The notes under the pieces: model-generated
What the model was told of the DNA's origin: nothing
The model's input: the letters and a program-made list of their open reading frames with translations, nothing else
Database searches by the model: none
Shown: in pieces, positions 1-64,000 of the stretch
Layout: each line of letters starts with the position of its first letter
How positions within the stretch are numbered: the first letter of the stretch is position 1
Program-made: the position numbers and the translations under genes
NCBI RefSeq assembly: GCF_007785775.2
Contig: NZ_VNIK02000003.1
Span: 1-64,000 of the forward strand
Reading direction: 5' to 3'
DNA from: Flagellimonas hadalis
GTDB taxonomy: Bacteria > Bacteroidota > Bacteroidia > Flavobacteriales > Flavobacteriaceae
DNA length: 64,000 nt

Positions 1-44
1 ATGCCAACCTCATATTCATTTTTACTAATCAATTTATTTACTTT

Positions 45-653
45 ATGAAAACAACTCTTTTAAATGTATCAAAAATGGCCCTTTATCTTTTCCTGGGCCT
101 GAGTATTGCCCTCGTTTCTTGTTCTGGCGAAGATGGCAAGGATGGAATAGATGGCGAAATGGGACTGCAAGGACCTGCCGGGCAGGACGGTGCTGATGGT
201 CAGGACGGGAATGCCAACGTGATTGTTTCCGATTGGATGCAGATTGTTTGGGATGATGTGAACTCCGATAACCCTCCTACTATAGGAGAAATGTACATTG
301 AAGAAATCCCTGGAATCGATGATATGAATGCCTTCTTGGAGACTGAAGGGGTTGTTCTTGTCTATTTAAGGAGAACTAGTGGCTTTGCAACCATCACAAC
401 ATTACTCCCGTATGATGATGACTTTTATTACATATATGCTTATACTTCGACTACAACAGATCCAAATTTTTTCAACAATGCATTGGTTATCAGAGGAGAA
501 TCAGTTTTTGGTGTGACCGAAATTGAAAACAATGATTCCTATATGGTGAAATACGTTGTGGTCCCAGCTAATATTGCCCAAGCCAATGATTTGACCAACA
601 ACATGCCCAAAAGCTTTGGCGAGGCCGCGACTTTGTTTGGGTTGAACCAGTAA
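45..653 (+). CDS. Collagen-like repeat lipoprotein
   Basis: Predicted 202-residue exported lipoprotein. The N-terminus has a hydrophobic segment ending in a lipobox (LVSC, Cys about residue 26). Directly after it come about ten Gly-X-Y collagen-type triplets (GKDGIDGEMG, then GPAGQDGADG), up to about residue 55. The remaining ~145 residues are acidic and not recognised; secreted flavobacterial proteins often pair a short collagen-like stalk with a small beta-rich domain, and that is the inferred architecture. The ATG is 44 bases into the window, so the promoter and any upstream partner cannot be seen. A hairpin at 750-766 could end transcription. The molecular function is unknown; the collagen-like stalk is directly visible. 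Confidence 0.85.
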   Translation: MKTTLLNVSKMALYLFLGLSIALVSCSGEDGKDGIDGEMGLQGPAGQDGADGQDGNANVIVSDWMQIVWDDVNSDNPPTIGEMYIEEIPGIDDMNAFLETEGVVLVYLRRTSGFATITTLLPYDDDFYYIYAYTSTTTDPNFFNNALVIRGESVFGVTEIENNDSYMVKYVVVPANIAQANDLTNNMPKSFGEAATLFGLNQ

Positions 654-749
654 TTGTTTGTTTTTAAGTTAATATAGTTGAAGCCCGGCGGACGTTCCCA
701 TACCAAGCCCTCTTTGTCTGTCGGGTATTTTTTAGGCAATTGGAAAAAA

Positions 750-766
750 GCAGGCAAAATGCCTGC
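750..766. terminator. Hairpin terminator, T-rich on both sides
   Basis: GCAGGC and GCCTGC flank an AAAAT loop. There is an A-run before the hairpin and a T-rich tail (TTTTGTTTTTG) after it, so it can work on the plus strand for the lipoprotein gene or on the minus strand for transcripts coming from the tRNA side. Confidence 0.6.
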
Positions 767-885
767 TTTTGTTTTTGTGAATTGAGGGGGATTGCATTTC
801 CCCGGACGTTCCGTTCTGAAAATCAAAAAGCCCCACTTACAAATTCAAGTTAACTTGATTTGACGTGAAGCCTTTTGATTTATCT

Positions 886-977
886 GTGACCCAGGGAGCC
901 TACCTATCGGCAGACAGGGATTCGAACCCCAACCCTCAGAGCAGAAACCTGCCTGCCGGCAGGCTGGTCTGATATTT
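886..977 (-). pseudogene. Degenerate tRNA-Arg 3' half with palindromic inserts
   Basis: Read on the minus strand, the segment matches the intact neighbour tRNA from the 5' side of its anticodon stem (ATATCAGA) through anticodon loop, variable region and T-arm (GAGGGTTGGGGTTCGAATCC) to the 3' end (GGTCAC). The acceptor 5' strand and D-arm are missing. Two GC-rich palindromic blocks interrupt the match, one between the anticodon stem and loop (948-967) and one inside the acceptor 3' strand (about 899-918). The remaining loop reads TTTCTGC, which would give anticodon TCT instead of TCG. It cannot fold as a tRNA. It could be the remnant of a tandem tRNA-Arg pair or a 3'-end scar left by an integrated element. 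Confidence 0.7.
948..967. repeat. GC-rich 20-bp palindrome
   Basis: CCTGCCTGCC is followed directly by GGCAGGCTGG, an inverted repeat with one mismatched pair. A second, more diverged copy lies at about 899-918 (CCTACCTATC then GGCAGACAGG). Both sit at points where the tRNA-like match is broken, so they look like insertions. Similar GC-rich palindromes are, from memory, dispersed in flavobacterial genomes. Confidence 0.6.
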
Positions 978-983
978 AAAAAA

Positions 984-1003
984 GCCTGCAAAAATTTGCA
1001 GGC
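984..1003 (-). terminator. Terminator of tRNA-Arg
   Basis: A 9-bp stem GCCTGCAAA/TTTGCAGGC lies immediately after the tRNA 3' end on the minus strand and is followed by six T residues, a standard intrinsic terminator. Confidence 0.85.
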
Positions 1004-1011
1004 TTTAAGTG

Positions 1012-1085
1012 TGACCGCGGGAGGATTCGAACCCCCAACCCTCAGAGCCGAAATCTGATATTCTATCCAGTTGAACTACGCGGCC
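1012..1085 (-). tRNA. tRNA-Arg (anticodon TCG)
   Basis: The 74-nt sequence folds as a complete tRNA. The acceptor GGCCGCG pairs with CGCGGTC with one G-T pair; the D-stem is GTTC/GAAT, the anticodon stem TCAGA/TCTGA with loop TTTCGGC, and the T-arm GGGGG-TTCGAAT-CCTCC, with discriminator A. The anticodon TCG reads CGN Arg codons. CCA is not encoded. A terminator follows at 984-1003 and a broken second copy lies downstream. It lies just downstream of yqeY on the same strand, 11 bases away. Confidence 0.95.
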
Positions 1086-1096
1086 TTTATCTTATG

Positions 1097-1549
1097 TTAT
1101 GAACTCAATTTTGCCTTTACGATGTTGGAAATGGTCTTCCCATCGGCCTGGCCTGCCAATTCCTTGGAGACAATGCCCATCACCTTGCCCATATCCTGCA
1201 TTCCCGAAGCACCAACCGATTCAATGGTTTTGAGTACCACTTTTTCAACCTCTTCCTCGGACAGTTGTTCGGGCAGGAATTTCTCGATCACCGCCACCTG
1301 TGCAAGTTCTGGCCCGGCCAAATCTTCCCTCCCTTGTTGTTGGAAGATGGTGGCACTGTCTTTTCGCTGTTTTACCAGCTTCTGGATCAATTTCACTTCA
1401 TCTTCCTCCGAAAGTTCGGCACCGGCCCCTGTTTCCGTCTTCGCCAACAAAATGGCCGATTTGATGGCACGCAATGATTCCAAGGCAACGGTATCTTTTG
1501 CCTTCATGGCTACCTTCATTTCAGTCATTACCTTTTCCTGCAAACCCAT
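1097..1549 (-). CDS. yqeY: GatB/YqeY domain protein
   Basis: A 150-residue YqeY-family protein, all helical and soluble. It matches the family over its full length: MGLQEKVMTEMKVAMKAKDT at the N-terminus, the EKFLPEQLSEEE centre and the MGKVMGIVSKELAGQADGK C-terminal half. YqeY resembles the tRNA-binding tail of GatB, the amidotransferase subunit; its own role is not established. The start is placed at the second Met because homologues begin at MxLQEK. It is the last protein gene after ftsZ, separated from it by a strong terminator (1584-1611), so it probably has its own promoter or relies on readthrough. Its position after ftsZ is, from recall, common in Flavobacteriaceae. Confidence 0.93.
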   Translation of the reverse strand: MGLQEKVMTEMKVAMKAKDTVALESLRAIKSAILLAKTETGAGAELSEEDEVKLIQKLVKQRKDSATIFQQQGREDLAGPELAQVAVIEKFLPEQLSEEEVEKVVLKTIESVGASGMQDMGKVMGIVSKELAGQADGKTISNIVKAKLSS

Positions 1550-1583
1550 TTCCATCTATTTTGGGCTGCGAAGATAAAAAATA

Positions 1584-1611
1584 AACCCGAAAGTATTTCA
1601 ACTTTCGGGTT
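1584..1611 (-). terminator. Terminator closing the division operon
   Basis: An 11-bp perfect stem AACCCGAAAGT/ACTTTCGGGTT with a 6-base loop lies about 40 bases after the ftsZ stop, followed on the minus strand by TTTATTTTTT. Confidence 0.9.
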
Positions 1612-1652
1612 CATGCTTCCATTTAAAAAATGGATGTCAATTCTAAACACTA

Positions 1653-3635
1653 CTAATCAACATTATCGTGCAAAAATGAGTTGTTGGATCGCAACTGTAA
1701 GTCATCGTTGCTGTCCTCGCTCAAAGTGGTCCTAGAGACTTTCTGTTCTTTGGGAACATCGTTCAAATCCACGCCTTGACGCTTATAGGCTGGCTGTTTC
1801 TCAATCTCGTCTATGCTGTTCCTGTTGTTCTGGAACTTATAGTTGAAATTTTTCAGTTTTCTTCTTCGCTCATCGGCCCTATCTTTTAAAAGATCGCTGA
1901 TGGAACTGTTGAAGGGATCCAAACTGTCCGTGGTTTCCTCTTTTTGGTTGGACGCCTCCATTTTCAAGGTCTTTTTCTCGAAAACGAGTTCGTTTTCCAC
2001 CAATTTGGGTTCGTGGGTCTCGGCCATGGACTTCGCCCCGGTCAATTTGGTTTCCAACTCCATGTACTCTTCCAAATTATAGCGCGTCTCCCCCTGCTTA
2101 TTGTATTCCAAAACAGGCTTTACCTCCACATATTCGTTCACTTTCACATCTCCAATGCCATCGTCCAAGTTGAAAGTGATCGTGTGCTCCCTTTCATTCT
2201 CTTCCTCCTCTTTTTCGCTGTGGAGGGGCATATCAAAACTCAGAGTAAACTGGTCTTCCTGCGACTTGGGAGCAACCACTTCAGGTTCCACGACCTCTAT
2301 ATTGTTGATAATGTTCTTGGCTTCAATGATGATAAAGTCATCCTCCACATATTCAGGGACCACTTCTTCATAAAAAACATTGAAATTCCGGATATAGCTT
2401 GTTGTGGGCACCAAATCTGGTTCTTGTATCTTGGCCTTGGGTGCAACGCGCTGCTCCACTTCCTCATCTTTCATCTCCAAAGTGTGCTTCACCACGGTAG
2501 GTTCCGGCTCTGGTTCCACCACTGGAATCTTTTCTACCCTAACTTCTTGTACCGCTGTGGCCTCGGGGGTTAAATCTTGTTGAGCGGTCTGCTCGTCCTC
2601 CAACGTATAGAATACCTTTTTGGATTCCGTGTTCACTATGTTGTCCTGCTGGTCTACATTGAAACCAGTGGCGATCACGGTGACCGCAATGGCCTCGCCC
2701 AAGCTTTCATCCTCACCCACACCCATGATGATGTTGGCGCCATGTCCCGCCTCTATCTGGATATGATCATTGATCTCCCCGATCTCATCGATGGTGATTT
2801 CCTGGGAACCGGAAACAATGAGCAACAGCACATTCTTGGCCCCATGGATCTTGTTGTCGTTCAGCAATGGGGAATCCAAAGCTTTCATGATGGCCTCGGT
2901 GGCCCTTGCGGAACCTGATGCAGCAGCAGAGCCCATGATGGCCGTTCCACTGTTGGAAAGCACGGTCTTGGCATCCCTAAGGTCAATGTTCTGTGTATAG
3001 TGATGCGTGATGACTTCTGCGATACCCCTTGCCGCAGTTGCCAACACTTCGTCCGCCTTTGAGAAGCCGGCCTTAAACCCAAGATTGCCGTACACTTCAC
3101 GAAGTTTGTTGTTGTTGATCACGATGAGCGAATCCACATTTGCCCGCAATTTTTCTATCCCCAATTGTGCCTGCTTGTTACGCATGGCCCCTTCAAACTG
3201 GAACGGGATGGTAACGATGCCAACGGTAAGGATGTCCAGTTCCTTGGCCAGTTTGGCAAGAATGGGTGCGGCCCCGGTACCGGTTCCTCCCCCCATACCT
3301 GCAGTGATAAAGGCCATTTTGGTATTCTGTCCCAACATGCCCTTGATCTCTTCCATACTCTCCAAGGCAGCCTGCTCCCCAACATCGGGGTTGGCGCCTG
3401 CCCCAAGACCTTCAGTGAGGGATACCCCCAACTGGATCTTATTGGGTACAGAGCTGTTCTGTAAGGCTTGGGCATCGGTGTTGCAGATCACGAAATCCAC
3501 TCCATTGATCCCTGCCTGGAACATATGGTTGATGGCGTTGCTACCGCCGCCGCCTACTCCTATTACCTTTATTACGTTGCTTTTGTTCTTGGGCAAATCA
3601 AAAGCGATGTTGTCAAATTCAGTGTTCTTGCTCAT
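1653..3635 (-). CDS. ftsZ: Cell division protein FtsZ
   Basis: Tubulin-like GTPase that polymerises at midcell to form the Z-ring. The N-terminal ~335 residues contain the nucleotide-binding GGGGSN (28-33) and the tubulin signature GGGTGTG (115-121). At 660 residues it is almost twice the usual ~380. Roughly residues 345-660 form a long, acidic, low-complexity tail rich in Glu, Val and Pro, ending in LRSNNSFLHDNVD, which occupies the place of the C-terminal peptide that binds FtsA. Long tails are known in Bacteroidota FtsZ. It is the last gene of the dcw run, 29 bases after ftsA, and is followed by a strong terminator. Confidence 0.98.
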   Translation of the reverse strand: MSKNTEFDNIAFDLPKNKSNVIKVIGVGGGGSNAINHMFQAGINGVDFVICNTDAQALQNSSVPNKIQLGVSLTEGLGAGANPDVGEQAALESMEEIKGMLGQNTKMAFITAGMGGGTGTGAAPILAKLAKELDILTVGIVTIPFQFEGAMRNKQAQLGIEKLRANVDSLIVINNNKLREVYGNLGFKAGFSKADEVLATAARGIAEVITHHYTQNIDLRDAKTVLSNSGTAIMGSAAASGSARATEAIMKALDSPLLNDNKIHGAKNVLLLIVSGSQEITIDEIGEINDHIQIEAGHGANIIMGVGEDESLGEAIAVTVIATGFNVDQQDNIVNTESKKVFYTLEDEQTAQQDLTPEATAVQEVRVEKIPVVEPEPEPTVVKHTLEMKDEEVEQRVAPKAKIQEPDLVPTTSYIRNFNVFYEEVVPEYVEDDFIIIEAKNIINNIEVVEPEVVAPKSQEDQFTLSFDMPLHSEKEEEENEREHTITFNLDDGIGDVKVNEYVEVKPVLEYNKQGETRYNLEEYMELETKLTGAKSMAETHEPKLVENELVFEKKTLKMEASNQKEETTDSLDPFNSSISDLLKDRADERRRKLKNFNYKFQNNRNSIDEIEKQPAYKRQGVDLNDVPKEQKVSRTTLSEDSNDDLQLRSNNSFLHDNVD

Positions 3636-3664
3636 GACAGTTGTGTTTCGTTAATGGGGTTATA

Positions 3665-4996
3665 TTATTCTGCATTGTCCAAAAAGTCCTTCAACTTCTC
3701 GGACCATTTGTCAAAAATGGATTTTCTTTCCTTATGCGAGGTCATGGTGGCTTCCGCCCCTACATGCTCCTGCTCCACCAACACCTTTTCCTCTTTTTGC
3801 ACTTCTTCCTGTTGACCTACCACTTTGCCCAGGGTTTTGGACTCCAAGGCGTTCATCAACAGGCCTACCGCTGTCGCATATAACGGACTGGCAATTTCCT
3901 CATCGGAATCGCCCGCCAAATGTTCGTTGGGATAACCGATTCGGGTGTCCATCCCAGTGATATACTCCACCAATTGCTTCAAATGCTTCAATTGGCTTCC
4001 CCCACCGGTCAATACGATTCCAGCGATCAATTTTTTCTTTTGGTCCTCATGGCCATAGTTCTTGATCTCCACATAGACCTGCTCTATGATCTCCACCACT
4101 CTTGCATGGATGATCTTGGAGAGGTTCTTCAAGGTGATCTCCTTGGGCTCCCTACCCCTCAGACCTGGAATGGAGACAATCTCGTTGTCCTTGTTCTCGC
4201 CCGGCCATGCGGAACCGAATTTGATCTTCAACAGTTCGGCCTGCTTTTCGATGATGGAACAGCCTTCTTTGATGTCTTCGGTGATCACGTTGCCCCCAAA
4301 AGGGATAACGGAGGTATGGCGAATGATCCCGTCCTTGAAAATGGCAAGGTCCGTGGTTCCGCCACCTATATCGATAAGGGCAACGCCCGCTTCTTTTTCT
4401 TCCTGGCTCAGAACGGCTTCTGCAGAGGCCAAAGGCTCCAAGGTGATGTTGCCTAGGTCAAGCCCCGCGCTTTTGATACACCTTCCTATGTTTTTGATGG
4501 ATGACACCTGACCGACCACTACATGGAAATTGGCTTCCAAACGGCCGCCGTACATTCCCTTGGGTTCCTTTATTTCGGACTGGCCATCCACTTTGTATTC
4601 CTGTGGCAATACATGGATAATCTCCTCACCGGGAAGCATGACCAGTTTATAGACTTGGTTGCAAAGCCTGTCCAAATCGTCATTGTTGATGACTTCCTCG
4701 GAATTTGGCCTGGTGATGTAGTCACTGTGCTGTAGGCTGCGTATGTGCTGTCCGGCAATGCCCACGACAACCGAACCTATCTTTAGGCCAGAGTTCAGTT
4801 CTGCCTGCTCCACTGCCTGTTGAATGGAGGAGATGGTCTGCGTGATGTTGTTCACCACTCCCCTGTGCACGCCCAGACTCTTGGACTTGCCCATTCCCAG
4901 AACCTCAATTTTTCCATACTCGTTCTCCCTACCAATGATCGCCACGATCTTGGTGGTTCCAATATCCAACCCAACTGAATAATTACCCTGTTCCAT
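3665..4996 (-). CDS. ftsA: Cell division protein FtsA
   Basis: Actin-like ATPase that anchors FtsZ filaments to the inner face of the membrane. At 443 residues it has the family's usual N-terminal GLDIGTTKI phosphate-1 loop, the IDIGGGTTDL phosphate-2 motif near residue 210 and the GIVLTGGGSQL adenosine motif near 330. The C-terminal segment KSIFDKWSEKLKDFLDNAE is a good amphipathic helix, the expected membrane-targeting sequence. A variable linker of about 40 residues precedes it. The gene starts 3 bases after ftsQ, so the two are co-transcribed and likely translationally linked. Confidence 0.97.
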   Translation of the reverse strand: MEQGNYSVGLDIGTTKIVAIIGRENEYGKIEVLGMGKSKSLGVHRGVVNNITQTISSIQQAVEQAELNSGLKIGSVVVGIAGQHIRSLQHSDYITRPNSEEVINNDDLDRLCNQVYKLVMLPGEEIIHVLPQEYKVDGQSEIKEPKGMYGGRLEANFHVVVGQVSSIKNIGRCIKSAGLDLGNITLEPLASAEAVLSQEEKEAGVALIDIGGGTTDLAIFKDGIIRHTSVIPFGGNVITEDIKEGCSIIEKQAELLKIKFGSAWPGENKDNEIVSIPGLRGREPKEITLKNLSKIIHARVVEIIEQVYVEIKNYGHEDQKKKLIAGIVLTGGGSQLKHLKQLVEYITGMDTRIGYPNEHLAGDSDEEIASPLYATAVGLLMNALESKTLGKVVGQQEEVQKEEKVLVEQEHVGAEATMTSHKERKSIFDKWSEKLKDFLDNAE

Positions 4997-4999
4997 ATC

Positions 5000-5719
5000 T
5001 TATATTTTGGTGCAAACCACTTGATTGTTGAACTCCAAACTTACTATTGCATAATCCTCCAAGGAATTGTCCTTGGCCGCTTTGGCATAGAAAGCCATGA
5101 AATTCTTGAACTTTGTATTTAGATTGTCCACTCCCCCCAAATTCACCACAAAGTTCTCCATGCGGAATTTGAGTTGGTAGTTTCCTTCTTCTTCAATATG
5201 TATCCCAATGACGTTTTTTCTGAGAAAATCATCTTCGTTGATATAGTTGAGGATCACATATGCGTCCTCAAGGGTCCTGCCCGTAATTTTACCCGTGATG
5301 ATGGGCACCCTTGCCGAATGTTGCTTGGACAATGGCATGCGCTCTCCCAAATCATCCAAATAAAATTTGGAGACCCCTTCTACTCTTCCAATCGGTTTAC
5401 GCTGAACAATCTTTGAGATAAGTTCCCCGTTTACAGTAAGATAGACTTGGGCGTTTTTCACCATATCGTTGGACAGAATTACCTCCTCTATGGTATTCAA
5501 AACTAATTGTTCTTTGGCCCTATTTTTTACGGGGCCGTAATTTTGTATTAACAATTTATTAACCGCATCCTCAGTCAAGTACAAATTGTTGTCGCCCACA
5601 AATTTAACCGAGACGTCTTCCACCTTCCTTTTTTTGCTCCGTTGATCGGCAAAACCGTAAAGTGCAATTACGGCAACCGACAGAAAAGCCAATTTGATGT
5701 AATTCCAATTAACCCGCAT
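5000..5719 (-). CDS. ftsQ: Cell division protein FtsQ/DivIB
   Basis: A bitopic membrane protein of 239 residues. There is a short cytoplasmic N-terminus, one transmembrane segment (about residues 8-24, IKLAFLSVAVIALYGFA), then a periplasmic POTRA-like region (VSVKFVGDNNLYLTEDAVNKLL) and a beta domain. FtsQ links the FtsL/FtsB pair to the rest of the divisome. The identification rests on topology, length and position between murC and ftsA, since the family is poorly conserved. Its start overlaps the murC end by 11 bases. Confidence 0.9.
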   Translation of the reverse strand: MRVNWNYIKLAFLSVAVIALYGFADQRSKKRKVEDVSVKFVGDNNLYLTEDAVNKLLIQNYGPVKNRAKEQLVLNTIEEVILSNDMVKNAQVYLTVNGELISKIVQRKPIGRVEGVSKFYLDDLGERMPLSKQHSARVPIITGKITGRTLEDAYVILNYINEDDFLRKNVIGIHIEEEGNYQLKFRMENFVVNLGGVDNLNTKFKNFMAFYAKAAKDNSLEDYAIVSLEFNNQVVCTKI

Positions 5720-7058
5720 AAGCCAATTCTTTTTTTATTTTGGGCACTTCAAGCCCAATATCCCCTGCGCCAAGGGCCACTAAAACCCCTGTTTTGCAGT
5801 TACTCACTTCTTTTATCAGTTCCGCTTTGGGAACCAGTTTTTTATTGGGGTTGTTTATTTTCTGCAATAGCCAGGCCGATGTGATGCCTTCCATGGGTTC
5901 CTCCCGTGCCGGGTAGATTTCCAAGAGGATAACTTTATCGAACTGGGAAAGACTTCGGGCAAAATCGTCCGCAAAATCCTTGGTCCTTGAAAACAGGTGG
6001 GGCTGAAAAATCACCGTGACCTTTTCCCCGGGGTGCATCTCTCGTATGGCCTGATGCACCGCATCAATCTCAGCAGGATGATGTGCATAGTCATCGATAA
6101 AGACAAAATCCTTTTCCTTGATCTGGTACGAAAACCTTCGCTGCACCCCCTTGAACGTGGCCAAAGCTTCGGCAAGGCGGTGTGGTGGGCAACCTGTTTG
6201 CACCGCCATCGCAAAAGCAGCCAATCCATTGAGCAAATTGTGCCTACCAGGCTTGCCGAAACGGACTTGTTTCAGCACCTCGGAAGGCGTAACGAGATCA
6301 AATATGTAGGTTCCCTGTTCAATGTCAATATGTTCTATGCAAAAGTCAGAACCGTCCTCAATGCCAAAGGTGATGCCCTCCATGGGCAACCCTTTTCGGA
6401 CGAACAGCTTGCCGCCGGGTTTTATCCTTCCGGCAAAATCCCGAAAGGACTGTAGCAACTCTTCATGGGTGCCATAAATGTCCAAGTGGTCGGCATCCAT
6501 GCTTGTGATGCAGGCCACCGTGGGGAACAATCTCAAAAAGGAACGGTCGAACTCGTCGGCCTCCACCACGGAATACTCAGTGCCCTCCAGCACAAAATTG
6601 CTGTTGAAATCTTCCGATACCCCTCCCAAAAATGCAGTGAAGGGCAATCCACATTCTTTTAGCAAATGTGCCAAAATACATGAAGTGGTCGTTTTGCCAT
6701 GGGTGCCCGCCACGGCCAAGCAATAGGAATCTTTGGTGATGATGCCCAACACTTCCGAACGCTTCTTGATCTCGAAACCGTTCGCTTTGTAGAAATTGAG
6801 TTCACCATGGGATGAGGGGACCGCAGGGGTATAGACCACCAAGGTGCCCGGCTGTTTGAACGTGTCCGGGACCGAAGCGATATCATCCTCAAAATGGACC
6901 TGGATGCCCTTTTCCTGAAGCCCATCGGTAATCGGCGTCGGGGTCTTGTCGTACCCGGCAACCGGTTTTCCGATAAAATCGAAATAACGGGCCAGAGCGG
7001 ACATACCTATGCCTCCTATACCAATAAAATAGACGCTATGTATATTCTTCAGGTTCAC
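5709..7058 (-). CDS. murC: UDP-N-acetylmuramate--L-alanine ligase
   Basis: Adds L-Ala to UDP-MurNAc, the first step of stem-peptide synthesis in the cytoplasm. The N-terminal Rossmann motif [11 protein letters not shown] (13-23), the Mur-ligase ATP loop [10 protein letters not shown] (near 117-126), the central [10 protein letters not shown] motif and the C-terminal ligase domain are all present in 449 residues. The start codon is GTG; it forms GTGA with the murG stop, a 4-base overlap that suggests translational coupling. Confidence 0.97.
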
Positions 7059-8143
7059 TTCAGCAATTTTTCAATTTCATCCACTATATGTTCCGTGGCC
7101 TTGGGCATGGCCAATTTTTTGATGTTCGTTCGGAGTTGGCTTTGGAGTTCCTTCGAATCCATCAACTCAGTAAATTTTTGTTCAAATTCGGCATCCAGTT
7201 CGCTTTCCCTCAGCATGATGGCAGCTTCCTTGGACACCAGGGCATTTGCATTTTGGGTCTGATGGTCTTCGGCCACATTGGGCGATGGGATAAAAATCAC
7301 CGGTTTTCCCACCAAGCAGAGCTCCGAAACCGAACCTGCCCCGGCCCTTGAAATGATGACGTCCGCAGCAGCATAGGCCAAGTCCATCCGATTGACGAAG
7401 GCCAATACCTTAACCGAATCCGAATCGTATGTTTTGTATTCCTCCACATAGAGCTTGCCACACTGCCAAAGCACTTGCAGCCCCTGCCCTTCAAAAAATT
7501 TCAATTCTTTCTGGACCAATTGGTTGATGCGCCTAGCACCCAGACTGCCTCCCAAGATCAGAACGGTCTTCTTTTTTGCATCCAAGCCAAAGAAACCGAG
7601 TGCCTCTTCCTTGCCCGATTTCTGGCCCACCAAATCCATGCGGACGGGATTGCCTGTCTTCACGATCTTTTCCTTTGGAAAAAACCGCTCCATGCCATCA
7701 TACGCCACACATATTTTCTCGGCCTTTCCTGCCAATAGTTTGTTCGTGATGCCCGCAAAGGAGTTCTGCTCCTGCAGCACACATGGAATGCCCGCACTGG
7801 CCGCCATCCGCAACAATGGTCCACTGGCAAAGCCTCCCGTGCCTATGGCCACATGGGGTTTGAACTGCTTCACTATTTTTCTGGCTTCCAACAAACTGCT
7901 TATCACTTTAAAGGGAAACATGAGATTTTTCAATGTCAGTTTCCGTTGTATTCCACTTATCCACAAACCCTTGATCTCATATCCGGCCTGTGGCACTTTT
8001 TCCATCTCCATTTTATCCTTGGCCCCCACGAAAAGGAACTTGGCATCTGGATGCCTTTTCTTCAGCTCGTTGGCTATGGCCACTGCGGGATAGATATGTC
8101 CTCCCGTACCGCCCCCAGAAAGTATGAACCTATAACTGCCCAC
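7055..8143 (-). CDS. murG: UDP-GlcNAc:lipid I GlcNAc transferase MurG
   Basis: Transfers GlcNAc to lipid I on the cytoplasmic face of the membrane, yielding lipid II. The 362 residues have two Rossmann-like halves. [13 protein letters not shown] (10-22) marks the N-terminal lipid-binding loop and [10 protein letters not shown] and [12 protein letters not shown] mark the nucleotide-sugar site. The start is GTG and lies 14 bases inside the end of ftsW. Confidence 0.97.
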
Positions 8144-9335
8144 TCAATACTTCTAAAGGGTTGGTCTCATCTATGTCATAGGATTGCTCCTCCAAATTCT
8201 CTGTCTTGTTGCTCGCGCTCAACACGATGCCTATCGCCAAGCAGGTCATCCAAATGGATGTACCCCCCATACTGATCAGTGGCAATGGCTGGCCCGTTAC
8301 CGGAAACAACTGCACCACGACGGCCATGTTGATGAAGGCTTGGAACACAATGGGCAGCCCAACCCCGATCACCAACAGTTTTGAAAACACCGTTTTGGCC
8401 GAGTGTGCCACTACTACGATCCGGAACAACAACAAGAGGTAAAAGAACAACAAAGCCCCTCCACCCAACAATCCATATTCTTCAATAATGATCGCAAAGA
8501 TGAAATCCGAGGTACTTTGCGACAACATATTTTTCATAACGCTCTTTCCGGCCCCTTTGCCCACCACACCGCCTTCGGCGATGGCTATCTGCGCCAAGGT
8601 CAATTGGTGCAAATCGTCCTTGTCTGCCTGCTCTGGATGGATAAAGGTCTCTATCCTTGATTTCCATGTACCTGCCCTGTCCGGCAGCACCTCGGGTGCC
8701 TTGAAGAGCACGAACATGAACATACCGCCCAAAACGATTCCCGTACCCACCATGGCAAACAGGTATTTTAGTGGATACCCGCCCAAAAAGCACAGTACCA
8801 ACACCATAAAACAGATGATTGCCGCCGTTGAAAAGTTTTCGGGCAAAATGAGCAGCACCACCAAGGCCGTTGGGAGCCAAAGTGGCAATATACTTTCCTT
8901 GAAAGTGATCTTGACATCCTTGATCTTGGTCAAATACCTGGCAATCCATATCATCAATACCACAGAGGCCAAAGTGGAAGTCTGGAAATTGACCCCCACA
9001 AAAGGAATCTTGATCCAGCGGTTTGCCGTGACCCCACCGATGCGGGTTTCTACTGTTAAAGTATAGGCCAATAAGATCAACACAATGGGCAGGGCAATGA
9101 TGGAAAGCCCCTTAAAATAATGGGTAGGAATCTTATGGATGGCATAAATGATCCCAAAGCCCAAGAACAGGAGCACGGCATGCTTCACCAGGTGCCCAAA
9201 TGTGGTCCCGTCATCGTTCACAAACACCAAATTGGTACTTGCGCTATAGACAGGCAAAAATGAGAAAAGGGCCAAAAGGGCCACTACGCCCCAGATGGCT
9301 TTATCACCTTTCAGATTTTTGAATATGGCCAACAC
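8130..9335 (-). CDS. ftsW: Peptidoglycan glycosyltransferase FtsW
   Basis: Polytopic SEDS-family enzyme that polymerises lipid II at the septum with the class B transpeptidase encoded upstream (ftsI). The 401 residues contain about ten hydrophobic segments. The hallmark C-terminal part is visible: [15 protein letters not shown], then [16 protein letters not shown], the SEDS signature. It appears to start with GTG. It lies 3 bases after murD and overlaps murG. The C-terminus ends in a short acidic cytoplasmic tail. FtsW is preferred over RodA because of its place in the dcw cluster. Confidence 0.95.
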
Positions 9336-9338
9336 GTT

Positions 9339-10673
9339 CTACAAATTTTTGATTGCTGCTTTAAATTGATCTCCCCTATCCTCATAGTTCTTGAAAAGGT
9401 CAAAACTGGCACAGGCCGGCGACAAAAGGACTGCATCGCCCCGTTCCGCCACCTTGTAGGCCACTTTTACCGCCTCCTCCATGGAATAGGTCTCCACCAT
9501 CAGGTCTATCACATTGCCAAAAGACTCCTTCAACTTGGTATTGTCCATACCCAAACAGATAATGGCCTTTACCTTCTCCCTTACCAAGGGCATCAACTCC
9601 GCATAGTCGTTTCCTTTGTCCACTCCGCCCGCAATCCAAACAATGGGCTTTTTGATACCGTCCAGTGCATAGAAGGTGGCGTTGACATTGGTTGCCTTGG
9701 AATCGTTGATGTACTCCACATGGTTGATCTTCAACACTTTTTCCAACCTATGGGGCACTCCCTGAAAGGACTGGATACTCTGGCGAATGGTCTCTTTCCT
9801 GACCTTTACCAAAAGGGCGGCCATACTTGCGGCCATAGTGTTCTTTACGTTGTGCTGCCCTTCCAAGGCCAAAATATCTGTACTCATTTCCAAGGTTTTA
9901 TGTTCTAATTTTATTTGTATCGTTTTATCCTCCAACCAGGCTCCTTCTTCCAGTTTTTTCTTGACCGAAAAAGGGACCAATTTGGATTGAACGGGGTTTT
10001 TCTTCAGCCAGTTTTCCATCACCTCATCATCGGCGTCATAGATCAGGTAATCGTTTTCATCCTGGTTCATGGCGATGCGGAACTTGGAGGCGATATAGTT
10101 TTCAAACTTGTACTCATATCGGTCCAAATGGTCCGGGGTGATGTTGGTGATCACGGCGATGTGTGGTTTGAAATCCACTATGCCGTCCAACTGAAAGCTG
10201 CTGATCTCCAACACATACTGATCCATATCCTTCTCGGCCACCATTTTGGCAAAGCTGTCACCAATGTTCCCTGCCATGCCCAAGTTCAGTCCACCTTTCT
10301 TCAAAAGGTGATAGGTCATCATCGTGGTCGTCGTCTTCCCGTTGCTTCCAGTGATTCCGATGAGGGTCGCATCGGTATATTTTGATGCAAACTCTATTTC
10401 CGAAATGACCGGAATACCTTTGGCAACAAGTGCCTTGACCAATGGTGCCTTATCGGGAATGCCCGGGCTTTTCATCACCACATCAGCATTCAGGATCTTG
10501 GCCTCCGTGTGATCGCCAGACTCCCATTCAATCTCAAAATGTTCAAGAACTTCTTTATATTTCTCCTTGATCTCACCTTTGTCCGAAACAAAGACCTCGA
10601 ATCCTTTTTGCTTCCCCAAAATAGCGGTTCCCACACCACTTTCTCCTCCTCCAAGTATCACCAAGCGGCCCAT
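9339..10673 (-). CDS. murD: UDP-MurNAc-L-Ala--D-Glu ligase
   Basis: Adds D-Glu to UDP-MurNAc-L-Ala. The 444 residues show the N-terminal UDP-binding GGGESGVGTA, the ATP loop GITGSNGKTTTTMM (near 107-120), the central ITPDHLDRY motif and the C-terminal domain with NDSKATNVNAT. It directly abuts mraY with no intergenic base and is followed by ftsW after 3 bases. Confidence 0.97.
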   Translation of the reverse strand: MGRLVILGGGESGVGTAILGKQKGFEVFVSDKGEIKEKYKEVLEHFEIEWESGDHTEAKILNADVVMKSPGIPDKAPLVKALVAKGIPVISEIEFASKYTDATLIGITGSNGKTTTTMMTYHLLKKGGLNLGMAGNIGDSFAKMVAEKDMDQYVLEISSFQLDGIVDFKPHIAVITNITPDHLDRYEYKFENYIASKFRIAMNQDENDYLIYDADDEVMENWLKKNPVQSKLVPFSVKKKLEEGAWLEDKTIQIKLEHKTLEMSTDILALEGQHNVKNTMAASMAALLVKVRKETIRQSIQSFQGVPHRLEKVLKINHVEYINDSKATNVNATFYALDGIKKPIVWIAGGVDKGNDYAELMPLVREKVKAIICLGMDNTKLKESFGNVIDLMVETYSMEEAVKVAYKVAERGDAVLLSPACASFDLFKNYEDRGDQFKAAIKNL

Positions 10674-11894
10674 CTATCGAATTTTTAGCGTGACAATGCT
10701 GATGATGGCCAATAAGATCCCAATGATCCAGAACCGCGTCACTATCTTGCTCTCGTGATATAATTTCTTTTGGTAATGATGGTGCAACGGCGCCATCAGG
10801 AATATACGTTTCCCTTCGCCATATTTCTTTTTGGTATGCTTGAAATACCCCACCTGCAACATCACCGACAGGGACTCTGCAAAAAAGATCCCGCAGAGTA
10901 CGGGGAGCAACAGTTCTTTTCGCACCATAATGGCGATCACCGCAATGACCCCGCCGATGGTAAGGCTTCCCGTATCGCCCATAAATACTTGGGCAGGATA
11001 GGTATTGTACCATAGAAATCCGACCAAAGCCCCCACAAATGCGGCAATGAACACCACCAATTCTCCCACTCGGGGCAGGTAGAAAATGTCCAGATAATTT
11101 GAAAACTGGATATTACCGGAAACCCAGGCAAAAATGCCCAGGGTCAGCACGATAATTGCTGAGGAACCAGCCGCCAATCCATCAATTCCATCCGTTAGGT
11201 TGGCCCCATTGGAAACTGCGGTGACAATCAAAATGACCGCAGGGATGAAGATGAGCCACGCATAGTCCTCGACACCATCGCCCATCCATGAAATGAAATC
11301 GGCATAGTCCAACTCATTGTTCTTGAAAAAGGGCACATTGGTCCGGACCGCCTTGGTCTCTTCCCCAAAAACCTTTTCCACTTTGAAATCCTCGGTTATG
11401 GTCGTGGTATCTTTCTCCTTGATGGTCACCATGGGATGAAAATAGAGCGTGATGCCCACGATCAGCCCGAGGCCCACTTGCCCCATGACCTTAAACTTTC
11501 CTTTCAGTCCCTTTTTGTCTTTTTTGAATATCTTGATGTAATCATCCACAAACCCAATGACCCCCATCCAAATCGTGGTGACGATCAACAGAATCACATA
11601 GATATTCTTGATGTCGGCAAACAAGATCACGGGCAACAGGGTGGACATGATGATGATCAACCCTCCCATGGTGGGCGTTCCCGCTTTTTGTTGTTGGCCT
11701 TCCAGTCCAAGATCACGGATGCTTTCCCCGATCTGCTTTTTTTGCAGGAACACGATGATCCGCTTTCCGTATACCATTGCTATCAGAAGAGACAACATCA
11801 CGGCCATGGCAGCCCTGAAGGTCAGGAACCTAAAAAGGCCCGCACCCGGCAGTTGGTATTGTTTCTCCAAAAATTCGAACAAGTAGTATAACAT
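10674..11894 (-). CDS. mraY: Phospho-MurNAc-pentapeptide transferase MraY
   Basis: Integral membrane enzyme that transfers phospho-MurNAc-pentapeptide to undecaprenyl phosphate to give lipid I. The family motifs [22 protein letters not shown] and [10 protein letters not shown] are all present. At 406 residues it is longer than the ~360 of proteobacterial MraY. The extra length is a charged insert around residues 150-210 ([19 protein letters not shown] and following), typical from recall of Bacteroidota MraY. murF, usually next to mraY in proteobacteria, is not in this cluster. Confidence 0.97.
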
Positions 11895-11982
11895 ATTTTA
11901 GACGATAGATATTAGAATCTAGACGTTAGACTTTTTCTTTGTACTTTCCATTTCGCACTTCGCACTCCGTATTTCGAAAATC
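11895..11982. repeat. Spacer of short degenerate repeated words
   Basis: The only sizeable gap inside the dcw run. It consists of short echoing words, for example TTTCGCACTTCGCACTCCG and AGACGATAGATATTAGAATC followed by TAGACGTTAGAC. No promoter box or hairpin stands out. Similar word-repeat spacers occur at 18156-18240, 34680-34800 and 56641-56700. Confidence 0.45.
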
Positions 11983-13446
11983 TTATTTGTTTAAACTGTT
12001 CAAAGCTTCCTTTACTTCTTTTAAATCATCAAATTCCACCCGTACACCATTGGTTTCCTGATAGGTTTCATGTCCTTTTCCCGCGACCAGGATGATGTCT
12101 TTGGCCATGGCCAATTGGCAAGCGGCCTTTATAGCCTGCTTTCTGCTCTCGATGGACAATACTTTTTTGGTGTTCTGGGCCTCCACTCCCTTTTCCATTT
12201 CCTCAATGATCGTGGCAGGTGATTCCGTTCTGGGGTTATCGGATGTAAAAATGGCCTGATCACTCATTTCGGAAGCGATATGACCCATAACCGGACGCTT
12301 AGACTTATCGCGGTCACCACCACACCCCACTACGGTGATGACCTTTTCATTTCCAGTCCTCAATGCATTGATGGTGATCAATACATTTTTTAGTGCGTCC
12401 GGCGTATGGGCATAATCAACTATTGCCGTTATTTTTTCTTTGGATATATAGTATTGGAACCTGCCATCCACGGTCTCCAATTCGCTCATCAGTCTCAGGA
12501 TCTCCATTTTTTCCAATCCCAGAAGGTCGGCCACAGCATAGATGGCCAATAGGTTATAGGCATTGAAATCCCCAATGAGCTTCGTCCACAGTTCATTCTC
12601 ATCCAGCTTCAACAACTGTCCATTGAACTGTCTTTCCAATATCTGGGCCCTGTAATCTGCATACGATTTTAGGGCATAGGTGTATTTTTTGGCCTTGGTG
12701 TTCTGCATCATCACCAATCCATTTTTATCATCGATGTTGACCAGGGCAAAAGCTGTCTTGGGCAAACTGTCGAACAATTTTTTCTTGGTATCGCGGTATT
12801 CCGCAAAAGTTTTGTGGTAATCCAGATGATCATGGGAGAGATTGGTAAAGACCGCTCCTGCAAAATACAGCCCTTCGGATCTTTTTTGATGGATGCCGTG
12901 CGAACTCACCTCCATGAAACAGCACTCCACACCTTCTGCGCTCATTTTTGCCAAATAATCGTTGATGGCCATGACATCTGGGGTCGTATGGCTCGCTGGA
13001 TATTCCTTATTGCCCACCATAACTTTTATAGTGGAAAGAAGGCCGGCTTTATAACCCGCTTTCGTGTAGAGGTTGTACAGCAGCGTGGCTACCGTAGTCT
13101 TTCCATTGGTCCCTGTAATTCCGACCAGTTTTAGGTTTTTGGAAGGGTTTCCATAAAAATTGGATGCCATAACGGCCAAGGCACTGTTGCAATCCGGTAC
13201 CTTCAAATAGGTGATGCCATTGATCAACAGTTCGGGCAGCTCTTCACAGACCACCGCTTTGGCACCTGAGTCCACCGCTTTTTGGATGTACTTATGACCA
13301 TCGGTGATGGTTCCCCGAACGGCCACGAACACATCGTCCATCTCCACTTTTCTCGAATCGAAATGGATATGGTTCACCATGACGTTGGTATCCCCGCTCA
13401 CCGCAGTGAGGCTCACACCATATAATATGTCCTTCAACAACTTCAT
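11983..13446 (-). CDS. murE: UDP-MurNAc-tripeptide synthetase MurE
   Basis: Adds the third stem-peptide residue. The 487 residues carry the ATP loop GITGTNGKTTVATL (near 108-121), the motif LSHDHLDYH and the motif DNPRTES. DNPR is the signature of meso-diaminopimelate-adding MurE enzymes (lysine-type enzymes have a different motif), so the peptidoglycan is inferred to be A2pm type. The start ATG overlaps the stop of ftsI in an ATGA. Confidence 0.97.
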   Translation of the reverse strand: MKLLKDILYGVSLTAVSGDTNVMVNHIHFDSRKVEMDDVFVAVRGTITDGHKYIQKAVDSGAKAVVCEELPELLINGITYLKVPDCNSALAVMASNFYGNPSKNLKLVGITGTNGKTTVATLLYNLYTKAGYKAGLLSTIKVMVGNKEYPASHTTPDVMAINDYLAKMSAEGVECCFMEVSSHGIHQKRSEGLYFAGAVFTNLSHDHLDYHKTFAEYRDTKKKLFDSLPKTAFALVNIDDKNGLVMMQNTKAKKYTYALKSYADYRAQILERQFNGQLLKLDENELWTKLIGDFNAYNLLAIYAVADLLGLEKMEILRLMSELETVDGRFQYYISKEKITAIVDYAHTPDALKNVLITINALRTGNEKVITVVGCGGDRDKSKRPVMGHIASEMSDQAIFTSDNPRTESPATIIEEMEKGVEAQNTKKVLSIESRKQAIKAACQLAMAKDIILVAGKGHETYQETNGVRVEFDDLKEVKEALNSLNK

Positions 13447-15452
13447 GAAAGCTCCAGTACTATTTTCTTTACTTTTTTTATGTCCGTTCCTTGGTCTATG
13501 GACTGCTTCTTCACTTTTCCATTTCCGTGCACCTCCACTTCCAGTCCCAAATTTTCAAGCAAAGACACTGCATCCATCCCACTCATTCCTTTGACATTGG
13601 GCACGGTCCCAAACTTTTTCTGGGCCATGGCAAAGTATTGCTCGTACGCTTTATCCAAATCAGGGTCGTCATATTCCTTGGTTTCCACTTCATCCACCAA
13701 AGGTGAAATGGCATGTATTTTTTGTGCCATGGATTTGAAGACAGGACCTGATACGTCAGCTCCGTAATACCCCTCACTCTTGTCCGGCTCATGGATGATC
13801 ACGATACAGGAATATTTGGGATTGTCCGCTGGAAAATACCCGGCAAAAGAGGAGATATAGGCCAGTTTGTCCGGGTCTTTCTCCACATAGTTCTTCTGGG
13901 TGGTCCCCGTTTTGCCTGCCATGGAAAAGTTCTTGGAGTACAGCCCGTGTCCCGTACCGTTCTTTTTTTCCACCACATCCTTCATGAGTTGCCTTACCTT
14001 GTCCACGGTTTCTTTGGAACAGATGGACGGGTTCAGCACTTCCTTGTCAAATCGTTTCACCACTTTACTGCCTTCCCTCACTTCTTTGATCAATCGGGGT
14101 TTCACCAACTCCCCGTCGTTGGCAATGGCATTGTAAAAGGCCAAGGTCTGCATGGGCGTCAACGACACTTCGTAGCCGTGGGACATCCATCCGAGGGAAA
14201 TCCCCGACCAACCCTTGTCTCCCGGATAGCGGATCACAGGGTCCCCTTCCCCAATGATGGGAAGGTCCAATTTTTTGTGCAGCCCCATGTTCATCAAACG
14301 GTTCACGAATTTGGCAGGCCGCTCTTTATAATTTTCATTGATGATCTTGGCAAAAGCAGTGTTCGAGGAAACCGCAAAGGCTTCGGCGACGGAAATCTTT
14401 CCATAACCGCCCCATTTGGAATCCTTCACCACACCATCATATATCCTGTACCTTCCTTTTTCGGTATCGATGACCGTACTGGTATCCACGACCTTATCTT
14501 CCAGAGCCGCCACCAGGGACATCAATTTAAAGGTAGAACCCGGCTCGTGCGATTCCCCTACGGCATAGTTCAATTTTTCGTAGTATGTCCCATCAGAGGT
14601 GCGTCCCAGATTGGAGATGGCCTTCACCTCCCCGGTCTTGGTCTCCATGACCACGACACAACCATGGTCCGCCTTATATTTTTCAAGCTGTTTCAATAAT
14701 TCGTGATGGGCAATGTCCTGAATGTTCACATCGATGGTGGACACCACGTCCAGGCCATCCTGTGGCTCCACAATATTGTCCAGACCCACGGGCTTCCATT
14801 GGCCCTTTGCTATTTTTTGCTTCAGGCGTTTTCCTTCCCTGCCCCTTAGATAGGTCTCGCCAAAGGCACCATCCAATCCCACACGGGTATAGTATCCATT
14901 TTCATCCACTTTTTCATAACCAATGCTCCTGGCCGCCATCTTACCCAAAGGGTATTCCCGTACCACACGATGGGTCTCGATGAACCCACCCTTATATGGG
15001 CCTAGGTTAAAAAGAGGGAACTGCTTTATACGAACATAACTCAGGTAATCCACGTTACGGGCCACCAGTTCGTACCTGCTCCCATTGGCCCTGGCCTTTC
15101 TGAACAATTGCCTATAATAGGAAGAAGGCCGGTTGAAAAGAATTCCCAACGAATCGGACAGTGCGGCAACATGGTTTTGGAAATTTGTTTCGGACACCGT
15201 TTGGGCATCGAACCTGATCTCGTATTTGGGAACGGACGCGGCCAATAGACTACCATCTTCGGAGTACAGGTTACCCCGATTGGGTTCTATGGTAAACATT
15301 TTTTCAGTCTGGCTCAGGGCAAGTTCCTTGTACTTTTCACCTTCCACCATCTGGATATCCACCAGCTTCACCACCACGGCAATGGCCATGACCAGAAGTC
15401 CACCTGCTACCAGGTAGAGCCTATTCATGATATTTTTTTCGGTGATTGCCAC
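13443..15452 (-). CDS. ftsI: Septal transpeptidase PBP3/FtsI with C-terminal PASTA domain
   Basis: Class B penicillin-binding protein that cross-links septal peptidoglycan. In order: an N-terminal membrane anchor (residues 10-30), a dimerisation region (EPNRGNLYSEDGSLLAAS), then a transpeptidase domain with the active-site SxxK (PGSTFK), SSNTAFAK as the SxN motif and GKTGTTQ as the KTG motif. The last ~55 residues (FGTVPNVKGMSGMDAVSLL onward) are one PASTA domain, common in Gram-positive PBPs and also in flavobacterial FtsI. The start is GTG (MAITEKNIMNRL) and overlaps the ftsL stop by one base. Confidence 0.95.
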   Translation of the reverse strand: MAITEKNIMNRLYLVAGGLLVMAIAVVVKLVDIQMVEGEKYKELALSQTEKMFTIEPNRGNLYSEDGSLLAASVPKYEIRFDAQTVSETNFQNHVAALSDSLGILFNRPSSYYRQLFRKARANGSRYELVARNVDYLSYVRIKQFPLFNLGPYKGGFIETHRVVREYPLGKMAARSIGYEKVDENGYYTRVGLDGAFGETYLRGREGKRLKQKIAKGQWKPVGLDNIVEPQDGLDVVSTIDVNIQDIAHHELLKQLEKYKADHGCVVVMETKTGEVKAISNLGRTSDGTYYEKLNYAVGESHEPGSTFKLMSLVAALEDKVVDTSTVIDTEKGRYRIYDGVVKDSKWGGYGKISVAEAFAVSSNTAFAKIINENYKERPAKFVNRLMNMGLHKKLDLPIIGEGDPVIRYPGDKGWSGISLGWMSHGYEVSLTPMQTLAFYNAIANDGELVKPRLIKEVREGSKVVKRFDKEVLNPSICSKETVDKVRQLMKDVVEKKNGTGHGLYSKNFSMAGKTGTTQKNYVEKDPDKLAYISSFAGYFPADNPKYSCIVIIHEPDKSEGYYGADVSGPVFKSMAQKIHAISPLVDEVETKEYDDPDLDKAYEQYFAMAQKKFGTVPNVKGMSGMDAVSLLENLGLEVEVHGNGKVKKQSIDQGTDIKKVKKIVLELS

Positions 15453-15769
15453 TATTCCGCTGATTTTACCACTATTTTCTTCGGTGGGTTTTCCGAAGGA
15501 ACAAGTCCCTTGTCCGCCACTTCTTTCCGCAAAGTGGATTCCAGCTTGAGCTGTTGCACATTGGACCTTCCTTGAAAAAACTCACTTTTCAATTTTCTCA
15601 CCTCCTCGTTCAAGGCGGCTATTTCCATTACTTTTTTATCGGCATTGTGACTGCTGGAGATCATCAATGCGGCCAAGAAAGAGGCATACAACAAAAACAT
15701 CCAGTTCTTGGGAGCATCCCCGCTCACCAAAAACTTTCCTTTTAATATGTCCAGCAATCCTTTTCTCAT
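15452..15769 (-). CDS. ftsL: FtsL-like division protein
   Basis: A small bitopic membrane protein of 105 residues: short basic N-terminus (MRKGLLDILKGKFLV), a transmembrane helix (WMFLLYASFLAALMISSS) and a periplasmic coiled-coil region (VMEIAALNEEVRKLKSEFF). This topology and its position between rsmH and ftsI identify it as FtsL, which pairs with FtsB and recruits FtsW and FtsI. The ATG at 15769 is preferred to the GTG 36 bases upstream because it removes an overlap with rsmH and matches homologues. Sequence conservation of FtsL is low. Confidence 0.85.
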   Translation of the reverse strand: MRKGLLDILKGKFLVSGDAPKNWMFLLYASFLAALMISSSHNADKKVMEIAALNEEVRKLKSEFFQGRSNVQQLKLESTLRKEVADKGLVPSENPPKKIVVKSAE

Positions 15770-15773
15770 TTTT

Positions 15774-16676
15774 TTATATGCGTTCCGCAATGCGGAGTTT
15801 TGCACTTCTTGCCCTGTTGTTTCGGGCTACTTCTTCTGCGGATGGCACTATGAGCCCTCCTACTTTTTTCAAAGGAACGTCGATGTTCCCATAAAAATCC
15901 TTTTTAGGTTCGCCCTCAAACCGTCCGTCGCGTATGAAACGCTTCACCAAACGGTCTTCCAGGGAGTGGTAACTGATCATGCTCAATCGCCCACCTTTTT
16001 CCAGAACTTCCGGCACTTGGAGCAAAAACTCCTTCAGCACCGCTATCTCTTGATTGACCTCGATCCGAATGGCCTGATAGATCTGGGCCAAAATCTTGTT
16101 CTCCTTCATCTTGGGCAAAAACTTGCCCAAGGTCTGTTTCAATTCTTCCGTGGTTTTGATCGGATTGACTCCCCTTGCCTCCACAATGGTCTTGGCCATG
16201 GCGTGGGCGTTTCGCAGTTCCCCATATTGGAACAGCACCGAGGCCAGATCTTCTTGGGGGTAGGAGTTGATCACCTCATAGGCCGAAAGCACATTATTCC
16301 TGTCCATACGCATGTCGAGATCTGCATTGAACCTCGTGGAGAATCCACGGGCCGCTTCATCGAACTGATGGGAGGAAACTCCGAAATCCGCCAAGATTCC
16401 ATCGACTTTCCGAATACCATAGAACTTTAGATATTGCTTGAGGTAGCGAAAATTCTGGTTGATCAATTGGAACCTGTCATCATGCAATGCATTTTGCAGG
16501 GCATCCTCATCTTGATCAAATGCGAACAGCTTTCCGCCCTCGCCCAATCGTTTCAATATTTCACTGGAGTGCCCTCCACCACCAAAGGTGACGTCCACAT
16601 ACACCCCGTCTGGCTTTATGTCCAATCCGTCCACCGACTCTTGCAACAGTACCGGATTGTGATATGCATCATTCAT
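15774..16676 (-). CDS. rsmH: 16S rRNA (cytosine(1402)-N4)-methyltransferase RsmH
   Basis: SAM-dependent methyltransferase that N4-methylates C1402 in the P-site of 16S rRNA; formerly MraW. Motifs include MNDAYHNPVLLQESVDGL at the start, VDVTFGGGGHS as the SAM loop, ADFGVSSHQ and the C-terminal SYHSLEDRLVKRF. The open frame extends further upstream, but the ATG at 16676 fits homologues and gives an 8-base overlap with mraZ. About 300 residues, the normal length. Confidence 0.96.
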   Translation of the reverse strand: MNDAYHNPVLLQESVDGLDIKPDGVYVDVTFGGGGHSSEILKRLGEGGKLFAFDQDEDALQNALHDDRFQLINQNFRYLKQYLKFYGIRKVDGILADFGVSSHQFDEAARGFSTRFNADLDMRMDRNNVLSAYEVINSYPQEDLASVLFQYGELRNAHAMAKTIVEARGVNPIKTTEELKQTLGKFLPKMKENKILAQIYQAIRIEVNQEIAVLKEFLLQVPEVLEKGGRLSMISYHSLEDRLVKRFIRDGRFEGEPKKDFYGNIDVPLKKVGGLIVPSAEEVARNNRARSAKLRIAERI

Positions 16677-17124
16677 CGTCATCAAAGATCTCTTCGGCCA
16701 AATCCGCATAATCCTTCTCCCCTTCAGCCAAGACTTTCTCATACTTGTCCTTGTCCCAAATCTCTATCTTGTCAAAAACAGCGTTGAGCACTACTTCCTT
16801 ATCGATTCCTGCAAAATCCACGAGGTTCTTGGGTATCTGCAACCTTCCAGAATCCCCATCGATGGCGACTTCCTTCATCCCGGCCACAAAATTTCTCACA
16901 AAAGCATCGTACTTGCGGTTGATTTTGCTCTTCTTCATCACCTTTTGCATCAGCACATCGAACTGTTGTTTGGGATACAGCTCCAGGCACTGCTGAAAAA
17001 CCGACCTCTTGATAACGAACCCTTCTTTCAGGACAGGCAATAGCTGATTCTTCAAGGAAATGGGCAGCAATACCCTTCCTTTTGAATCCGCTTTGCAATC
17101 ATGTTGTCCTATGATATGGGTCAC
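16669..17124 (-). CDS. mraZ: Transcriptional regulator MraZ
   Basis: First gene of the division cluster. The 151-residue protein has two AbrB-like MraZ repeats, seen as CKADSKGRVLLP (about residues 10-21) and DGDSGRLQIPKNLVDFAG in the second half. MraZ forms rings and binds direct repeats in front of its own gene; in E. coli it represses the cluster and in some other bacteria it activates. A matching set of 10-bp-spaced GTGG repeats lies 50-94 bases upstream (17174-17217). The start is GTG; the C-terminus is acidic. Confidence 0.95.
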   Translation of the reverse strand: MTHIIGQHDCKADSKGRVLLPISLKNQLLPVLKEGFVIKRSVFQQCLELYPKQQFDVLMQKVMKKSKINRKYDAFVRNFVAGMKEVAIDGDSGRLQIPKNLVDFAGIDKEVVLNAVFDKIEIWDKDKYEKVLAEGEKDYADLAEEIFDDDE

Positions 17125-17153
17125 TAGAAATCAATTGGTTACTTAATACAACT

Positions 17154-17161
17154 CAAATATA
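17154..17161 (-). promoter_or_regulatory. -7 box of the mraZ promoter
   Basis: On the minus strand this reads TATATTTG, an exact match to the Bacteroidota -7 consensus TAnnTTTG, 29 bases before the mraZ GTG. No TTG or TTTG is found 17-23 bases upstream; that interval is occupied by the GTGG repeats. Confidence 0.6.
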
Positions 17162-17173
17162 TAGATTTTATTT

Positions 17174-17217
17174 CCACATTTCTCCACTTAACACCACTTT
17201 TGTTAATAAATTCACCA
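17174..17217 (-). promoter_or_regulatory. Candidate MraZ operator (10-bp-spaced GTGG repeats)
   Basis: The tetramer CCAC (GTGG on the mraZ strand) occurs at 17174, 17184 and 17194, exactly 10 bases apart, and again at 17214, one empty turn further. Extended units on the minus strand are ATGTGGA, AAGTGGA, AAGTGGT and AAGTGGT. E. coli MraZ binds TGGGN repeats separated by 5 bases (period 10), so spacing and half-site type agree. The array covers the position where the -33 element should lie. Confidence 0.65.
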
Positions 17218-17356
17218 CTTTTAGACCAAAAACCAACTTTTGGACCGGGCAAACACTCCCCGTGAATATGCTCCTCTACTTCACAAATCTTGGGGAAACC
17301 GAAAAAACTTGTCCCCCATGCACCAAAAACCTGAATTCTTTGTAACATGAAATGCC

Positions 17357-17364
17357 TATATTTG
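17357..17364 (+). promoter_or_regulatory. -7 box before the alpha/beta hydrolase gene
   Basis: TATATTTG matches TAnnTTTG and lies 27 bases before the ATG. A TTTG at 17339-17342 is 14 bases upstream, somewhat closer than the usual 17-23. Confidence 0.55.
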
Positions 17365-17390
17365 CCCCTCTTACTACCAACTGACTATTA

Positions 17391-18155
17391 ATGGAAGAGC
17401 ATTTAATTGAGGATGGCAAATACAGATATATAGAAAAGGGCGAGGGAACCCCCATGATCATCCTGCACGGACTCATGGGTGGGCTCAGTAATTTTCAAGG
17501 CGTATCTGACTATTTCCCCTCCAAGGGCTACAAGGTCTTGATCCCCGAGCTCCCCATTTACGACATGCCCATTCTAAAAACCACCGTAAAGAACTTTGCC
17601 AAGTTTCTGGAAGGCTTCATCGAGGCCAAAGGATTGAAGGATGTCATTCTTCTGGGCAATTCCCTTGGTGGACATATTGGTCTCTTGCACACCAAAATGT
17701 TCCCCGAAATGGTCAAGGCACTCGTCATCACCGGAAGCTCCGGGCTCTATGAAAGTGCCATGGGCGACGGTTATCCGAAGCGTGGTGATTATGAGTTCAT
17801 CAAGAAAAAGGCGCAGGATGTCTTTTACGATCCCGAAGTGGCCACCAAAGAAATTGTGGACGAGGTGTTTGCCACGGTGAACGACAGGATGAAGTTGGTA
17901 AAGACCCTTGCCATTGCCAAAAGCGCCATCCGCCATAACATGTCCAAGGACCTGCCACACATGAAGACCCCCACGTGCATCATTTGGGGCGAGAACGATA
18001 CGGTGACCCCTCCCAATGTGGCCAAGGAGTTCCACGAACTTTTGCCGGATTCCGACCTCTACTGGATCGAGAAATGCGGCCATGCACCCATGATGGAGCA
18101 CCCCGAGGATTTTAACCGCATTCTTGACGCTTGGTTGAAGAAGCGCAATTTTTGA
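17391..18155 (+). CDS. Alpha/beta-fold hydrolase
   Basis: A 254-residue cytosolic alpha/beta hydrolase. The nucleophile elbow is GNSLGGH (near 86-92), the acid is probably in WGENDTVTP and the histidine in KCGHAPMMEHP, in the right order and spacing. ILHGLMGGLSNF provides the oxyanion region (HG motif). The substrate cannot be read from sequence; the fold includes esterases, lipases, C-C hydrolases and haloperoxidase-like enzymes. It is transcribed divergently from mraZ and followed by engB on the same strand. Confidence 0.88.
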   Translation: MEEHLIEDGKYRYIEKGEGTPMIILHGLMGGLSNFQGVSDYFPSKGYKVLIPELPIYDMPILKTTVKNFAKFLEGFIEAKGLKDVILLGNSLGGHIGLLHTKMFPEMVKALVITGSSGLYESAMGDGYPKRGDYEFIKKKAQDVFYDPEVATKEIVDEVFATVNDRMKLVKTLAIAKSAIRHNMSKDLPHMKTPTCIIWGENDTVTPPNVAKEFHELLPDSDLYWIEKCGHAPMMEHPEDFNRILDAWLKKRNF

Positions 18156-18240
18156 CATCAAAGACGTAAGACAAAAGAGCCAAGAGACAAGACCAAAAGC
18201 TTAGTAAATAGGTTCCTTGTCTGTAATTCTTGTATCTTGT
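18156..18240. repeat. Spacer with echoing AAGAGACAAGA / TCTTGTATCTTG words
   Basis: The first half contains AGACAAAAGAGCCAAGAGACAA and the second half CTTGTCTGTAATTCTTGTATCTTG, so the spacer is built of repeated short words arranged as a loose inverted repeat. Its function is unknown. Confidence 0.4.
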
Positions 18241-18264
18241 TTACCATATATTATTCCGATACGC

Positions 18265-18876
18265 ATGAAGATTTCTTCCGCCGAATTCATAATGAGCAAT
18301 TCCAATGTGACCAAATGCCCCAATGAGCCTTTGCCGGAGTATGCCTTCATTGGACGGTCCAACGTGGGAAAATCGTCCCTCATCAATATGCTCGTGGACA
18401 GAAAGGGATTGGCCAAGACTTCTGGCAGACCGGGCAAAACACAACTCATCAACCATTTCAAGATCAACAACAATTGGTTTTTGGTGGATTTGCCAGGATA
18501 TGGTTATGCAAGGGTGTCCAAAAAGGACAAGAACACCTTTCAGAAATACATCACCGAATATTTTCAAAAACGGAAGCAATTGGTCTGTGGCTTTGTCCTT
18601 GTGGACATCCGGCACGACCCGCAACCCATTGACCTTGAGTTCATGGAGTGGCTGGGAACCAATCAGATCCCGTTTGCCATCATCTTCACCAAAGCGGACA
18701 AACTAAAACCCGGAACCATTGAAAGGCAAGCGGAGGCCTATCTACAGAAATTAAGGGAAGGTGCATGGGAGGAGGCTCCCCCACATTTCACCACTTCATC
18801 CAGCAACCGGATGGGCAAGGATGAACTTTTGGAGTTCATAGATGGCATCAACCAACAATTTTTCTCGAATAAATGA
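18265..18876 (+). CDS. engB: Ribosome biogenesis GTPase EngB/YihA
   Basis: GTPase needed for maturation of the large ribosomal subunit. The P-loop is GRSNVGKSSL (near 32-41), the switch region follows, then DLPGYGYARVSKKD (G3), FTKADK (G4) and TSSSNRMG (G5). About 203 residues when started at MKISSAEFIMSNSN, which matches homologues; the open frame extends 16 codons upstream without family similarity. Confidence 0.95.
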   Translation: MKISSAEFIMSNSNVTKCPNEPLPEYAFIGRSNVGKSSLINMLVDRKGLAKTSGRPGKTQLINHFKINNNWFLVDLPGYGYARVSKKDKNTFQKYITEYFQKRKQLVCGFVLVDIRHDPQPIDLEFMEWLGTNQIPFAIIFTKADKLKPGTIERQAEAYLQKLREGAWEEAPPHFTTSSSNRMGKDELLEFIDGINQQFFSNK

Positions 18877-18938
18877 TCCCGGCATAAATCCAAAGGATTT
18901 ATTTTTTTAATGCGTATTTTCCATACAATTTAGGGACC

Positions 18939-19805
18939 ATGGATGTAGTGAAGACTTACCATAATGTGAACAAGGCCGATGGTTCGCTCAGTTTTGGCAT
19001 TTCCAGGATGGAGGATATCCATAAAAAAAGGAAAGGTCTGGCCGATGAGCCCCACCGACATGACTATTACACCATTCTTGTGGTCAAAAAAGGAAAGGGT
19101 GTCCATTTGGTCGATTTCAAGACGCATCCCATTGCCGAAAACCAGGTTTTTTTCATCAGTCCCGGTCAGGTACACCAACTCAAGGAAGAAACGAGCTCCT
19201 TTGGCTATTCCATTGTTTTCTCTGCACAGTTCCTCGCCATGAACCATATTATGGTGGATTTCATAGACGACATCAACCTGTTCAATGATTTTGGCAACAC
19301 CCCGCCCTTGATGGTCAGCGAACCGGAAATGGACCGCATCCTATCCTACGCCTCGGAAATGGAATTTTATTACCGGTCCCAAGACACTTATAAGTTTGAG
19401 GCCATCGGCGCTTTGCTCAAACTGCTGTTGATCGCTTGTCACAACCTGTGTTCGTTGACCCAACTGGATTCCCAGACCATGGAGGTCGGTGCCGTTCTGG
19501 TACGCAACTTCAAACAACTGGTGAACGAAAAGTTCAAGACTTGGCACCATACCTCCGCCTATGCCGATGCGCTGCACATCACCCCCGACCATCTGAACCG
19601 TGTGGTGAAATCCCTCACCGGAAAGACATCCAAGGAGCACATCCAGAGCAGGATCACCATTGCCGCCAAACGATTGCTGTATTTTTCGGCCCTCTCCCAA
19701 AAAGAGATCGCTTTTGAACTCGGCTTTTCGGAACCAGCGAACTTCAGTGCTTTTTTCAAGTCCTGCACGGGTGTTTCCCCGAGCAAGTTCAAAGAATTGG
19801 CCTGA
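18939..19805 (+). CDS. AraC-family transcriptional regulator
   Basis: A 288-residue regulator with an N-terminal cupin sensing domain (HRHDYYTILVVKKGKGVHLVDF, FISPGQVHQL) and a C-terminal double helix-turn-helix of AraC type (YADALHITPDHLNRVVKSLTG and QKEIAFELGFSEPANFSAFFK). The ligand is unknown. The pirin gene begins 90 bases downstream on the same strand, making pirin a plausible target, though this is inference. Confidence 0.92.
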   Translation: MDVVKTYHNVNKADGSLSFGISRMEDIHKKRKGLADEPHRHDYYTILVVKKGKGVHLVDFKTHPIAENQVFFISPGQVHQLKEETSSFGYSIVFSAQFLAMNHIMVDFIDDINLFNDFGNTPPLMVSEPEMDRILSYASEMEFYYRSQDTYKFEAIGALLKLLLIACHNLCSLTQLDSQTMEVGAVLVRNFKQLVNEKFKTWHHTSAYADALHITPDHLNRVVKSLTGKTSKEHIQSRITIAAKRLLYFSALSQKEIAFELGFSEPANFSAFFKSCTGVSPSKFKELA

Positions 19806-19895
19806 TATCGGATTTTCATAAGTCCCTCCCGTGTTTTCATATCTCCAAAACCCCTTGCTTGCCCGACCTTTGTAGGGAACAAAAAAACAAGACAT

Positions 19896-20624
19896 ATGAA
19901 GACCGTATTGCACAAAGCTGACACGAGAGGGCATGCCGACCATGGCTGGCTCAACAGTCATCATACATTCAGTTTCGCAGCCTATCAAAACCCAGAACGG
20001 ATGCATTTTGGGGTACTCCGCGTACTAAATGATGACCAAGTGGCCCCGGGCAAGGGGTTTGGCTCCCATCCCCATGACAACATGGAGATCATTTCCATTC
20101 CTTTGGAAGGGGACTTGGAACACAAGGACAGTATGGGCAATGTGACCACCATAAAGGAAGGGGACGTACAGGTGATGAGTGCCGGTACTGGCATCTTCCA
20201 CAGTGAATACAATAAGAACGATGACAAGGAGGTGAAGTTCCTACAGATCTGGGTGTTCCCCAACAAACGAAATGTGGAACCCCGTTATGATCAGATTTCC
20301 ATAAGGGACATTGAGAAAAAGAATGCTTTTTACCAAGTACTCTCCCCAAACCCTGATGATGAAGGTGTGTGGGTGCACCAAGATGCCTGGTTCCATTTGG
20401 GCAAGTTTGAAACTGGCGCTACGGATACCTATACGATCAAGAAAGAAGGAAATGGGGTCTATGTCTTTGTACTGGAAGGAACTGTGGAGATTCATGGACA
20501 GCAACTTGAAAAACGTGATGGTCTTGGACTTTGGGAAACGGATTCTTTCGAGCTGAAATCCCGTACGGACAGTAGGGTGTTGCTCATGGAAGTGCCAATG
20601 GGCCTTGGCAGCATTGGACGTTGA
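19896..20624 (+). CDS. Pirin family protein (bicupin)
   Basis: A 242-residue cytosolic bicupin of the YhhW/pirin class. The N-terminal cupin metal motif is visible in DHGWLNSHHTFSFA and GFGSHPHDNMEIISIPLEG, with the Glu/His set further along (GTGIFHSEYN). YhhW has quercetin 2,3-dioxygenase activity in vitro; the natural role is uncertain. A GACCTTTG sequence about 25 bases upstream may be a weak -7 box. A strong terminator follows at 20645-20678. Confidence 0.92.
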   Translation: MKTVLHKADTRGHADHGWLNSHHTFSFAAYQNPERMHFGVLRVLNDDQVAPGKGFGSHPHDNMEIISIPLEGDLEHKDSMGNVTTIKEGDVQVMSAGTGIFHSEYNKNDDKEVKFLQIWVFPNKRNVEPRYDQISIRDIEKKNAFYQVLSPNPDDEGVWVHQDAWFHLGKFETGATDTYTIKKEGNGVYVFVLEGTVEIHGQQLEKRDGLGLWETDSFELKSRTDSRVLLMEVPMGLGSIGR

Positions 20625-20644
20625 TTTTTTTTGAGATGATTCAT

Positions 20645-20678
20645 AGACACAATAGCCCCGATCGGGGCTATTGTGTCT
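20645..20678 (+). terminator. Terminator after pirin gene
   Basis: A perfect 34-base palindrome (AGACACAATAGCCCCGA and its complement) followed by ATTTTTTT. Confidence 0.93.
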
Positions 20679-20766
20679 ATTTTTTTGATGCCTACAGACT
20701 TTGTTGGCCATCAATTTCAAAATCATCACGATTTATGTGTATTTTAGAATTCCCAAATCTTTCAGT

Positions 20767-21426
20767 ATGATGCGAAACATTTTTTTTCCTTTGTTTTGTT
20801 TGTTATCGGTACATCTTATGGCCCAAGACGAACTTTATCCCCCAGCAATAGAGATTTCCGATCCTACATTATCCAAGTTTTTGACCGAACTCACCCTGGC
20901 CGTTGGCAAGAAGGACAAAGATTTTATCCTGAGTCATATGGACCCCAACGTTTTGAGCAGTTTCGGGGGCAATGGAGGGATAGATGAATTTAAGGAGTAT
21001 TGGGATTTTGAAAAAGAGCACACAACATTCTGGGACGAACTTGAAAATATTCTTTTGATCGGTGGGGCCAAATATGAGGATGGCTCTGGAAGTTATAGCA
21101 TTCCCTATACATTCAGCGATTGGCCCAATGAGTTTGATGCCTTTGAACATTATCTAATCTTGGGCACCCATGTGAACGTTAGAAGCGCACCCAGTGCAGA
21201 GAACTCCAAAGTATTGGGCCAACTCAGCTACCGAATTGTCAAATTGAATCAAAGTCCACAAGATAATTCGGAGAGTGAAAGTCAATGGTTCAACATCAGC
21301 ACAATAGATGGTAAGTTGACCGGTTACGTACATGGAAAGTATCTTGTCTCTCCAGTGGGGTATAGGATGGTATTGACCAAATCCACAAAAGGTTGGGTCA
21401 TATCCAGTTTTGTGGCAGGTGATTAA
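20767..21426 (+). CDS. Secreted SH3-domain protein, function unknown
   Basis: A 219-residue exported protein with signal peptide MMRNIFFPLFCLLSVHLMAQ. The middle is acidic and aromatic. The C-terminal third resembles a bacterial SH3 domain (GTHVNVRSAPSAENSKVLG, then TGYVHGKYLVSP), a module that often binds cell-wall peptides. The region before it (LTELTLAVGKKDKDFILSHM) resembles flavobacterial exported proteins of unknown role. Start chosen at the first of two Met before the signal peptide; the open frame reaches 22 codons further upstream with no signal peptide. Confidence 0.78.
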   Translation: MMRNIFFPLFCLLSVHLMAQDELYPPAIEISDPTLSKFLTELTLAVGKKDKDFILSHMDPNVLSSFGGNGGIDEFKEYWDFEKEHTTFWDELENILLIGGAKYEDGSGSYSIPYTFSDWPNEFDAFEHYLILGTHVNVRSAPSAENSKVLGQLSYRIVKLNQSPQDNSESESQWFNISTIDGKLTGYVHGKYLVSPVGYRMVLTKSTKGWVISSFVAGD

Positions 21427-21443
21427 ACTGTCCATTCCCATAG

Positions 21444-21464
21444 AAGCTCCCATCGGGCTTTTTT
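21444..21464 (+). terminator. Weak terminator after SH3 protein gene
   Basis: AAGCTCCC-ATC-GGGCTT with one bulged base, followed by six T residues. Confidence 0.5.
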
Positions 21465-21566
21465 ATTGGTGAAACCTTCATCCGTCAATTGAAAACGGGC
21501 ATTGGTCAATTCAACGGTCTGGCTTTGTCCCCATTTCCTTTTCTTTGGATATCAGAATCATTAGCG

Positions 21567-22226
21567 ATGAGCCGGTCTGCCCGAAATGTATTTTACCACT
21601 TTACCATATTCGTTTCCATAGTGGCAACTACCCATTGCTCATCCACCCATCCCAAAATGAGCAACATGGATACAACTGGCAAAGAAATCAGCCACCATGG
21701 AAAGCAAGGCATTGTACAAATGGCCAAGTCTCTCATCCTGGAGAACAGCAACGAAAAAGTACCGGATAGTTATGATGCCCGAGTGTTCGCCAATGACAGT
21801 TCAGTGATTGTCCTATTTGACCTGCCCATCCATTTTGCGGCCAAGAACACTGCCTTTTATTATGGTTCCACCGTTGATGTGATATCCAAAACCTTTAGCT
21901 ATAGCCCCATCGTAAACACAAAGACCCAAATGGATGCTTACGAGCACCTACCTTTTTACAAACCATCCAAAGAGGACATGAAAACCATTGAATTTGTACT
22001 GGGCGGGACCACATCGTTCAAAAAACATAGGGAAACCTTGAGCGCTAGGAATGAAAGCATCACCGTCATCGAAACCGACACCTTATATAGAGTCCAGGTC
22101 ATATCTCAATCCCAAAGCAGTCAATACAATGTGGATAAACGCACAGGAATCCCTTCGGAACATCGACACCGACATATCAAAACCGAATCGCTTTCGGAAC
22201 AGGGTTATTTGGAGATCATAAAATGA
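21567..22226 (+). CDS. Hypothetical lipoprotein
   Basis: A 219-residue product that I do not recognise. The N-terminus MSRSARNVFYHFTIFVSIVATTHCSS looks like a lipoprotein signal (hydrophobic core then THC). The mature part is soluble-looking, with no repeats or motifs. The region upstream of this ATG remains open for 26 codons, but only this start gives a signal peptide close to the N-terminus. No clear terminator separates it from the convergent gldC. Confidence 0.65.
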   Translation: MSRSARNVFYHFTIFVSIVATTHCSSTHPKMSNMDTTGKEISHHGKQGIVQMAKSLILENSNEKVPDSYDARVFANDSSVIVLFDLPIHFAAKNTAFYYGSTVDVISKTFSYSPIVNTKTQMDAYEHLPFYKPSKEDMKTIEFVLGGTTSFKKHRETLSARNESITVIETDTLYRVQVISQSQSSQYNVDKRTGIPSEHRHRHIKTESLSEQGYLEIIK

Positions 22227-22241
22227 CCACTTGTTCCGGAA

Positions 22242-22577
22242 CTACTTTTTCAGCTCCAGTTTTTCAGCAAAATAATCACAAAAGTCCTTCATGGTCGCTG
22301 TCATTTTATCGTCTTGCGTGGCCTTCATGAAGGTATCGGCCATGGTCACCAAGGTCTGATGGAAGAAAATCTTCATCTCGTCCACCGGCATATCCTTGGT
22401 CCAAAGGTCTATTTTGAGGGATTCCTTGTTCTTGCTGTCCCAAACGGACAACATCATGGCCTTTGCATCTTCCTCTTGCACACCACCATCTTGGGCGGAC
22501 CATTTCAATTCTTCAGGGACCCGGTTCTCATCAAGTCCCACTGTCAATTTTATTTCTGAAGTATGTACTACCGCCAT
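22242..22577 (-). CDS. gldC: Gliding motility protein GldC
   Basis: A 111-residue cytoplasmic protein matching GldC throughout (HTSEIKLTVGLDENRVPE, WSAQDGG, DLWTKDMPVDEMKIFFHQTL). GldC is required for efficient gliding in Flavobacterium johnsoniae, but its biochemical role is unknown. It follows gldB with no intergenic base, as in other flavobacteria. Confidence 0.93.
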   Translation of the reverse strand: MAVVHTSEIKLTVGLDENRVPEELKWSAQDGGVQEEDAKAMMLSVWDSKNKESLKIDLWTKDMPVDEMKIFFHQTLVTMADTFMKATQDDKMTATMKDFCDYFAEKLELKK

Positions 22578-23567
22578 TTACTTTCTTGGTTTATAGTTTG
22601 ATTCTTTCAGGATCTCATCCGCCGGCATATCCAAAAGCTGTCGGAGGCCCACCTCATTTTTTTCCATGAAGGCCCTAACGATCTGCCAACCCATATATCT
22701 GCCCAGCCTTCCTGGGGATTCATTGTCCAGTTCCAGTCCAAATTTGGAAAAGGGTGCAGGGTCCAAAAACTTTCGGTCAAGTTGGGAGTCCGTACTGTAG
22801 AGCAGGTCCCGTTCCACAAAATACTTCCACATCTGTTCCTCGTTTGCGATGGCCCAGTCCATTTCTTCCTGGGTATAGCCTATTTTTTGGGCATCGGTAT
22901 TATGGGGAAGCAACCTATCCTTTATGTACAGTTCCTTGCCATAATGCACCATCCTCGAAAGAAAAGTCCGGTTTCTGGGATAGGTAAGCACGCTTTTGGA
23001 AAAAGCACTGGCCACATCGGAAACCAAAAATTGCTTGTCCAGACCGGCCGATATGTATCGCTGTATGCCTTCATAAAAACGGTGGTCCGGCCCCAAATAA
23101 TTATCCAGACCTATCAATAAAAGATCATCCGTCAATATAATACGGTCCTCGTACCTCACATCAGAAATGAGCGTGACCACTTTAGGCACTTCAAACTCCG
23201 GGAAATAATATTTAATGTGCTGAAAAAGGGATTCCAATGACTCGGCTTCCTCCCCAAAACTCCCAAAGGCCTTGTCCACCTCCTCAGATAGTTCAATCTG
23301 AAGGGTATCGGACAATTTTGCCTCCCAAATGCTATCGGGAAATTGTTCAGGAAAGAGGTATGGATATTTTTCCTTCAAAAGGGGAATGCCCTCCGGGGTT
23401 GTATTGGCAAACTCGCGATCAAATCTAGAAATGTGAAGTTCAACGGGAACCTTGGCAATCTCCTGTTCTGCCTTATCCGTTTTTTTACAAGAGAAAAGTG
23501 AAAGAAAAATCCATAAAACCAAACACAAAGGTGCCAGTTTCGCAAAGTATTTGAACAACCTCTTCAT
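22578..23567 (-). CDS. gldB: Gliding motility lipoprotein GldB
   Basis: A ~329-residue lipoprotein with N-terminus MKRLFKYFAKLAPLCLVLW and lipobox LFSCKK. The body matches GldB (HISRFDREFANTTPEGIPLLKEKYP near the start, TYPRNRTFLSRMVHYGKELYIKDRLLP in the middle). GldB is essential for gliding and chitin use in F. johnsoniae. The open frame continues upstream over the nadE start, but the signal peptide fixes the start at 23567. A TACCTTTG box lies 34 bases upstream. Divergent from nadE. Confidence 0.93.
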   Translation of the reverse strand: MKRLFKYFAKLAPLCLVLWIFLSLFSCKKTDKAEQEIAKVPVELHISRFDREFANTTPEGIPLLKEKYPYLFPEQFPDSIWEAKLSDTLQIELSEEVDKAFGSFGEEAESLESLFQHIKYYFPEFEVPKVVTLISDVRYEDRIILTDDLLLIGLDNYLGPDHRFYEGIQRYISAGLDKQFLVSDVASAFSKSVLTYPRNRTFLSRMVHYGKELYIKDRLLPHNTDAQKIGYTQEEMDWAIANEEQMWKYFVERDLLYSTDSQLDRKFLDPAPFSKFGLELDNESPGRLGRYMGWQIVRAFMEKNEVGLRQLLDMPADEILKESNYKPRK

Positions 23568-23600
23568 TTTTATGGGCGCAGGGTTTAAATTTACAGGGAA

Positions 23601-23608
23601 CAAAGGTA
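23601..23608 (-). promoter_or_regulatory. -7 box of the gldB-gldC promoter
   Basis: On the minus strand TACCTTTG, an exact TAnnTTTG match, 34 bases before the gldB ATG. The nearest TTG upstream is only 12 bases away, so the -33 element is uncertain. Confidence 0.55.
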
Positions 23609-23633
23609 ATTTATTGAAAACAAAAAGTAAGAT

Positions 23634-24422
23634 ATGCAAACAGAAAAGGTAATAGCCCATATTGTGGATTGGCTGAAAGCGTATGCCACCAATGCCAAAT
23701 GCAAAGGTTTTGTAATCGGGGTTTCAGGAGGAATCGATTCTGCTGTTACTTCAACGCTTTGCGCCAAGACCGGGCTGGACCTCTTGTGTTTGGAGATGCC
23801 GATACACCAAGGCCAGAGCCAGGTCACCCGTGCCGACCGCCATATCGATTGGTTGATGGAAAATTTCCCGAACGTGTCCCGACAGCCTGTGGACCTCACT
23901 CCTGTGTTCGACAGTCTTGTGGCGGCTTTTCCCAAAGTGCAGAATGAAGAGGAACGCTTGATGTCACTCGCCAATACCAGGGCCCGATTGCGGATGACCA
24001 CGCTCTACTATTTTGCAGCCCTGAATGGGTATCTTGTAGCTGGAACAGGGAACAAAGTAGAGGATTTTGGCGTCGGTTTCTATACCAAATATGGGGATGG
24101 AGGGGTGGACCTTAGCCCCATAGCGGACTTGGTGAAGACCGAAGTGTATGAAGTCGGAAGGGTACTGGGTGTCAACCAAGACATTATGGAAGCCGCGCCC
24201 ACCGATGGCCTTTGGGGAGACAGTAGAACGGATGAAGACCAGATAGGTGCATCCTACCCTGAATTGGAGTGGGCGATGAAAATGGATGGGGCAGGAAAAA
24301 CGATGGACGATTTCTCTGACAGGGAAAAGGAAGTATTCGCAATCTATAAAAGGTACAATACTGCAAACAAGCATAAGATGGTTCCTATCCCTATCTGTGA
24401 GGTTCCGGCGCACTTGAAATGA
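23634..24422 (+). CDS. nadE: NAD(+) synthase, ammonia-dependent type
   Basis: Converts deamido-NAD to NAD using ATP. The 262-residue N-type ATP pyrophosphatase has GVSGGIDSAV (near 31-40) as its P-loop, TGNKVEDFGVGFYTKYGDGG and LSPIADLVKTEVYEV. There is no N-terminal glutaminase domain, so it should use ammonia. Divergent from gldB with a short shared control region; the gldB-nadE pairing recurs in flavobacteria. Confidence 0.95.
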   Translation: MQTEKVIAHIVDWLKAYATNAKCKGFVIGVSGGIDSAVTSTLCAKTGLDLLCLEMPIHQGQSQVTRADRHIDWLMENFPNVSRQPVDLTPVFDSLVAAFPKVQNEEERLMSLANTRARLRMTTLYYFAALNGYLVAGTGNKVEDFGVGFYTKYGDGGVDLSPIADLVKTEVYEVGRVLGVNQDIMEAAPTDGLWGDSRTDEDQIGASYPELEWAMKMDGAGKTMDDFSDREKEVFAIYKRYNTANKHKMVPIPICEVPAHLK

Positions 24423-24456
24423 CCTTTTGACGCAGAAATCCCAGTTTAAGACGAAA

Positions 24457-24481
24457 AAAACCATAGAAAAACTATGGTTTT
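24457..24481 (+). terminator. Terminator after nadE
   Basis: A 10-bp stem AAAACCATAG/CTATGGTTTT with loop AAAAA, about 35 bases after the nadE stop. The A-run before the hairpin would also let it work on the minus strand. Confidence 0.7.
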
Positions 24482-24584
24482 AAGAAAAAAAATACAATTT
24501 TACGCCATCAAATTATTATCTTGCCCGCTATACCGTGCAGGTAATCAGTCACTAACTAACAAAAAAAACTAAACTCAAAACCGA

Positions 24585-25214
24585 ATGATAAAGGTATTGA
24601 TCGCTGACAACCATCCTGTAGTAAGGCTTGGTATTAAACAGGTGCTTGAATCTAGCTCAGATATTGAAATCATTGCAGACGTCTCCACTACATCAGAGCT
24701 TTTTGAAACATTGAAAAAAATGACCCCGGACGTGGTCATTTTGGAAATGGATATCCCAGAAATCAACGGGATTGCCACTCTAAGAAAGATGAAATTGGAA
24801 TTCCCTGACATCAAAACCCTGATGTACAGTGGTCAATCAGAAGATGTGTATGCCCTGAGCACCATCCGTGCCGGAGCTTACGGCTATCTATCCAAAACTG
24901 CTGACCTGGATTACATCATTTCTGCGGTGAGAAAAGTGAGCGACGGCAACATGTTCATCACCAATGAGCTGGCCCAACGATTGGCCTTTGACGAAGGCAC
25001 CCAAAAACCACGAAGGTTCTTCAGAAAACTGTCTTCAAGGGAAGTGGAGGTACTGAAACTTCTGGCCAGTGGAAAAAGGAACAAGGAAGTCGCCGAAGGA
25101 CTCAATTTGAACGAAAAAACAGTGAGCACCTACAAGGCCCGTTTGATGAAAAAATTGAATGTGGACAACTTGGTGGATCTGTTGCAACAGGCAAAGGCCC
25201 TGGAACTCTATTGA
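24585..25214 (+). CDS. LuxR-family response regulator with atypical receiver
   Basis: 209 residues with an N-terminal receiver domain (1-~120) and a C-terminal GerE/LuxR helix-turn-helix (LSSREVEVLKLLASGKRNKEVAEGL). The receiver has lost key residues: the phospho-acceptor position, in PDVVILEMDIPEING, is Glu54 where the family has Asp (compare LLDLNMPGMNG in NarL), and the usual acidic pair is Asp8-Asn9. The conserved Lys is kept (GYLSKTAD). It probably works without phosphorylation; Glu could mimic the active state. No histidine kinase gene is next to it. A terminator follows at 25244-25277. Confidence 0.9.
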   Translation: MIKVLIADNHPVVRLGIKQVLESSSDIEIIADVSTTSELFETLKKMTPDVVILEMDIPEINGIATLRKMKLEFPDIKTLMYSGQSEDVYALSTIRAGAYGYLSKTADLDYIISAVRKVSDGNMFITNELAQRLAFDEGTQKPRRFFRKLSSREVEVLKLLASGKRNKEVAEGLNLNEKTVSTYKARLMKKLNVDNLVDLLQQAKALELY

Positions 25215-25243
25215 AAATACCCAACCAAACCAACTAAAGTAAG

Positions 25244-25277
25244 TCCCGGACAGTTTTCACTTTCCGGGATTTTTTTA
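25244..25277 (+). terminator. Terminator after the LuxR-type regulator
   Basis: Stem TCCCGGA/TCCGGGA with a 12-base loop followed by eight T residues. Confidence 0.85.
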
Positions 25278-25282
25278 TCCCA

Positions 25283-27256
25283 TCACGAAAGGACCCGGTT
25301 CAGTTTTGCATTCAACAACTTGTTCAATTGCAGGTAGTTGACTATTTCTTCCAAAATTTCAGTGTGGTCCCCGTTGCTCTCCTGCGTCTTTTCCTGTAGT
25401 TTCTGGATACGGTTCTTGATCAAATTGCACCTTAGGGTAAGAATGGTTTCCCCCACCAACTGGGCCACGCCCAATTTCTTCTCTTTCGGATAGATTTCCC
25501 GGCGTTCCCAATCGTGCAATACATACTGCTCTTCCTCCATTAAAATGGACGACACCTCTGGCACCACATCCTGGTCCAGTTCGGCCAAAAAAGTGTTCAA
25601 CGAGAATTCCTCGTTCTCGTTCAGGTTCTCTATCAATTTGTAATAGATGTTCTTGAACTGTCCGTTGGTGAGTTCAATCTCATCCTCCTGAAGGTCCAAA
25701 AAAACCTTTTCATATACCTTTGCCTCAACAATTTCAGGTTCCAGAACCAATTCCCCAGACTCATTTTCCTTGAGCACCAAGTCTTCAAACTCCTGTTTTT
25801 GGTTTCCGTACAGCAACAGCACTTCAATGATCTTGCGCTCCAGCTCATACTGTACATCCACCTTTTCGACCACAGTGTCATTTTTGACCACCTCAAAGGC
25901 TTTCTGCTCCTGTTTGATCTTCTTGGAGGCATCGACCATTCCTTTTTTATCGATTTGGGCCAAAGTGTTGTAAAGTACTTCCTCCGAAATCTGCATGATC
26001 TTGGCGCATTCCTGCACGTAGATCTCTTTTTGGATACGGTCAGGTATCTTACTGATACTGTTCACGATATCCCTTACCGTATCTGCCCTTTTGATGGGGT
26101 CGTTGGCTGCCTCCTTAGCCAGCAAAGATGTTTTGAACTGGATAAAATCCTTCGCATTTCCCTCCAAATAGAGCACTAGGTCCTCGTACGTATTGTTCTT
26201 GGCAAAACTATCGGGGTCCTCACCTTCGGGAAAGGTGCACACCTTAACGTTCATTCCCTGCTCCAAGATCAGGTCGATACCACGGAGCGAGGCACGCAAT
26301 CCGGCCGCATCCCCATCAAAAAGCACCGTGATGTTCTTCGTGAGCCTGTTGATCAACCGTATCTGTTCCGGGGTCAGGGCCGTACCACTGGAAGAGACCA
26401 CGTTCTCCACGCCCTTCTGGTACATTTGGATGACATCGGTGTAGCCTTCCACCAAATAACAATTATCCTCCTTCGCAATGGCCTGCTTGGCAAAATAGAT
26501 GCCATAGAGCACCTTGCTTTTATGGTAGATATCGCTTTCGGGCGAATTGAGGTACTTGGCGGCTTTTTTATCATTGACCAGAATCCTTCCGCCAAAACCC
26601 AACACCCTTCCACTCATGGAATGGATGGGAAACATGACCCTTCCCTTGAAACGATCGAACCGTTTTACCTCTCCACTTGTTTGTTCCTTGACAATGGTAA
26701 GCCCTGTCTTTTCCAAAAACTCCAATTGGTAGCCTTGGTCCAAAACAGTTTGGGTATAGGCCTCCCACTCGTCCAAGCTATATCCGAGCCCAAATTTTTT
26801 GATGGTCTCATCAGTAAATCCACGCTCTTTGAAATAGCTTAGGCCAATGGCCTTTCCCGGTCCCGACTCCCAGAGGGTCTGTGCAAAATATTTTTGTGCA
26901 TGTTCGGAGACCAGATACATGCTTTCCCGTTCGTTGGCCTGCTCCTTTTCCTCGCTGGTCTGCTCCGTCTCCTCTATCTCGATGTTGTACTTTTTGGCCA
27001 AGTATTTGATCGCTTCGGGATAGGTAAAATGCTCGTGCTCCATCAAAAAGGCCACCACATTGCCTCCTTTTCCACTACTGAAATCCTTCCAGATCTGCTT
27101 GACAGGGGATACCATAAAACTCGGGGTGCGCTCGTCCGTAAAAGGACTGAGCCCCTTGAAATTGGACCCCGATTTCTTCAACTGCACAAAATCCCCGATC
27201 ACCTCCTCCAATCGGGCGGTCTCATATACTTGGTCTATGGTGGTTTTTGAAATCAA
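25283..27256 (-). CDS. dnaG: DNA primase DnaG
   Basis: Makes RNA primers for DNA replication. In order: the N-terminal CHC2-like domain (KGLSPFTDERTPSF to GGNVVAFLMEHEHF), the TOPRIM catalytic core (EGYTDVIQMYQKG, LFDGDAAGLRA) and a C-terminal helicase-interaction region. The four zinc ligands of the canonical CHC2 zinc ribbon are replaced (GLSPFTDE where E. coli-type enzymes have GLCPFHNE, and KDFSSGKGG where they have CFGCG), so this domain should not bind zinc. The likely start is TTG at 27256 (LISKTTIDQVYETARLEEV, as in homologues); an ATG 26 codons upstream gives an unrelated extension. Confidence 0.94.
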   Translation of the reverse strand: MISKTTIDQVYETARLEEVIGDFVQLKKSGSNFKGLSPFTDERTPSFMVSPVKQIWKDFSSGKGGNVVAFLMEHEHFTYPEAIKYLAKKYNIEIEETEQTSEEKEQANERESMYLVSEHAQKYFAQTLWESGPGKAIGLSYFKERGFTDETIKKFGLGYSLDEWEAYTQTVLDQGYQLEFLEKTGLTIVKEQTSGEVKRFDRFKGRVMFPIHSMSGRVLGFGGRILVNDKKAAKYLNSPESDIYHKSKVLYGIYFAKQAIAKEDNCYLVEGYTDVIQMYQKGVENVVSSSGTALTPEQIRLINRLTKNITVLFDGDAAGLRASLRGIDLILEQGMNVKVCTFPEGEDPDSFAKNNTYEDLVLYLEGNAKDFIQFKTSLLAKEAANDPIKRADTVRDIVNSISKIPDRIQKEIYVQECAKIMQISEEVLYNTLAQIDKKGMVDASKKIKQEQKAFEVVKNDTVVEKVDVQYELERKIIEVLLLYGNQKQEFEDLVLKENESGELVLEPEIVEAKVYEKVFLDLQEDEIELTNGQFKNIYYKLIENLNENEEFSLNTFLAELDQDVVPEVSSILMEEEQYVLHDWERREIYPKEKKLGVAQLVGETILTLRCNLIKNRIQKLQEKTQESNGDHTEILEEIVNYLQLNKLLNAKLNRVLS

Positions 27257-27398
27257 GGACGATGCTTTGAAATAGCTGTTAAAGGTAAATAAAAACAAAG
27301 ATTTGGTGAATCTGGTACCAACATTCCCCTTCAAGATTTCTTATCTTAGAAGTCCAATACTCATTATCCGCTTGGGATATTAAAAATATAGGGGACAT

Positions 27399-29237
27399 AT
27401 GACACATCAAAGATTACAAAAGTTAGCCATTTTGGCAATTTGTTCATTAGGAATAGTTTTCAATACGTATTCCCAAATGGCCGAGAAAGCAGCACCGATC
27501 TATGAAAATGGGGAGGCCCAGGTAGTGGAAGCTTTTTCCGACCCAAGCAAATGGATACGCCACGATCTATGGGTGGAAACGGAGTTTGATTCCGATGGGG
27601 ACGGAAAATTGGATCGGATGCATGTGGATGTGACCCGCCCGGAGCAGACCGAGACCGAAGGCCTAAAACTTCCCGTCGTTTATGAGTCCAGCCCCTACTA
27701 TGCCGGCACGGCAGGATTGGCCGATGGAATGCTGTGGGACGTGAAACATGAACTTGGTGAAGCTGGACAACCCCGAAACCACCCTGAAGTGACCCGGATA
27801 GGGGAACGCCCCATCATCTCCAATTCCCAAATACATACATGGGTGCCCCGCGGATATGTGGTGGTACATTCCTCTTCGCCCGGCACAGGGCTTTCGGATG
27901 GATCGCCTACTGTAGGGGGCGACAATGAGTCCCTTGCCCCAAAGGCAGTTATCGACTGGTTGTGCGGTAGGGCAAAAGGTTATACCGAACGTGATGGCAA
28001 TACAGAAGTGAAAGCCTATTGGTCCACGGGCAAGGTGGGCATGACGGGGACTTCGTATAATGGCACCCTGCCCTTGGCCGCTGCCACCACGGGCGTGGAG
28101 GGATTGGAAGCCATCATCCCCATTGCCCCGAACACTTCGTACTACCATTACTATCGTTCCAATGGACTGGTTCGTTCTCCCGGAGGGTATTTGGGTGAGG
28201 ACATTGATGTACTCTATGATTTCATCCACAGTGGTGACGAATCCAAAAGGGCTAGGAACAACAAGGTGATCCGCGACACGGAGATGAAGAACGGGCAGGA
28301 CCGTATCACTGGGGATTATAACGATTTCTGGGCCGGACGGGACTACCTCAACGACATGGGACCCATGAAGGCCGCGCTGTTGATGTCGCATGGGTTCAAC
28401 GACTGGAACGTAATGCCCGAACACAGCTACCGTATTTATGATAAGGCCCGTGAGAAAGGATTACCGGTTCAGATCTATTACCATCAAAATGGACACGGTG
28501 GCCCACCTCCCATTTCAATGATGAACCGCTGGTTCACCAAATACTTGCACGGCGTTGACAATGGAGTGGAAAACGACCCAAAGGCCTGGATTGTTCGGGA
28601 AGATGACAAAATGGAAAGCCCGACATCCTATGAGGACTATCCCAATCCGAAAGCATCGGATGTCACCTTATTTTTGACCAAAGGGGCACCGGAAAAAGGA
28701 CAGCTCTCCACTTCCAAACCGCAAAAACAGGGAACGGAAACTTTGGTGGACAACTATTCCTTTTCGGGATCCAGTTTGGCGCAGGCCGAGATGACCAACC
28801 ATAGGTTGATCTATGTAACCCCTCCCCTTTCTGAGGATGTACACATTTCGGGCATCCCAAAAATCAAGATCAAATTGGCGAGCAGCAAGCCTGCCGCCAA
28901 TCTTTCAGTATGGTTGGTGTCCTTACCTTGGAGCGAAGGCCGCAACACCAAGATCACGGACAACATCATTACCCGGGGATGGGCAGACCCCCAAAACCAC
29001 AAATCCCTTACCGAAAGTGAGCCTTTGGTACCGAACAAGTTCTATGAAATGGAGTTTGGACTGATGCCAGATGACCAGATTATCCCAAAGGGACGGCAAA
29101 TTGGCCTGATGATATTTTCCAGTGACAAGGAATTTACCCTGTGGCCCGAACCGGGCACGGAACTGACCGTGGACTTGGACGGAACACAGCTCGTTCTCCC
29201 TGTGGTGGGAGGAAAAATTCCGATTACAAGTCCTTAA
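27399..29237 (+). CDS. Secreted Xaa-Pro dipeptidyl-peptidase (S15 family)
   Basis: A 612-residue exported serine peptidase with a signal peptide ending near NTYSQ. The catalytic core is an alpha/beta hydrolase with the nucleophile in GMTGTSYNGTLP, the Asp in SHGFNDWNV and the His in NGHGG, matching the X-Pro dipeptidyl-peptidase/CocE family. The C-terminal ~200 residues form the jelly-roll domain of the family (LSEDVHISGIPKIKIKLASS). It releases Xaa-Pro dipeptides from peptides; the exported form suggests a role in protein use outside the cytoplasm. Confidence 0.92.
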   Translation: MTHQRLQKLAILAICSLGIVFNTYSQMAEKAAPIYENGEAQVVEAFSDPSKWIRHDLWVETEFDSDGDGKLDRMHVDVTRPEQTETEGLKLPVVYESSPYYAGTAGLADGMLWDVKHELGEAGQPRNHPEVTRIGERPIISNSQIHTWVPRGYVVVHSSSPGTGLSDGSPTVGGDNESLAPKAVIDWLCGRAKGYTERDGNTEVKAYWSTGKVGMTGTSYNGTLPLAAATTGVEGLEAIIPIAPNTSYYHYYRSNGLVRSPGGYLGEDIDVLYDFIHSGDESKRARNNKVIRDTEMKNGQDRITGDYNDFWAGRDYLNDMGPMKAALLMSHGFNDWNVMPEHSYRIYDKAREKGLPVQIYYHQNGHGGPPPISMMNRWFTKYLHGVDNGVENDPKAWIVREDDKMESPTSYEDYPNPKASDVTLFLTKGAPEKGQLSTSKPQKQGTETLVDNYSFSGSSLAQAEMTNHRLIYVTPPLSEDVHISGIPKIKIKLASSKPAANLSVWLVSLPWSEGRNTKITDNIITRGWADPQNHKSLTESEPLVPNKFYEMEFGLMPDDQIIPKGRQIGLMIFSSDKEFTLWPEPGTELTVDLDGTQLVLPVVGGKIPITSP

Positions 29238-29279
29238 AACCGGAACAATGATTAAGAATTAACAAAACACTTGAAAACA

Positions 29280-29588
29280 ATGGACAAACACAATTTTGAC
29301 ACGCTTTCCGAAGCCATAAACACCTTGACCCAAGAAGGGTACGAAGAAGATTTTGAAGCAGGGGACAACTGCATCAAAGCACTATATTCCAAAAAGGAGT
29401 ATCAGCCCGACGCACTGAAAATTGTCAACAGCTACCGATTTGAAGGGATGACCAACCCCGAGGACCAAGCCACCGTGTTCACCATAGAGGCCACTGATGG
29501 CACCAAGGGCACCATGGTAATGTCCTACAGTGCGGAACACAACCAAAATGAAGAGCTTATCAAAAAAATTCCTTTTACAAAGGATTGA
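29280..29588 (+). CDS. Small conserved flavobacterial protein
   Basis: A 102-residue acidic soluble protein beginning MDKHNFDTLSEAINTLTQEGY. Similar proteins are widespread in Flavobacteriaceae and are sometimes labelled phosphoribosylpyrophosphate synthetase, which the length and lack of a PRPP loop do not support. The pattern SYRFEGMTNPEDQATVFTIEATDG is the recognisable core. Function unknown. It starts 42 bases after the peptidase gene and may be co-transcribed. Confidence 0.78.
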   Translation: MDKHNFDTLSEAINTLTQEGYEEDFEAGDNCIKALYSKKEYQPDALKIVNSYRFEGMTNPEDQATVFTIEATDGTKGTMVMSYSAEHNQNEELIKKIPFTKD

Positions 29589-29590
29589 TT

Positions 29591-30181
29591 TTATCCAAAA
29601 AACTGGCCCAAGGCAGAAGGTTGATAGAGCAACCAACCCGTCAAGCTGAACCGACTTTTGTGTGCTTTGAGCACTGCATGGGGCACTTCGGCACTTTTGA
29701 ACATCACACATCTCGCCGCCAAAGGGTCCACCAAAAAACTGGAACCGTCCTTTTCAAAGATTTCCAGTTCCCCGCCATCCCCTCTTTGCCAACCCTGATT
29801 AAGGTAAATCACGACGGAGATCATCCGGTTGTTCCTGCGCTCAAATTGATCCAAATGTTTATCGTAATGCCCGCCCGAAGGGTAATGTGCCAAATGGAAC
29901 TCGTATCCCGAAAGACTGAGGTAGCAATATCGGTTGAACATCTGTATGGTCTCATCCACCAATCCCCAGTACGTCTTTAGGTGACTGTCCCTTTCCCTAT
30001 CCAACCAATAGGTGAAATCGCCCCTGATCTTGCTGTTGATCTGCTTTTCGGTGTCGGCACCTATCCCCGCCTCATTGAACTTGGGCAGCATGTCCAGAAA
30101 AAAAGACCTGATCTCGGCATAGAGTTCATCCCGAAGAAAATGGTCAATGATCACGTAATCTTTACTGGAGAGGTCATCCAT
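29591..30181 (-). CDS. 2-oxoglutarate/Fe(II)-dependent oxygenase, prolyl-hydroxylase-like
   Basis: A ~196-residue protein with the double-stranded beta-helix signature of the P4H/EGL-9-like group: iron ligands in GGHYDKHLD (HxD) and VPHAV (distal His), and the 2-oxoglutarate-binding Arg in SRFSLTGWL. The substrate is unknown. The ATG at 30181 (MDDLSSKDYVIIDHFL) is favoured; a TTG start 78 bases further upstream would add an N-terminal segment with no family match. Convergent with the preceding small gene, only 2 bases apart. Confidence 0.85.
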   Translation of the reverse strand: MDDLSSKDYVIIDHFLRDELYAEIRSFFLDMLPKFNEAGIGADTEKQINSKIRGDFTYWLDRERDSHLKTYWGLVDETIQMFNRYCYLSLSGYEFHLAHYPSGGHYDKHLDQFERRNNRMISVVIYLNQGWQRGDGGELEIFEKDGSSFLVDPLAARCVMFKSAEVPHAVLKAHKSRFSLTGWLLYQPSALGQFFG

Positions 30182-30341
30182 CCAAGACAACCAATCTTCC
30201 AAACTGTGGTAGGTTTCCAATGGTTCAAAATGTGTGCGAATGTAGAGAATATTCAACAATGAACCACTGTTTTTCTTATTTTGGACATGCTCAACCTACA
30301 TCGATATATCATGGCATCAATTTTGTCCCAATCATTTCATT

Positions 30342-30691
30342 ATGAAAAACATACTCCCCATTCTTATCCTTACCCTCCTTCCCCTGCCCTTTCGGCGCAA
30401 CGTGTTTTTGAAGTGGATGCCGACTATAAGGCCGATTACTTGGTCTTTGAGGTGGATAGCGAATACAAAGCAGACCTTCTTGTCCACAAAGTGGACCGGG
30501 AATACAAAGCGAAATACAATAAGGGCCTATGGTTTTTTACGGACAGGGATTACAAGGCAGATTTTGAGATTTTCTTTGTGGATCGAGAATACAAAGCGGA
30601 CCTTACAGTGTTCTTCGTGGACCGGGATCATAAAGCGGGCTGGAGAAACGATGCCAAAAGACTGGCACTCGAATTCCCAGTTTTGGAATGA
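30342..30691 (+). pseudogene. Frameshifted V-D-x-E-Y-K-A-D repeat protein (DUF6150/septknot-like)
   Basis: The ATG at 30342 opens a good signal peptide (MKNILPILILTLLP), but this frame then runs into unrelated sequence. The mature part is in another frame, beginning PALSAQ (a signal cleavage site) and continuing as six copies of a ~13-residue unit: FEVDADYKADYLV, FEVDSEYKADLLV, HKVDREYKAKY, FFTDRDYKADFEI, FFVDREYKADLTV, FFVDRDHKAGW. Adding one C to the CCCC run at 30381-30384 joins the two exactly. The repeat pattern resembles what I recall as DUF6150, the 7(1) septoil-knot family; not verified. Either a sequencing error or a true frameshift. The stop overlaps the following open frame. Confidence 0.75.
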
Positions 30692-30726
30692 TCCCAAGCT
30701 GTATCTTTGCACCCAAATCGAAACGT

Positions 30727-30969
30727 ATGATCCTTTTCTTCGGAAGCAGACCTGGAAAAAAAGAGACCAAAACCTTAAAAAATGTCAGCTGTCAGCATTG
30801 TCACCAACGCGACACACTGACCGCAGTTTCCCAACCCAATCATGCCCATCTGTTCTGGATACCGGTTTTTACCCTCAACACGATCCGCTATGCGGAATGC
30901 TCCCACTGCAAGCGCGTTTACTACAAGGAAGAGTTTACACCTGAAATGGAACGGGCCCTATCGTCCTAA
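30727..30969 (+). CDS. Small zinc-ribbon protein
   Basis: An 80-residue protein starting MILFFGSRPGKKETKTLKN. Two cysteine pairs, CQHC near residue 23 and CSHC near residue 60, form a zinc-ribbon. Between them is the characteristic TAVSQPNHAHLFWIPVF segment shared by flavobacterial zinc-ribbon proteins. Function unknown. The open frame runs 13 codons upstream of this ATG, overlapping the previous gene's stop, but homologues begin with MILFFG. Confidence 0.82.
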   Translation: MILFFGSRPGKKETKTLKNVSCQHCHQRDTLTAVSQPNHAHLFWIPVFTLNTIRYAECSHCKRVYYKEEFTPEMERALSS

Positions 30970-30970
30970 C

Positions 30971-31004
30971 AAAAAAAAGCACAGCCCGGATACCCGAACT
31001 GTGC
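30971..31004 (-). terminator. Terminator of the sigma/anti-sigma/outer-membrane operon
   Basis: Stem GCACAG/CTGTGC with inner CGG/CCG, followed on the minus strand by eight T residues, 22 bases beyond the 31026 stop. Confidence 0.75.
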
Positions 31005-31025
31005 CCACATTCAAAATTGTTTCGG

Positions 31026-32096
31026 TCATATATCGAACCGAAGGCCCAAGGAAATATTGTTCTGTTTGATGTCCGCATCCGTAAAAATGGGGTTCAGATC
31101 GTACTTGACGTATAGCAACACCCCATCAAACCCCATATAACCACTCACTCCATAGATCAGGTCGCTGGTATTGTAGTCCCGTTTGAGCTTGTCCTTGACA
31201 TCTTCCCCATCCCTGCTGTACTTCAGTTTTTGACGGCTCCCCAAATTGAAACCTCCATATCCTCCCAAACCTATCCTGAACTGATCTCGGATGGAATATC
31301 GGATGGTGCGTTCCGTTTTCCGCAATCGCGAAGGCCCAAATTCAAAATGTACAGGGAAGACCAAGTTGTCCATTCGCAGTTTGGATTTGTCCAAGTCGTA
31401 TTCGAACTCTTCCAAAACGGTCTGGTCACCATTTTTGACAAAAATCTGGTTGTCCTTTGGTTTCAGACCGTTGAACTGGAACGAAAACCCATAGTTGAAC
31501 CGCAGCCAGTTTGAATTTTCAAAAACCCGGGTACGCCACTGCCAACCCATTTCAAAAAATCGGCTTCCACCAATTTTGTACGGGGAATCGTCCAACGACT
31601 GCCCCTCTATCAGGGCGTTGTTTAGACCAATGGCCATGACAAAGTCAGAATAGGTCCGTCTGTCATATTTGATGTCCTTTTTCCACCGGTTTGAATTGAA
31701 CCAGACCGCAGGTTTTCCATCGATCATGATGCCGATATGCGTCCGGTCGTTGTCCAAGGTATCCAGTTCGGACAGGGTAAGCACTTGGCCTTCGTTACGC
31801 TCCAAAAGGGAGATTTTATTATCCACAATGGCCACTCTGTTTTCAATATTGAGGGCCCTGCGCTTGGCCACTTCTTCCTTTAAGATTTTTGCTTCTGCTT
31901 CGGAAATGTCGCCCCGCTCCAAACGTCTATTGATGTCCTTGACCTCCACTTTCAAGGCTTCTTTTTCCTGTTCCACGATACGCTCCCTTTCGATCTTTAG
32001 AGCCTTGATTTCCTTTTCATAGTCTTCCTGCCCCAAGATTTGATGGGAAACCAGCAGAAATACCAGTGTCGCTAAATAAAATGTAATTGTTCTCAT
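31026..32096 (-). CDS. Outer-membrane-type protein with N-terminal coiled coil
   Basis: A 356-residue exported protein: signal peptide MRTITFYLATLVFLLVSHQILGQ, then a ~70-residue charged coiled coil (EIKALKIERERIVEQEKEAL onward), then a region rich in alternating aromatic strands typical of a small outer-membrane beta-barrel (WQWRTRVFENSNWLRFNYGFSFQF; LGGYGGFNLGS; final residues SLGLRFDI, a C-terminal aromatic-flanked strand). It is the third gene of an operon with an ECF sigma factor and its partner, so it may be a target or sensor. Function unknown. Confidence 0.75.
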   Translation of the reverse strand: MRTITFYLATLVFLLVSHQILGQEDYEKEIKALKIERERIVEQEKEALKVEVKDINRRLERGDISEAEAKILKEEVAKRRALNIENRVAIVDNKISLLERNEGQVLTLSELDTLDNDRTHIGIMIDGKPAVWFNSNRWKKDIKYDRRTYSDFVMAIGLNNALIEGQSLDDSPYKIGGSRFFEMGWQWRTRVFENSNWLRFNYGFSFQFNGLKPKDNQIFVKNGDQTVLEEFEYDLDKSKLRMDNLVFPVHFEFGPSRLRKTERTIRYSIRDQFRIGLGGYGGFNLGSRQKLKYSRDGEDVKDKLKRDYNTSDLIYGVSGYMGFDGVLLYVKYDLNPIFTDADIKQNNISLGLRFDI

Positions 32097-32182
32097 GATT
32101 GTTTCTGGATTATAGCCTTCCTTGTCCCTGCCCAAATTGCTTGGGCAGGAAGAGAAAGGTATTTTGATTGATGAATAAAATT

Positions 32183-32917
32183 TTAATTGTTTCGGTCGGC
32201 CACGGCGGTGCGCAGTTTGAAATATCCTTCCTTGAGTGCATCGAATATCTGGTCCCTGAACGACTCGTCCAGTTCGTCCTCCACTTCGGCGAGCAAGCTC
32301 ATGGCGTCCACAGATCCATTCTTAGGGAACAACCTGTCGGCCATGATCTGTTTCTGGGCCTGCCGGAGCAAAGAGTCCACCTCGGCATCCGAGACGCCTT
32401 TGTTCAAGCCTTCCATATGCTGCACTTGGGCCACTACCTCCTCCACTTTCTGCGTGATCAATGCATCCGGCTCTTTGATGAACTTGTCCTGTTCCACTTG
32501 TTTTGTTTCCTCTTGCGCCAAAACCGGTTGCGAAATGGGAAGCTCGTCGGCAAAACCCTTTGGGTTTTCCTCGGTCATCGGTTCCAGGTCGCTGTTGGCC
32601 ACCTTGGTTTCCTCTTGTACCGGAAATGTTTTGGTAAGCTCCTGTTGAGGGGATTGGGTTTTGCTTTCCATATCGATCGTGTCCACTTTTTCTTCCGCGA
32701 CTTGGATTTCCGGGATGGTTCCCCCTTTGTCCACAAACAATAGGGACAGTAGCAAAATGCCCACAAAGCTGGCCGCAACGGCATAGAGTTGCCATTTGCT
32801 ACTTTTCTTCTTGGGTTCTGAATCCAATTGCGACGCAATTTTATCCCAAGCCCCGGATGAAGGAGCTATGGTTCGCTCCTCCAGTTTTTCCTTGATATGC
32901 TTTTCCAATTTGTCCAT
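32183..32917 (-). CDS. Probable anti-sigma factor, single-pass membrane protein
   Basis: A 244-residue protein with a cytoplasmic N-terminus (MDKLEKHIKEKLEERTIAPS; APSSGAWDKIASQL), one transmembrane helix near residues 46-62 (LYAVAASFVGILLLSLLFV) and an acidic, Glu/Gln-rich periplasmic region. The WDKI-type N-terminal motif followed by a helix recurs in flavobacterial proteins next to ECF sigma factors. It lies 10 bases after the sigma gene, so an anti-sigma role is inferred from position and topology; no zinc anti-sigma motif is seen. Confidence 0.7.
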   Translation of the reverse strand: MDKLEKHIKEKLEERTIAPSSGAWDKIASQLDSEPKKKSSKWQLYAVAASFVGILLLSLLFVDKGGTIPEIQVAEEKVDTIDMESKTQSPQQELTKTFPVQEETKVANSDLEPMTEENPKGFADELPISQPVLAQEETKQVEQDKFIKEPDALITQKVEEVVAQVQHMEGLNKGVSDAEVDSLLRQAQKQIMADRLFPKNGSVDAMSLLAEVEDELDESFRDQIFDALKEGYFKLRTAVADRNN

Positions 32918-32927
32918 ATCCTATCTT

Positions 32928-33497
32928 TTATTTGCCCAATTTTGTTTTGGGCGACATTCCTTTTAAAGTCAAGTTTTCCTGAAGCATCTTTCTTGCCTTG
33001 AACAGCTGCGATTTGGAGGTCCCTTCCGAGATCTCCAGCATTTCGGCTATCTCTTGGTGGCCATACCCCTCTATGGCATGGAGCAGAAAGACCGTCTTGT
33101 AGCCTTCCGGAAGCGAATCGATGAGCTGCTGCACATATTCCACATCCAACAATCCACCACCGCTCACCGTTTCTTTGGGTTGGGCATCAAAAACTTCATC
33201 GTCATAGACCACAAACTGTTTTTTCCGCAGATGGGAAATGCTCTCCCTCACCATAATGGTCCTTATCCAACCCTCAAAACTTCCCTTGTGCGCAAATGTG
33301 TCCAGGTTTTTGAACACTTTCATGAAACCATTGATCATCACGTCCTCCGCAAAATGTACATCTTTGATGTATTGTCTACAGACCCCCAACATTTTTGGTG
33401 CATACTTCCCATACAGTACCTTTTGGGCCTGCTGGTCGCCCTTCACGGCCTTTTTTATCAATTGGCCCTCATTGTAATATAGCGATATGATCTTCAA
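32928..33497 (-). CDS. ECF RNA polymerase sigma factor
   Basis: A 189-residue sigma-70 family member with region 2 (YAPKMLGVCRQYIKDVHFAEDVMINGFMKVFKNL) and region 4 (DSLPEGYKTVFLLHAIEGYGHQEIAEMLEISEGTSKSQLFKARKML). The start appears to be TTG (LKIISLYYNEGQLIKKAVKGD, with fMet), because no ATG precedes region 2 and homologues begin in the same way. First gene of the operon with an anti-sigma-like and an outer-membrane-type protein. Confidence 0.92.
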   Translation of the reverse strand: MKIISLYYNEGQLIKKAVKGDQQAQKVLYGKYAPKMLGVCRQYIKDVHFAEDVMINGFMKVFKNLDTFAHKGSFEGWIRTIMVRESISHLRKKQFVVYDDEVFDAQPKETVSGGGLLDVEYVQQLIDSLPEGYKTVFLLHAIEGYGHQEIAEMLEISEGTSKSQLFKARKMLQENLTLKGMSPKTKLGK

Positions 33498-33608
33498 AAG
33501 TTTGGTTTCAACAAGTGGTTCTATTTAGATAGACGGATAATTGGTAATAGGAGTTGCCTGAAAAAATAAATTTTTTCATTCAAAATTGAAAATCAGTTAT
33601 TTACAATT

Positions 33609-34583
33609 TTATTTTTTTCGGTCAACCACATAGTTGACCATCAACGTGAGGGCACTTTTGTATTCGGAATCGGGGTAATTGTCCAAGATAGCGAGGGCCT
33701 CATCCTTAAATTCCAACATTTTGGCCACGGCATATTCCAACCCGCCCATTTCCTTGACATAGGCGATGACCTCCTTTACCCTTTTCTTGTTCTTGTTGTG
33801 GTTTTTGATGGAATTGATCAGCCATTTCTTTTTTTCCTTATCGCTCTGGTTCAAAGCATAGATCAAGGGAAGGGTCATCTTTTGCTCTTTGATGTCGATG
33901 CCCGTAGGTTTCCCGATCTGTTCGGCACCATAATCAAAAAGGTCATCCTTTATCTGGAAGGCCATACCGCAGAGTTCCCCGAACTTTCTAAAGATCTCCA
34001 CCTCTTCGGAATCGGGGCGGACAGAACAGGCACCCATACTGCAACAGGCCGCAATGAGGGTCGCTGTTTTTTGACGGATGATGTCATAATAAACTTCTTC
34101 GGTGATGTCGAGAAGACGTGCCTTTTCAATCTGCAACAATTCCCCTTCGCTCATATCCCGAACGGCATTGGAAATGATATGGAGCAAATCGTAGTCCTTG
34201 CTTTCCAAAGAGACCAAAAGGCCTTTCGAAAAAAGGAAATCGCCCACCAAAACGGCAATTTTGTTCTTCCAAAGGGCATTGATGGAGAAAAATCCCCTTC
34301 GTTTATTGCTATCGTCCACCACATCGTCATGGACCAGGCTGGCCGTGTGGATCAATTCGATGATGGAGGCCCCGGTATAGGTCCTTTCGTTCACCTCGCC
34401 GTTCAGCAATTTTGCGGTAAGAAAGACGAACATGGGCCGCATCTGCTTCCCTTTTCTGTTGACAATATAGTAAGTGATCCTATTGAACAATGCCACCTTG
34501 GACGACATGGATTTGAGGAATTTTTCCTCAAAAAGTTCCATTTCATCCTCTATGGGTTCCCTGATCTGAGATACTATTTTCAA
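33609..34583 (-). CDS. Polyprenyl diphosphate synthase
   Basis: A trans-prenyltransferase of ~324 residues that elongates isopentenyl units, probably to make the side chain of menaquinone. The first aspartate-rich motif is LVHDDVVDDSNKRRG and the second is KDDLFDYG, both intact. The length and GKQMRPMFVFLTAKL fit octaprenyl/solanesyl synthases. The start is TTG at 34583 or the adjacent TTG at 34586; no ATG is available nearby. Confidence 0.93.
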   Translation of the reverse strand: MKIVSQIREPIEDEMELFEEKFLKSMSSKVALFNRITYYIVNRKGKQMRPMFVFLTAKLLNGEVNERTYTGASIIELIHTASLVHDDVVDDSNKRRGFFSINALWKNKIAVLVGDFLFSKGLLVSLESKDYDLLHIISNAVRDMSEGELLQIEKARLLDITEEVYYDIIRQKTATLIAACCSMGACSVRPDSEEVEIFRKFGELCGMAFQIKDDLFDYGAEQIGKPTGIDIKEQKMTLPLIYALNQSDKEKKKWLINSIKNHNKNKKRVKEVIAYVKEMGGLEYAVAKMLEFKDEALAILDNYPDSEYKSALTLMVNYVVDRKK

Positions 34584-34586
34584 CAA

Positions 34587-34802
34587 CGGTTTGGTGCGTT
34601 TGATTTTGAAGCCTTAAAAGTAGGGAAAATGAAAGAGTTGGTATAAAGATGCGCAAAGATTTAAGGTCGATGGGCAAAAGTATCGATGATTTGAGGGAGT
34701 TTAGGGTTTAGGGAAGGAACAAATTATTCTGGTTACTTGGTTATTGGGTTATTGGGATTTGGAGTTTGCGGGTTTACTGCTCCCGACTCCCGACTTCTAA
34801 AA
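34587..34802. repeat. Spacer of echoing short words between ispB-like gene and rlmN
   Basis: Contains GAGTTTAGGGTTTAGGGAAG, TGGTTACTTGGTTATTGGG repeated as GTTATTGGG, and GCTCCCGACTCCCGACTTC, i.e. short tandem words of period 7-9 that differ from one another. No gene, box or hairpin seen. Confidence 0.45.
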
Positions 34803-35843
34803 CTAACTTTTATTGGCCAACTGCCCACATGCGGCATCGATATCCTTTCCTCTGGACCTGCGAACGGTAACCGTAATGCCATTGCTCTCCAAAATGCTTT
34901 GGTACATTTCGACCGCATCAGCATTTGCTTGTTGAAACTCACCATCGTCTATGGGGTTGTACTCGATCAAATTGACCTTGGATGGGGCAAACTTGCAAAA
35001 CCTGACCAGTGCATCGGCTGCCTCTCTGGTGTCGTTTATGCCTCTCCAAACCACATATTCGTAGGTAATCCTATTTTTGGTCTTACTGTACCAATATTCC
35101 AATGCTTCACGAAGATCTTTCAAAGGGAAGGTGGCATTGAAGGGCATGATGGAGGTCCGCACCTCATCGATGGCGGAATGCAGGGATACCGCCAAACGGA
35201 ACTTGACTTCCTCATCGGCCATTTTCTTGATCATCTTGGGCACCCCGGAAGTGGATACGGTGATCCGCCTTGGCGACATGCCCAATCCTTCGGGCGAAGT
35301 TATCATTTCAATGGCCTTGAGCACGTTGTTGTAGTTCATCAGGGGTTCGCCCATGCCCATGAACACAATATTGCTCAGGGGACGGTCAAAATAGAGCCTG
35401 CTCTCGTTGTCTATGGCCACCACCTGATCATAGATCTCATCGGGGTTCAGGTTACGCATCCGTTTCATGCGGGCTGTAGCACAAAACCTACAGTCCAAAC
35501 TGCACCCGACCTGACTGGAAACGCATGCAGTGGTACGCGTCTCGGTCGGAATCAAAACAGATTCCACCACAAGTCCATCGTGCAAGCGCACCGCATTTTT
35601 GATGGTGCCATCGGAGCTGCGCTGCATTTGGTCCACCCGTATGTGGTTGATCACGAAGTTATCTTCCAACATTTGGCGGGTCTCCTTGGAAACATTGGTC
35701 ATGGCATCAAAGGTATGGGCCGATTTCTGCCAAAGCCATTCATAGACTTGGTTGCCCCGAAAGGCCTTGTCCCCATGCTCCACAAAGAACTGCCGAAGCT
35801 GTTCCTTGGTCAATGCCCGTATGTCCTTCTTTTTGGTTTCCAC
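34803..35843 (-). CDS. rlmN: Dual-specificity RNA methyltransferase RlmN
   Basis: Radical-SAM enzyme that makes 2-methyladenosine at A2503 of 23S rRNA and A37 of some tRNAs. The 346 residues include the cluster motif CSLDCRFC (CxxxCxxC) in QVGCSLDCRFCATARM, NIVFMGMGEPLMN as the SAM-binding region, and the two catalytic Cys, in CVSSQVG and GKDIDAACGQL. The start codon is GTG; no ATG lies upstream in frame. Confidence 0.95.
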   Translation of the reverse strand: METKKKDIRALTKEQLRQFFVEHGDKAFRGNQVYEWLWQKSAHTFDAMTNVSKETRQMLEDNFVINHIRVDQMQRSSDGTIKNAVRLHDGLVVESVLIPTETRTTACVSSQVGCSLDCRFCATARMKRMRNLNPDEIYDQVVAIDNESRLYFDRPLSNIVFMGMGEPLMNYNNVLKAIEMITSPEGLGMSPRRITVSTSGVPKMIKKMADEEVKFRLAVSLHSAIDEVRTSIMPFNATFPLKDLREALEYWYSKTKNRITYEYVVWRGINDTREAADALVRFCKFAPSKVNLIEYNPIDDGEFQQANADAVEMYQSILESNGITVTVRRSRGKDIDAACGQLANKS

Positions 35844-35861
35844 AGGATAAAGATAATCAAG

Positions 35862-35896
35862 AAAAAATCCCGCTGGTCGTGGAACCGAACGGGATT
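35862..35896 (-). terminator. Terminator after queA
   Basis: Stem AATCCCG/CGGGATT with a 17-base loop, followed on the minus strand by a run of T residues; lies between queA and rlmN. Confidence 0.75.
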
Positions 35897-35920
35897 CTAT
35901 GGTTTGTTCGTTTTATTCAG

Positions 35921-36970
35921 TTATAGGATCAACATCGCATCTCCGTAGGAGTAGAAGCGATATCCTTCCAAAATGGCCTGTTTGTAGGCTTTTTTGATAA
36001 GGTCATGACCTGCAAATGCGGATACCATCATCAACAGTGTTGATTTTGGCAAATGGAAATTGGTGACCATACAATTGGCAATGCTGAAATCGTATGGAGG
36101 GAAGATGAACTTGTTGGTCCATCCTTCATAAGTGTTCAGGGTATGTTCAGATGATACGGCACTTTCAAGCCCCCTCATCACCGTGGTACCCACGGCACAG
36201 ACCCTTTTTTTCTTGACTTTGGCCCTGTTCACAATTTCTGTTGCCTTTTCATCGATGACCAGCTCCTCACTGTCCATTTTGTGTTTGGAAAGGTCCTCTA
36301 CCTCTACCGGGTTAAAGGTTCCCAAGCCCACGTGCAGGGTCACTTCGGCAAAATCGATGCCCTTTATCTCCAAGCGCTTCAACAAATGTTTTGAAAAGTG
36401 CAATCCTGCAGTCGGTGCCGCTACTGCTCCTTCATGCTTTGCATAAATGGTCTGGTAACGCTCCTCATCTTCGGGCTCCACATTCCTTTTGATGTATTTG
36501 GGAAGCGGTGTTTCCCCCAATTCTCTTAGTTTTCTCCTAAAATCGGTATAGGAACCGTCATAAAGAAAACGAAGGGTCCTTCCTCTGGATGTGGTGTTGT
36601 CGATCACTTCGGCCACCAGACTCTCATCATCGCCAAAATAGAGCTTGTTCCCAATCCTTATCTTTCTGGCCGGGTCCACCAAAACGTCCCAAAGACGTTG
36701 TTCCTGGTTCAATTCCCGAAGCAAGAACACCTCGATACGGGCCCCTGTTTTTTCCTTGTTTCCAAACAGTCTTGCAGGGAATACCTTGGTATTGTTCAGG
36801 ACCATCACATCTCCTTCATCAAAATATTCGATAAGGTCCTTGAACATTCTATGTTCGATTTTTCCAGAATCCCTATGAATCACCATCAGTTTGGATTCAT
36901 CCCTGTTTTCAGCGGGGTATTCGGCCAATAGTTCCTTGGGCAATTCAAAATTGAAGTTGGATAATTTCAT
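35921..36970 (-). CDS. queA: tRNA preQ1(34) S-adenosylmethionine ribosyltransferase-isomerase
   Basis: Transfers and isomerises the ribosyl part of SAM to preQ1 in tRNA, giving epoxyqueuosine. The 349 residues match QueA throughout: [21 protein letters not shown]-type N-terminus (here [20 protein letters not shown]), [42 protein letters not shown] and [19 protein letters not shown]. It has its own promoter at 37003-37034 and a terminator. Confidence 0.97.
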
Positions 36971-37002
36971 CTAGACTTTTTTTGGATTTTTTTAAAGAGG
37001 GG

Positions 37003-37034
37003 CAAATATACGACCTCGTGATAGCGGATGTCAA
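37003..37034 (-). promoter_or_regulatory. queA promoter (-33 TTG, -7 TATATTTG)
   Basis: On the minus strand TTGACA at the upstream end, a 21-base spacer after TTG, then TATATTTG, matching the Bacteroidota TTG-N17-23-TAnnTTTG pattern; 33 bases before the ATG. Confidence 0.75.
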
Positions 37035-37057
37035 GTAATTTGATGATTAAATGTCGG

Positions 37058-38314
37058 TTACATTTCGGATACGCCAAATCCGAGGGTCTTGAGATCCTTC
37101 CAAAAATCAGGATAGGATTTGGAGACCACTCCCGCATCGTTGACGATCAAATCGGTCTTTAGGGCCAACGGGCCGAAAGCCATCGCCATCCGGTGGTCGT
37201 TGTAGGTGTCCACATCCACACCCGATTTGATGCTGCTGATGGGTTGCAGGGTAAGGCTCTCGCTATCGATTGCCACTTTTGCGCCAAATTTGGACATTTC
37301 GGTCTGTAGTGCGGCCAAACGATCGGTTTCCTTGATCGGAAGCGTGTGAAGTCCTGTGAGATGACAACCCATACCCAATCCCAAACAGGTCACTGCAATG
37401 GTCTGTGCAATGTCCGGAGCATTGGAAAGGTCATAAGAGACATTTTCCTGTCTGCTCTCCTCGGTTTTTTCCAAGGTAATCTGATTGTCCGAAAAAGTGG
37501 TGGTTATGCCAAAGTCCGTGTAGATCTTGCTCAGCACACTATCGCCTTGAAGGGAATTTTGTTTATAGGAAGACAACTTGATCTTGGTCCCCACCTCACA
37601 TAGGGCGGCAATACTATAAAAGTAACTGGCAGAGCTCCAATCTGATTCCACCACCAACTTCGTGTCCATGACCTTTTCCTTGGGATCCACCTTGATTTTG
37701 TTTCCTTCAAAAATGAAATCGACCCCGATCTGTTCCAATAGGCCCAAAGTCATTTTGATATAGGGCACGGAAGTTATCTTGCCCACGAGCTCCAGTTCCA
37801 GTCCGTTCTCCAAACTTGGGGCAATCAGCAAAAGTGCCGAAATATATTGGCTGCTGATGTTGGCCGGAAGCGAAACTTGGGACTTGGTCAACTTTTTTCC
37901 CGAGATCTTCAATGGCGGATAGCCTTCTTGCTTGACGTATTGGATGTCAGCACCAAGGGATCGCAACGCCTCTACCAAGACCTGGATGGGCCGTTCCTGC
38001 ATGCGTTGAGATCCTGTGAGCACCACTTCCTTGTTGGGCTGCGAGGCAAAATAGGCCGTCAGGAACCGCATGGCCGTACCGGCATGGTGGATGTCCACCT
38101 CGCCAGAAGAAATCTGGAGTCCCTTTTGCATGACCTCGCCATCATCCGAAATGGATAGGTTCTCTATGCTGATATTGGGAAAAAGTGCCCGTAGCAGCAA
38201 AGAGCGGTTGGTCTCACTTTTGGAGCCCGTGACCTGTATTGTTTTTTGGATGTTTTTAGTGGAGGGTGCGGAAAGCTGGAGTCTCAATGTTCTATGGTTT
38301 GATTCAAACTTCAA
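37058..38314 (-). CDS. aroA: 3-phosphoshikimate 1-carboxyvinyltransferase (EPSP synthase)
   Basis: Sixth step of the shikimate pathway, joining PEP to shikimate-3-phosphate. The 418 residues include VTGSKSETNRSLLLRALFP (substrate site), HHAGTAMRFLTAYFA and the catalytic-loop region LPIKETDRLAALQTEM. Also DHRMAMAFGPLAL near the end. No ATG exists at the 5' end; TTG at 38314 or a second TTG at 38287 must be used. It supplies chorismate precursors for the Phe/Tyr operon at 47494-51416, though it lies elsewhere. Confidence 0.95.
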   Translation of the reverse strand: MKFESNHRTLRLQLSAPSTKNIQKTIQVTGSKSETNRSLLLRALFPNISIENLSISDDGEVMQKGLQISSGEVDIHHAGTAMRFLTAYFASQPNKEVVLTGSQRMQERPIQVLVEALRSLGADIQYVKQEGYPPLKISGKKLTKSQVSLPANISSQYISALLLIAPSLENGLELELVGKITSVPYIKMTLGLLEQIGVDFIFEGNKIKVDPKEKVMDTKLVVESDWSSASYFYSIAALCEVGTKIKLSSYKQNSLQGDSVLSKIYTDFGITTTFSDNQITLEKTEESRQENVSYDLSNAPDIAQTIAVTCLGLGMGCHLTGLHTLPIKETDRLAALQTEMSKFGAKVAIDSESLTLQPISSIKSGVDVDTYNDHRMAMAFGPLALKTDLIVNDAGVVSKSYPDFWKDLKTLGFGVSEM

Positions 38315-38356
38315 AACTAGAAAAAACAGCCCTAATGTTCCCTTTGGGACACAACT

Positions 38357-38683
38357 TTATTTGAGCTTTTTGTTATTTTGATGCCGGTCGTGGTCGCGTT
38401 TGGTCTTCAGGTCCAATTTTTTGTCGAAGGCCTTTTGAAGATCGATGCCTGTTTGGTTGGCCAAACACAGTACCACAAAGACCACATCGGCCAGTTCCTC
38501 GCCCAGGTCCTTGGCCTTATCCGATTCCTTTTCGCTCTGCTCGCCGTACCTGCGTGCAATGATCCGGGCCACCTCCCCCACTTCCTCAGTGAGCTGCGCC
38601 ATGTTGGTGAGTTCGTTGAAGTAACGGACCCCATGGTTTTGGATCCATTCATCAACAGCTTTTTGTGCGTTTGCTATGTCCAC
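38357..38683 (-). CDS. MazG-like nucleotide pyrophosphohydrolase
   Basis: A ~108-residue all-alpha NTP pyrophosphohydrolase. The EExxE metal motif is in LTEEVGEVARIIARRYGEQ and ExxD in DLGEELADVVFVVLCLANQTG. Probably a housecleaning enzyme; substrate unknown. The start is set at GTG 38683 (MDIANAQKAVDEWI), because it matches homologues and lies 24 bases after a TACCTTTG promoter box; a TTG at 38722 would place that box inside the gene. Confidence 0.88.
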   Translation of the reverse strand: MDIANAQKAVDEWIQNHGVRYFNELTNMAQLTEEVGEVARIIARRYGEQSEKESDKAKDLGEELADVVFVVLCLANQTGIDLQKAFDKKLDLKTKRDHDRHQNNKKLK

Positions 38684-38706
38684 CGTTTCAATTTTAAGAT
38701 TTGACC

Positions 38707-38714
38707 ACAAAGGT
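38707..38714 (-). promoter_or_regulatory. -7 box before the MazG-like gene
   Basis: TACCTTTG on the minus strand, 23 bases before the GTG start. A TTTG lies 25 bases further upstream, slightly longer than usual. Confidence 0.5.
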
Positions 38715-38727
38715 AAGGACAAGCAGC

Positions 38728-40701
38728 TTATTCCTTTTCCAAAACGAGGTAACTATTGTTCTGTGTGGTCACCGCATTTTCAAAAAACTCCTTAACATAG
38801 GCATATCCCGCACTTGTATATTGTGTCGAGCGGAGCTGTAGGCTGAACTGGACCATCACCTGGCCCTGGGATTCACTGCAATTGAACCGCATAACGCCAC
38901 TGTTTTCAGGCAGGCCCAGATTGATGGGTTTAGGTAGCTCCTTGACCTTGTAGCCATTGGGGATCTTAATGTTCGCATAATACATGTAGGATCTTAAATA
39001 TCCAAAGTCCACTGGATAATTGCGGGTCTCTGATGTAAATGGGTTGCTCTTAAAGAAATGGATGAGGAAGGTATTGAAGAAAAGGTTCTTGTTTTGGCCC
39101 AACCCTTCCATTTCGAAGGAAAAGTTTTCCACCAATTTCCTATCATCGGACTGCAGGGAATCCACTTCATAGGATTTGATAAAAATGTCCCCATTGGAGC
39201 TATCCTCTATCTTATCCAGATATTCATCTTCGGATAGCGAGGCCAAACGCTCTCTTTTAAAGAAAGCTTCGTACCCGGTTGTTATCTCTTGAAAGTTACC
39301 CGACACCAAACTGTTTTCAGGATCCAACGACATCTCTATCCTTACTGTCTTCATATTGGGTTCTACGGGGACAATGTCGTACCAATAGCTCTCCTCGTCC
39401 AAATCCATCACCCTTCCATGATAATTCAGGCAGCGATAGGGCAACATCCCGAAGGGCAATTGCTTTTCCGTTGCGTCCAATAAGTAGGTGGTCCCATCTA
39501 TCTCCGTCTTTGCAATGAGGTAATTGAAATCCGACATGACGGGATGGGATCTTTTGGGAAGCCCATTATCGCGGGTGGAGAGTACCATCATATCAGTATC
39601 TATCCCGGCCGCATTGAGCAGGTTGATCAAGGTAATGTTAATTTCCGCAACGTTGCCTTTATGTTCATCAAACGCCTGTTTTACGCGGTTGTCCAAAAAA
39701 ATACCATATTTCCCGTTCCAAACGTAATGGTCCTTTACAAACTGATAAATCCGTTTTGCGCGTTCCAGAGGATCTCCTGGACCACTGATCAGGTCAACCG
39801 GGATGTTCCGTTCAAAAAAGTTGACCTTTTTGAGCTGTCGCCCAATGTCATTATCGGTCTTGAACTCTTTGTCCACATCCTTCCATGATTTGGTATATCT
39901 TTCCTTGGTGCCATCAAACCGAAGAAGCTCCGATAACTCGAACTCCAAGCTGGAGCGATAATTGCTTGGCGACAACATATATTCCTCTCCCTCCTTAAAT
40001 GCAGGGACATCTTTCATCACATATTTCAAAACTTCACAATCGGCACTTTCCGTGGCGCGAGGTATCGAAAAGCAGCTCTTTTTTATCGTCGCCTCATTGA
40101 CGTCCAGGGCAATTTCCCCTATCAAGGCCCTATTGTACTTATAATTTCCAGGAATTTTGGCATTGTACTCGGTGTAGACCTTCGGAATTGCCTCTTGGAA
40201 CTTCCAACCAGTGAGATTGAAGAAAAAAGGGGACTGTATCTCATAGGAATATTCAAGAATGGAGCCTTCCTGCACGTCTGGAAAGGTAAATTTCTTTACG
40301 GACCATCTTTCGCTCACGTCCGTGTCGTAAACATTTTCTTTCCTCAGGCTATGCTTTACCACTCCATTGTGGGTAAGTGCCCTTATGTCATTTACAATTT
40401 CCTTTGATTTGTCCGAACGGTAATAGGGTATGGTGATATCGGCTTCATCCAGTCCTTGCTTGTCCAAGATTTTCTTCTTGGCATGGTACTTTTTGATCAA
40501 CCAAACATAATTGCCCCTGACCTCAAAATAATTTTCCCCCTTTTCGTACAGGTAAACTGCATGGGCCGTGGTATCCTTTGCATAGGTGGTAAACGCTTGT
40601 TCACTAGCCGAGAGCAGCCCAAACTCCACTTTTTTCTGCCCCATCAGTAGCGTTCCATGGAACAACACCGAAAGCACGAAGATTCTCCGAATAGACTTCA
40701 T
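38728..40701 (-). CDS. DUF3857/transglutaminase-like protein, catalytic Cys lost
   Basis: A 657-residue exported protein (signal MKSIRRIFVLSVLFHGTLLMGQ). The N-terminal half is DUF3857 and the centre is a transglutaminase-like fold; the C-terminal part is beta-rich. At the position of the transglutaminase Cys the sequence reads KGNVAEINITLINLL instead of GDCKGLTNYTKALL, so Val replaces Cys. The His (MSDFNYLIAKTEI region) and DATEKQLPFG block are partly kept. It is probably a binding rather than catalytic version. Third of three tandem paralogues; 6 bases after the second. Confidence 0.85.
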   Translation of the reverse strand: MKSIRRIFVLSVLFHGTLLMGQKKVEFGLLSASEQAFTTYAKDTTAHAVYLYEKGENYFEVRGNYVWLIKKYHAKKKILDKQGLDEADITIPYYRSDKSKEIVNDIRALTHNGVVKHSLRKENVYDTDVSERWSVKKFTFPDVQEGSILEYSYEIQSPFFFNLTGWKFQEAIPKVYTEYNAKIPGNYKYNRALIGEIALDVNEATIKKSCFSIPRATESADCEVLKYVMKDVPAFKEGEEYMLSPSNYRSSLEFELSELLRFDGTKERYTKSWKDVDKEFKTDNDIGRQLKKVNFFERNIPVDLISGPGDPLERAKRIYQFVKDHYVWNGKYGIFLDNRVKQAFDEHKGNVAEINITLINLLNAAGIDTDMMVLSTRDNGLPKRSHPVMSDFNYLIAKTEIDGTTYLLDATEKQLPFGMLPYRCLNYHGRVMDLDEESYWYDIVPVEPNMKTVRIEMSLDPENSLVSGNFQEITTGYEAFFKRERLASLSEDEYLDKIEDSSNGDIFIKSYEVDSLQSDDRKLVENFSFEMEGLGQNKNLFFNTFLIHFFKSNPFTSETRNYPVDFGYLRSYMYYANIKIPNGYKVKELPKPINLGLPENSGVMRFNCSESQGQVMVQFSLQLRSTQYTSAGYAYVKEFFENAVTTQNNSYLVLEKE

Positions 40702-40707
40702 ATGGGT

Positions 40708-42660
40708 TTAGATCTTGGCCAAGATTATTTTTTCGGATTCCTTTTCCACCACTTGTCGGTAAAACTCTTTTAGGTTTAGATAATAATGAGGCGGGAAAAC
40801 TGGGGTATTCATTTCAATTTCGACCCTGACCGATATCTTGTCCTGCATTGAGGAGATATTGTAAGTGAACTTGCCCAGACTTTCCGGAAGTACCATGCTA
40901 ATGGGTTCAGGAAGATGTTCCACCTTATAACCTTCGGGGATATTGATGGTGATCATATGCCTATCTTGCCAAGGAAAACCATAATCCACAGGAAACTCCC
41001 TTGTTTCAGCTTTGAACGGGTTCTCTTGGACGGCAAAGTGGAACAGGGGTGAAAAATAGATCTTACCCCCTATGGTCTCATAAGCATCTTCCTTATAAAA
41101 TTCATAATCCTGCATAATGGGTTTCTCAAGGTCAAAGTTGTTTTTCAGCTCATACCCATTTATCTCTACATCACCATTCTCTTTCTCCAGATCCGAAAGA
41201 AAGCTTTCCTCGGTACCGCCATTGTATAGGTTCCTGAACAAAAAGGCATTGTTTTTGGTGAACTGCTGCCTGAACTTGGCCGTAATGGCACCATCATCGG
41301 TCAAATCCACATTCATCATGATAATGTCCGACGATTTTTCTTTGGGCATCAGGTCTATGATGTCGGAATTGCCGTCTTCCGAGATGATCCTGCCAAACCA
41401 ATTCAGGGCCCTGGTGGGTAAAACATCGATTGCTGTGAAGCTGTTTGTGGCATCGAGCAGATGATATCCGTCCCCTATCTTGGCCGCTGCCACCACATAG
41501 TTGAACCCTTCCAGGGTAGGGAAAATCGGCACACCATGGTCCCGTGTACTTACCAAAACGGGATAGGCCTTTACATTGGCATGGTTGAGCATGGATATCA
41601 ACATCAGATTGATATCGGCACTGCTGCCCACCCCATCCTTGAATGCTTTCCTTGTTCCTTCATTGGAGCCAACTCCCAAATACGAGTTCCATTTCACTTT
41701 TTGCTTTACAAATGACAAAACCTTGCCCATTCTTGCATACGGGTCTGAGGTGCCTGCCAAAACAGCATCCAATTCTTCTTCAAAATAATTCTTCCTTTTG
41801 AGCTCATCCCCGAAGGAACTACTGCGGTATATGGTCTTTACGACATCTTCCCAGGTTTTGGAATAGGATTCGTACATGGAACCAGGAACTTCCAAGGATA
41901 CAATCTCAAATTTTATTCCTGCTCTATAGTTTGCGATGTTGGACACAAAGATCTCATCCTTTAGGGCGGGTATGTTTTCCAGGTCAAAGGTCAACTCCGT
42001 GACATTTGTCCCGATGGTATGGTCTGTAAACTCCCTGACCGAAGGCCTGAAGGAAAGAAATCCCTTGGTTCTTTGGTTGAACTTGAAATATTCCAAAATC
42101 CGCATTTCGGCTTCCAGTTTCTTAATGGGTATACCGTGCTGAAAAACAAATTCATCTATGCTCTGCACGAACGGAGAGGTTATCCTGTACTCAAATTCCA
42201 CCACAGAACCCTCCTTCACATTGGGCATGGTGAACTTTACTTGGTTCAGGTTCTTGGACTGTTCTGTCTTGAATATATCTTTTTTGTCCAATTTGGTCTC
42301 CACAATTTCACCATCTTCCAGGGTATAGGTATATCCTTTAATGGAGGATACCCCTTCATCTGCACTACCAGATTCATAGAGGTTGATGATTTCGCTGGCG
42401 TAGTCAAACCCATCCTTGTCGTAAATCTTTATTCTATTATGGATTTCCGTGATAAGTCTCAAGCCTGTGGATTTATTGTAGGTATAATATGTGGTCCTTT
42501 TTTTCAAGAGGTATGCTGCCGATGCCGAAGAATCGCCAGGGTACACTTTTTCTTGAAGCTCTTCCATGGAAACTTTTCCAAACTTGAAATCCTGCGCATG
42601 GCCGCTCCCTAGCACCAACAGTGCTACTATCAGATGTATTGATTTAATCTTGAGGTTCAT
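40708..42660 (-). CDS. DUF3857/transglutaminase-like protein, Cys replaced by Ser
   Basis: A 650-residue exported protein (signal MNLKIKSIHLIVALLVLGSGHAQ) with DUF3857 then a transglutaminase-like domain. The nucleophile position reads VGSSADINLMLISML, so Ser stands where the first paralogue has Cys. VLVSTRDHGVPIFPTLEGF and YHLLDATNSFT keep the family layout. Middle gene of three; its start overlaps the end of the first by 17 bases, so the three are likely made together. Function unknown; may act on the cell surface. Confidence 0.85.
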   Translation of the reverse strand: MNLKIKSIHLIVALLVLGSGHAQDFKFGKVSMEELQEKVYPGDSSASAAYLLKKRTTYYTYNKSTGLRLITEIHNRIKIYDKDGFDYASEIINLYESGSADEGVSSIKGYTYTLEDGEIVETKLDKKDIFKTEQSKNLNQVKFTMPNVKEGSVVEFEYRITSPFVQSIDEFVFQHGIPIKKLEAEMRILEYFKFNQRTKGFLSFRPSVREFTDHTIGTNVTELTFDLENIPALKDEIFVSNIANYRAGIKFEIVSLEVPGSMYESYSKTWEDVVKTIYRSSSFGDELKRKNYFEEELDAVLAGTSDPYARMGKVLSFVKQKVKWNSYLGVGSNEGTRKAFKDGVGSSADINLMLISMLNHANVKAYPVLVSTRDHGVPIFPTLEGFNYVVAAAKIGDGYHLLDATNSFTAIDVLPTRALNWFGRIISEDGNSDIIDLMPKEKSSDIIMMNVDLTDDGAITAKFRQQFTKNNAFLFRNLYNGGTEESFLSDLEKENGDVEINGYELKNNFDLEKPIMQDYEFYKEDAYETIGGKIYFSPLFHFAVQENPFKAETREFPVDYGFPWQDRHMITINIPEGYKVEHLPEPISMVLPESLGKFTYNISSMQDKISVRVEIEMNTPVFPPHYYLNLKEFYRQVVEKESEKIILAKI

Positions 42661-44554
42661 TTTTTAGAAGTATTTTTTGGTTGTCCATTTTAGCTACCGA
42701 TCTTAAAAAAGACCTAAATTCATCGTAGGATTCCTTGGGGTACTCGCCCGCTTTTAAAAGCAGCGTTCTTTTATACACCAGTTCCCTATCATTTTTTTTC
42801 TCCACCCCGGCACCGTAACTCCCAAATTCGGTTTCCAGATTCACCTTCTCGGGCAATTCGCCAAACTGGAAGTTTTCAGGTATCTCGATCAAGGTCTCAT
42901 CTTGATCATAAAAACCCCTCTGCACCGTAAAAGGCAACTTTCTGGTTCTGTACCTAGGAGGCACATAGGTGTTGTTGTTGAAGGCGTTCAAGATGAGCAG
43001 GTAATCATTTCCATTCTTGGAAACATAGTTCCTGGCACTTAAATTCACGGTTTCGGTGAAGGAAACTTCTTCCTTGTCGTTCTTAAAGGAATAATCCTTG
43101 ACCTCCAAGCCGTTCACATTGTCCCAAAAGTCCTTATAATATTTGTTGATGTCGTCCTTCGAACTCCGTTCCAACACAAAACGGTTATCGTATTGTGTGC
43201 CTTTGGTTTCGATGGCCACTTGGGCATCAATGGAAAGGTTGTCCAATATTTTGTAATTCGCCTTTATGTACTGTGCATTGTCATTGTCCAAATAGGAAGC
43301 CGTCCTCACCAGTTCACCACCATCCGGGGTCACCACCAAAACCATCCTGTCGTCCGTAAAGTCGCCAATGAACCCAAAGGGATGGATCTGTGAGGTACAG
43401 TCCACCCAATAATATTGGTCTTTATAAGGAATGGCCAAAATGACATGGTTCCCTTGAAGCAAATCGGGAAAATCCGCTTCAAAATCAACCTTGGTCCGCC
43501 CCGACTCCACCACGGTATAGTAGGATTGGACCCCTACCGCCCCCAGCAATGCCTTGGTGTAATTGGTGAGCCCCTTGCAGTCCCCATACTTTACCTTGTC
43601 CACTTCAATGGCACTTATGGGCTGTAGTCCCCCGATTCCAATTTGCACACTTATATATCTGGTATTGTCCTGTACATATTTGTAGATCACCTTGGCCTTT
43701 TCCAGATCATCATCTATCCCTTTGACCAAATCCCTGGCCTTGGAGATGGTACTTTCCTCCAACTGGTCCCTTCCCGACAAAAGCTCGTTCTGGATCCATT
43801 CCCCCAAACCCTTCCAATCGGTCACTTCCGCATCAATCCCCTTGTAATGGAACTTGGTCAAACGGACGGACAATCTTGGTGAAAAGGTTTGAAAAGGTGG
43901 ACTAAGGCCTTCCTCGGCAAAGGCCGGAATGCTTGAAGAGGTGTAGCTCACCATTGTAGGGGATTCCTCTTTTTGAAAGTCGATTTCCTGAAGATTTTCC
44001 TCCTTGATGATGGGTTTTAAATCAGGGGATGGATACGTAATGGTATAGCTGCTTTTCTGGACACTCACCCCATAGCCCGACACAAAGTACCACTGTGGTA
44101 TCATCCCCGTATCGGAGGTCTCGATTTCATAGGTGAATTCAACTGTATGGGGATATTGTACAGGGACATAGTCATGGTACAACAACCTGTCGTCCAAGTA
44201 AAGGGAAAAACCATCAGCGGCGGCGATGTCCTTGAAATCACGCTTTTTTATCTGCTCGAGCTCATTCCCGAAGGCATCATAAATCGTAGCCTCTATCTTC
44301 TTTATTTTTTTATCATCATCGTAAAACACCCTGGCCGTGGCATGCTCATCACCCGATTTGTTCAACACCGTCACAATTTGTTTGACCTGATAGGTCATCT
44401 GGTTGATGGAATTGACCTGGATATCCAATTGGTCCAATCGGATGACCGCATCGGCGTTCTCCAGAAGCTCTTTGGGTATGGAACTTATACTATAGTCTTG
44501 GGAAAAGGAAAAACTGCACCACAAGAGTGCGGAAAGTATGGCAAGAAATCTCAT
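42644..44554 (-). CDS. DUF3857/transglutaminase protein with intact Cys
   Basis: A 636-residue exported protein (signal MRFLAILSALLWCSFSFSQ). DUF3857 occupies roughly the first 220 residues and a transglutaminase-like domain follows with KYGDCKGLTNYTKALL (Cys326), the His in LLQGNHVILAIPYKD and the Asp in YYWVDCTSQIHPF. This is the only one of the three paralogues with a complete Cys-His-Asp set, so it is the likely active enzyme (peptidase, amidase or cross-linker; not known). First gene of the three. Confidence 0.88.
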   Translation of the reverse strand: MRFLAILSALLWCSFSFSQDYSISSIPKELLENADAVIRLDQLDIQVNSINQMTYQVKQIVTVLNKSGDEHATARVFYDDDKKIKKIEATIYDAFGNELEQIKKRDFKDIAAADGFSLYLDDRLLYHDYVPVQYPHTVEFTYEIETSDTGMIPQWYFVSGYGVSVQKSSYTITYPSPDLKPIIKEENLQEIDFQKEESPTMVSYTSSSIPAFAEEGLSPPFQTFSPRLSVRLTKFHYKGIDAEVTDWKGLGEWIQNELLSGRDQLEESTISKARDLVKGIDDDLEKAKVIYKYVQDNTRYISVQIGIGGLQPISAIEVDKVKYGDCKGLTNYTKALLGAVGVQSYYTVVESGRTKVDFEADFPDLLQGNHVILAIPYKDQYYWVDCTSQIHPFGFIGDFTDDRMVLVVTPDGGELVRTASYLDNDNAQYIKANYKILDNLSIDAQVAIETKGTQYDNRFVLERSSKDDINKYYKDFWDNVNGLEVKDYSFKNDKEEVSFTETVNLSARNYVSKNGNDYLLILNAFNNNTYVPPRYRTRKLPFTVQRGFYDQDETLIEIPENFQFGELPEKVNLETEFGSYGAGVEKKNDRELVYKRTLLLKAGEYPKESYDEFRSFLRSVAKMDNQKILLKNEPQD

Positions 44555-44631
44555 TAAGCAATTCGGTTAGGTTTGGTTGGCTAAAGTGCTTGATTTCTTA
44601 CAAAATATATAACTTTTTCGACAAAAAACAA

Positions 44632-45084
44632 TTATTCTTTGTTTTTGGTGTCCATTGTAATGGTCACAGGGCCATCATTCAACAGTTCCACTTTCATATC
44701 TGCACCAAATATTCCGGTCCCGACTTTCTTGCCCAGAACCTGTTCCATCTTTTGGACAAATGCCTCATAAATGGGGATGGCCACATCGGGTTTTGATGCC
44801 TTGATGTAAGATGGTCTATTGCCTTTTTTGGTCTGGGCATGCAGGGTAAATTGGCTTACCACGATGACATCCCCACCCAGGTCCATGACGGAACGGTTCA
44901 TCACCCCATGTTCATCATTGAATATGCGAAGATTGGTGATTTTTTGGGACAACCATTCCGTATCCTCCTTACCATCGGCGTCCTCGATGCCCAACAGTAC
45001 CAACAAACCCTGACCGATGGCTGAAACCACCAGTCCATCCACAGTCACACTTGCCCTCGAAACCCTTTGGATCACTGCCCTCAT
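44632..45084 (-). CDS. dtd: D-aminoacyl-tRNA deacylase
   Basis: Hydrolyses D-aminoacyl-tRNAs, a proofreading step. The 150-residue protein has the two family motifs: SQFTLHAQTKKGNRPSY (SQFT) and DGPVTITMDT (GPVT), plus MRAVIQRVSRASVTV at the N-terminus. Normal length. It starts 6 bases after rsgA, so the two form an operon. Confidence 0.96.
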   Translation of the reverse strand: MRAVIQRVSRASVTVDGLVVSAIGQGLLVLLGIEDADGKEDTEWLSQKITNLRIFNDEHGVMNRSVMDLGGDVIVVSQFTLHAQTKKGNRPSYIKASKPDVAIPIYEAFVQKMEQVLGKKVGTGIFGADMKVELLNDGPVTITMDTKNKE

Positions 45085-45090
45085 CTGTCT

Positions 45091-46035
45091 TTATCTGTAA
45101 TTGTCCGTTCTATAGTTTTCTTCCTCGCCGGTCAGCATCTGCACATAGCTACGGTATCTGCTCCAGGCCACCTCATCTTTTTCCAAGGCCTCCTTCACGG
45201 CACATTTGGGTTCGTCCAAATGCAGGCAATTGTTGAACTTGCATTGGGATTTCAATTGGAAGAACTCGGGGAAATAATCCCCAATCTCATCCTGTTCCAT
45301 ATCCACGATACCAAATCCTTTGATTCCGGGAGTGTCTACAATCCTTGCCCCAAAAGAGAGGTCGTACATTTCTGCAAAGGTGGTGGTATGCTGTCCTTGC
45401 AAGTGCTGTTCGGAGATTTCGGCCGTCTTCAGGTGCAGTCCCTTTTCCAGGGCGTTCACCAAGGTGGACTTGCCCACCCCAGAGTGTCCTGAAAACATGC
45501 TGGTCCTGTCCTTCATCAATTCTTTTACCTTATCCACATTTTTTCCACTCCTAGCGGCTATCGGTATGCATTGGTACCCGATCTTAGTGTACAGATCCAT
45601 CAAATAGGCCACCTCTGTCTTTTCATCCTCATTGTAGGTATCCATTTTGTTGAACAGGAGCACAACGGGAATGTCATAGGCTTCAGCGGTCACCAAAAAT
45701 CGATCAATGAAACTTGTAAAAGTGGGCGGGTTGTTCAGGGTCACCAATAAAAACACCTGATCTAGGTTGGAAGCGATGATATGGGTCTGTTTGGACAGCT
45801 TTACCGATTTTCGAATGATGTAGTTTTTCCGCTCCAAGATTTCGGAAATGACCCCGACCGATTCATCGCCCAAGTCTTCCAACTCAAAAACCACCTGGTC
45901 CCCAACAGCTACGGGGTTGGTACTTTTGATATCCTGGGTCCGGAACTTGCCCTTTATCCTACATTCATAAAAAACACCATCCTCCGCCTTCACGGTGTAC
46001 CAGCTTCCTGTTGATTTATAAACAGTTCCGTTCAC
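45091..46035 (-). CDS. rsgA: Ribosome small subunit GTPase RsgA
   Basis: Circularly permuted GTPase that checks late 30S maturation. The OB-fold comes first (YKSTGSWYTVKAEDGVFYECRIKG), then G4 (LLFNKMDTY), the P-loop GHSGVGKSTLVNAL and G3 DTPGIKGFG, then a zinc-finger CKFNNCLHLDEPKC. 314 residues, start GTG. Divergent from the small secreted protein at 46130. Confidence 0.96.
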   Translation of the reverse strand: MNGTVYKSTGSWYTVKAEDGVFYECRIKGKFRTQDIKSTNPVAVGDQVVFELEDLGDESVGVISEILERKNYIIRKSVKLSKQTHIIASNLDQVFLLVTLNNPPTFTSFIDRFLVTAEAYDIPVVLLFNKMDTYNEDEKTEVAYLMDLYTKIGYQCIPIAARSGKNVDKVKELMKDRTSMFSGHSGVGKSTLVNALEKGLHLKTAEISEQHLQGQHTTTFAEMYDLSFGARIVDTPGIKGFGIVDMEQDEIGDYFPEFFQLKSQCKFNNCLHLDEPKCAVKEALEKDEVAWSRYRSYVQMLTGEEENYRTDNYR

Positions 46036-46088
46036 GATTTGTTCATATTTTCATTGCAAAGAAACGACAATCCTTCTTCTTGTGCGCA

Positions 46089-46096
46089 TATCTTTG
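46089..46096 (+). promoter_or_regulatory. -7 box of the secreted protein gene
   Basis: TATCTTTG, an exact TAnnTTTG match, 33 bases before the ATG. No TTG lies 17-23 bases upstream. Confidence 0.5.
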
Positions 46097-46129
46097 TTAA
46101 CAGTTTTAACAATCAACAATCTATCAATC

Positions 46130-46570
46130 ATGAAAAATTTCGTTTTTATCGCAGTGATGACCCTAGCTGCCGCGTTCAGCGCGAACGCACAACAGTACAA
46201 GGTAATTACCAGTGTGGAATCCATCGTTCCCAACGGTCTTGGCCGATCTAGGATCATCAATGCCCTCGAGGACAAGGATTACAAGGAATACACCAGCGTA
46301 CAGACCGAAGAGGACAACACAAGGAACAAGGCCGACAGGGGCGACATCCGTGTGAAGAACTTTGAGGAGACCAAACTGTTGAACTTCTACAACTTGGGAG
46401 GTATCCGTTTTCAGAACATTGCGGCCAACGATGCCCTGATCACTTCTATGATCAACGACATGATCACCAACGGATGGGAACTGGCCTTCGTGGTGAGCGG
46501 TGTGGAAAGTGAAGGCGGAAAAGGCGATGGACAAGGTATCTTCATCACCCGTTACATCTTCAAGAAGTAA
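46130..46570 (+). CDS. Small secreted protein, function unknown
   Basis: A 146-residue protein with signal peptide MKNFVFIAVMTLAAAFSANA. The mature part begins QQYKVITSVESIVPNGLGRS and contains INDMITNGWELAFVVSG, which is reminiscent of DUF4177-type small proteins but not a firm match. The codons here are unusually GC-rich and regular, suggesting high expression. Bounded by a strong terminator at 46592-46623. Confidence 0.75.
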   Translation: MKNFVFIAVMTLAAAFSANAQQYKVITSVESIVPNGLGRSRIINALEDKDYKEYTSVQTEEDNTRNKADRGDIRVKNFEETKLLNFYNLGGIRFQNIAANDALITSMINDMITNGWELAFVVSGVESEGGKGDGQGIFITRYIFKK

Positions 46571-46591
46571 TAAGCCAAAAGACCAAAAGAA

Positions 46592-46623
46592 AAAGCCCGC
46601 CTTGGATATCCAAGGCGGGCTTT
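46592..46623. terminator. Bidirectional terminator between convergent genes
   Basis: A perfect 32-base palindrome centred on GGATATCC (arms AAAGCCCGCCTTGGAT), lying between a plus-strand gene ending at 46570 and a minus-strand gene ending at 46641. Confidence 0.9.
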
Positions 46624-46640
46624 CTGTTTCATTTCATTAT

Positions 46641-47315
46641 TCAATCCACTATGTGGACCCTTCCGCCCACAAAAGTTTTTTTATGGACCGTTTTGGGCTG
46701 TCCGTACACGTTCACGTCTCCACCTGCCCTCACATTGATGTCCACGACCTCTGAGGCAAAGACATCCGCTTCACCACCTGCCGAGATTTTGATATCGGTG
46801 TTTGCCGTCCGAAGATCGCGACCGTCAAAAATTCCACCGGTGTTCAACACTACGGTCTGGTTCTTGGCCAATCCGGAGGCCTCCACTATACCTCCCGTGA
46901 CCGCACGGATATCGGCATAATCCACGTCCATCCCGATATGGATCTTGGCTCCTTCCTGTGCCCGGAGCTCAATTTTGCTCTTCTGCACCATTTCGTTGCA
47001 AGTGATCTGCGCCCCTTCGTTGCCATCGATCACGTCCAAGTTGGTATAGTACACCTCTATCATGGTGTCCTCGCCCTGGAATTTTTTATCCAATTGCATG
47101 CGGAGTTTCAACACACCTTTCTTGTTGGCCCAGGTAATATCATCCACATTCCACCCCTTGATCATGATCCTGTTCTCATCGGATTGTATCAGGTTCACCT
47201 CGATCAGGTCAAAGACCTTGATCTCGTTAAATTCCCCCACCTCAGTATCTATGATCCGCTGGGCGAATGTCAATAAAGGTAGTAATAGAAGACCCCATGT
47301 GTATAGTTTTTTCAT
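46641..47315 (-). CDS. Head-GIN (DUF2807) domain secreted protein
   Basis: A 224-residue exported protein (signal MKKLYTWGLLLLPLLTFAQ). The rest is a DUF2807 right-handed beta-helix-like fold, with periodic strands such as FNEIKVFDLIEVNLIQSDENR, IEVYYTNLDVIDGNEGAQITC and ISAGGEADVFASEVVDINVRAGG. Sometimes called autotransporter adhesin head GIN; the role is unknown. A second DUF2807 protein is at 55844. Confidence 0.85.
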   Translation of the reverse strand: MKKLYTWGLLLLPLLTFAQRIIDTEVGEFNEIKVFDLIEVNLIQSDENRIMIKGWNVDDITWANKKGVLKLRMQLDKKFQGEDTMIEVYYTNLDVIDGNEGAQITCNEMVQKSKIELRAQEGAKIHIGMDVDYADIRAVTGGIVEASGLAKNQTVVLNTGGIFDGRDLRTANTDIKISAGGEADVFASEVVDINVRAGGDVNVYGQPKTVHKKTFVGGRVHIVD

Positions 47316-47425
47316 CGGAATAAAAATTTATAGGTTACTGTAAATAAATACTTTATTGTTTGAAAGTGTTCGTTTTCACTCCATAAAGATGAGCTGCATT
47401 TCCATTTGTTACAGTTCCAAACAAA

Positions 47426-47470
47426 AAAACTATCTGCAATCTTGGAAAATACCAAGCCACAGATAGTTTT
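47426..47470 (-). terminator. Terminator of the Phe/Tyr operon
   Basis: Outer stem AAAACTATCTG/CAGATAGTTTT enclosing an inner CTTGG/CCAAG hairpin, 24 bases after the last gene, with T residues on the minus strand. Confidence 0.75.
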
Positions 47471-47493
47471 ATAATGGTCCAGAAAAAATCAGC

Positions 47494-48576
47494 CTATGCG
47501 TTGATGATCTTTTCCTGGTGGTTGATGGATTCTTGGTGGATGGCCTTGAACATCTTCAAGATGAACTCCTCGCTCAATCCCCTCTGCTCTCCTTCCAGGA
47601 TCATATTGCCCAAAATGGCGTTCCAACGGTTGCTTTGCAATACGGCAACGTTCTTTTGCTTTTTGAGCTCACCGATGCCGTCGGAAACCTTCATCCGTTT
47701 CCCGAGCAGGTCGATCAATTGGTTGTCCAACACATCGATCTGCGCCCTTAGGTTGCTCAATTTGCTGTTGTACTCAGCCTCTTCGTCGGTTTCTTTTCGT
47801 ATGCGGAGATCTTTCATGATCTGTACCAATCGTTTAGGGGTCACTTGCTGTGCAGCATCGCTCCAGGCATTGTCCGGATCGTGGTGGGTCTCGATCATCA
47901 ACCCGTCAAAGTTCAGGTCCAAAGCCGTTTGTGATACGTCAAAGATCATGTCACGCTTTCCGGTAATATGGCTCGGGTCGTTGATGATGGGCAGGTCGGG
48001 GAACTTCGTTTGAAGCTCGATGGCCAACTGCCATTCGGGAATGTTTCGGTACTTGGTCTTCTCATAAGTGGAAAAGCCTCGGTGGATCACCCCCAATTTC
48101 TTGATATTGGCCGTATGCAGACGCTCCACAGCACCCAGCCATAAGGATAGGTCCGGGTTGACGGGGTTCTTCACCAATACGATCTTATCGGTACCTTCAA
48201 GGGCATCCGCAATTTCCTGGATGATGAACGGGCTCACGGTAGATCGCGCACCGATCCACAACAGGTCCACATCGTATTCCAATGCAAGGTCCACATGGGC
48301 CCTATTGGCCACCTCGGTAGCGGTCTTCAATCCGGTTTCCTCTTTCACCTTCTGCAACCATTTCAATCCTATGGCTCCCACTCCCTCAAAATTTCCAGGG
48401 CGCGTTCTGGGTTTCCAGATCCCGGCACGGTAGTAGCTCACATCGGTATCCTTCAGTTCGTGTGCGATCTTCAGTACCTGATCTTCTGTCTCGGCACTGC
48501 ATGGCCCGGCTATTACCAATGGATGTGACAGGTTCATATCATCCAACCATTTCCTCATTTCCTTTTTGTTTTCCAT
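47494..48576 (-). CDS. Bifunctional DAHP synthase / chorismate mutase
   Basis: A 360-residue fusion. The N-terminal ~260 residues are a DAHP synthase of the type I-beta class (VIAGPCSAETEDQVL, GIWKPRTRPGNFEGVG, LVKNPVNPDLSLWLGA, DPSHITGKRD). The C-terminal ~90 residues are an AroQ-type chorismate mutase (LSNLRAQIDVLDNQLIDLLGKRM, with VAVLQSNRW). It thus combines the first shikimate step with the step committing chorismate to Phe/Tyr. Last gene of the operon; feedback control through the mutase domain is known in this fusion type. Confidence 0.93.
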   Translation of the reverse strand: MENKKEMRKWLDDMNLSHPLVIAGPCSAETEDQVLKIAHELKDTDVSYYRAGIWKPRTRPGNFEGVGAIGLKWLQKVKEETGLKTATEVANRAHVDLALEYDVDLLWIGARSTVSPFIIQEIADALEGTDKIVLVKNPVNPDLSLWLGAVERLHTANIKKLGVIHRGFSTYEKTKYRNIPEWQLAIELQTKFPDLPIINDPSHITGKRDMIFDVSQTALDLNFDGLMIETHHDPDNAWSDAAQQVTPKRLVQIMKDLRIRKETDEEAEYNSKLSNLRAQIDVLDNQLIDLLGKRMKVSDGIGELKKQKNVAVLQSNRWNAILGNMILEGEQRGLSEEFILKMFKAIHQESINHQEKIINA

Positions 48577-48584
48577 AATGCTTC

Positions 48585-49445
48585 CTATTTTTTTGTAAGT
48601 GGAATTCCTTTTAGTATTTGTTTTATTTTATTGGTATTGCTCATTTCCAGATGGACATTTTCAAAATCGTTGTCCATGATCAATTGTTTGAAGGTGGTCA
48701 GGTTTTGGATATACTCCTCCAAGGTCTCCACCACATTGTCCTTGTTCTGCTCAAATATGGGGGTCCACATATCGGGCGAACTTTTGGCCAATCGGACCGT
48801 GCTCTCAAAACCACTTCCCGCCATGTCAAAAATATCACGCTCATTTTTTTCTTTCTCAATAACCGTCTTTCCCAACATAAATGAGCTGATGTGTGATAAA
48901 TGGGATACATAGGCGATATGTTTGTCATGTGCCACGGGGTTCATGTACCGGATTCGCATTCCCATTTCCTGAAAAATGGCCAAAGCCCTTTCCTGTAGTT
49001 TGAATGCTGTTTTCTCTACCTCACAAATGATCATCGTCTTTTCAGCATACAGTCCTTCCAAGGCGGCCGATGGTCCTGAAAACTCGGTCCCCGCAATGGG
49101 GTGGCAGGCCATGAAGTTCCTTCGCTTGGGATGGTCTGCTACACTTTCGCAGATCAACCGTTTGGTGGAACCCGCATCCATCACTACAGTTTCGTCCCCC
49201 ACCGAATCCAAAATCTTGGGCAGTTCAGTGACCAGAACATTGACAGGGATACTCACATACACCATATCCGCAGTCTCCAAGGAACCATAACTTCCCTTTT
49301 CATCAATGATCCCAAGTGAGATGGCCTCTTCCAAATGGGCCTCATTCTTGTCCACACCAATGATATTGGCATGGGGATGCATTTTTTTTACATCCTTGGC
49401 GAACGACCCCCCAATCAATCCTATTCCTATTACGACTACGTCCAT
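48585..49445 (-). CDS. tyrA: Prephenate dehydrogenase
   Basis: Oxidises prephenate to 4-hydroxyphenylpyruvate on the way to tyrosine. The 286 residues have VIGIGLIGGSFAKDV as the NAD loop, then CHPIAGTEFSGP and the helical dimerisation domain (HISSFMLGKTVIEKEK, AGSGFESTVRLAKSSPDMW). No fused chorismate mutase here; that activity is in the downstream gene 8 bases away. Confidence 0.94.
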   Translation of the reverse strand: MDVVVIGIGLIGGSFAKDVKKMHPHANIIGVDKNEAHLEEAISLGIIDEKGSYGSLETADMVYVSIPVNVLVTELPKILDSVGDETVVMDAGSTKRLICESVADHPKRRNFMACHPIAGTEFSGPSAALEGLYAEKTMIICEVEKTAFKLQERALAIFQEMGMRIRYMNPVAHDKHIAYVSHLSHISSFMLGKTVIEKEKNERDIFDMAGSGFESTVRLAKSSPDMWTPIFEQNKDNVVETLEEYIQNLTTFKQLIMDNDFENVHLEMSNTNKIKQILKGIPLTKK

Positions 49446-49446
49446 G

Positions 49447-50589
49447 CTAAAATCTTTCTATGGCTTCCTTGATTTTTTCTTCTTTTACACAGAGGGAAAA
49501 TCGAATGTATCCTTCACCATTGCTGCCAAAGATGGTACCTGGCGCAATGAAAATGTCCTTCTCATACAACACCTTATCGATGAACGCTTCGGAAGAAAGT
49601 GAACGTTCGGGGAGTTTGCACCAAACGAACATGCCCACGGCATTTCGGTCGTATTCACAGCCCAGTTTATCCGCCAATTGGAACATCAGCTCCCTTCTTT
49701 TCGTGTACACTTTATCCAATTCCTCAAACCATTCGGGGCCACTTTGAAGGGCGGCAACCGCACCTTTCTGAATACCGTAGAACATACCCGAATCCATATT
49801 GCTCTTCACCTTGAGCACAGCGTTGATGTGCTCCGTACTGCCCAATACCATCCCCACACGCCAGCCGGCCATGTTGAAGGTCTTGCTGAGACTGTTCAGT
49901 TCCAAGGTGCATTCCTTTGCCCCATCGATGGCCAGAATACTCATCGGATCTTTGGACAATACAAAACTGTATGGATTGTCATTGACCAGCAAAATATTGT
50001 TCGCTTTGGCAAAATCCACCAAAGATTCCAGTTGATCCATCGTTGCTGTGGCCCCCGTGGGCATGTGTGGGTAGCTGACCCACATCAATTTCACTTTGGA
50101 GAGGTCTTTTTTGGACAGTTCTTCCAAATTGGGGAACCAACCATTTTCCAAATTCAGGTCATAGGTCACCGGAACAGCTTCAACCAAATTGGTCACGGAA
50201 GCATATGTTGGGTAGCCCGGATTGGGCAACAACACTTCGTCCCCCACGTTCAAGAACGCCATGCTGATGTGCATGATGCCTTCCTTGGAGCCCATCAAGG
50301 GCAATATTTCGGTGGAGGGATCAACGGCAACCCCAAATTTTTGTTGGTAAAAATCGGCAATGGCCTTTCTGAGCTCTGGGAGTCCCTGATAGCTTTGGTA
50401 TTGGTGTGCGCCTGCATCGGCAATGCAGTCCCTCAACGTTTCCATCACCTTTGGTGATGGCGCCAAGTCGGGACTTCCAATGCCCATGTTGATGATGGGC
50501 CTTCCTTGGTCCATCAATCCCCTTACTTCCCGCAACTTTTTGGAGAAGTAATATTCCTGCACACTGTGTAGCCTGTCCGCTGTAATCAT
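49447..50589 (-). CDS. PLP-dependent aromatic aminotransferase
   Basis: A 380-residue fold-type I aminotransferase, probably converting phenylpyruvate and 4-hydroxyphenylpyruvate into Phe and Tyr, as judged from its place between pheA and tyrA. Motifs: MGIGSPDLAPS, NPGYPTYASV, LMWVSYPHMPTGATA, VNDNPYSFV, and the PLP lysine in LELNSLSKTFNMAGWRVG. It overlaps the pheA stop by 4 bases and is followed by tyrA after 1 base. Confidence 0.92.
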   Translation of the reverse strand: MITADRLHSVQEYYFSKKLREVRGLMDQGRPIINMGIGSPDLAPSPKVMETLRDCIADAGAHQYQSYQGLPELRKAIADFYQQKFGVAVDPSTEILPLMGSKEGIMHISMAFLNVGDEVLLPNPGYPTYASVTNLVEAVPVTYDLNLENGWFPNLEELSKKDLSKVKLMWVSYPHMPTGATATMDQLESLVDFAKANNILLVNDNPYSFVLSKDPMSILAIDGAKECTLELNSLSKTFNMAGWRVGMVLGSTEHINAVLKVKSNMDSGMFYGIQKGAVAALQSGPEWFEELDKVYTKRRELMFQLADKLGCEYDRNAVGMFVWCKLPERSLSSEAFIDKVLYEKDIFIAPGTIFGSNGEGYIRFSLCVKEEKIKEAIERF

Positions 50590-51416
50590 ATCAACAATGC
50601 GTTTTTATATTCACCCAAGACCGTAAAATCCTCAGCCATGATCTCTAGCAGGGATTTTGCCTTGGAAAAGTGGTCATACTCTTCAAAGGTCACATCCACA
50701 AAAAAAGCATATTTCCATGGAGTCTCGATCACCGGGAGGGACTGTATCTTGGTCAGGTTCATGTTGCAATCGCTCATCACGTTCAGTACCGTGGCCAAGC
50801 TCCCCCTTTTGTGATCGGTCATAAAACGCAACGACGCTTTATTGATTTCTTCCTTGGGCAGGACCTTGTTCTGCTTTTTAAGAATGATGAAACGCGTGGC
50901 ATTGTTCTTTATGGTCTGAATTTCAGGGGCAATAATATCCAAATCATAGAGATCGGCAGCCATTTTTGGAGCAATTGCAGCAATATTAGCCAATCTGCCT
51001 TCTTTAATACGTTTGGCCGTCTCGGCGGTATCCACACTTTCCACCAATTTGATGTGCGGATGGTCCTTGAAGAACTCCTTGCACTGCAACAAGGCCATAG
51101 GGTGCGAGTGGACTTCCTTTACGTCTTCCATGGTAGTTCCCTTCAGCACCATAAGGTTGTGATGGATGCTCAGATAATGTTCCCCGATCACATGTATTTT
51201 GTTATGATACACCAGGTTATAATTCGGGATAATGGAACCCGCGATGGAATTTTCAATGGCCATGATGCCTTTGTCCGCAGTCCCATCCAACAGGTGGTCG
51301 ATGATGGCATCAAAGGTCATGCATTCCAATAACTCAATGTCATCCCCAAAAAAATCCTTTGCGACCTGATGGTGGTTGGATCCCTTGATTCCCTGTATGG
51401 CTATTTTTAAACCCAT
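50586..51416 (-). CDS. pheA: Prephenate dehydratase
   Basis: Decarboxylating dehydratase from prephenate to phenylpyruvate. The 276 residues hold a catalytic domain with NATRFIIL (the TRF motif) and a C-terminal ACT domain (KASLRFMTDHKRGSLATVL). The Phe-binding ESRP motif of the ACT domain is replaced by QSLP (NLTKIQSLPVIETPW), which may weaken feedback by Phe. No fused mutase. First gene of the operon; its ATG lies only 4 bases after the T-run of an attenuator (51420-51450), with an aromatic-rich leader peptide upstream. Confidence 0.95.
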   Translation of the reverse strand: MGLKIAIQGIKGSNHHQVAKDFFGDDIELLECMTFDAIIDHLLDGTADKGIMAIENSIAGSIIPNYNLVYHNKIHVIGEHYLSIHHNLMVLKGTTMEDVKEVHSHPMALLQCKEFFKDHPHIKLVESVDTAETAKRIKEGRLANIAAIAPKMAADLYDLDIIAPEIQTIKNNATRFIILKKQNKVLPKEEINKASLRFMTDHKRGSLATVLNVMSDCNMNLTKIQSLPVIETPWKYAFFVDVTFEEYDHFSKAKSLLEIMAEDFTVLGEYKNALLI

Positions 51417-51419
51417 GGC

Positions 51420-51450
51420 AAAAAAAAAGCCCCGATTTGTATCGGGACTT
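51420..51450 (-). terminator. Attenuator terminator in front of pheA
   Basis: On the minus strand, AAGTCCCGAT-ACAA-ATCGGGGCTT (10 bp, one G-T pair), with nine consecutive T residues that begin at the last stem pairs; the pheA ATG lies four bases on. It sits in front of the operon and would end transcription before pheA unless an alternative fold is formed. See the leader peptide and antiterminator entries. Confidence 0.9.
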
Positions 51451-51477
51451 CATGTATTGGTTATACTTTAAACGTAT

Positions 51478-51549
51478 CTACAACAGTCCCGTACCTCTCT
51501 TAAAAAAGAAGTAAAAATAAAAACCGTTCCAGAAATACGTGTTTGTCAT
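51478..51549 (-). CDS. Phe/Tyr-rich leader peptide of the pheA operon
   Basis: A 23-codon open frame on the minus strand, ATG at 51549-51547 and TAG at 51480-51478. The product starts MTNTYFWNGFYFYFFF and ends in KRGTGLL; 10 of 23 residues are aromatic (six Phe, three Tyr, one Trp), clustered at positions 5-16. It lies 62 bases before pheA, directly upstream of an intrinsic terminator, which is the layout of a ribosome-mediated attenuator as known for pheL/pheA and trpL in proteobacteria. It is too short for routine gene calling. Confidence 0.9.
   Translation of the reverse strand: MTNTYFWNGFYFYFFFKRGTGLL
51485..51491 (-). promoter_or_regulatory. Antiterminator segment inside the leader peptide
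   Basis: CGGGACT on the minus strand (codons 20-22 of the leader peptide) is exactly complementary to AGTCCCG in the 5' arm of the terminator (51443-51449). A ribosome stalled at codons 5-13 leaves it free to pair, preventing the terminator; a ribosome that reaches the stop codon covers it. Confidence 0.75.
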
Positions 51550-51766
51550 TTCGATGTAAATTCCCGGCTAATTTAGGTATTCAATCCGAAAATGACGATC
51601 ATTCATAAATTTTTTTTGATTTTTTTTGAAAAAGCCAATTTCATTGCAAATTGTATCCAAGAAAACGCCCTTTTTTTGAGAATTCATTTCCCATTGCGAT
51701 TTGAACTCGCCAGAAGTTTCCACATTTCAGGCCAAACAAAGGAATGGATTGAAACATCTAAAAGTG
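51550..51766. other. AT-rich intergenic region between pheA leader and gldA
   Basis: No gene seen. It contains runs of T (TTTTTTTTGATTTTTTTTG at about 51609-51627). The promoter for the pheA leader must lie here on the minus strand, but no clear TAnnTTTG box is visible; TAAATTAG about 30 bases before the leader ATG is the nearest resemblance. Confidence 0.5.
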
Positions 51767-51774
51767 TATTTTTG
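51767..51774 (+). promoter_or_regulatory. -7 box of the gldA promoter
   Basis: TATTTTTG matches TAnnTTTG, 18 bases before the ATG; a TTG at 51749-51751 is 15 bases upstream. Confidence 0.5.
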
Positions 51775-51792
51775 GTTTCCAAACCCAATTGA

Positions 51793-52686
51793 ATGTCCAT
51801 CATCGTAAAGAACATCACCAAGACCTTTGGTCAGCAAAAAGCTCTGAACAATGTTTCCTTCTCCATTAAAAAAGGGGAGATTGTTGGTTTTTTGGGTCCC
51901 AATGGGGCAGGAAAGTCGACCATGATGCGGATTTTGACCACCTACTACAAAGCGGACAGCGGTGATGCCGCAGTGAACGGACATGATGTGCTCACAGCCG
52001 AAAGGGCCGTTCAGGAAAGTATTGGTTACCTACCAGAACACAACCCCCTTTATTTGGAAATGTATGTAAAGGAATATTTGGCCTTCAACGCAGATGTGTA
52101 CAAGGTTCCAAAATCAAAGATCGAGGAAGTGATCGAGCAGACCGGGCTCACCCCGGAAGCCCACAAAAAAATAGGCCAGTTATCCAAAGGATACCGCCAG
52201 CGCGTGGGTTTGGCCGCTGCCCTTCTCCACGATCCGGAAGTACTGATCTTGGATGAGCCCACCACGGGACTTGATCCCAACCAATTGATCGAGATACGAA
52301 AAATGATACGCAATATCGGAAAGGAAAAGACGATCCTGTTGTCCACACACATCATGAAGGAAGTGGAAGCCGTTTGCGACAGGGTCATCATCATCAACAA
52401 AGGACAACTGGTGGCCGACAAAAAACTGGAGGAACTGCGTGAAGCGGAAGAACAGATCATCGAAGTGGAGTTCGATTACCGGGTGGAGGAACAATTGCTG
52501 CAACAGCTGCCCCACGTGTCCAAGGTGACCAACACTGGCGGTTTTGTATATGAGATCATGTTCAGCACCTCTACGGACATGCGACCTGCCGTTTTCGATT
52601 TTGCCCACGACAACCAGTTGAAAACGCTCCAATTGAGCCGAAAAAACAAAAACCTGGAGAGTCTTTTTACCGAACTTACCCGTTAA
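51793..52686 (+). CDS. gldA: Gliding motility ABC transporter ATP-binding protein GldA
   Basis: A 297-residue ABC ATPase with Walker A GPNGAGKST, the signature LSKGYRQRVGLAAALL, Walker B VLILDEPTTGLDP and the switch LSTHIMKEVEAVCDR. Over its length it matches GldA, which with GldF and GldG forms a transporter required for gliding in F. johnsoniae. gldF and gldG are not in this window. The C-terminal part after Walker B is the family's regulatory region. Confidence 0.93.
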   Translation: MSIIVKNITKTFGQQKALNNVSFSIKKGEIVGFLGPNGAGKSTMMRILTTYYKADSGDAAVNGHDVLTAERAVQESIGYLPEHNPLYLEMYVKEYLAFNADVYKVPKSKIEEVIEQTGLTPEAHKKIGQLSKGYRQRVGLAAALLHDPEVLILDEPTTGLDPNQLIEIRKMIRNIGKEKTILLSTHIMKEVEAVCDRVIIINKGQLVADKKLEELREAEEQIIEVEFDYRVEEQLLQQLPHVSKVTNTGGFVYEIMFSTSTDMRPAVFDFAHDNQLKTLQLSRKNKNLESLFTELTR

Positions 52687-52697
52687 TTTTTGGGATA

Positions 52698-53099
52698 TTA
52701 GAGAACCCCGTCCCGCTTTCGCTGTTCATATATCGCAATGAACATTCGGACACTGATATTTCTGGCCCGTTGTTTCGCTTTTTCAGCATTTGGACCTCTA
52801 AAATGAGCGTCCAGTGTGGCAAACCAATGCCTGAGCCATATCCCAAAATGATAATTTTCAATGGTCCTGCCCATATCGCTGTCCAAATCAGCATGCACCT
52901 GAAGCGGGTTTCCGTTGTATTTTTGGACGAAGAACAGGTTCATCTCCCAAAAATCGGTCAACTTTTCCATGTGTTTGGGCCAATCGGTGATTGTTTCATT
53001 GAAAAAATGGCCAATTTCCGCATCAGCACGTACTTTTTCATAAAAGCGGTGCACCAATACTAAGATGTCCTTTCTGTTCGCTATATCCTGTTTTCCCAT
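52698..53099 (-). CDS. Group III truncated hemoglobin
   Basis: A 133-residue haem protein starting MGKQDIANRKDILVLVHRFYEKV, with FFNETITDWPKHMEKLTDFWEMNLF, HADLDSD and the likely proximal-His helix in FGIWLRHWFATLDAHF. The pattern fits trHbIII (ctb/glb3 class), which binds oxygen or sulfide-like ligands; role unknown. The open frame extends 55 codons upstream, but no globin residue lies there and a TACCTTTG promoter box at 53130-53137 fixes the start near 53099. Divergent from the decarboxylase. Confidence 0.9.
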   Translation of the reverse strand: MGKQDIANRKDILVLVHRFYEKVRADAEIGHFFNETITDWPKHMEKLTDFWEMNLFFVQKYNGNPLQVHADLDSDMGRTIENYHFGIWLRHWFATLDAHFRGPNAEKAKQRARNISVRMFIAIYEQRKRDGVL

Positions 53100-53129
53100 A
53101 ATAAAAAATGTGCAGGGCGGTTCCATTGG

Positions 53130-53137
53130 CAAAGGTA
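53130..53137 (-). promoter_or_regulatory. -7 box of the truncated hemoglobin gene
   Basis: TACCTTTG on the minus strand, 30 bases before the ATG; TTTTTAGG about 14-18 bases upstream is a poor -33 match. Confidence 0.5.
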
Positions 53138-53199
53138 GCATTACTCGCCCTAAAAACAGATTTCTGGTCTTTTCCAGTTTCCAGCCATTCCAAATATGA

Positions 53200-53207
53200 T
53201 ATTTTTG
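53200..53207 (+). promoter_or_regulatory. -7 box of the decarboxylase gene
   Basis: TATTTTTG matches TAnnTTTG, 22 bases before the ATG at 53230. A TTTC lies 18 bases upstream. Confidence 0.45.
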
Positions 53208-53229
53208 CAGTCCAACAGAAACAGACCCC

Positions 53230-54681
53230 ATGAAGAAGAACACTGCGAGATTGGAACTTTCCAAAGAGGAGATGCAAAAATATGGTTACCAGATCGTGGA
53301 TGCGATTGTGGAGCACCACCATACCCAACACCAAAAATTTCCCGTGGCATGGGGTTCGCGGGAGGAAATGGACCATCTTTTTTTGGAAGAGGCCCCAGAA
53401 GCGGGCATGGAAGCCTCCAAGGTTTTGGATTTTGTGTTGGAAAAAGTGATGACCAATAGTGCCAATATGGCCCACCCAAGGTCGTTCTCCTTTGTGCCCG
53501 GTCCCAGCAACTATGTCAGCGTTATGGCCGATGCACTTGCCACTGGCTACAATATCTTTTCTGGGGGATGGTCGGCTTCCCCAGCTGCCGCAGAACTGGA
53601 GATCGTGACCATTCAATGGCTGTTGAAGATCTTTGGTTTTCCCGGAAAAAAGGGAGGTGGAATTTTCACCAGTGGCGGTTCCATGGCGAACTTGACGGCA
53701 GTGGTAACGGCCCGAAGGATCAAATGTGGGGACGATTTTTCCAAAGCGGTCATCTACCTGTCCGATCAGGCCCACTCCTCCAACATCAAGGCCATTCGGG
53801 TGCTGGGCTTCAAAAAGGAACAGATCCGGATCATCCCCACCGACAATGAGTTCAAGTTTGCGCTGAACAAACTCAAAAACTGTATTGCCAAGGATCGATT
53901 GGAAGGTCTGCAACCCTTTTGCTTGATCGCTTCTGCCGGAACCACCAACACGGGCACCGTTGACCCGCTGTCCGAGCTGGCAAAAATCTGCAAGAAGGAA
54001 GATATTTGGTTCCATATCGATGGTGCTTATGGCGGTGCAGCCATATTGTCCGTCAAGGGCAAACAGCTGTTGAAAGGCATTGAAAAGGCGGATTCCCTGA
54101 CCGTTGATCCACACAAATGGTTCTATCAGCCGTATGAAATGGGCTGTTTGTTGGTACGGAACCACAAAAACCTCAGCCACACCTTCACCGAAAAACCGGA
54201 GTATCTCCGTGATATCGAAGGGAACACCTCGGAGATCAATTTTTACGACCATGGCATCCAACTCACCCGAAGGTTCAGGGCACTCAAGTTCTACATGTCC
54301 CTAAAAACCTTTGGTCTCAAGGAATTCAGGGATGCCGTCACCTACAACATTGACCTAGCCGAAGAGGTGGAAAATCTGTTGCGGGGCAGCAAAAGTTGGG
54401 AAGTCGTCTTTCCGGCAACCTTGGCCGTGATCAATTTCAGGTACAACCCCATCAAGCAAAACTATAACGAGAAAGAACTGGACGAGATCAATCAGTACAT
54501 TTCAAAACATGTGGTGGACTCCCGGAAGGCATTGTTGGTCACGACCCTGCTCCATGGACAGGTGGTGCTGCGCATGTGCCTCATCAACCCCAGGACCAGC
54601 TTGGAGGATGTGACCGAAACCCTTGATCTTTGCAAAAAATTTGCTTTGGAGAAAGAGGAGCTGATGGCGGGCAAGGTCTAA
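53230..54681 (+). CDS. PLP-dependent group II amino-acid decarboxylase
   Basis: A 483-residue decarboxylase of the aromatic-L-amino-acid/glutamate family. The PLP lysine is in TVDPHKWFYQPYEMGC, with FTSGGSMANLTAVVTA, ASAGTTNTGTVDPL and WFHIDGAYGGAA also present. HPRSFSFVPGPSNYVSV and the overall length fit aromatic-amino-acid decarboxylase-like enzymes; the substrate cannot be fixed. It would be a plausible sink for Tyr, Phe or Trp. Its end overlaps the stop of the convergent serine hydrolase by 4 bases. Confidence 0.92.
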   Translation: MKKNTARLELSKEEMQKYGYQIVDAIVEHHHTQHQKFPVAWGSREEMDHLFLEEAPEAGMEASKVLDFVLEKVMTNSANMAHPRSFSFVPGPSNYVSVMADALATGYNIFSGGWSASPAAAELEIVTIQWLLKIFGFPGKKGGGIFTSGGSMANLTAVVTARRIKCGDDFSKAVIYLSDQAHSSNIKAIRVLGFKKEQIRIIPTDNEFKFALNKLKNCIAKDRLEGLQPFCLIASAGTTNTGTVDPLSELAKICKKEDIWFHIDGAYGGAAILSVKGKQLLKGIEKADSLTVDPHKWFYQPYEMGCLLVRNHKNLSHTFTEKPEYLRDIEGNTSEINFYDHGIQLTRRFRALKFYMSLKTFGLKEFRDAVTYNIDLAEEVENLLRGSKSWEVVFPATLAVINFRYNPIKQNYNEKELDEINQYISKHVVDSRKALLVTTLLHGQVVLRMCLINPRTSLEDVTETLDLCKKFALEKEELMAGKV

Positions 54682-55763
54682 TCCCTTTCCCCTACAATGG
54701 ACGAAATGGCCATATCCAGTTGCTCTTGCACCTTCGGGTCGGTGCAATTGATCAATATGGAAATCACTTTTTCTTCCTTCGGATACACAAAAAAGTTGGT
54801 GTACGCACCAACGCTATTGCCCACATGACCCACAAAATCCCTACCATTGGCATCTTGGCTCACCTGAAAACCCAGACCATAGTACGTAGGCTTTCTATGT
54901 ACCATTTGTGTGGTCAATAACTGTTCGTAAGTTCCCTTTTTGAGCAGTTTTCCCTCTAAAATAGCCTGTCCCATATGGGCAATATCGTTACTGGTGGATA
55001 AAAATCCGCCACCTGCCAATTTGTAGGCATTGTCCACGTCCATCGATTTCTTGAAACATAAGGAACTTTTGGTATAGAATTGTGCCATGTCGCTGATTGC
55101 AATCGAACTGACATCCGCATCTTGAGGTGAAAAGGTACTTCGCATCCCTAAAGGGATGAACACTTTTTCCCGTACGTATTTTTGAAACGGGACTCCACTG
55201 GCCTCTTGCATGGCCAATGACAACAACACAAAGTCAAAACTGTTGTACAGATACCCCTTTCCCGGTTCGAAGACCAAGGGGTCGTGCTGGAAAATACCGA
55301 TGCTATCCTTGATGGAAAAGCCCTGGTTCAGTGCGAATTCCTTGCCGCGGTATCCCCTGATCCCGGCCGTATGGCTTGCCAATTGGCGTAATGTGAAATC
55401 ATGGTCCTTTTTTGGGTAATACGGGACATACCCATAAAATGAGGCGTCCAACTCCACAAGCCCCTCTTCCATCATCTTCCCCAAGGCCAATCCCGTGATG
55501 CACTTGGAGATACTGGCTATCCTAAAGACTGTTTGTTTGGGGTCAACAGGAATTTTTCGTTCCAGATCGGCCCGGCCATATCCTTTTTGCAACAGCACTT
55601 GGCCTTTCTCCAATATGGTAACAGCCAAGCCGGGCACTTTGTTTTCGGCCACGAGGTTGTGAAAAAGGGCATCTGCCTTTTCCAGACCATGGAGTCCCTC
55701 CAAAGACCTCACTTTGGGTGCAAAGGAGAACAAACGCTTGATAAAGGGAACAAATCTGCCCAA
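54678..55763 (-). CDS. Beta-lactamase-family serine hydrolase
   Basis: A 361-residue penicillin-binding-protein/class C beta-lactamase-like enzyme. The catalytic Ser-Lys is in RIASISKCITGLALG, the Tyr motif is YLYNSFDFVLL (YxN) and the third motif HVGNSVGAY (HxG). VPGLAVTILEKGQVLLQKGYG is typical of the N-terminus. No signal peptide is visible with the TTG start at 55763 and no ATG lies upstream, so export is uncertain. It may be an esterase, D-amino-peptidase or peptidoglycan enzyme. Confidence 0.85.
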   Translation of the reverse strand: MGRFVPFIKRLFSFAPKVRSLEGLHGLEKADALFHNLVAENKVPGLAVTILEKGQVLLQKGYGRADLERKIPVDPKQTVFRIASISKCITGLALGKMMEEGLVELDASFYGYVPYYPKKDHDFTLRQLASHTAGIRGYRGKEFALNQGFSIKDSIGIFQHDPLVFEPGKGYLYNSFDFVLLSLAMQEASGVPFQKYVREKVFIPLGMRSTFSPQDADVSSIAISDMAQFYTKSSLCFKKSMDVDNAYKLAGGGFLSTSNDIAHMGQAILEGKLLKKGTYEQLLTTQMVHRKPTYYGLGFQVSQDANGRDFVGHVGNSVGAYTNFFVYPKEEKVISILINCTDPKVQEQLDMAISSIVGERD

Positions 55764-55843
55764 AATGTCATGTTTTAGCTATCCGAAAAGTACTGAGAAA
55801 ACTTGGGAGTTCCTGAAGTTTTGCGTTCGTTATGGACGCACAT

Positions 55844-56686
55844 CTATTCTTGAAAGATCAAACGGCCATTGAACAGTTCTTCCACGTCCACTTCCGAAGG
55901 GCGATTGACGCTGATCACATCCCCGGTGCCACGAATGACCCCGCTCAACCGTTGCTGCGGATTTACAAAAATATCGTTGGACCCCCTATGGTTGATGGTC
56001 ACGTTTTGCGAGATCAAATCCTCCGCTTCGATTCTGGAATCACCAGCGGCGACGGTGACATTGAAATTTTCCGTAGTTCCCTGCAGTTTGAAATATGCTA
56101 TCCCATTGACCACAATCCTGACCGATGTGGCATTCAGGTTCAGGTCAAAGGAACCATCGGTGGTCTCGGTCTCTGGATTTGTATAGCTTTCTGATATTAG
56201 GGAGATACTTGGATAGTCTAAAACCCCATCACTTGTTATCGGTAATCCCGTGCTGCTCCGAATTTCGGTGATATTCGGTGAGGTGACATATAGCGTGGTC
56301 AATCCATATTCCCGAACATAATTGCAACTGTTTTCGTTCCGCAAGATCAAACGGCCATCTTCAACCACGGCGGAAACATCGTTCAGTAGGTATTCGCCTG
56401 TTTCAATTTCCACCCTTTGTTCATCTCCTTGTTTCAGAACCACATTCAGGTTCTCAAAAACAGTAATGGTCGTGAAGGCAGGAACATCAATGGGTCGACG
56501 GACCATATCACCTGCATTCTGAAAACAATCGGGCACGTTTTCGCCGTTGCAGGAAATCAGCATCAGAAAAGCAATGAACACAAAGCACCTTGCGAAAGCT
56601 CCTTCGACTGCGCTCAGGATGACATTTCTCGCGGTGGCATTTTTGATTATCATTTGATTTCTAATTTCTAACATCTCAAATCTCAA
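55844..56686 (-). CDS. Head-GIN (DUF2807) lipoprotein
   Basis: A 280-residue lipoprotein. The hydrophobic core CFVFIAFLMLISC ends in a lipobox Cys, followed by a DUF2807 domain (FENLNVVLKQGDEQRVEIETGEYL; IRSSTGLPITSDG; AGDSRIEAEDLISQNVTINHRG). The N-terminal extension of about 30 residues in front of the core includes VILSAVEGAFAR, encoded by the interspersed repeat at 56602-56624. The exact start among Met1, Met5 and Met12 (MIIKN) is uncertain. It follows the acyloxyacyl hydrolase gene by 2 bases. Confidence 0.8.
   Translation of the reverse strand: MRFEMLEIRNQMIIKNATARNVILSAVEGAFARCFVFIAFLMLISCNGENVPDCFQNAGDMVRRPIDVPAFTTITVFENLNVVLKQGDEQRVEIETGEYLLNDVSAVVEDGRLILRNENSCNYVREYGLTTLYVTSPNITEIRSSTGLPITSDGVLDYPSISLISESYTNPETETTDGSFDLNLNATSVRIVVNGIAYFKLQGTTENFNVTVAAGDSRIEAEDLISQNVTINHRGSNDIFVNPQQRLSGVIRGTGDVISVNRPSEVDVEELFNGRLIFQE
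56602..56624. repeat. Half-copy of the interspersed palindromic repeat
   Basis: CTTCGACTGCGCTCAGGATG followed by ACA is the same 23-base motif as one arm of the element in metH (59392-59468). It lies inside the coding sequence of the GIN lipoprotein, before the signal-peptide core. Confidence 0.75.
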
Positions 56687-56700
56687 TTCTATAATCTTAC
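56641..56700. repeat. Junction with echoing TTTCTAA / CTCAAATC words
   Basis: The 60 bases around the boundary of the GIN and acyloxyacyl hydrolase-like genes repeat ATTTCTAATTTCTAAC and ATCTCAAATCTCAATTC. Same class as the spacers at 11895, 18156 and 34680. Confidence 0.4.
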
Positions 56701-57789
56701 ACCAATTCCAAATTCCAAGGCCTCTGCTTTGGCCCCGTGCGATTTTAAGGTGACCGCTCCGAACACCTTGTCTCCAAAATACCGTTTCAACCCTACCCGG
56801 TTGTACATTCGTCCTTCAAAGTCGAACGGATAGTACACATAATATCCCAGTTGGGCCACCACACTCAATTTGTTCACGAAGAGTTCGTGTCCCAAAAATA
56901 CCCCTACCCTTTTGTAATCGGTATCGGGGGCCACATCCAATTCGGGAAAAGAGGTGGACTGGTAACGGATCAATTCCTTCAGAAAGTTGGAAAAGAAAAC
57001 ATCGGTCCCCAACTGAATGGCACTCCGATTTCCCAAACGCTTATCGGCATAAGCTGAAACAATGGCAAAGCCATATCGCCCCATATCGATCACATCACTC
57101 TCGTTGGCTCCACCGCGGAGCACCAAATTATAGCGAATGGGCTCCTTTATTTTTTCCTTTTCTTTCGGTTCTATATATTCAATGGTGGTATCCTGGTCAA
57201 AATCGTAGGTCAGGCCAAAATTAAAGGCCATGGTGTTGGTGGATGTGTTGGGGGCCTTGAAATTGGCATTGGAGTAATGAATGAGCGAAATCCCTGCCTT
57301 GAATCCCAATCCCGCCACAATATTTTCCTTGTGGTAATTGAACATCACCATGGTGGAACTCAATAGATGGCTGCCATAGGCATTGTTCCTGAAATTTTCA
57401 TTTTTGTCGTAGGGATTGGTGTTGTAGGCCACTCCCTGGCCAATCCGAAGCTGAAGGTTTCTCTTTAAAAAGTAAAAGTTGTAATGGGCATACAGCCCAA
57501 AATGTTCGCCAAGGGTAGGATTGTTCATATCCTGGTACACAAAGGAAAAGCCGGTATCGGGGTAGCCAAGGGCTGCCTCCCAATCCTCATGTCCAAAACG
57601 CTTGCGGTTGAATCCCAAAATGACACCCCCGGGATGGTTCGTGATCAGGTGGGAAATATCCGTATTGTGCAAGAGGATGGAACCATAGAACTGGCTCATA
57701 TCCAACGTATACTTTTTTGGAGCATCCCCGTCTTGGGAAAATCCAATGCATAGACACAGCAGAAATACGGGATAAAGTAGGTATCTCAT
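56689..57789 (-). CDS. Acyloxyacyl hydrolase / PagL-like outer-membrane protein
   Basis: A 366-residue exported protein (signal MRYLLYPVFLLCLCIGFS) with the PagL-type pair His-x-Ser in SLIHYSNANFKAPN and a barrel-like strand pattern to the last residues (EFGIGVRL). PagL removes an acyl chain from lipid A. The protein is longer than PagL (~150 residues), as is usual for the Bacteroidota group, so the activity is only inferred. It follows metF after 19 bases. Confidence 0.83.
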   Translation of the reverse strand: MRYLLYPVFLLCLCIGFSQDGDAPKKYTLDMSQFYGSILLHNTDISHLITNHPGGVILGFNRKRFGHEDWEAALGYPDTGFSFVYQDMNNPTLGEHFGLYAHYNFYFLKRNLQLRIGQGVAYNTNPYDKNENFRNNAYGSHLLSSTMVMFNYHKENIVAGLGFKAGISLIHYSNANFKAPNTSTNTMAFNFGLTYDFDQDTTIEYIEPKEKEKIKEPIRYNLVLRGGANESDVIDMGRYGFAIVSAYADKRLGNRSAIQLGTDVFFSNFLKELIRYQSTSFPELDVAPDTDYKRVGVFLGHELFVNKLSVVAQLGYYVYYPFDFEGRMYNRVGLKRYFGDKVFGAVTLKSHGAKAEALEFGIGVRL

Positions 57790-57808
57790 GGAGGGCTAAA
57801 GTAGGAAA

Positions 57809-58762
57809 TTAAAAAAGTTCCTTGGCAATGGCCTCCACATTATCTGATTTCCCCATGGAATAGTAGTGCAGTACGGGAACACCATACTCCCTTAGCTCAC
57901 GTGATTGCTGAATGGCCCACTCCACACCGACTTTTCGCACATCTTGATTGGTCTTGCAGGCTTCCACGGCATCGATAAGGTCTTGCGGAATGTCCACCCG
58001 AAATACCTGTGGCAACAATTGCAAATGGTTTTTTACAGCAATCGGTTTTATGCCCGGAATGATCGGCACATTGATGCCCATGGCGCGTGCTGCCTCCACA
58101 AACGCGAAGAATTTTTGGTTGTCGAAGAACATCTGGGTCACCACATAATCCGCTCCCAAATCCACTTTTTCCTTCAATCGTTTCAAATCGGACTGGAGGG
58201 ACGGTGCTTCCATATGCTTTTCTGGATAACCGGCCACACCGATACAGAAACTGCTCAGATCACTCGCTTCAATGGTGTCATGCAGGTAATTCCCTTCGTT
58301 GATATCCTGGATCTGTTTGACCAACTCGGTCGCATATTGGTGTCCACCTTTGGTGGGGGTAAAATATTTCTCCTCTTTACGGGCGTCGCCACGAAGTGCC
58401 ATCACGTTCTCTATCTCCAAATATTGGCAGTCCACCAAAAGGTACTCGGTCTCTTCTTTGGTGAACCCGCCGCACAGCACGTGTGGCACGGTATCCACAT
58501 TGTATTTATGTTTGAGGGATGCACAGATACCCAAAGTTCCGGGACGGGTACGGGTCAGTTTTTTGTCCAGCAATCCATCTTTTTCCTTGTAGATGTATTC
58601 TTCCCGGGAAGTGGTCACATCAATGAACGGAGGTTTGAACTCCATCAAGGGATCTATGTTTTTGTAGAGTTCTTGGATGCTTTTCCCCTTCACGGGCGGC
58701 ACAATCTCAAAACTAAAAAGGGTCTGCCCGTTGGCCTTTTTTATGTGGTCGGTAATTTTCAT
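57809..58762 (-). CDS. metF: Methylenetetrahydrofolate reductase
   Basis: Reduces 5,10-methylene-THF to 5-methyl-THF, the methyl donor for methionine synthase, using FAD. The 317 residues carry FSFEIVPPVKGKSIQELY (catalytic Glu), HVLCGGFTKEETEYLL, VMALRGDARKEE, GADYVVTQMFFDNQKF and VPIIPGIKPI. It starts 5 bases after metH-C and shares the riboswitch-controlled operon. Confidence 0.96.
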   Translation of the reverse strand: MKITDHIKKANGQTLFSFEIVPPVKGKSIQELYKNIDPLMEFKPPFIDVTTSREEYIYKEKDGLLDKKLTRTRPGTLGICASLKHKYNVDTVPHVLCGGFTKEETEYLLVDCQYLEIENVMALRGDARKEEKYFTPTKGGHQYATELVKQIQDINEGNYLHDTIEASDLSSFCIGVAGYPEKHMEAPSLQSDLKRLKEKVDLGADYVVTQMFFDNQKFFAFVEAARAMGINVPIIPGIKPIAVKNHLQLLPQVFRVDIPQDLIDAVEACKTNQDVRKVGVEWAIQQSRELREYGVPVLHYYSMGKSDNVEAIAKELF

Positions 58763-58767
58763 CGGTC

Positions 58768-61512
58768 TTAATCAACTATGTTGGGGGCCAGCCATTTTTG
58801 GGCTTCCTCCAGTTTTATGCTTTTTCGTTCCGCAAAATCCTTGACTTGGTCCTGTTCTATTTTGCCCAATCCAAAATATTTGGCCTGCGGATGTGCAAAA
58901 TAATAACCACTGACACTGGCTGCTGGCCACATCGCCAAACTATCGGTCAATTTTACGCCTATTTTTTCTTCCACGTCCAATACTTCCCAAATGGTCAGTT
59001 TTTCCAAGTGGTCGGGGCAGGCGGGATAGCCTGGTGCCGGACGGATTCCTTCATATTTTTCTTCGATAAGGGCATTGTTGTCCAAAGTTTCGGCGGCAGC
59101 GTAGCCCCAAAACTTGGTCCTGACCTCCTTGTGAAGGTATTCGGCCAGAGCTTCAGCAAACCTGTCCGCAAGGGCCTTGATCATGATGGAATTGTAATCA
59201 TCATGCTTTTTCTCAAATGCTGTTGCCAACTCCTGTGTCCCAAACCCTGCACTGACACAGAAACAGCCTATATGATCCTGTATTCCCGTTTCCTTCGGGG
59301 CGATAAAGTCCGCTAAAGCAATGTTGGGAACCCCTTCCCTTTTTTTCAGTTGTTGACGGAGCGTCCTGAAAACAGCTGTTTTAGTATCTTCTGTCATTTC
59401 GTGCGTAGTCGAGAAATCTAAAGAAGACTCCTTCTGCCTACCACCTCTCGACTGCGCTCGAGGTGACAAGTGCACTTCAATATCATCGTCATCGATCTGA
59501 TTGGCTGGAAACAGTCCAAAAATGGCCTTTGCCTTAAGCAGTTTTTCATCCAAAACCTTCTGCAAAAGTTCTTGGGCATCTTTAAAAAGTTCCGTGGCCT
59601 GATTGCCCACCACCTCATCCTTTAGGATGGCAGGATATTTTCCATGCAAATCCCAACTTCTGAAGAACGGGGTCCAATCGATGAAATCCACCAACAGTTT
59701 CAAATCCACATCCTCCATGATCTGTATGCCCAATTGTTCTGGCACTTTGATGTCGGATGGGTTCCATTCAATCCGCAGTTTGTTCTGCCGCGCTTCTTCC
59801 AAAGTCAAGTATTCCTTCTGTCTGGACCTGCTCAGAAATTTGTCCCTGAAACTTTCATAATCCAGTTTGATGGCCTTTTTGTACCCATCCGATGTACTAT
59901 CCTGCAACAGGTCGCCCACCACGGTCACAGCTCTTGATGCATCGTTCACATGCACCACGGAATGACTGTACATGGGGTCTATCTTGACCGCCGTATGCGC
60001 CTTGCTCGTCGTTGCGCCACCGATCAAAAGGGGCACATTGAAATTCTGACGTTCCATCTCCTTGGCCAAGAACACCATTTCATCCAAGGACGGAGTGATC
60101 AGACCACTAAGGCCGATGATGTCCACCTGCTCCTCCTTGGCCTTGTTGATGATCTTTTCAGGGGGCACCATCACCCCTAGGTCCACAATCTTATAATTGT
60201 TGCAGGCGAGCACCACACTCACTATGTTTTTTCCAATATCATGGACATCGCCCTTCACCGTGGCCATCAAAATTTTTCCTGCCGGCTTGGCATTTTCGTC
60301 TTTGGATGCTTCAATAAAAGGCGTTAGGTAGGCCACTGCTTTTTTCATGACCCTTGCTGATTTCACCACTTGGGGCAGAAACATTTTTCCGCTCCCGAAC
60401 AGGTCGCCCACCACATTCATTCCGGTCATCAAATTGCCCTCGATCACTTCCAAAGGTTTGGTGGCTTGTTGGCGGGCCTCTTCCACATCTTCAACGATAT
60501 ATTGGTCTATACCCTTCACCAAAGCTCTTGTGATTCGGTCTTGAAGGGGTTCTTGCCTCCATGACAGGTCCACTTTGCTCTCCTTTGCGGTACCTACAAC
60601 GGTCTCAGCAAATTCCAGCAATCGCTCCGTGGCATCGTCCCTTCTGTCGAGCAATACATCTTCCACATGCTCCAACAAATCCTTGGGAATATCATCGTAC
60701 ACCTCCAACATGGTGGGGTTCACGATGCCTATGTTCATCCCTGCCTTGATGGCGTGGTACAAAAAGGCCGAATTGATGGCCTCCCGAACTGGGTCGTTCC
60801 CTCGAAAAGAAAAGGAAACATTGCTGACCCCGCCACTCACACTGCAATGGGGAAGGTTATTCTTCACCCAACGGGTCGCCTCAATGAAGTCAAGGGCATT
60901 GCGCCTATGTTCCTCCATTCCTGTGGCCACTGGAAAAATATTCAGGTCGAAGATGATGTCCTCTGGGGCAAATTTCACTTCGTTGACCAAAATATCATAG
61001 GACCGTTTGGCAATTTCCTTACGGCGTTCCAAGGTATCGGCCTGGCCCACTTCATCAAAGGCCATCACGATCACGGCAGCACCATATCGCTTGATGAGCT
61101 TTGCATGGTGCACAAACTCTTCTTTACCTTCTTTCAGGCTGATGGAATTCACCACGCATTTGCCCTGTACCACTTGCAGTCCCGCCTCGATGATCTCCCA
61201 TTTGGAGCTATCGATCATGATGGGCACACGGGCAATATCGGGTTCGGAAACGATCAGGTTCAAGAACCTGACCATAGCTTCTTTTCCATCGATCAGTCCA
61301 TCATCCATGTTCACGTCGATGATCTGGGCGCCTCCTTCCACTTGATCTCGTGCAACGTCAAGCGCCTCATCGAACTTTTCTTCTTTGATCAGCCTCAAAA
61401 ACCGTTTGGAACCGGCCACATTGGTACGCTCCCCCACATTGATGAAATTGCTCTCGGGAGTGATCACCAAGGGTTCCAGACCAGATAGTTTCAAAGCTCT
61501 TGTTTCAGCCAT
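58768..61512 (-). CDS. metH: Methionine synthase MetH, C-terminal three-domain subunit
   Basis: Carries methyl groups from methyl-THF to homocysteine via cobalamin. The 914 residues include the pterin-binding domain ([27 protein letters not shown]), the cobalamin cap and B12 domain ([14 protein letters not shown], with the DxHxxG cobalt-ligand motif) and the reactivation domain ([28 protein letters not shown]). The Hcy-binding domain is encoded separately at 61976-62989. About 26 residues ([20 protein letters not shown] and six further) are inserted in the reactivation domain by the repeat at 59392-59468, between DDDDIEV and [10 protein letters not shown]. Confidence 0.96.
59392..59468. repeat. 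77-bp imperfect palindromic element inside metH
   Basis: Left arm TGTCATTTCGTGCGTAGTCG then AGA (59392-59415), right arm TCTCGACTGCGCTCGAGGTG then ACA (59446-59468); the arms are inverted copies with 4 mismatches in about 24. The 30-base middle is not palindromic. The element keeps the reading frame of metH and adds ~26 residues at a beta-hairpin of the reactivation domain. The same arm is at 56602-56624. Confidence 0.8.
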
Positions 61513-61521
61513 GCCTTGGTT

Positions 61522-61992
61522 TTACTTGATTCTTATGTATTTCTCCACGATATGCCTTTTGATACCTGCCTCGGGCACATCCTCCACACCTGATTGGATG
61601 AGGGTATCCCCCTTGATCTCCACATCAAAAGTAAATTCATGTCCACGCAATTCCTTCACGCCGATGTAGTCCAGTTTTTCGGTGTACACACTCTCTTTCA
61701 GCGTATAGGTACCAGCACCTCCGTAAAAGCCCTCGGCGGTATCTTTCTTTTGGTTGAAAAAGGCAAAATGGTCCTCGTTCAATATCTTCATGAACTCAGT
61801 ATTGGACAAGTCTTTCACTTCAACGGTATCCGCCGTCCTGGTTTCGCCATAGACCAAAAGCCAACTGCCCATGATTTCATTTTTGGTCTCAACGACTGCG
61901 GTTTCGTTCTCTTTGGGCTTTTCCTTCTCCCCACAGGAAATAAAAGAGACCATGGCAATGATCAAAGCGGATATACTAAATGGTTTTTTCAT
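61522..61992 (-). CDS. Lipocalin-like lipoprotein embedded in the metH operon
   Basis: A 156-residue lipoprotein: [20 protein letters not shown] ends in a lipobox, followed by a Glu/Lys-rich linker. The rest ([53 protein letters not shown]) resembles small lipocalin-like/DUF4488-type barrels. Function unknown. It overlaps the preceding metH-N gene by 17 bases and stands 9 bases before metH-C, so it is co-transcribed under the riboswitch. A longer frame starting at 62085 lies inside metH-N and has no signal peptide. Confidence 0.82.
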
Positions 61993-62989
61993 AGGTGGTT
62001 TCCAATTTTCTAGGTGTGTATTCTTTAACAACATCTGCAATGGCCCTGATATGCTCCGGTGTGGTTCCGCAGCAACCGCCCACAATGTTCACCAGCCCCT
62101 TTTCCACATATTCCTTGATCTGGGCGGCCATCTGTTCCGGGGTTTCATCATACTCTCCAAAAGCGTTGGGCAGTCCTGCATTGGGGTGGGCCGAGGTGGC
62201 AAATCCAGATTTGGCCGAAATCACTTCCAAATGGGGCACCAACTGTTTGGCACCAAGCGCACAGTTGAAACCAACGGACAAGATTGGAATGTGTGAAATT
62301 GAGATCAAGAAGGCTTCCGCCGTCTGTCCGGACAAGGTCCTTCCCGAAGCATCGGTGATGGTACCACTGACCATGACAGGCACTTCTATATTGCGCTCGT
62401 CCTTCACTTCCTCTATGGCAAAAAGGGCCGCTTTGGCATTCAACGTATCAAAAATGGTCTCTACCAATAAAATATCGGCTCCACCGTCCAAGAGTGCCTC
62501 TACTTGCTGCTTGTACGCTTTTCTAAGCTCATCAAAGGAAACGGCCCGGAACCCTGGGTCGTTCACATCGGGCGACATGCTTGCCGTTTTATTGGTGGGT
62601 CCGATGCTTCCTGCCACAAACCGTGGTTTGCTAGGGTCTTTTTTTGTAAATTCTTCTGCTACTTGCTTTGCAATCCTTGCGGATTCATAGTTTAGTTCAT
62701 ACACCAATTCTTCCATACCGTAATCAGCCATGGCGATGGTGGTCCCCGAAAATGTATTGGTTTCCAAAATATCCGCACCAGCTTCCAGATAGGCCCGGTG
62801 CACATCGGCAATGGCCTGCGGCTGGGTCAAGGATAGAAGGTCGTTGTTGCCCTGCAGGTCGGTTGGCCAATCTTTGAAACGCTCTCCCCTAAAATCTTCT
62901 TCCTTGAATTTGTAGCGCTGTAACATGGTGCCCATGGCCCCGTCCAACACCAAAATCCGTTTCTTTAAAATATCTTCAATTTTTTCCAT
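61976..62989 (-). CDS. Methionine synthase MetH, homocysteine-binding subunit
   Basis: Homocysteine S-methyltransferase domain of MetH as a separate protein of 337 residues. Zinc-ligand motifs are visible: [10 protein letters not shown] and [29 protein letters not shown] is the N-terminal signature. The start at 62989 ([13 protein letters not shown]) is preferred to 63031. It should work with the product at 58768 to make methionine. The SAM-I riboswitch at 63067-63205 precedes it. Confidence 0.94.
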
Positions 62990-63044
62990 AGTACAATTTC
63001 CTTTCAAAAAAAAGGGATATGTCGAAATCAAGAAATGCTCGGAA

Positions 63045-63060
63045 AATACTGCGAAGTATT
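63045..63060 (-). other. Small hairpin after the SAM riboswitch
   Basis: AATACT-TCGC-AGTATT followed by TTTTCC on the minus strand, between the riboswitch and metH-N. It may be part of the expression platform, but a 6-bp AT-rich stem is too weak to be called a terminator. Confidence 0.4.
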
Positions 63061-63066
63061 CTTTAC

Positions 63067-63205
63067 GTTATCCTTCCCCAGTGGCAGGATCATGCGCCGT
63101 ACCTTCCCGATCACGGTTCAGGACAAGGGTAGAATGTAGCACCTTCTCGAAGTCGAGGGTTGCTAAGGCTTCGCAGGGTCCAATCCCTCCACCTTTCTTG
63201 ATAAC
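63067..63205 (-). ncRNA. SAM-I (S-box) riboswitch
   Basis: About 139 nt upstream of metH-N on its strand. The P1 stem is GTTATC (63205-63200) with GATAAC (63072-63067). The conserved core is present in order: GGTGGAGGGATTGGACCCTG, the GAAGCC and GCAACC elements and AAGGTGCTACATTCTACC. P3 (TCGACTTCGA region) and a long P4/P5 part follow. Binding of S-adenosylmethionine would turn off the methionine-synthesis operon when SAM is plentiful. Confidence 0.93.
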
Positions 63206-63210
63206 ACTTT

Positions 63211-63237
63211 CAAATTATTAATGAACTGAACCGCAAA
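63211..63237 (-). promoter_or_regulatory. Promoter of the SAM riboswitch-metH operon
   Basis: TTTG (63237-63234), a 16-base spacer, then TAATTTG (63217-63211), one base short of TAnnTTTG. It lies 6 bases from the first paired base of the riboswitch, as expected if transcription starts at about 63205. Confidence 0.6.
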
Positions 63238-63297
63238 GAAACGGCACTCGGTAGTGAAAAGCAAAAAAAGCCCTTGAATTTTTAGAAAACCGGGCAT

Positions 63298-63328
63298 AAA
63301 AAAACGGGTTGATCGCTCAACCCGTTTT
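63298..63328 (-). terminator. Terminator of the SDR gene
   Basis: AAAACGGGTT-GATCGCTC-AACCCGTTTT (10 bp) followed on the minus strand by a run of T residues. Confidence 0.88.
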
Positions 63329-63348
63329 AAACCATCCTTTTTCAGGTT

Positions 63349-64000
63349 TTAAATCATCATTCCGCCTGAAACCTCGATGCGCTGCGCATTGACCCATTTA
63401 GCATCTTCCGTACACAAAAAGGCCACTACACCTCCAATGTCACTGGGGATACCCACTCGGCCCAGAGCTGTAAAATTGGCAATTGCCGCTCTTTTGTCCT
63501 CGTCATTTTTGTTGGTGCCACCGCCAAAATCGGTTTCAATGGCCCCTGGTGCCACCACGTTCGACCGTATTTTTCGTACTCCCAATTCCTTGGCTTGATA
63601 ACGGGTAAGTGCTTCCATTGCCGCTTTCAGGGAACCATAGACTGAATATCCCGGAAAGGAAAATCTGGCCAATCCGCTCGAAACATTGACGATCCCGCCT
63701 CCATCCGCCATGAGGGGCAACAATTTTTGGGTGAGAAAAAATGCTCCTTTGAAATGGATGTCCACCAAGGTATCGAACTGCTCTTCGGTGGTTTCCGTGA
63801 TCGGGGCATTGATCCCGATTCCTGCATTATTGATCAAAAAATCGATGCTGTCCGCCCCGAAATGGGAGCCGACCACTTTTTTGACATCGTTCACAAAGGC
63901 ATCAAAACTGTTTGTATCGGCCACATCCAATTGAAGTGCATAGGCTTTTTGCCCCAAGTTTTCAATTTCCTTCACCGTATTATCGCCCTCTTCCTTATTA
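63349..64000 (-). CDS. SDR-family oxidoreductase (partial)
   Basis: C-terminal ~217 residues of a short-chain dehydrogenase; the frame stays open to the window edge, so the 5' end with the TGxxxGIG cofactor loop is missing. Visible parts: DFLINNAGIG (NNAG), GGGIVNVSSGLARFSFPGYSVYGSLKAAM (Ser and YxxxK of the active site), and VNAQRIEVSGGMMI at the end. It does not match a single pathway; oxidoreductase of an unknown substrate. An internal GTG at 63975 is not the true start. Confidence 0.93.
   Translation of the reverse strand, partial: NKEEGDNTVKEIENLGQKAYALQLDVADTNSFDAFVNDVKKVVGSHFGADSIDFLINNAGIGINAPITETTEEQFDTLVDIHFKGAFFLTQKLLPLMADGGGIVNVSSGLARFSFPGYSVYGSLKAAMEALTRYQAKELGVRKIRSNVVAPGAIETDFGGGTNKNDEDKRAAIANFTALGRVGIPSDIGGVVAFLCTEDAKWVNAQRIEVSGGMMI

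Follow-up and report, generated by a model that had tools for sequence, protein, structure and literature searches.

A probable ribosome-mediated attenuator upstream of the pheA operon in Flagellimonas hadalis and its relatives in the class Bacteroidia

As judged from nucleotide sequence and from comparison with relatives, the pheA–aminotransferase–tyrA–DAHP synthase/chorismate mutase operon of Flagellimonas hadalis is very probably controlled by a ribosome-mediated transcription attenuator. The window, that is the whole stretch of 64,000 nucleotides that was analysed, carries in this order a promoter-like box, a leader ORF, a terminator with nine T residues and the genes pheA, aminotransferase, tyrA and DAHP synthase/chorismate mutase, all on the minus strand. 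A preliminary description of this DNA had given the same gene order behind the leader. pheA, the first gene of the cluster (50586..51416; minus strand, as all features of the window named below), encodes a prephenate dehydratase with an ACT domain (NCBIfam PRK11898.1 at 200 bits, under the curated cut-off of 219), whose nearest named relative is that of Allomuricauda taeanensis (98%). The aminotransferase gene (49447..50589) has a 4-nt overlap with the pheA stop, and none of the NCBIfam models shown for its product lies above cut-off. It is followed by tyrA for prephenate dehydrogenase (48585..49445; PRK08507.1 at 389 bits, above the cut-off of 295) and by the gene for DAHP synthase with a C-terminal chorismate mutase (47494..48576; PRK12595.1 at 188.7 bits, below the cut-off of 279), leaving TyrA as the only one of the four cluster proteins that passes a curated cut-off.

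The leader ORF, MTNTYFWNGFYFYFFFKRGTGLL (51478..51549; ATG to TAG), comprises 23 codons, ten of which, i.e. codons 5–7 and 10–16, are aromatic control codons, exactly at the coordinates and codon numbers described before. A putative Bacteroidota -7 promoter box, TAAATTAG (51568..51575), matching TAnnTT[AT]G, lies 18 nt 5' of its ATG. Between leader ORF and pheA sits an intrinsic terminator (51420..51451) with an 11-pair stem including one G-U (51451..51426), a 4-nt loop and nine T (51428..51420), separated by the three nucleotides GCC from the pheA ATG at 51416. The preliminary description was right about the nine T residues, whereas its 10-bp stem and its distance of 4 bases to the pheA ATG need correction to 11 pairs and 3 nt, respectively. 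The terminator scan on its own provides no evidence, as it returned 15 sites in the 12-kb surroundings with 14.1 expected. Segment 2, CGGGACT, which represents the 5' half of the antiterminator (51485..51491; codons 20–22, ORF nt 59–65), is the exact reverse complement of segment 3, AGTCCCG (51443..51449), in the 5' arm of the terminator, again as originally noticed. Segment 3 is thereby common to antiterminator (2:3) and terminator (3:4). An additional pairing had escaped the earlier account: segment 1, AACGGTTTT (51520..51528; codons 8–10), pairs with GGGACTGTT according to both folding and comparison, and encloses an inner hairpin formed by TACTTCTTT and AGAGAGGTA (51492..51513). This protector pairing (1:2) completes the four-segment layout of an attenuator. 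The 130-nt leader region as a whole folds at -39.0 kcal/mol as compared to -21.9 (sd 3.3) for 200 shuffles (z -5.19).

According to the mechanism that we propose, transcription would start ~10–15 nt 5' of the leader ORF. With ample charged Phe- and Tyr-tRNA, the ribosome would reach the stop codon and cover segment 2, and the 3:4 terminator would form. When Phe- or Tyr-tRNA is scarce, or perhaps Trp-tRNA, which is needed at codon 7, the ribosome is predicted to stall on codons 5–16 and to break the 1:2 protector, leaving CGGGACT free. The 2:3 antiterminator could then form before segment 4 is synthesized, and polymerase would enter pheA. If no ribosome is present, the 1:2 protector would form first and should hold segment 2, making termination the default. 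The spacing of the elements, the position of the stop codon and folds in which the ribosome was masked agree in that a stall at the control codons frees segment 2 and a ribosome at the stop codon, given its usual footprint, covers it. The leading edge of a ribosome is expected ~10 nt past the A-site codon in toeprints, and 10 nt is also the commonest gap between the last aromatic codon and segment 2 in the leaders of near relatives and of two further sets described below (26/59, 17/58 and 8/36). The raw value for this commonest gap is 9, with one unpaired flanking base counted in. The gap mostly measures 5–11 nt in the two Flavobacteriaceae sets and ranges from -1 to 28 nt in the distant set, where segments were partly misplaced.

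Folding of the growing transcript adds constraints on how such a switch could operate. Without a ribosome, the probability of the 1:2 pairing is 1.00 at transcript lengths of 85–103, 0.94 at 106 and 0.08 at 108, and from 108 to 112 the 2:3 pairing is preferred over the protector in equilibrium folding (P 0.91–0.92). When nt 1–58 are masked to mimic a stalled ribosome, a transcript of length 112 folds into 2:3, and with the ribosome at the stop codon only the terminator remains. At full length, equilibrium folding yields no switch: the probability of 2:3 is 0.00–0.05 in every ribosome position tried, and the terminator wins. Since it does so in all ribosome states, readthrough would require that 2:3 forms earlier and persists. 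Likewise, because 2:3 is preferred at lengths 108–112 in the absence of a ribosome, termination by default would rest on the earlier-formed protector not being displaced in time. In these models the switch must therefore work by kinetics, both for readthrough and for default termination. Classical attenuators usually depend in this way on the order in which their segments are made.

For comparison, we assembled 110 near loci, consisting of 30 loci of the genus, in which PheA is encoded by 70 of 71 genomes, and 80 named loci, partly from the same genomes. At 109 of them, a leader is present together with six or more consecutive T, the exception being L079 with only 155 nt of upstream sequence. 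The 109 leaders correspond to 86 distinct sequences, and dropping 27 that share at least 94% identity with a retained one left 59 for the alignment A1. All of these 59 non-redundant upstreams contain an ORF with at least seven aromatics in 14 residues, as do 37 of the 40 upstreams taken from the class and from outside it; in dinucleotide shuffles the figures are 3.1% and 3.7%, respectively. Codon differences at the ten aromatic positions of the 59-leader alignment number 85, of which 79 stay aromatic (55 synonymous, 24 aromatic-to-aromatic and six other; counted per sequence, not as events). The 72 coding columns are free of gaps in 58 of the 59 relatives, the remaining one lacking the three columns of the first codon, and the position of the stop codon is kept in 59/59 (TAG 43, TGA 10, TAA 6). 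The leader ORF is thus a short frame with a run of codons for pathway products under coding constraint. Phe and Tyr are both encoded in each of 152 leaders counted within the 14-codon stretch ending at the last aromatic codon, whereas Trp occurs in this stretch in 47/59, 43/57 and 14/36 leaders of the three sets; Phe and Tyr are therefore the constant signals of the pheA leader.

Further features of the near relatives concern the initiation regions. The TAnnTT[AT]G motif is found 16–19 nt 5' of codon 1 in 44/59 and anywhere within 50 nt in 45/59, compared with 10% of shuffles. An A at -3 of the leader start is present in 45/59, and GGAG, GAGG and AGGA are all absent from the 18 nt 5' of it in 56/59. 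Flavobacterial starts are expected to carry an A at -3 (PMC6847099), and ribosomes of Bacteroidia are described to fail at recognising SD sequences (PMC9976891). The leader start with its A at -3 and its absence of SD-like motifs is as expected for flavobacteria. Codons 14–16 (TTC TTT TTT) are near-fixed even at third positions, with 0, 2 and 1 synonymous differences in 59 sequences, in contrast to 10 and 23 at codons 10 and 12; this could reflect either pairing to AGAGAGG or a constraint on the codons themselves. Finally, the ESRP-like motif of the ACT domain in PheA reads QSLP at 110/110 near loci and QSxP at 60/60 more distant ones. QSLP in F. hadalis, previously read as a hint that transcript control is the more important layer, is typical of the clade and no special sign.

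The pairings were evaluated in the same 59 sequences. For the terminator (3:4), 98.3% of cells are paired, and seven of nine counted pairs are double-changed, amounting to 22 such cells, which lies above all 500 shuffles. The antiterminator (2:3) is paired in 95.4% of cells as compared to 19–59% when slid. Its double-changed cells number four, of which those in L069, L097 and L100 are real, each affecting another pair, and that in L092 is a misalignment. Its covariation score exceeds all 500 shuffles, and the double-changed pairs, the percentage paired and the pair types are reached by 9, 16 and 63 of 500. Covariation of the antiterminator among the near relatives thus appears weak, as it rests on few events. 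The protector with its inner hairpin is paired in 93.7% of cells (93.0% for the inner hairpin); its covariation score is reached by 0/500 shuffles and four other measures by 5–7/500, so that 1:2 is both present and conserved.

As the near relatives are so alike, we added a comparison in which the duplex formed by a leader's own segments was set against duplexes with swapped segments. From 159 upstreams, six were dropped for 2:3, namely the real leaders L181, L183, L210 and L211, whose terminator was missed by the finder, and the leaderless L224 and L225; the remaining 153 include a few in which the terminator or the control run was misplaced (L164, L227, L228, L236, L243). One more with fewer than seven aromatics was left out of the aromatic-ORF, 1:2 and shuffle tests and of the Phe/Tyr/Trp counts, giving 152. 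In the near set (n=59), the own 2:3 duplex is no better than the swapped one (-13.4 vs -13.0 kcal/mol), whereas in the distant sets the own duplex is superior (-12.1 vs -9.5 and -13.7 vs -8.5 kcal/mol), with 0/5000 permutations as good. To control for base composition, the region of each leader was also subjected to dinucleotide shuffling; this yielded on average -7.4, -6.6 and -7.0 for the three sets as compared to -13.4, -12.0 and -13.7 for the own duplex, and no more than 5% of shuffles equal the own duplex in 52/59, 49/57 and 32/36 leaders. The own 1:2 duplex beats swapped ones in each of the three sets (0/5000 permutations as good) and the shuffle mean in 57/59, 43/57 and 28/36 leaders. 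Swap and shuffle controls do not fully remove relatedness among the sequences from these figures. Comparison therefore supports a 2:3 pairing that excludes the terminator weakly in near relatives and strongly in distant ones. In the latter, the pairings have been rewritten jointly, e.g. to AAGGCT/AGCCTT in L158 and CGAGACT/AGTCTCG in L160, with the aromatic codons and the typical spacing kept. The preliminary description had proposed to check relatives for the aromatic codons, for pairing of CGGGACT with AGTCCCG and for the terminator. All three turned out to be conserved and to co-vary, which supports the classical attenuation model put forward there; the regulatory response to Phe and Tyr would follow from this model.

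We next consider how far the element extends. At an E threshold of 1e-3, R1, a covariance model built from the near leaders, has hits in 216 of the 397 Flavobacteriaceae genomes. Of its weaker matches (E 1e-12 to 1e-4), 85 were listed and 60 checked, and all 60 lie directly 5' of pheA and the aminotransferase gene. A search of the own genome with R1 revealed no second copy, the next match having an E of 0.09. In a sample of the phylum, PheA is encoded by 215 of 247 genomes. Forty upstreams, picked by relationship and PheA score irrespective of upstream content, were inspected: 14 come from Flavobacteriaceae and 22 from six further families in the class, and the remaining four, from outside the class, have PheA proteins that are 42–47% identical. 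An aromatic leader followed by a terminator was recognized by eye in 38 of them (14/14, 20/22 and 4/4). In the two upstreams without a leader, pheA is located directly behind another ORF, which we take to be aroA. No convincing aromatic leader was recognized upstream of pheA in another 40 genomes, which belong to other classes and have PheA proteins of 30–41% identity; four of these upstreams, L258, L262, L263 and L270, have an ORF with 8–10 spread-out aromatics. In these samples, the leader accompanies the Bacteroidia-type pheA. The four loci placed outside the class, L239–L242, combine a Bacteroidia-like PheA (42–47%) with a leader, in contrast to the 40 loci with less similar PheA, and may reflect transfer of the operon together with its attenuator or deeper ancestry.

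Other explanations for the element have to be weighed against attenuation. The short ORF could encode a functional microprotein, aromatic and perhaps membrane-active, with the terminator merely ending its own transcript, and the near invariance of the peptide within the genus would suit this idea. Outside the genus, however, sequence and length vary freely and it is the aromatic content and the complementarity to the terminator that stay; moreover, three mutually exclusive pairings have comparative support, and the leader remains before pheA in the 60 weak matches checked. We consider a microprotein extremely unlikely on these grounds. Equally slim are the chances of a leader that senses a metabolite or protein, e.g. 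a riboswitch, a T-box or a target of TRAP/TyrR-like RNA binding, in which the ORF would be incidental. A structured 5' leader and a terminator in front of a biosynthetic operon are the layout of such systems too, but the conserved part behaves like a coding frame, and no T-box or riboswitch covers the leader at the Rfam gathering score or in the lenient list.

It is also conceivable that the hairpin acts chiefly at the level of translation, not of transcription, by masking the start region of pheA. The T run ends only 3 nt before the pheA ATG in F. hadalis, and mRNA structure is reported to tune translation initiation in flavobacteria (PMC6847099). In many relatives, however, the T run ends 17–98 nt before pheA, and the run of at least six T that follows the stem at 109 of 110 loci would be needless for a translational switch, which makes this alternative very improbable. 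Transcription attenuation by a ribosome translating the leader remains our preferred reading of the element.

Compared with known systems, the element resembles the E. coli pheA/pheL attenuator in its Phe-rich leader peptide, its alternative antiterminator and terminator and the type of its target gene, but it differs in having both Phe and Tyr codons in 152/152 leaders and in a cluster that includes tyrA and a DAHP synthase gene. Rfam places no family over the pheA leader at gathering score; the best lenient match is RF01859 Phe_leader with 28 bits (E 0.0067), short of its gathering score of 55, and the T-box model matches neither at gathering score nor in the lenient list. Bacteroid-trp (RF01692), listed by Weinberg 2010 (PMC2864571) and named a peptide leader by Rfam, is likewise a leader-peptide element of Bacteroidota and includes the trpE leader of the own genome; unlike the pheA leader, to which it gives no match at gathering or lenient score, it has Trp codons, another sequence and the trp operon as its target. 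In the 2021 transcriptome of Flavobacterium psychrophilum, a structured pheA 5' element, present in other genera and without an Rfam match, was described along with strong clues to leader-peptide attenuation before amino-acid operons (PMC9723704). It concerns the same gene in the same family and is likely the same element as here; section 19 of that report presents it without a codon run, a pairing or a distribution for pheA and without a mechanism, for which we offer a concrete proposal. Naville and Gautheret (2010) wrote that, to their knowledge, leader-peptide systems had been demonstrated in Proteobacteria and Actinobacteria alone until they described one in Firmicutes (PMC2965389). The earlier remark that attenuation is best known in proteobacteria thus needs amending, given that the trp leader RF01692 and the flavobacterial pheA 5' element (PMC9723704) are on record for Bacteroidota. 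This kind of regulation is already known and the pheA element itself has very likely been noticed before. A comparative study of attenuators by Lopatovskaya (2010) may, reportedly, already include Bacteroidota. As far as open-licence papers show, the present analysis adds comparative support at the level of codons and pairings, a description of the protector and of the spacing, examples of tandem modules and a distribution across the class.

More generally, the chances are about even that attenuation of pheA is an old regulator of Bacteroidia, which travels with the pheA operon of the Bacteroidia type, is sometimes doubled (tandem copies in 3 of 40 upstreams) and, together with trp, his and ilv leaders, constitutes a main control of amino acid synthesis there. 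If the model is true, the pheA leader would sense Phe and Tyr jointly, with Trp as an optional third input. Ribosome-mediated attenuation requires that the lead ribosome follows closely behind RNA polymerase, and the model would imply tight coupling of transcription and translation, in leaders at least, within a class in which ribosomes disregard SD sequences. Four such leaders in one flavobacterial genome, with the one of pheA reaching well beyond the family, could provide a natural assay of coupling in Bacteroidia.

The three other leaders of the own genome were recognized as follows. The hisG leader, MRNNTVHHHHFYTCPQAR (L208, about 1193–1310), contains CTCAAGCG, which is by eye complementary to the terminator arm CGTTTGAG. 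It shares complementary segments and a terminator with the well-known hisL-type attenuator of his operons, and it has His codons and a separate locus. The trpE leader, MKNNIANNWWWNNLLRKS (L289, 2019–2131), scores 65.4 bits with RF01692 and is followed by a terminator seen by eye, as is the Ile/Val-rich ilvD leader, MKRNNPVISVVIIVPNLE (L293). Upstreams of two homoserine dehydrogenase genes were inspected as well, and one of them has a Thr/Ile-rich ORF, MKSLSSIFTITITTPLG (L295, about 697–750), shortly before an aspartokinase-like start (MKILKFGGTSV...); by eye no clear terminator is visible in this region, and the ORF is a candidate thr leader that was not counted. Two tandem leader-terminator modules precede pheA in L219, L227 and L248, which belong to two families, in each case within 480–520 nt of the gene. 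The successive leaders are MAYRSAYYFYFFCFFSSCRG and MNCMGYTYYYFFSLMDHRRLWVV in L219, and MLQTRFFFGYYYFYAAA and MVPTQQVFFTYGYYFFYLKKPARCCQC in L227. Apart from these leaders, a Flavo-1 RNA (RF01705, 78.6 bits) was detected around pheA in one Flavobacteriaceae genome (L244, 1289–1366), and the window of F. hadalis carries a SAM riboswitch (RF00162, 57.9 bits) at 63096–63207 on the minus strand.
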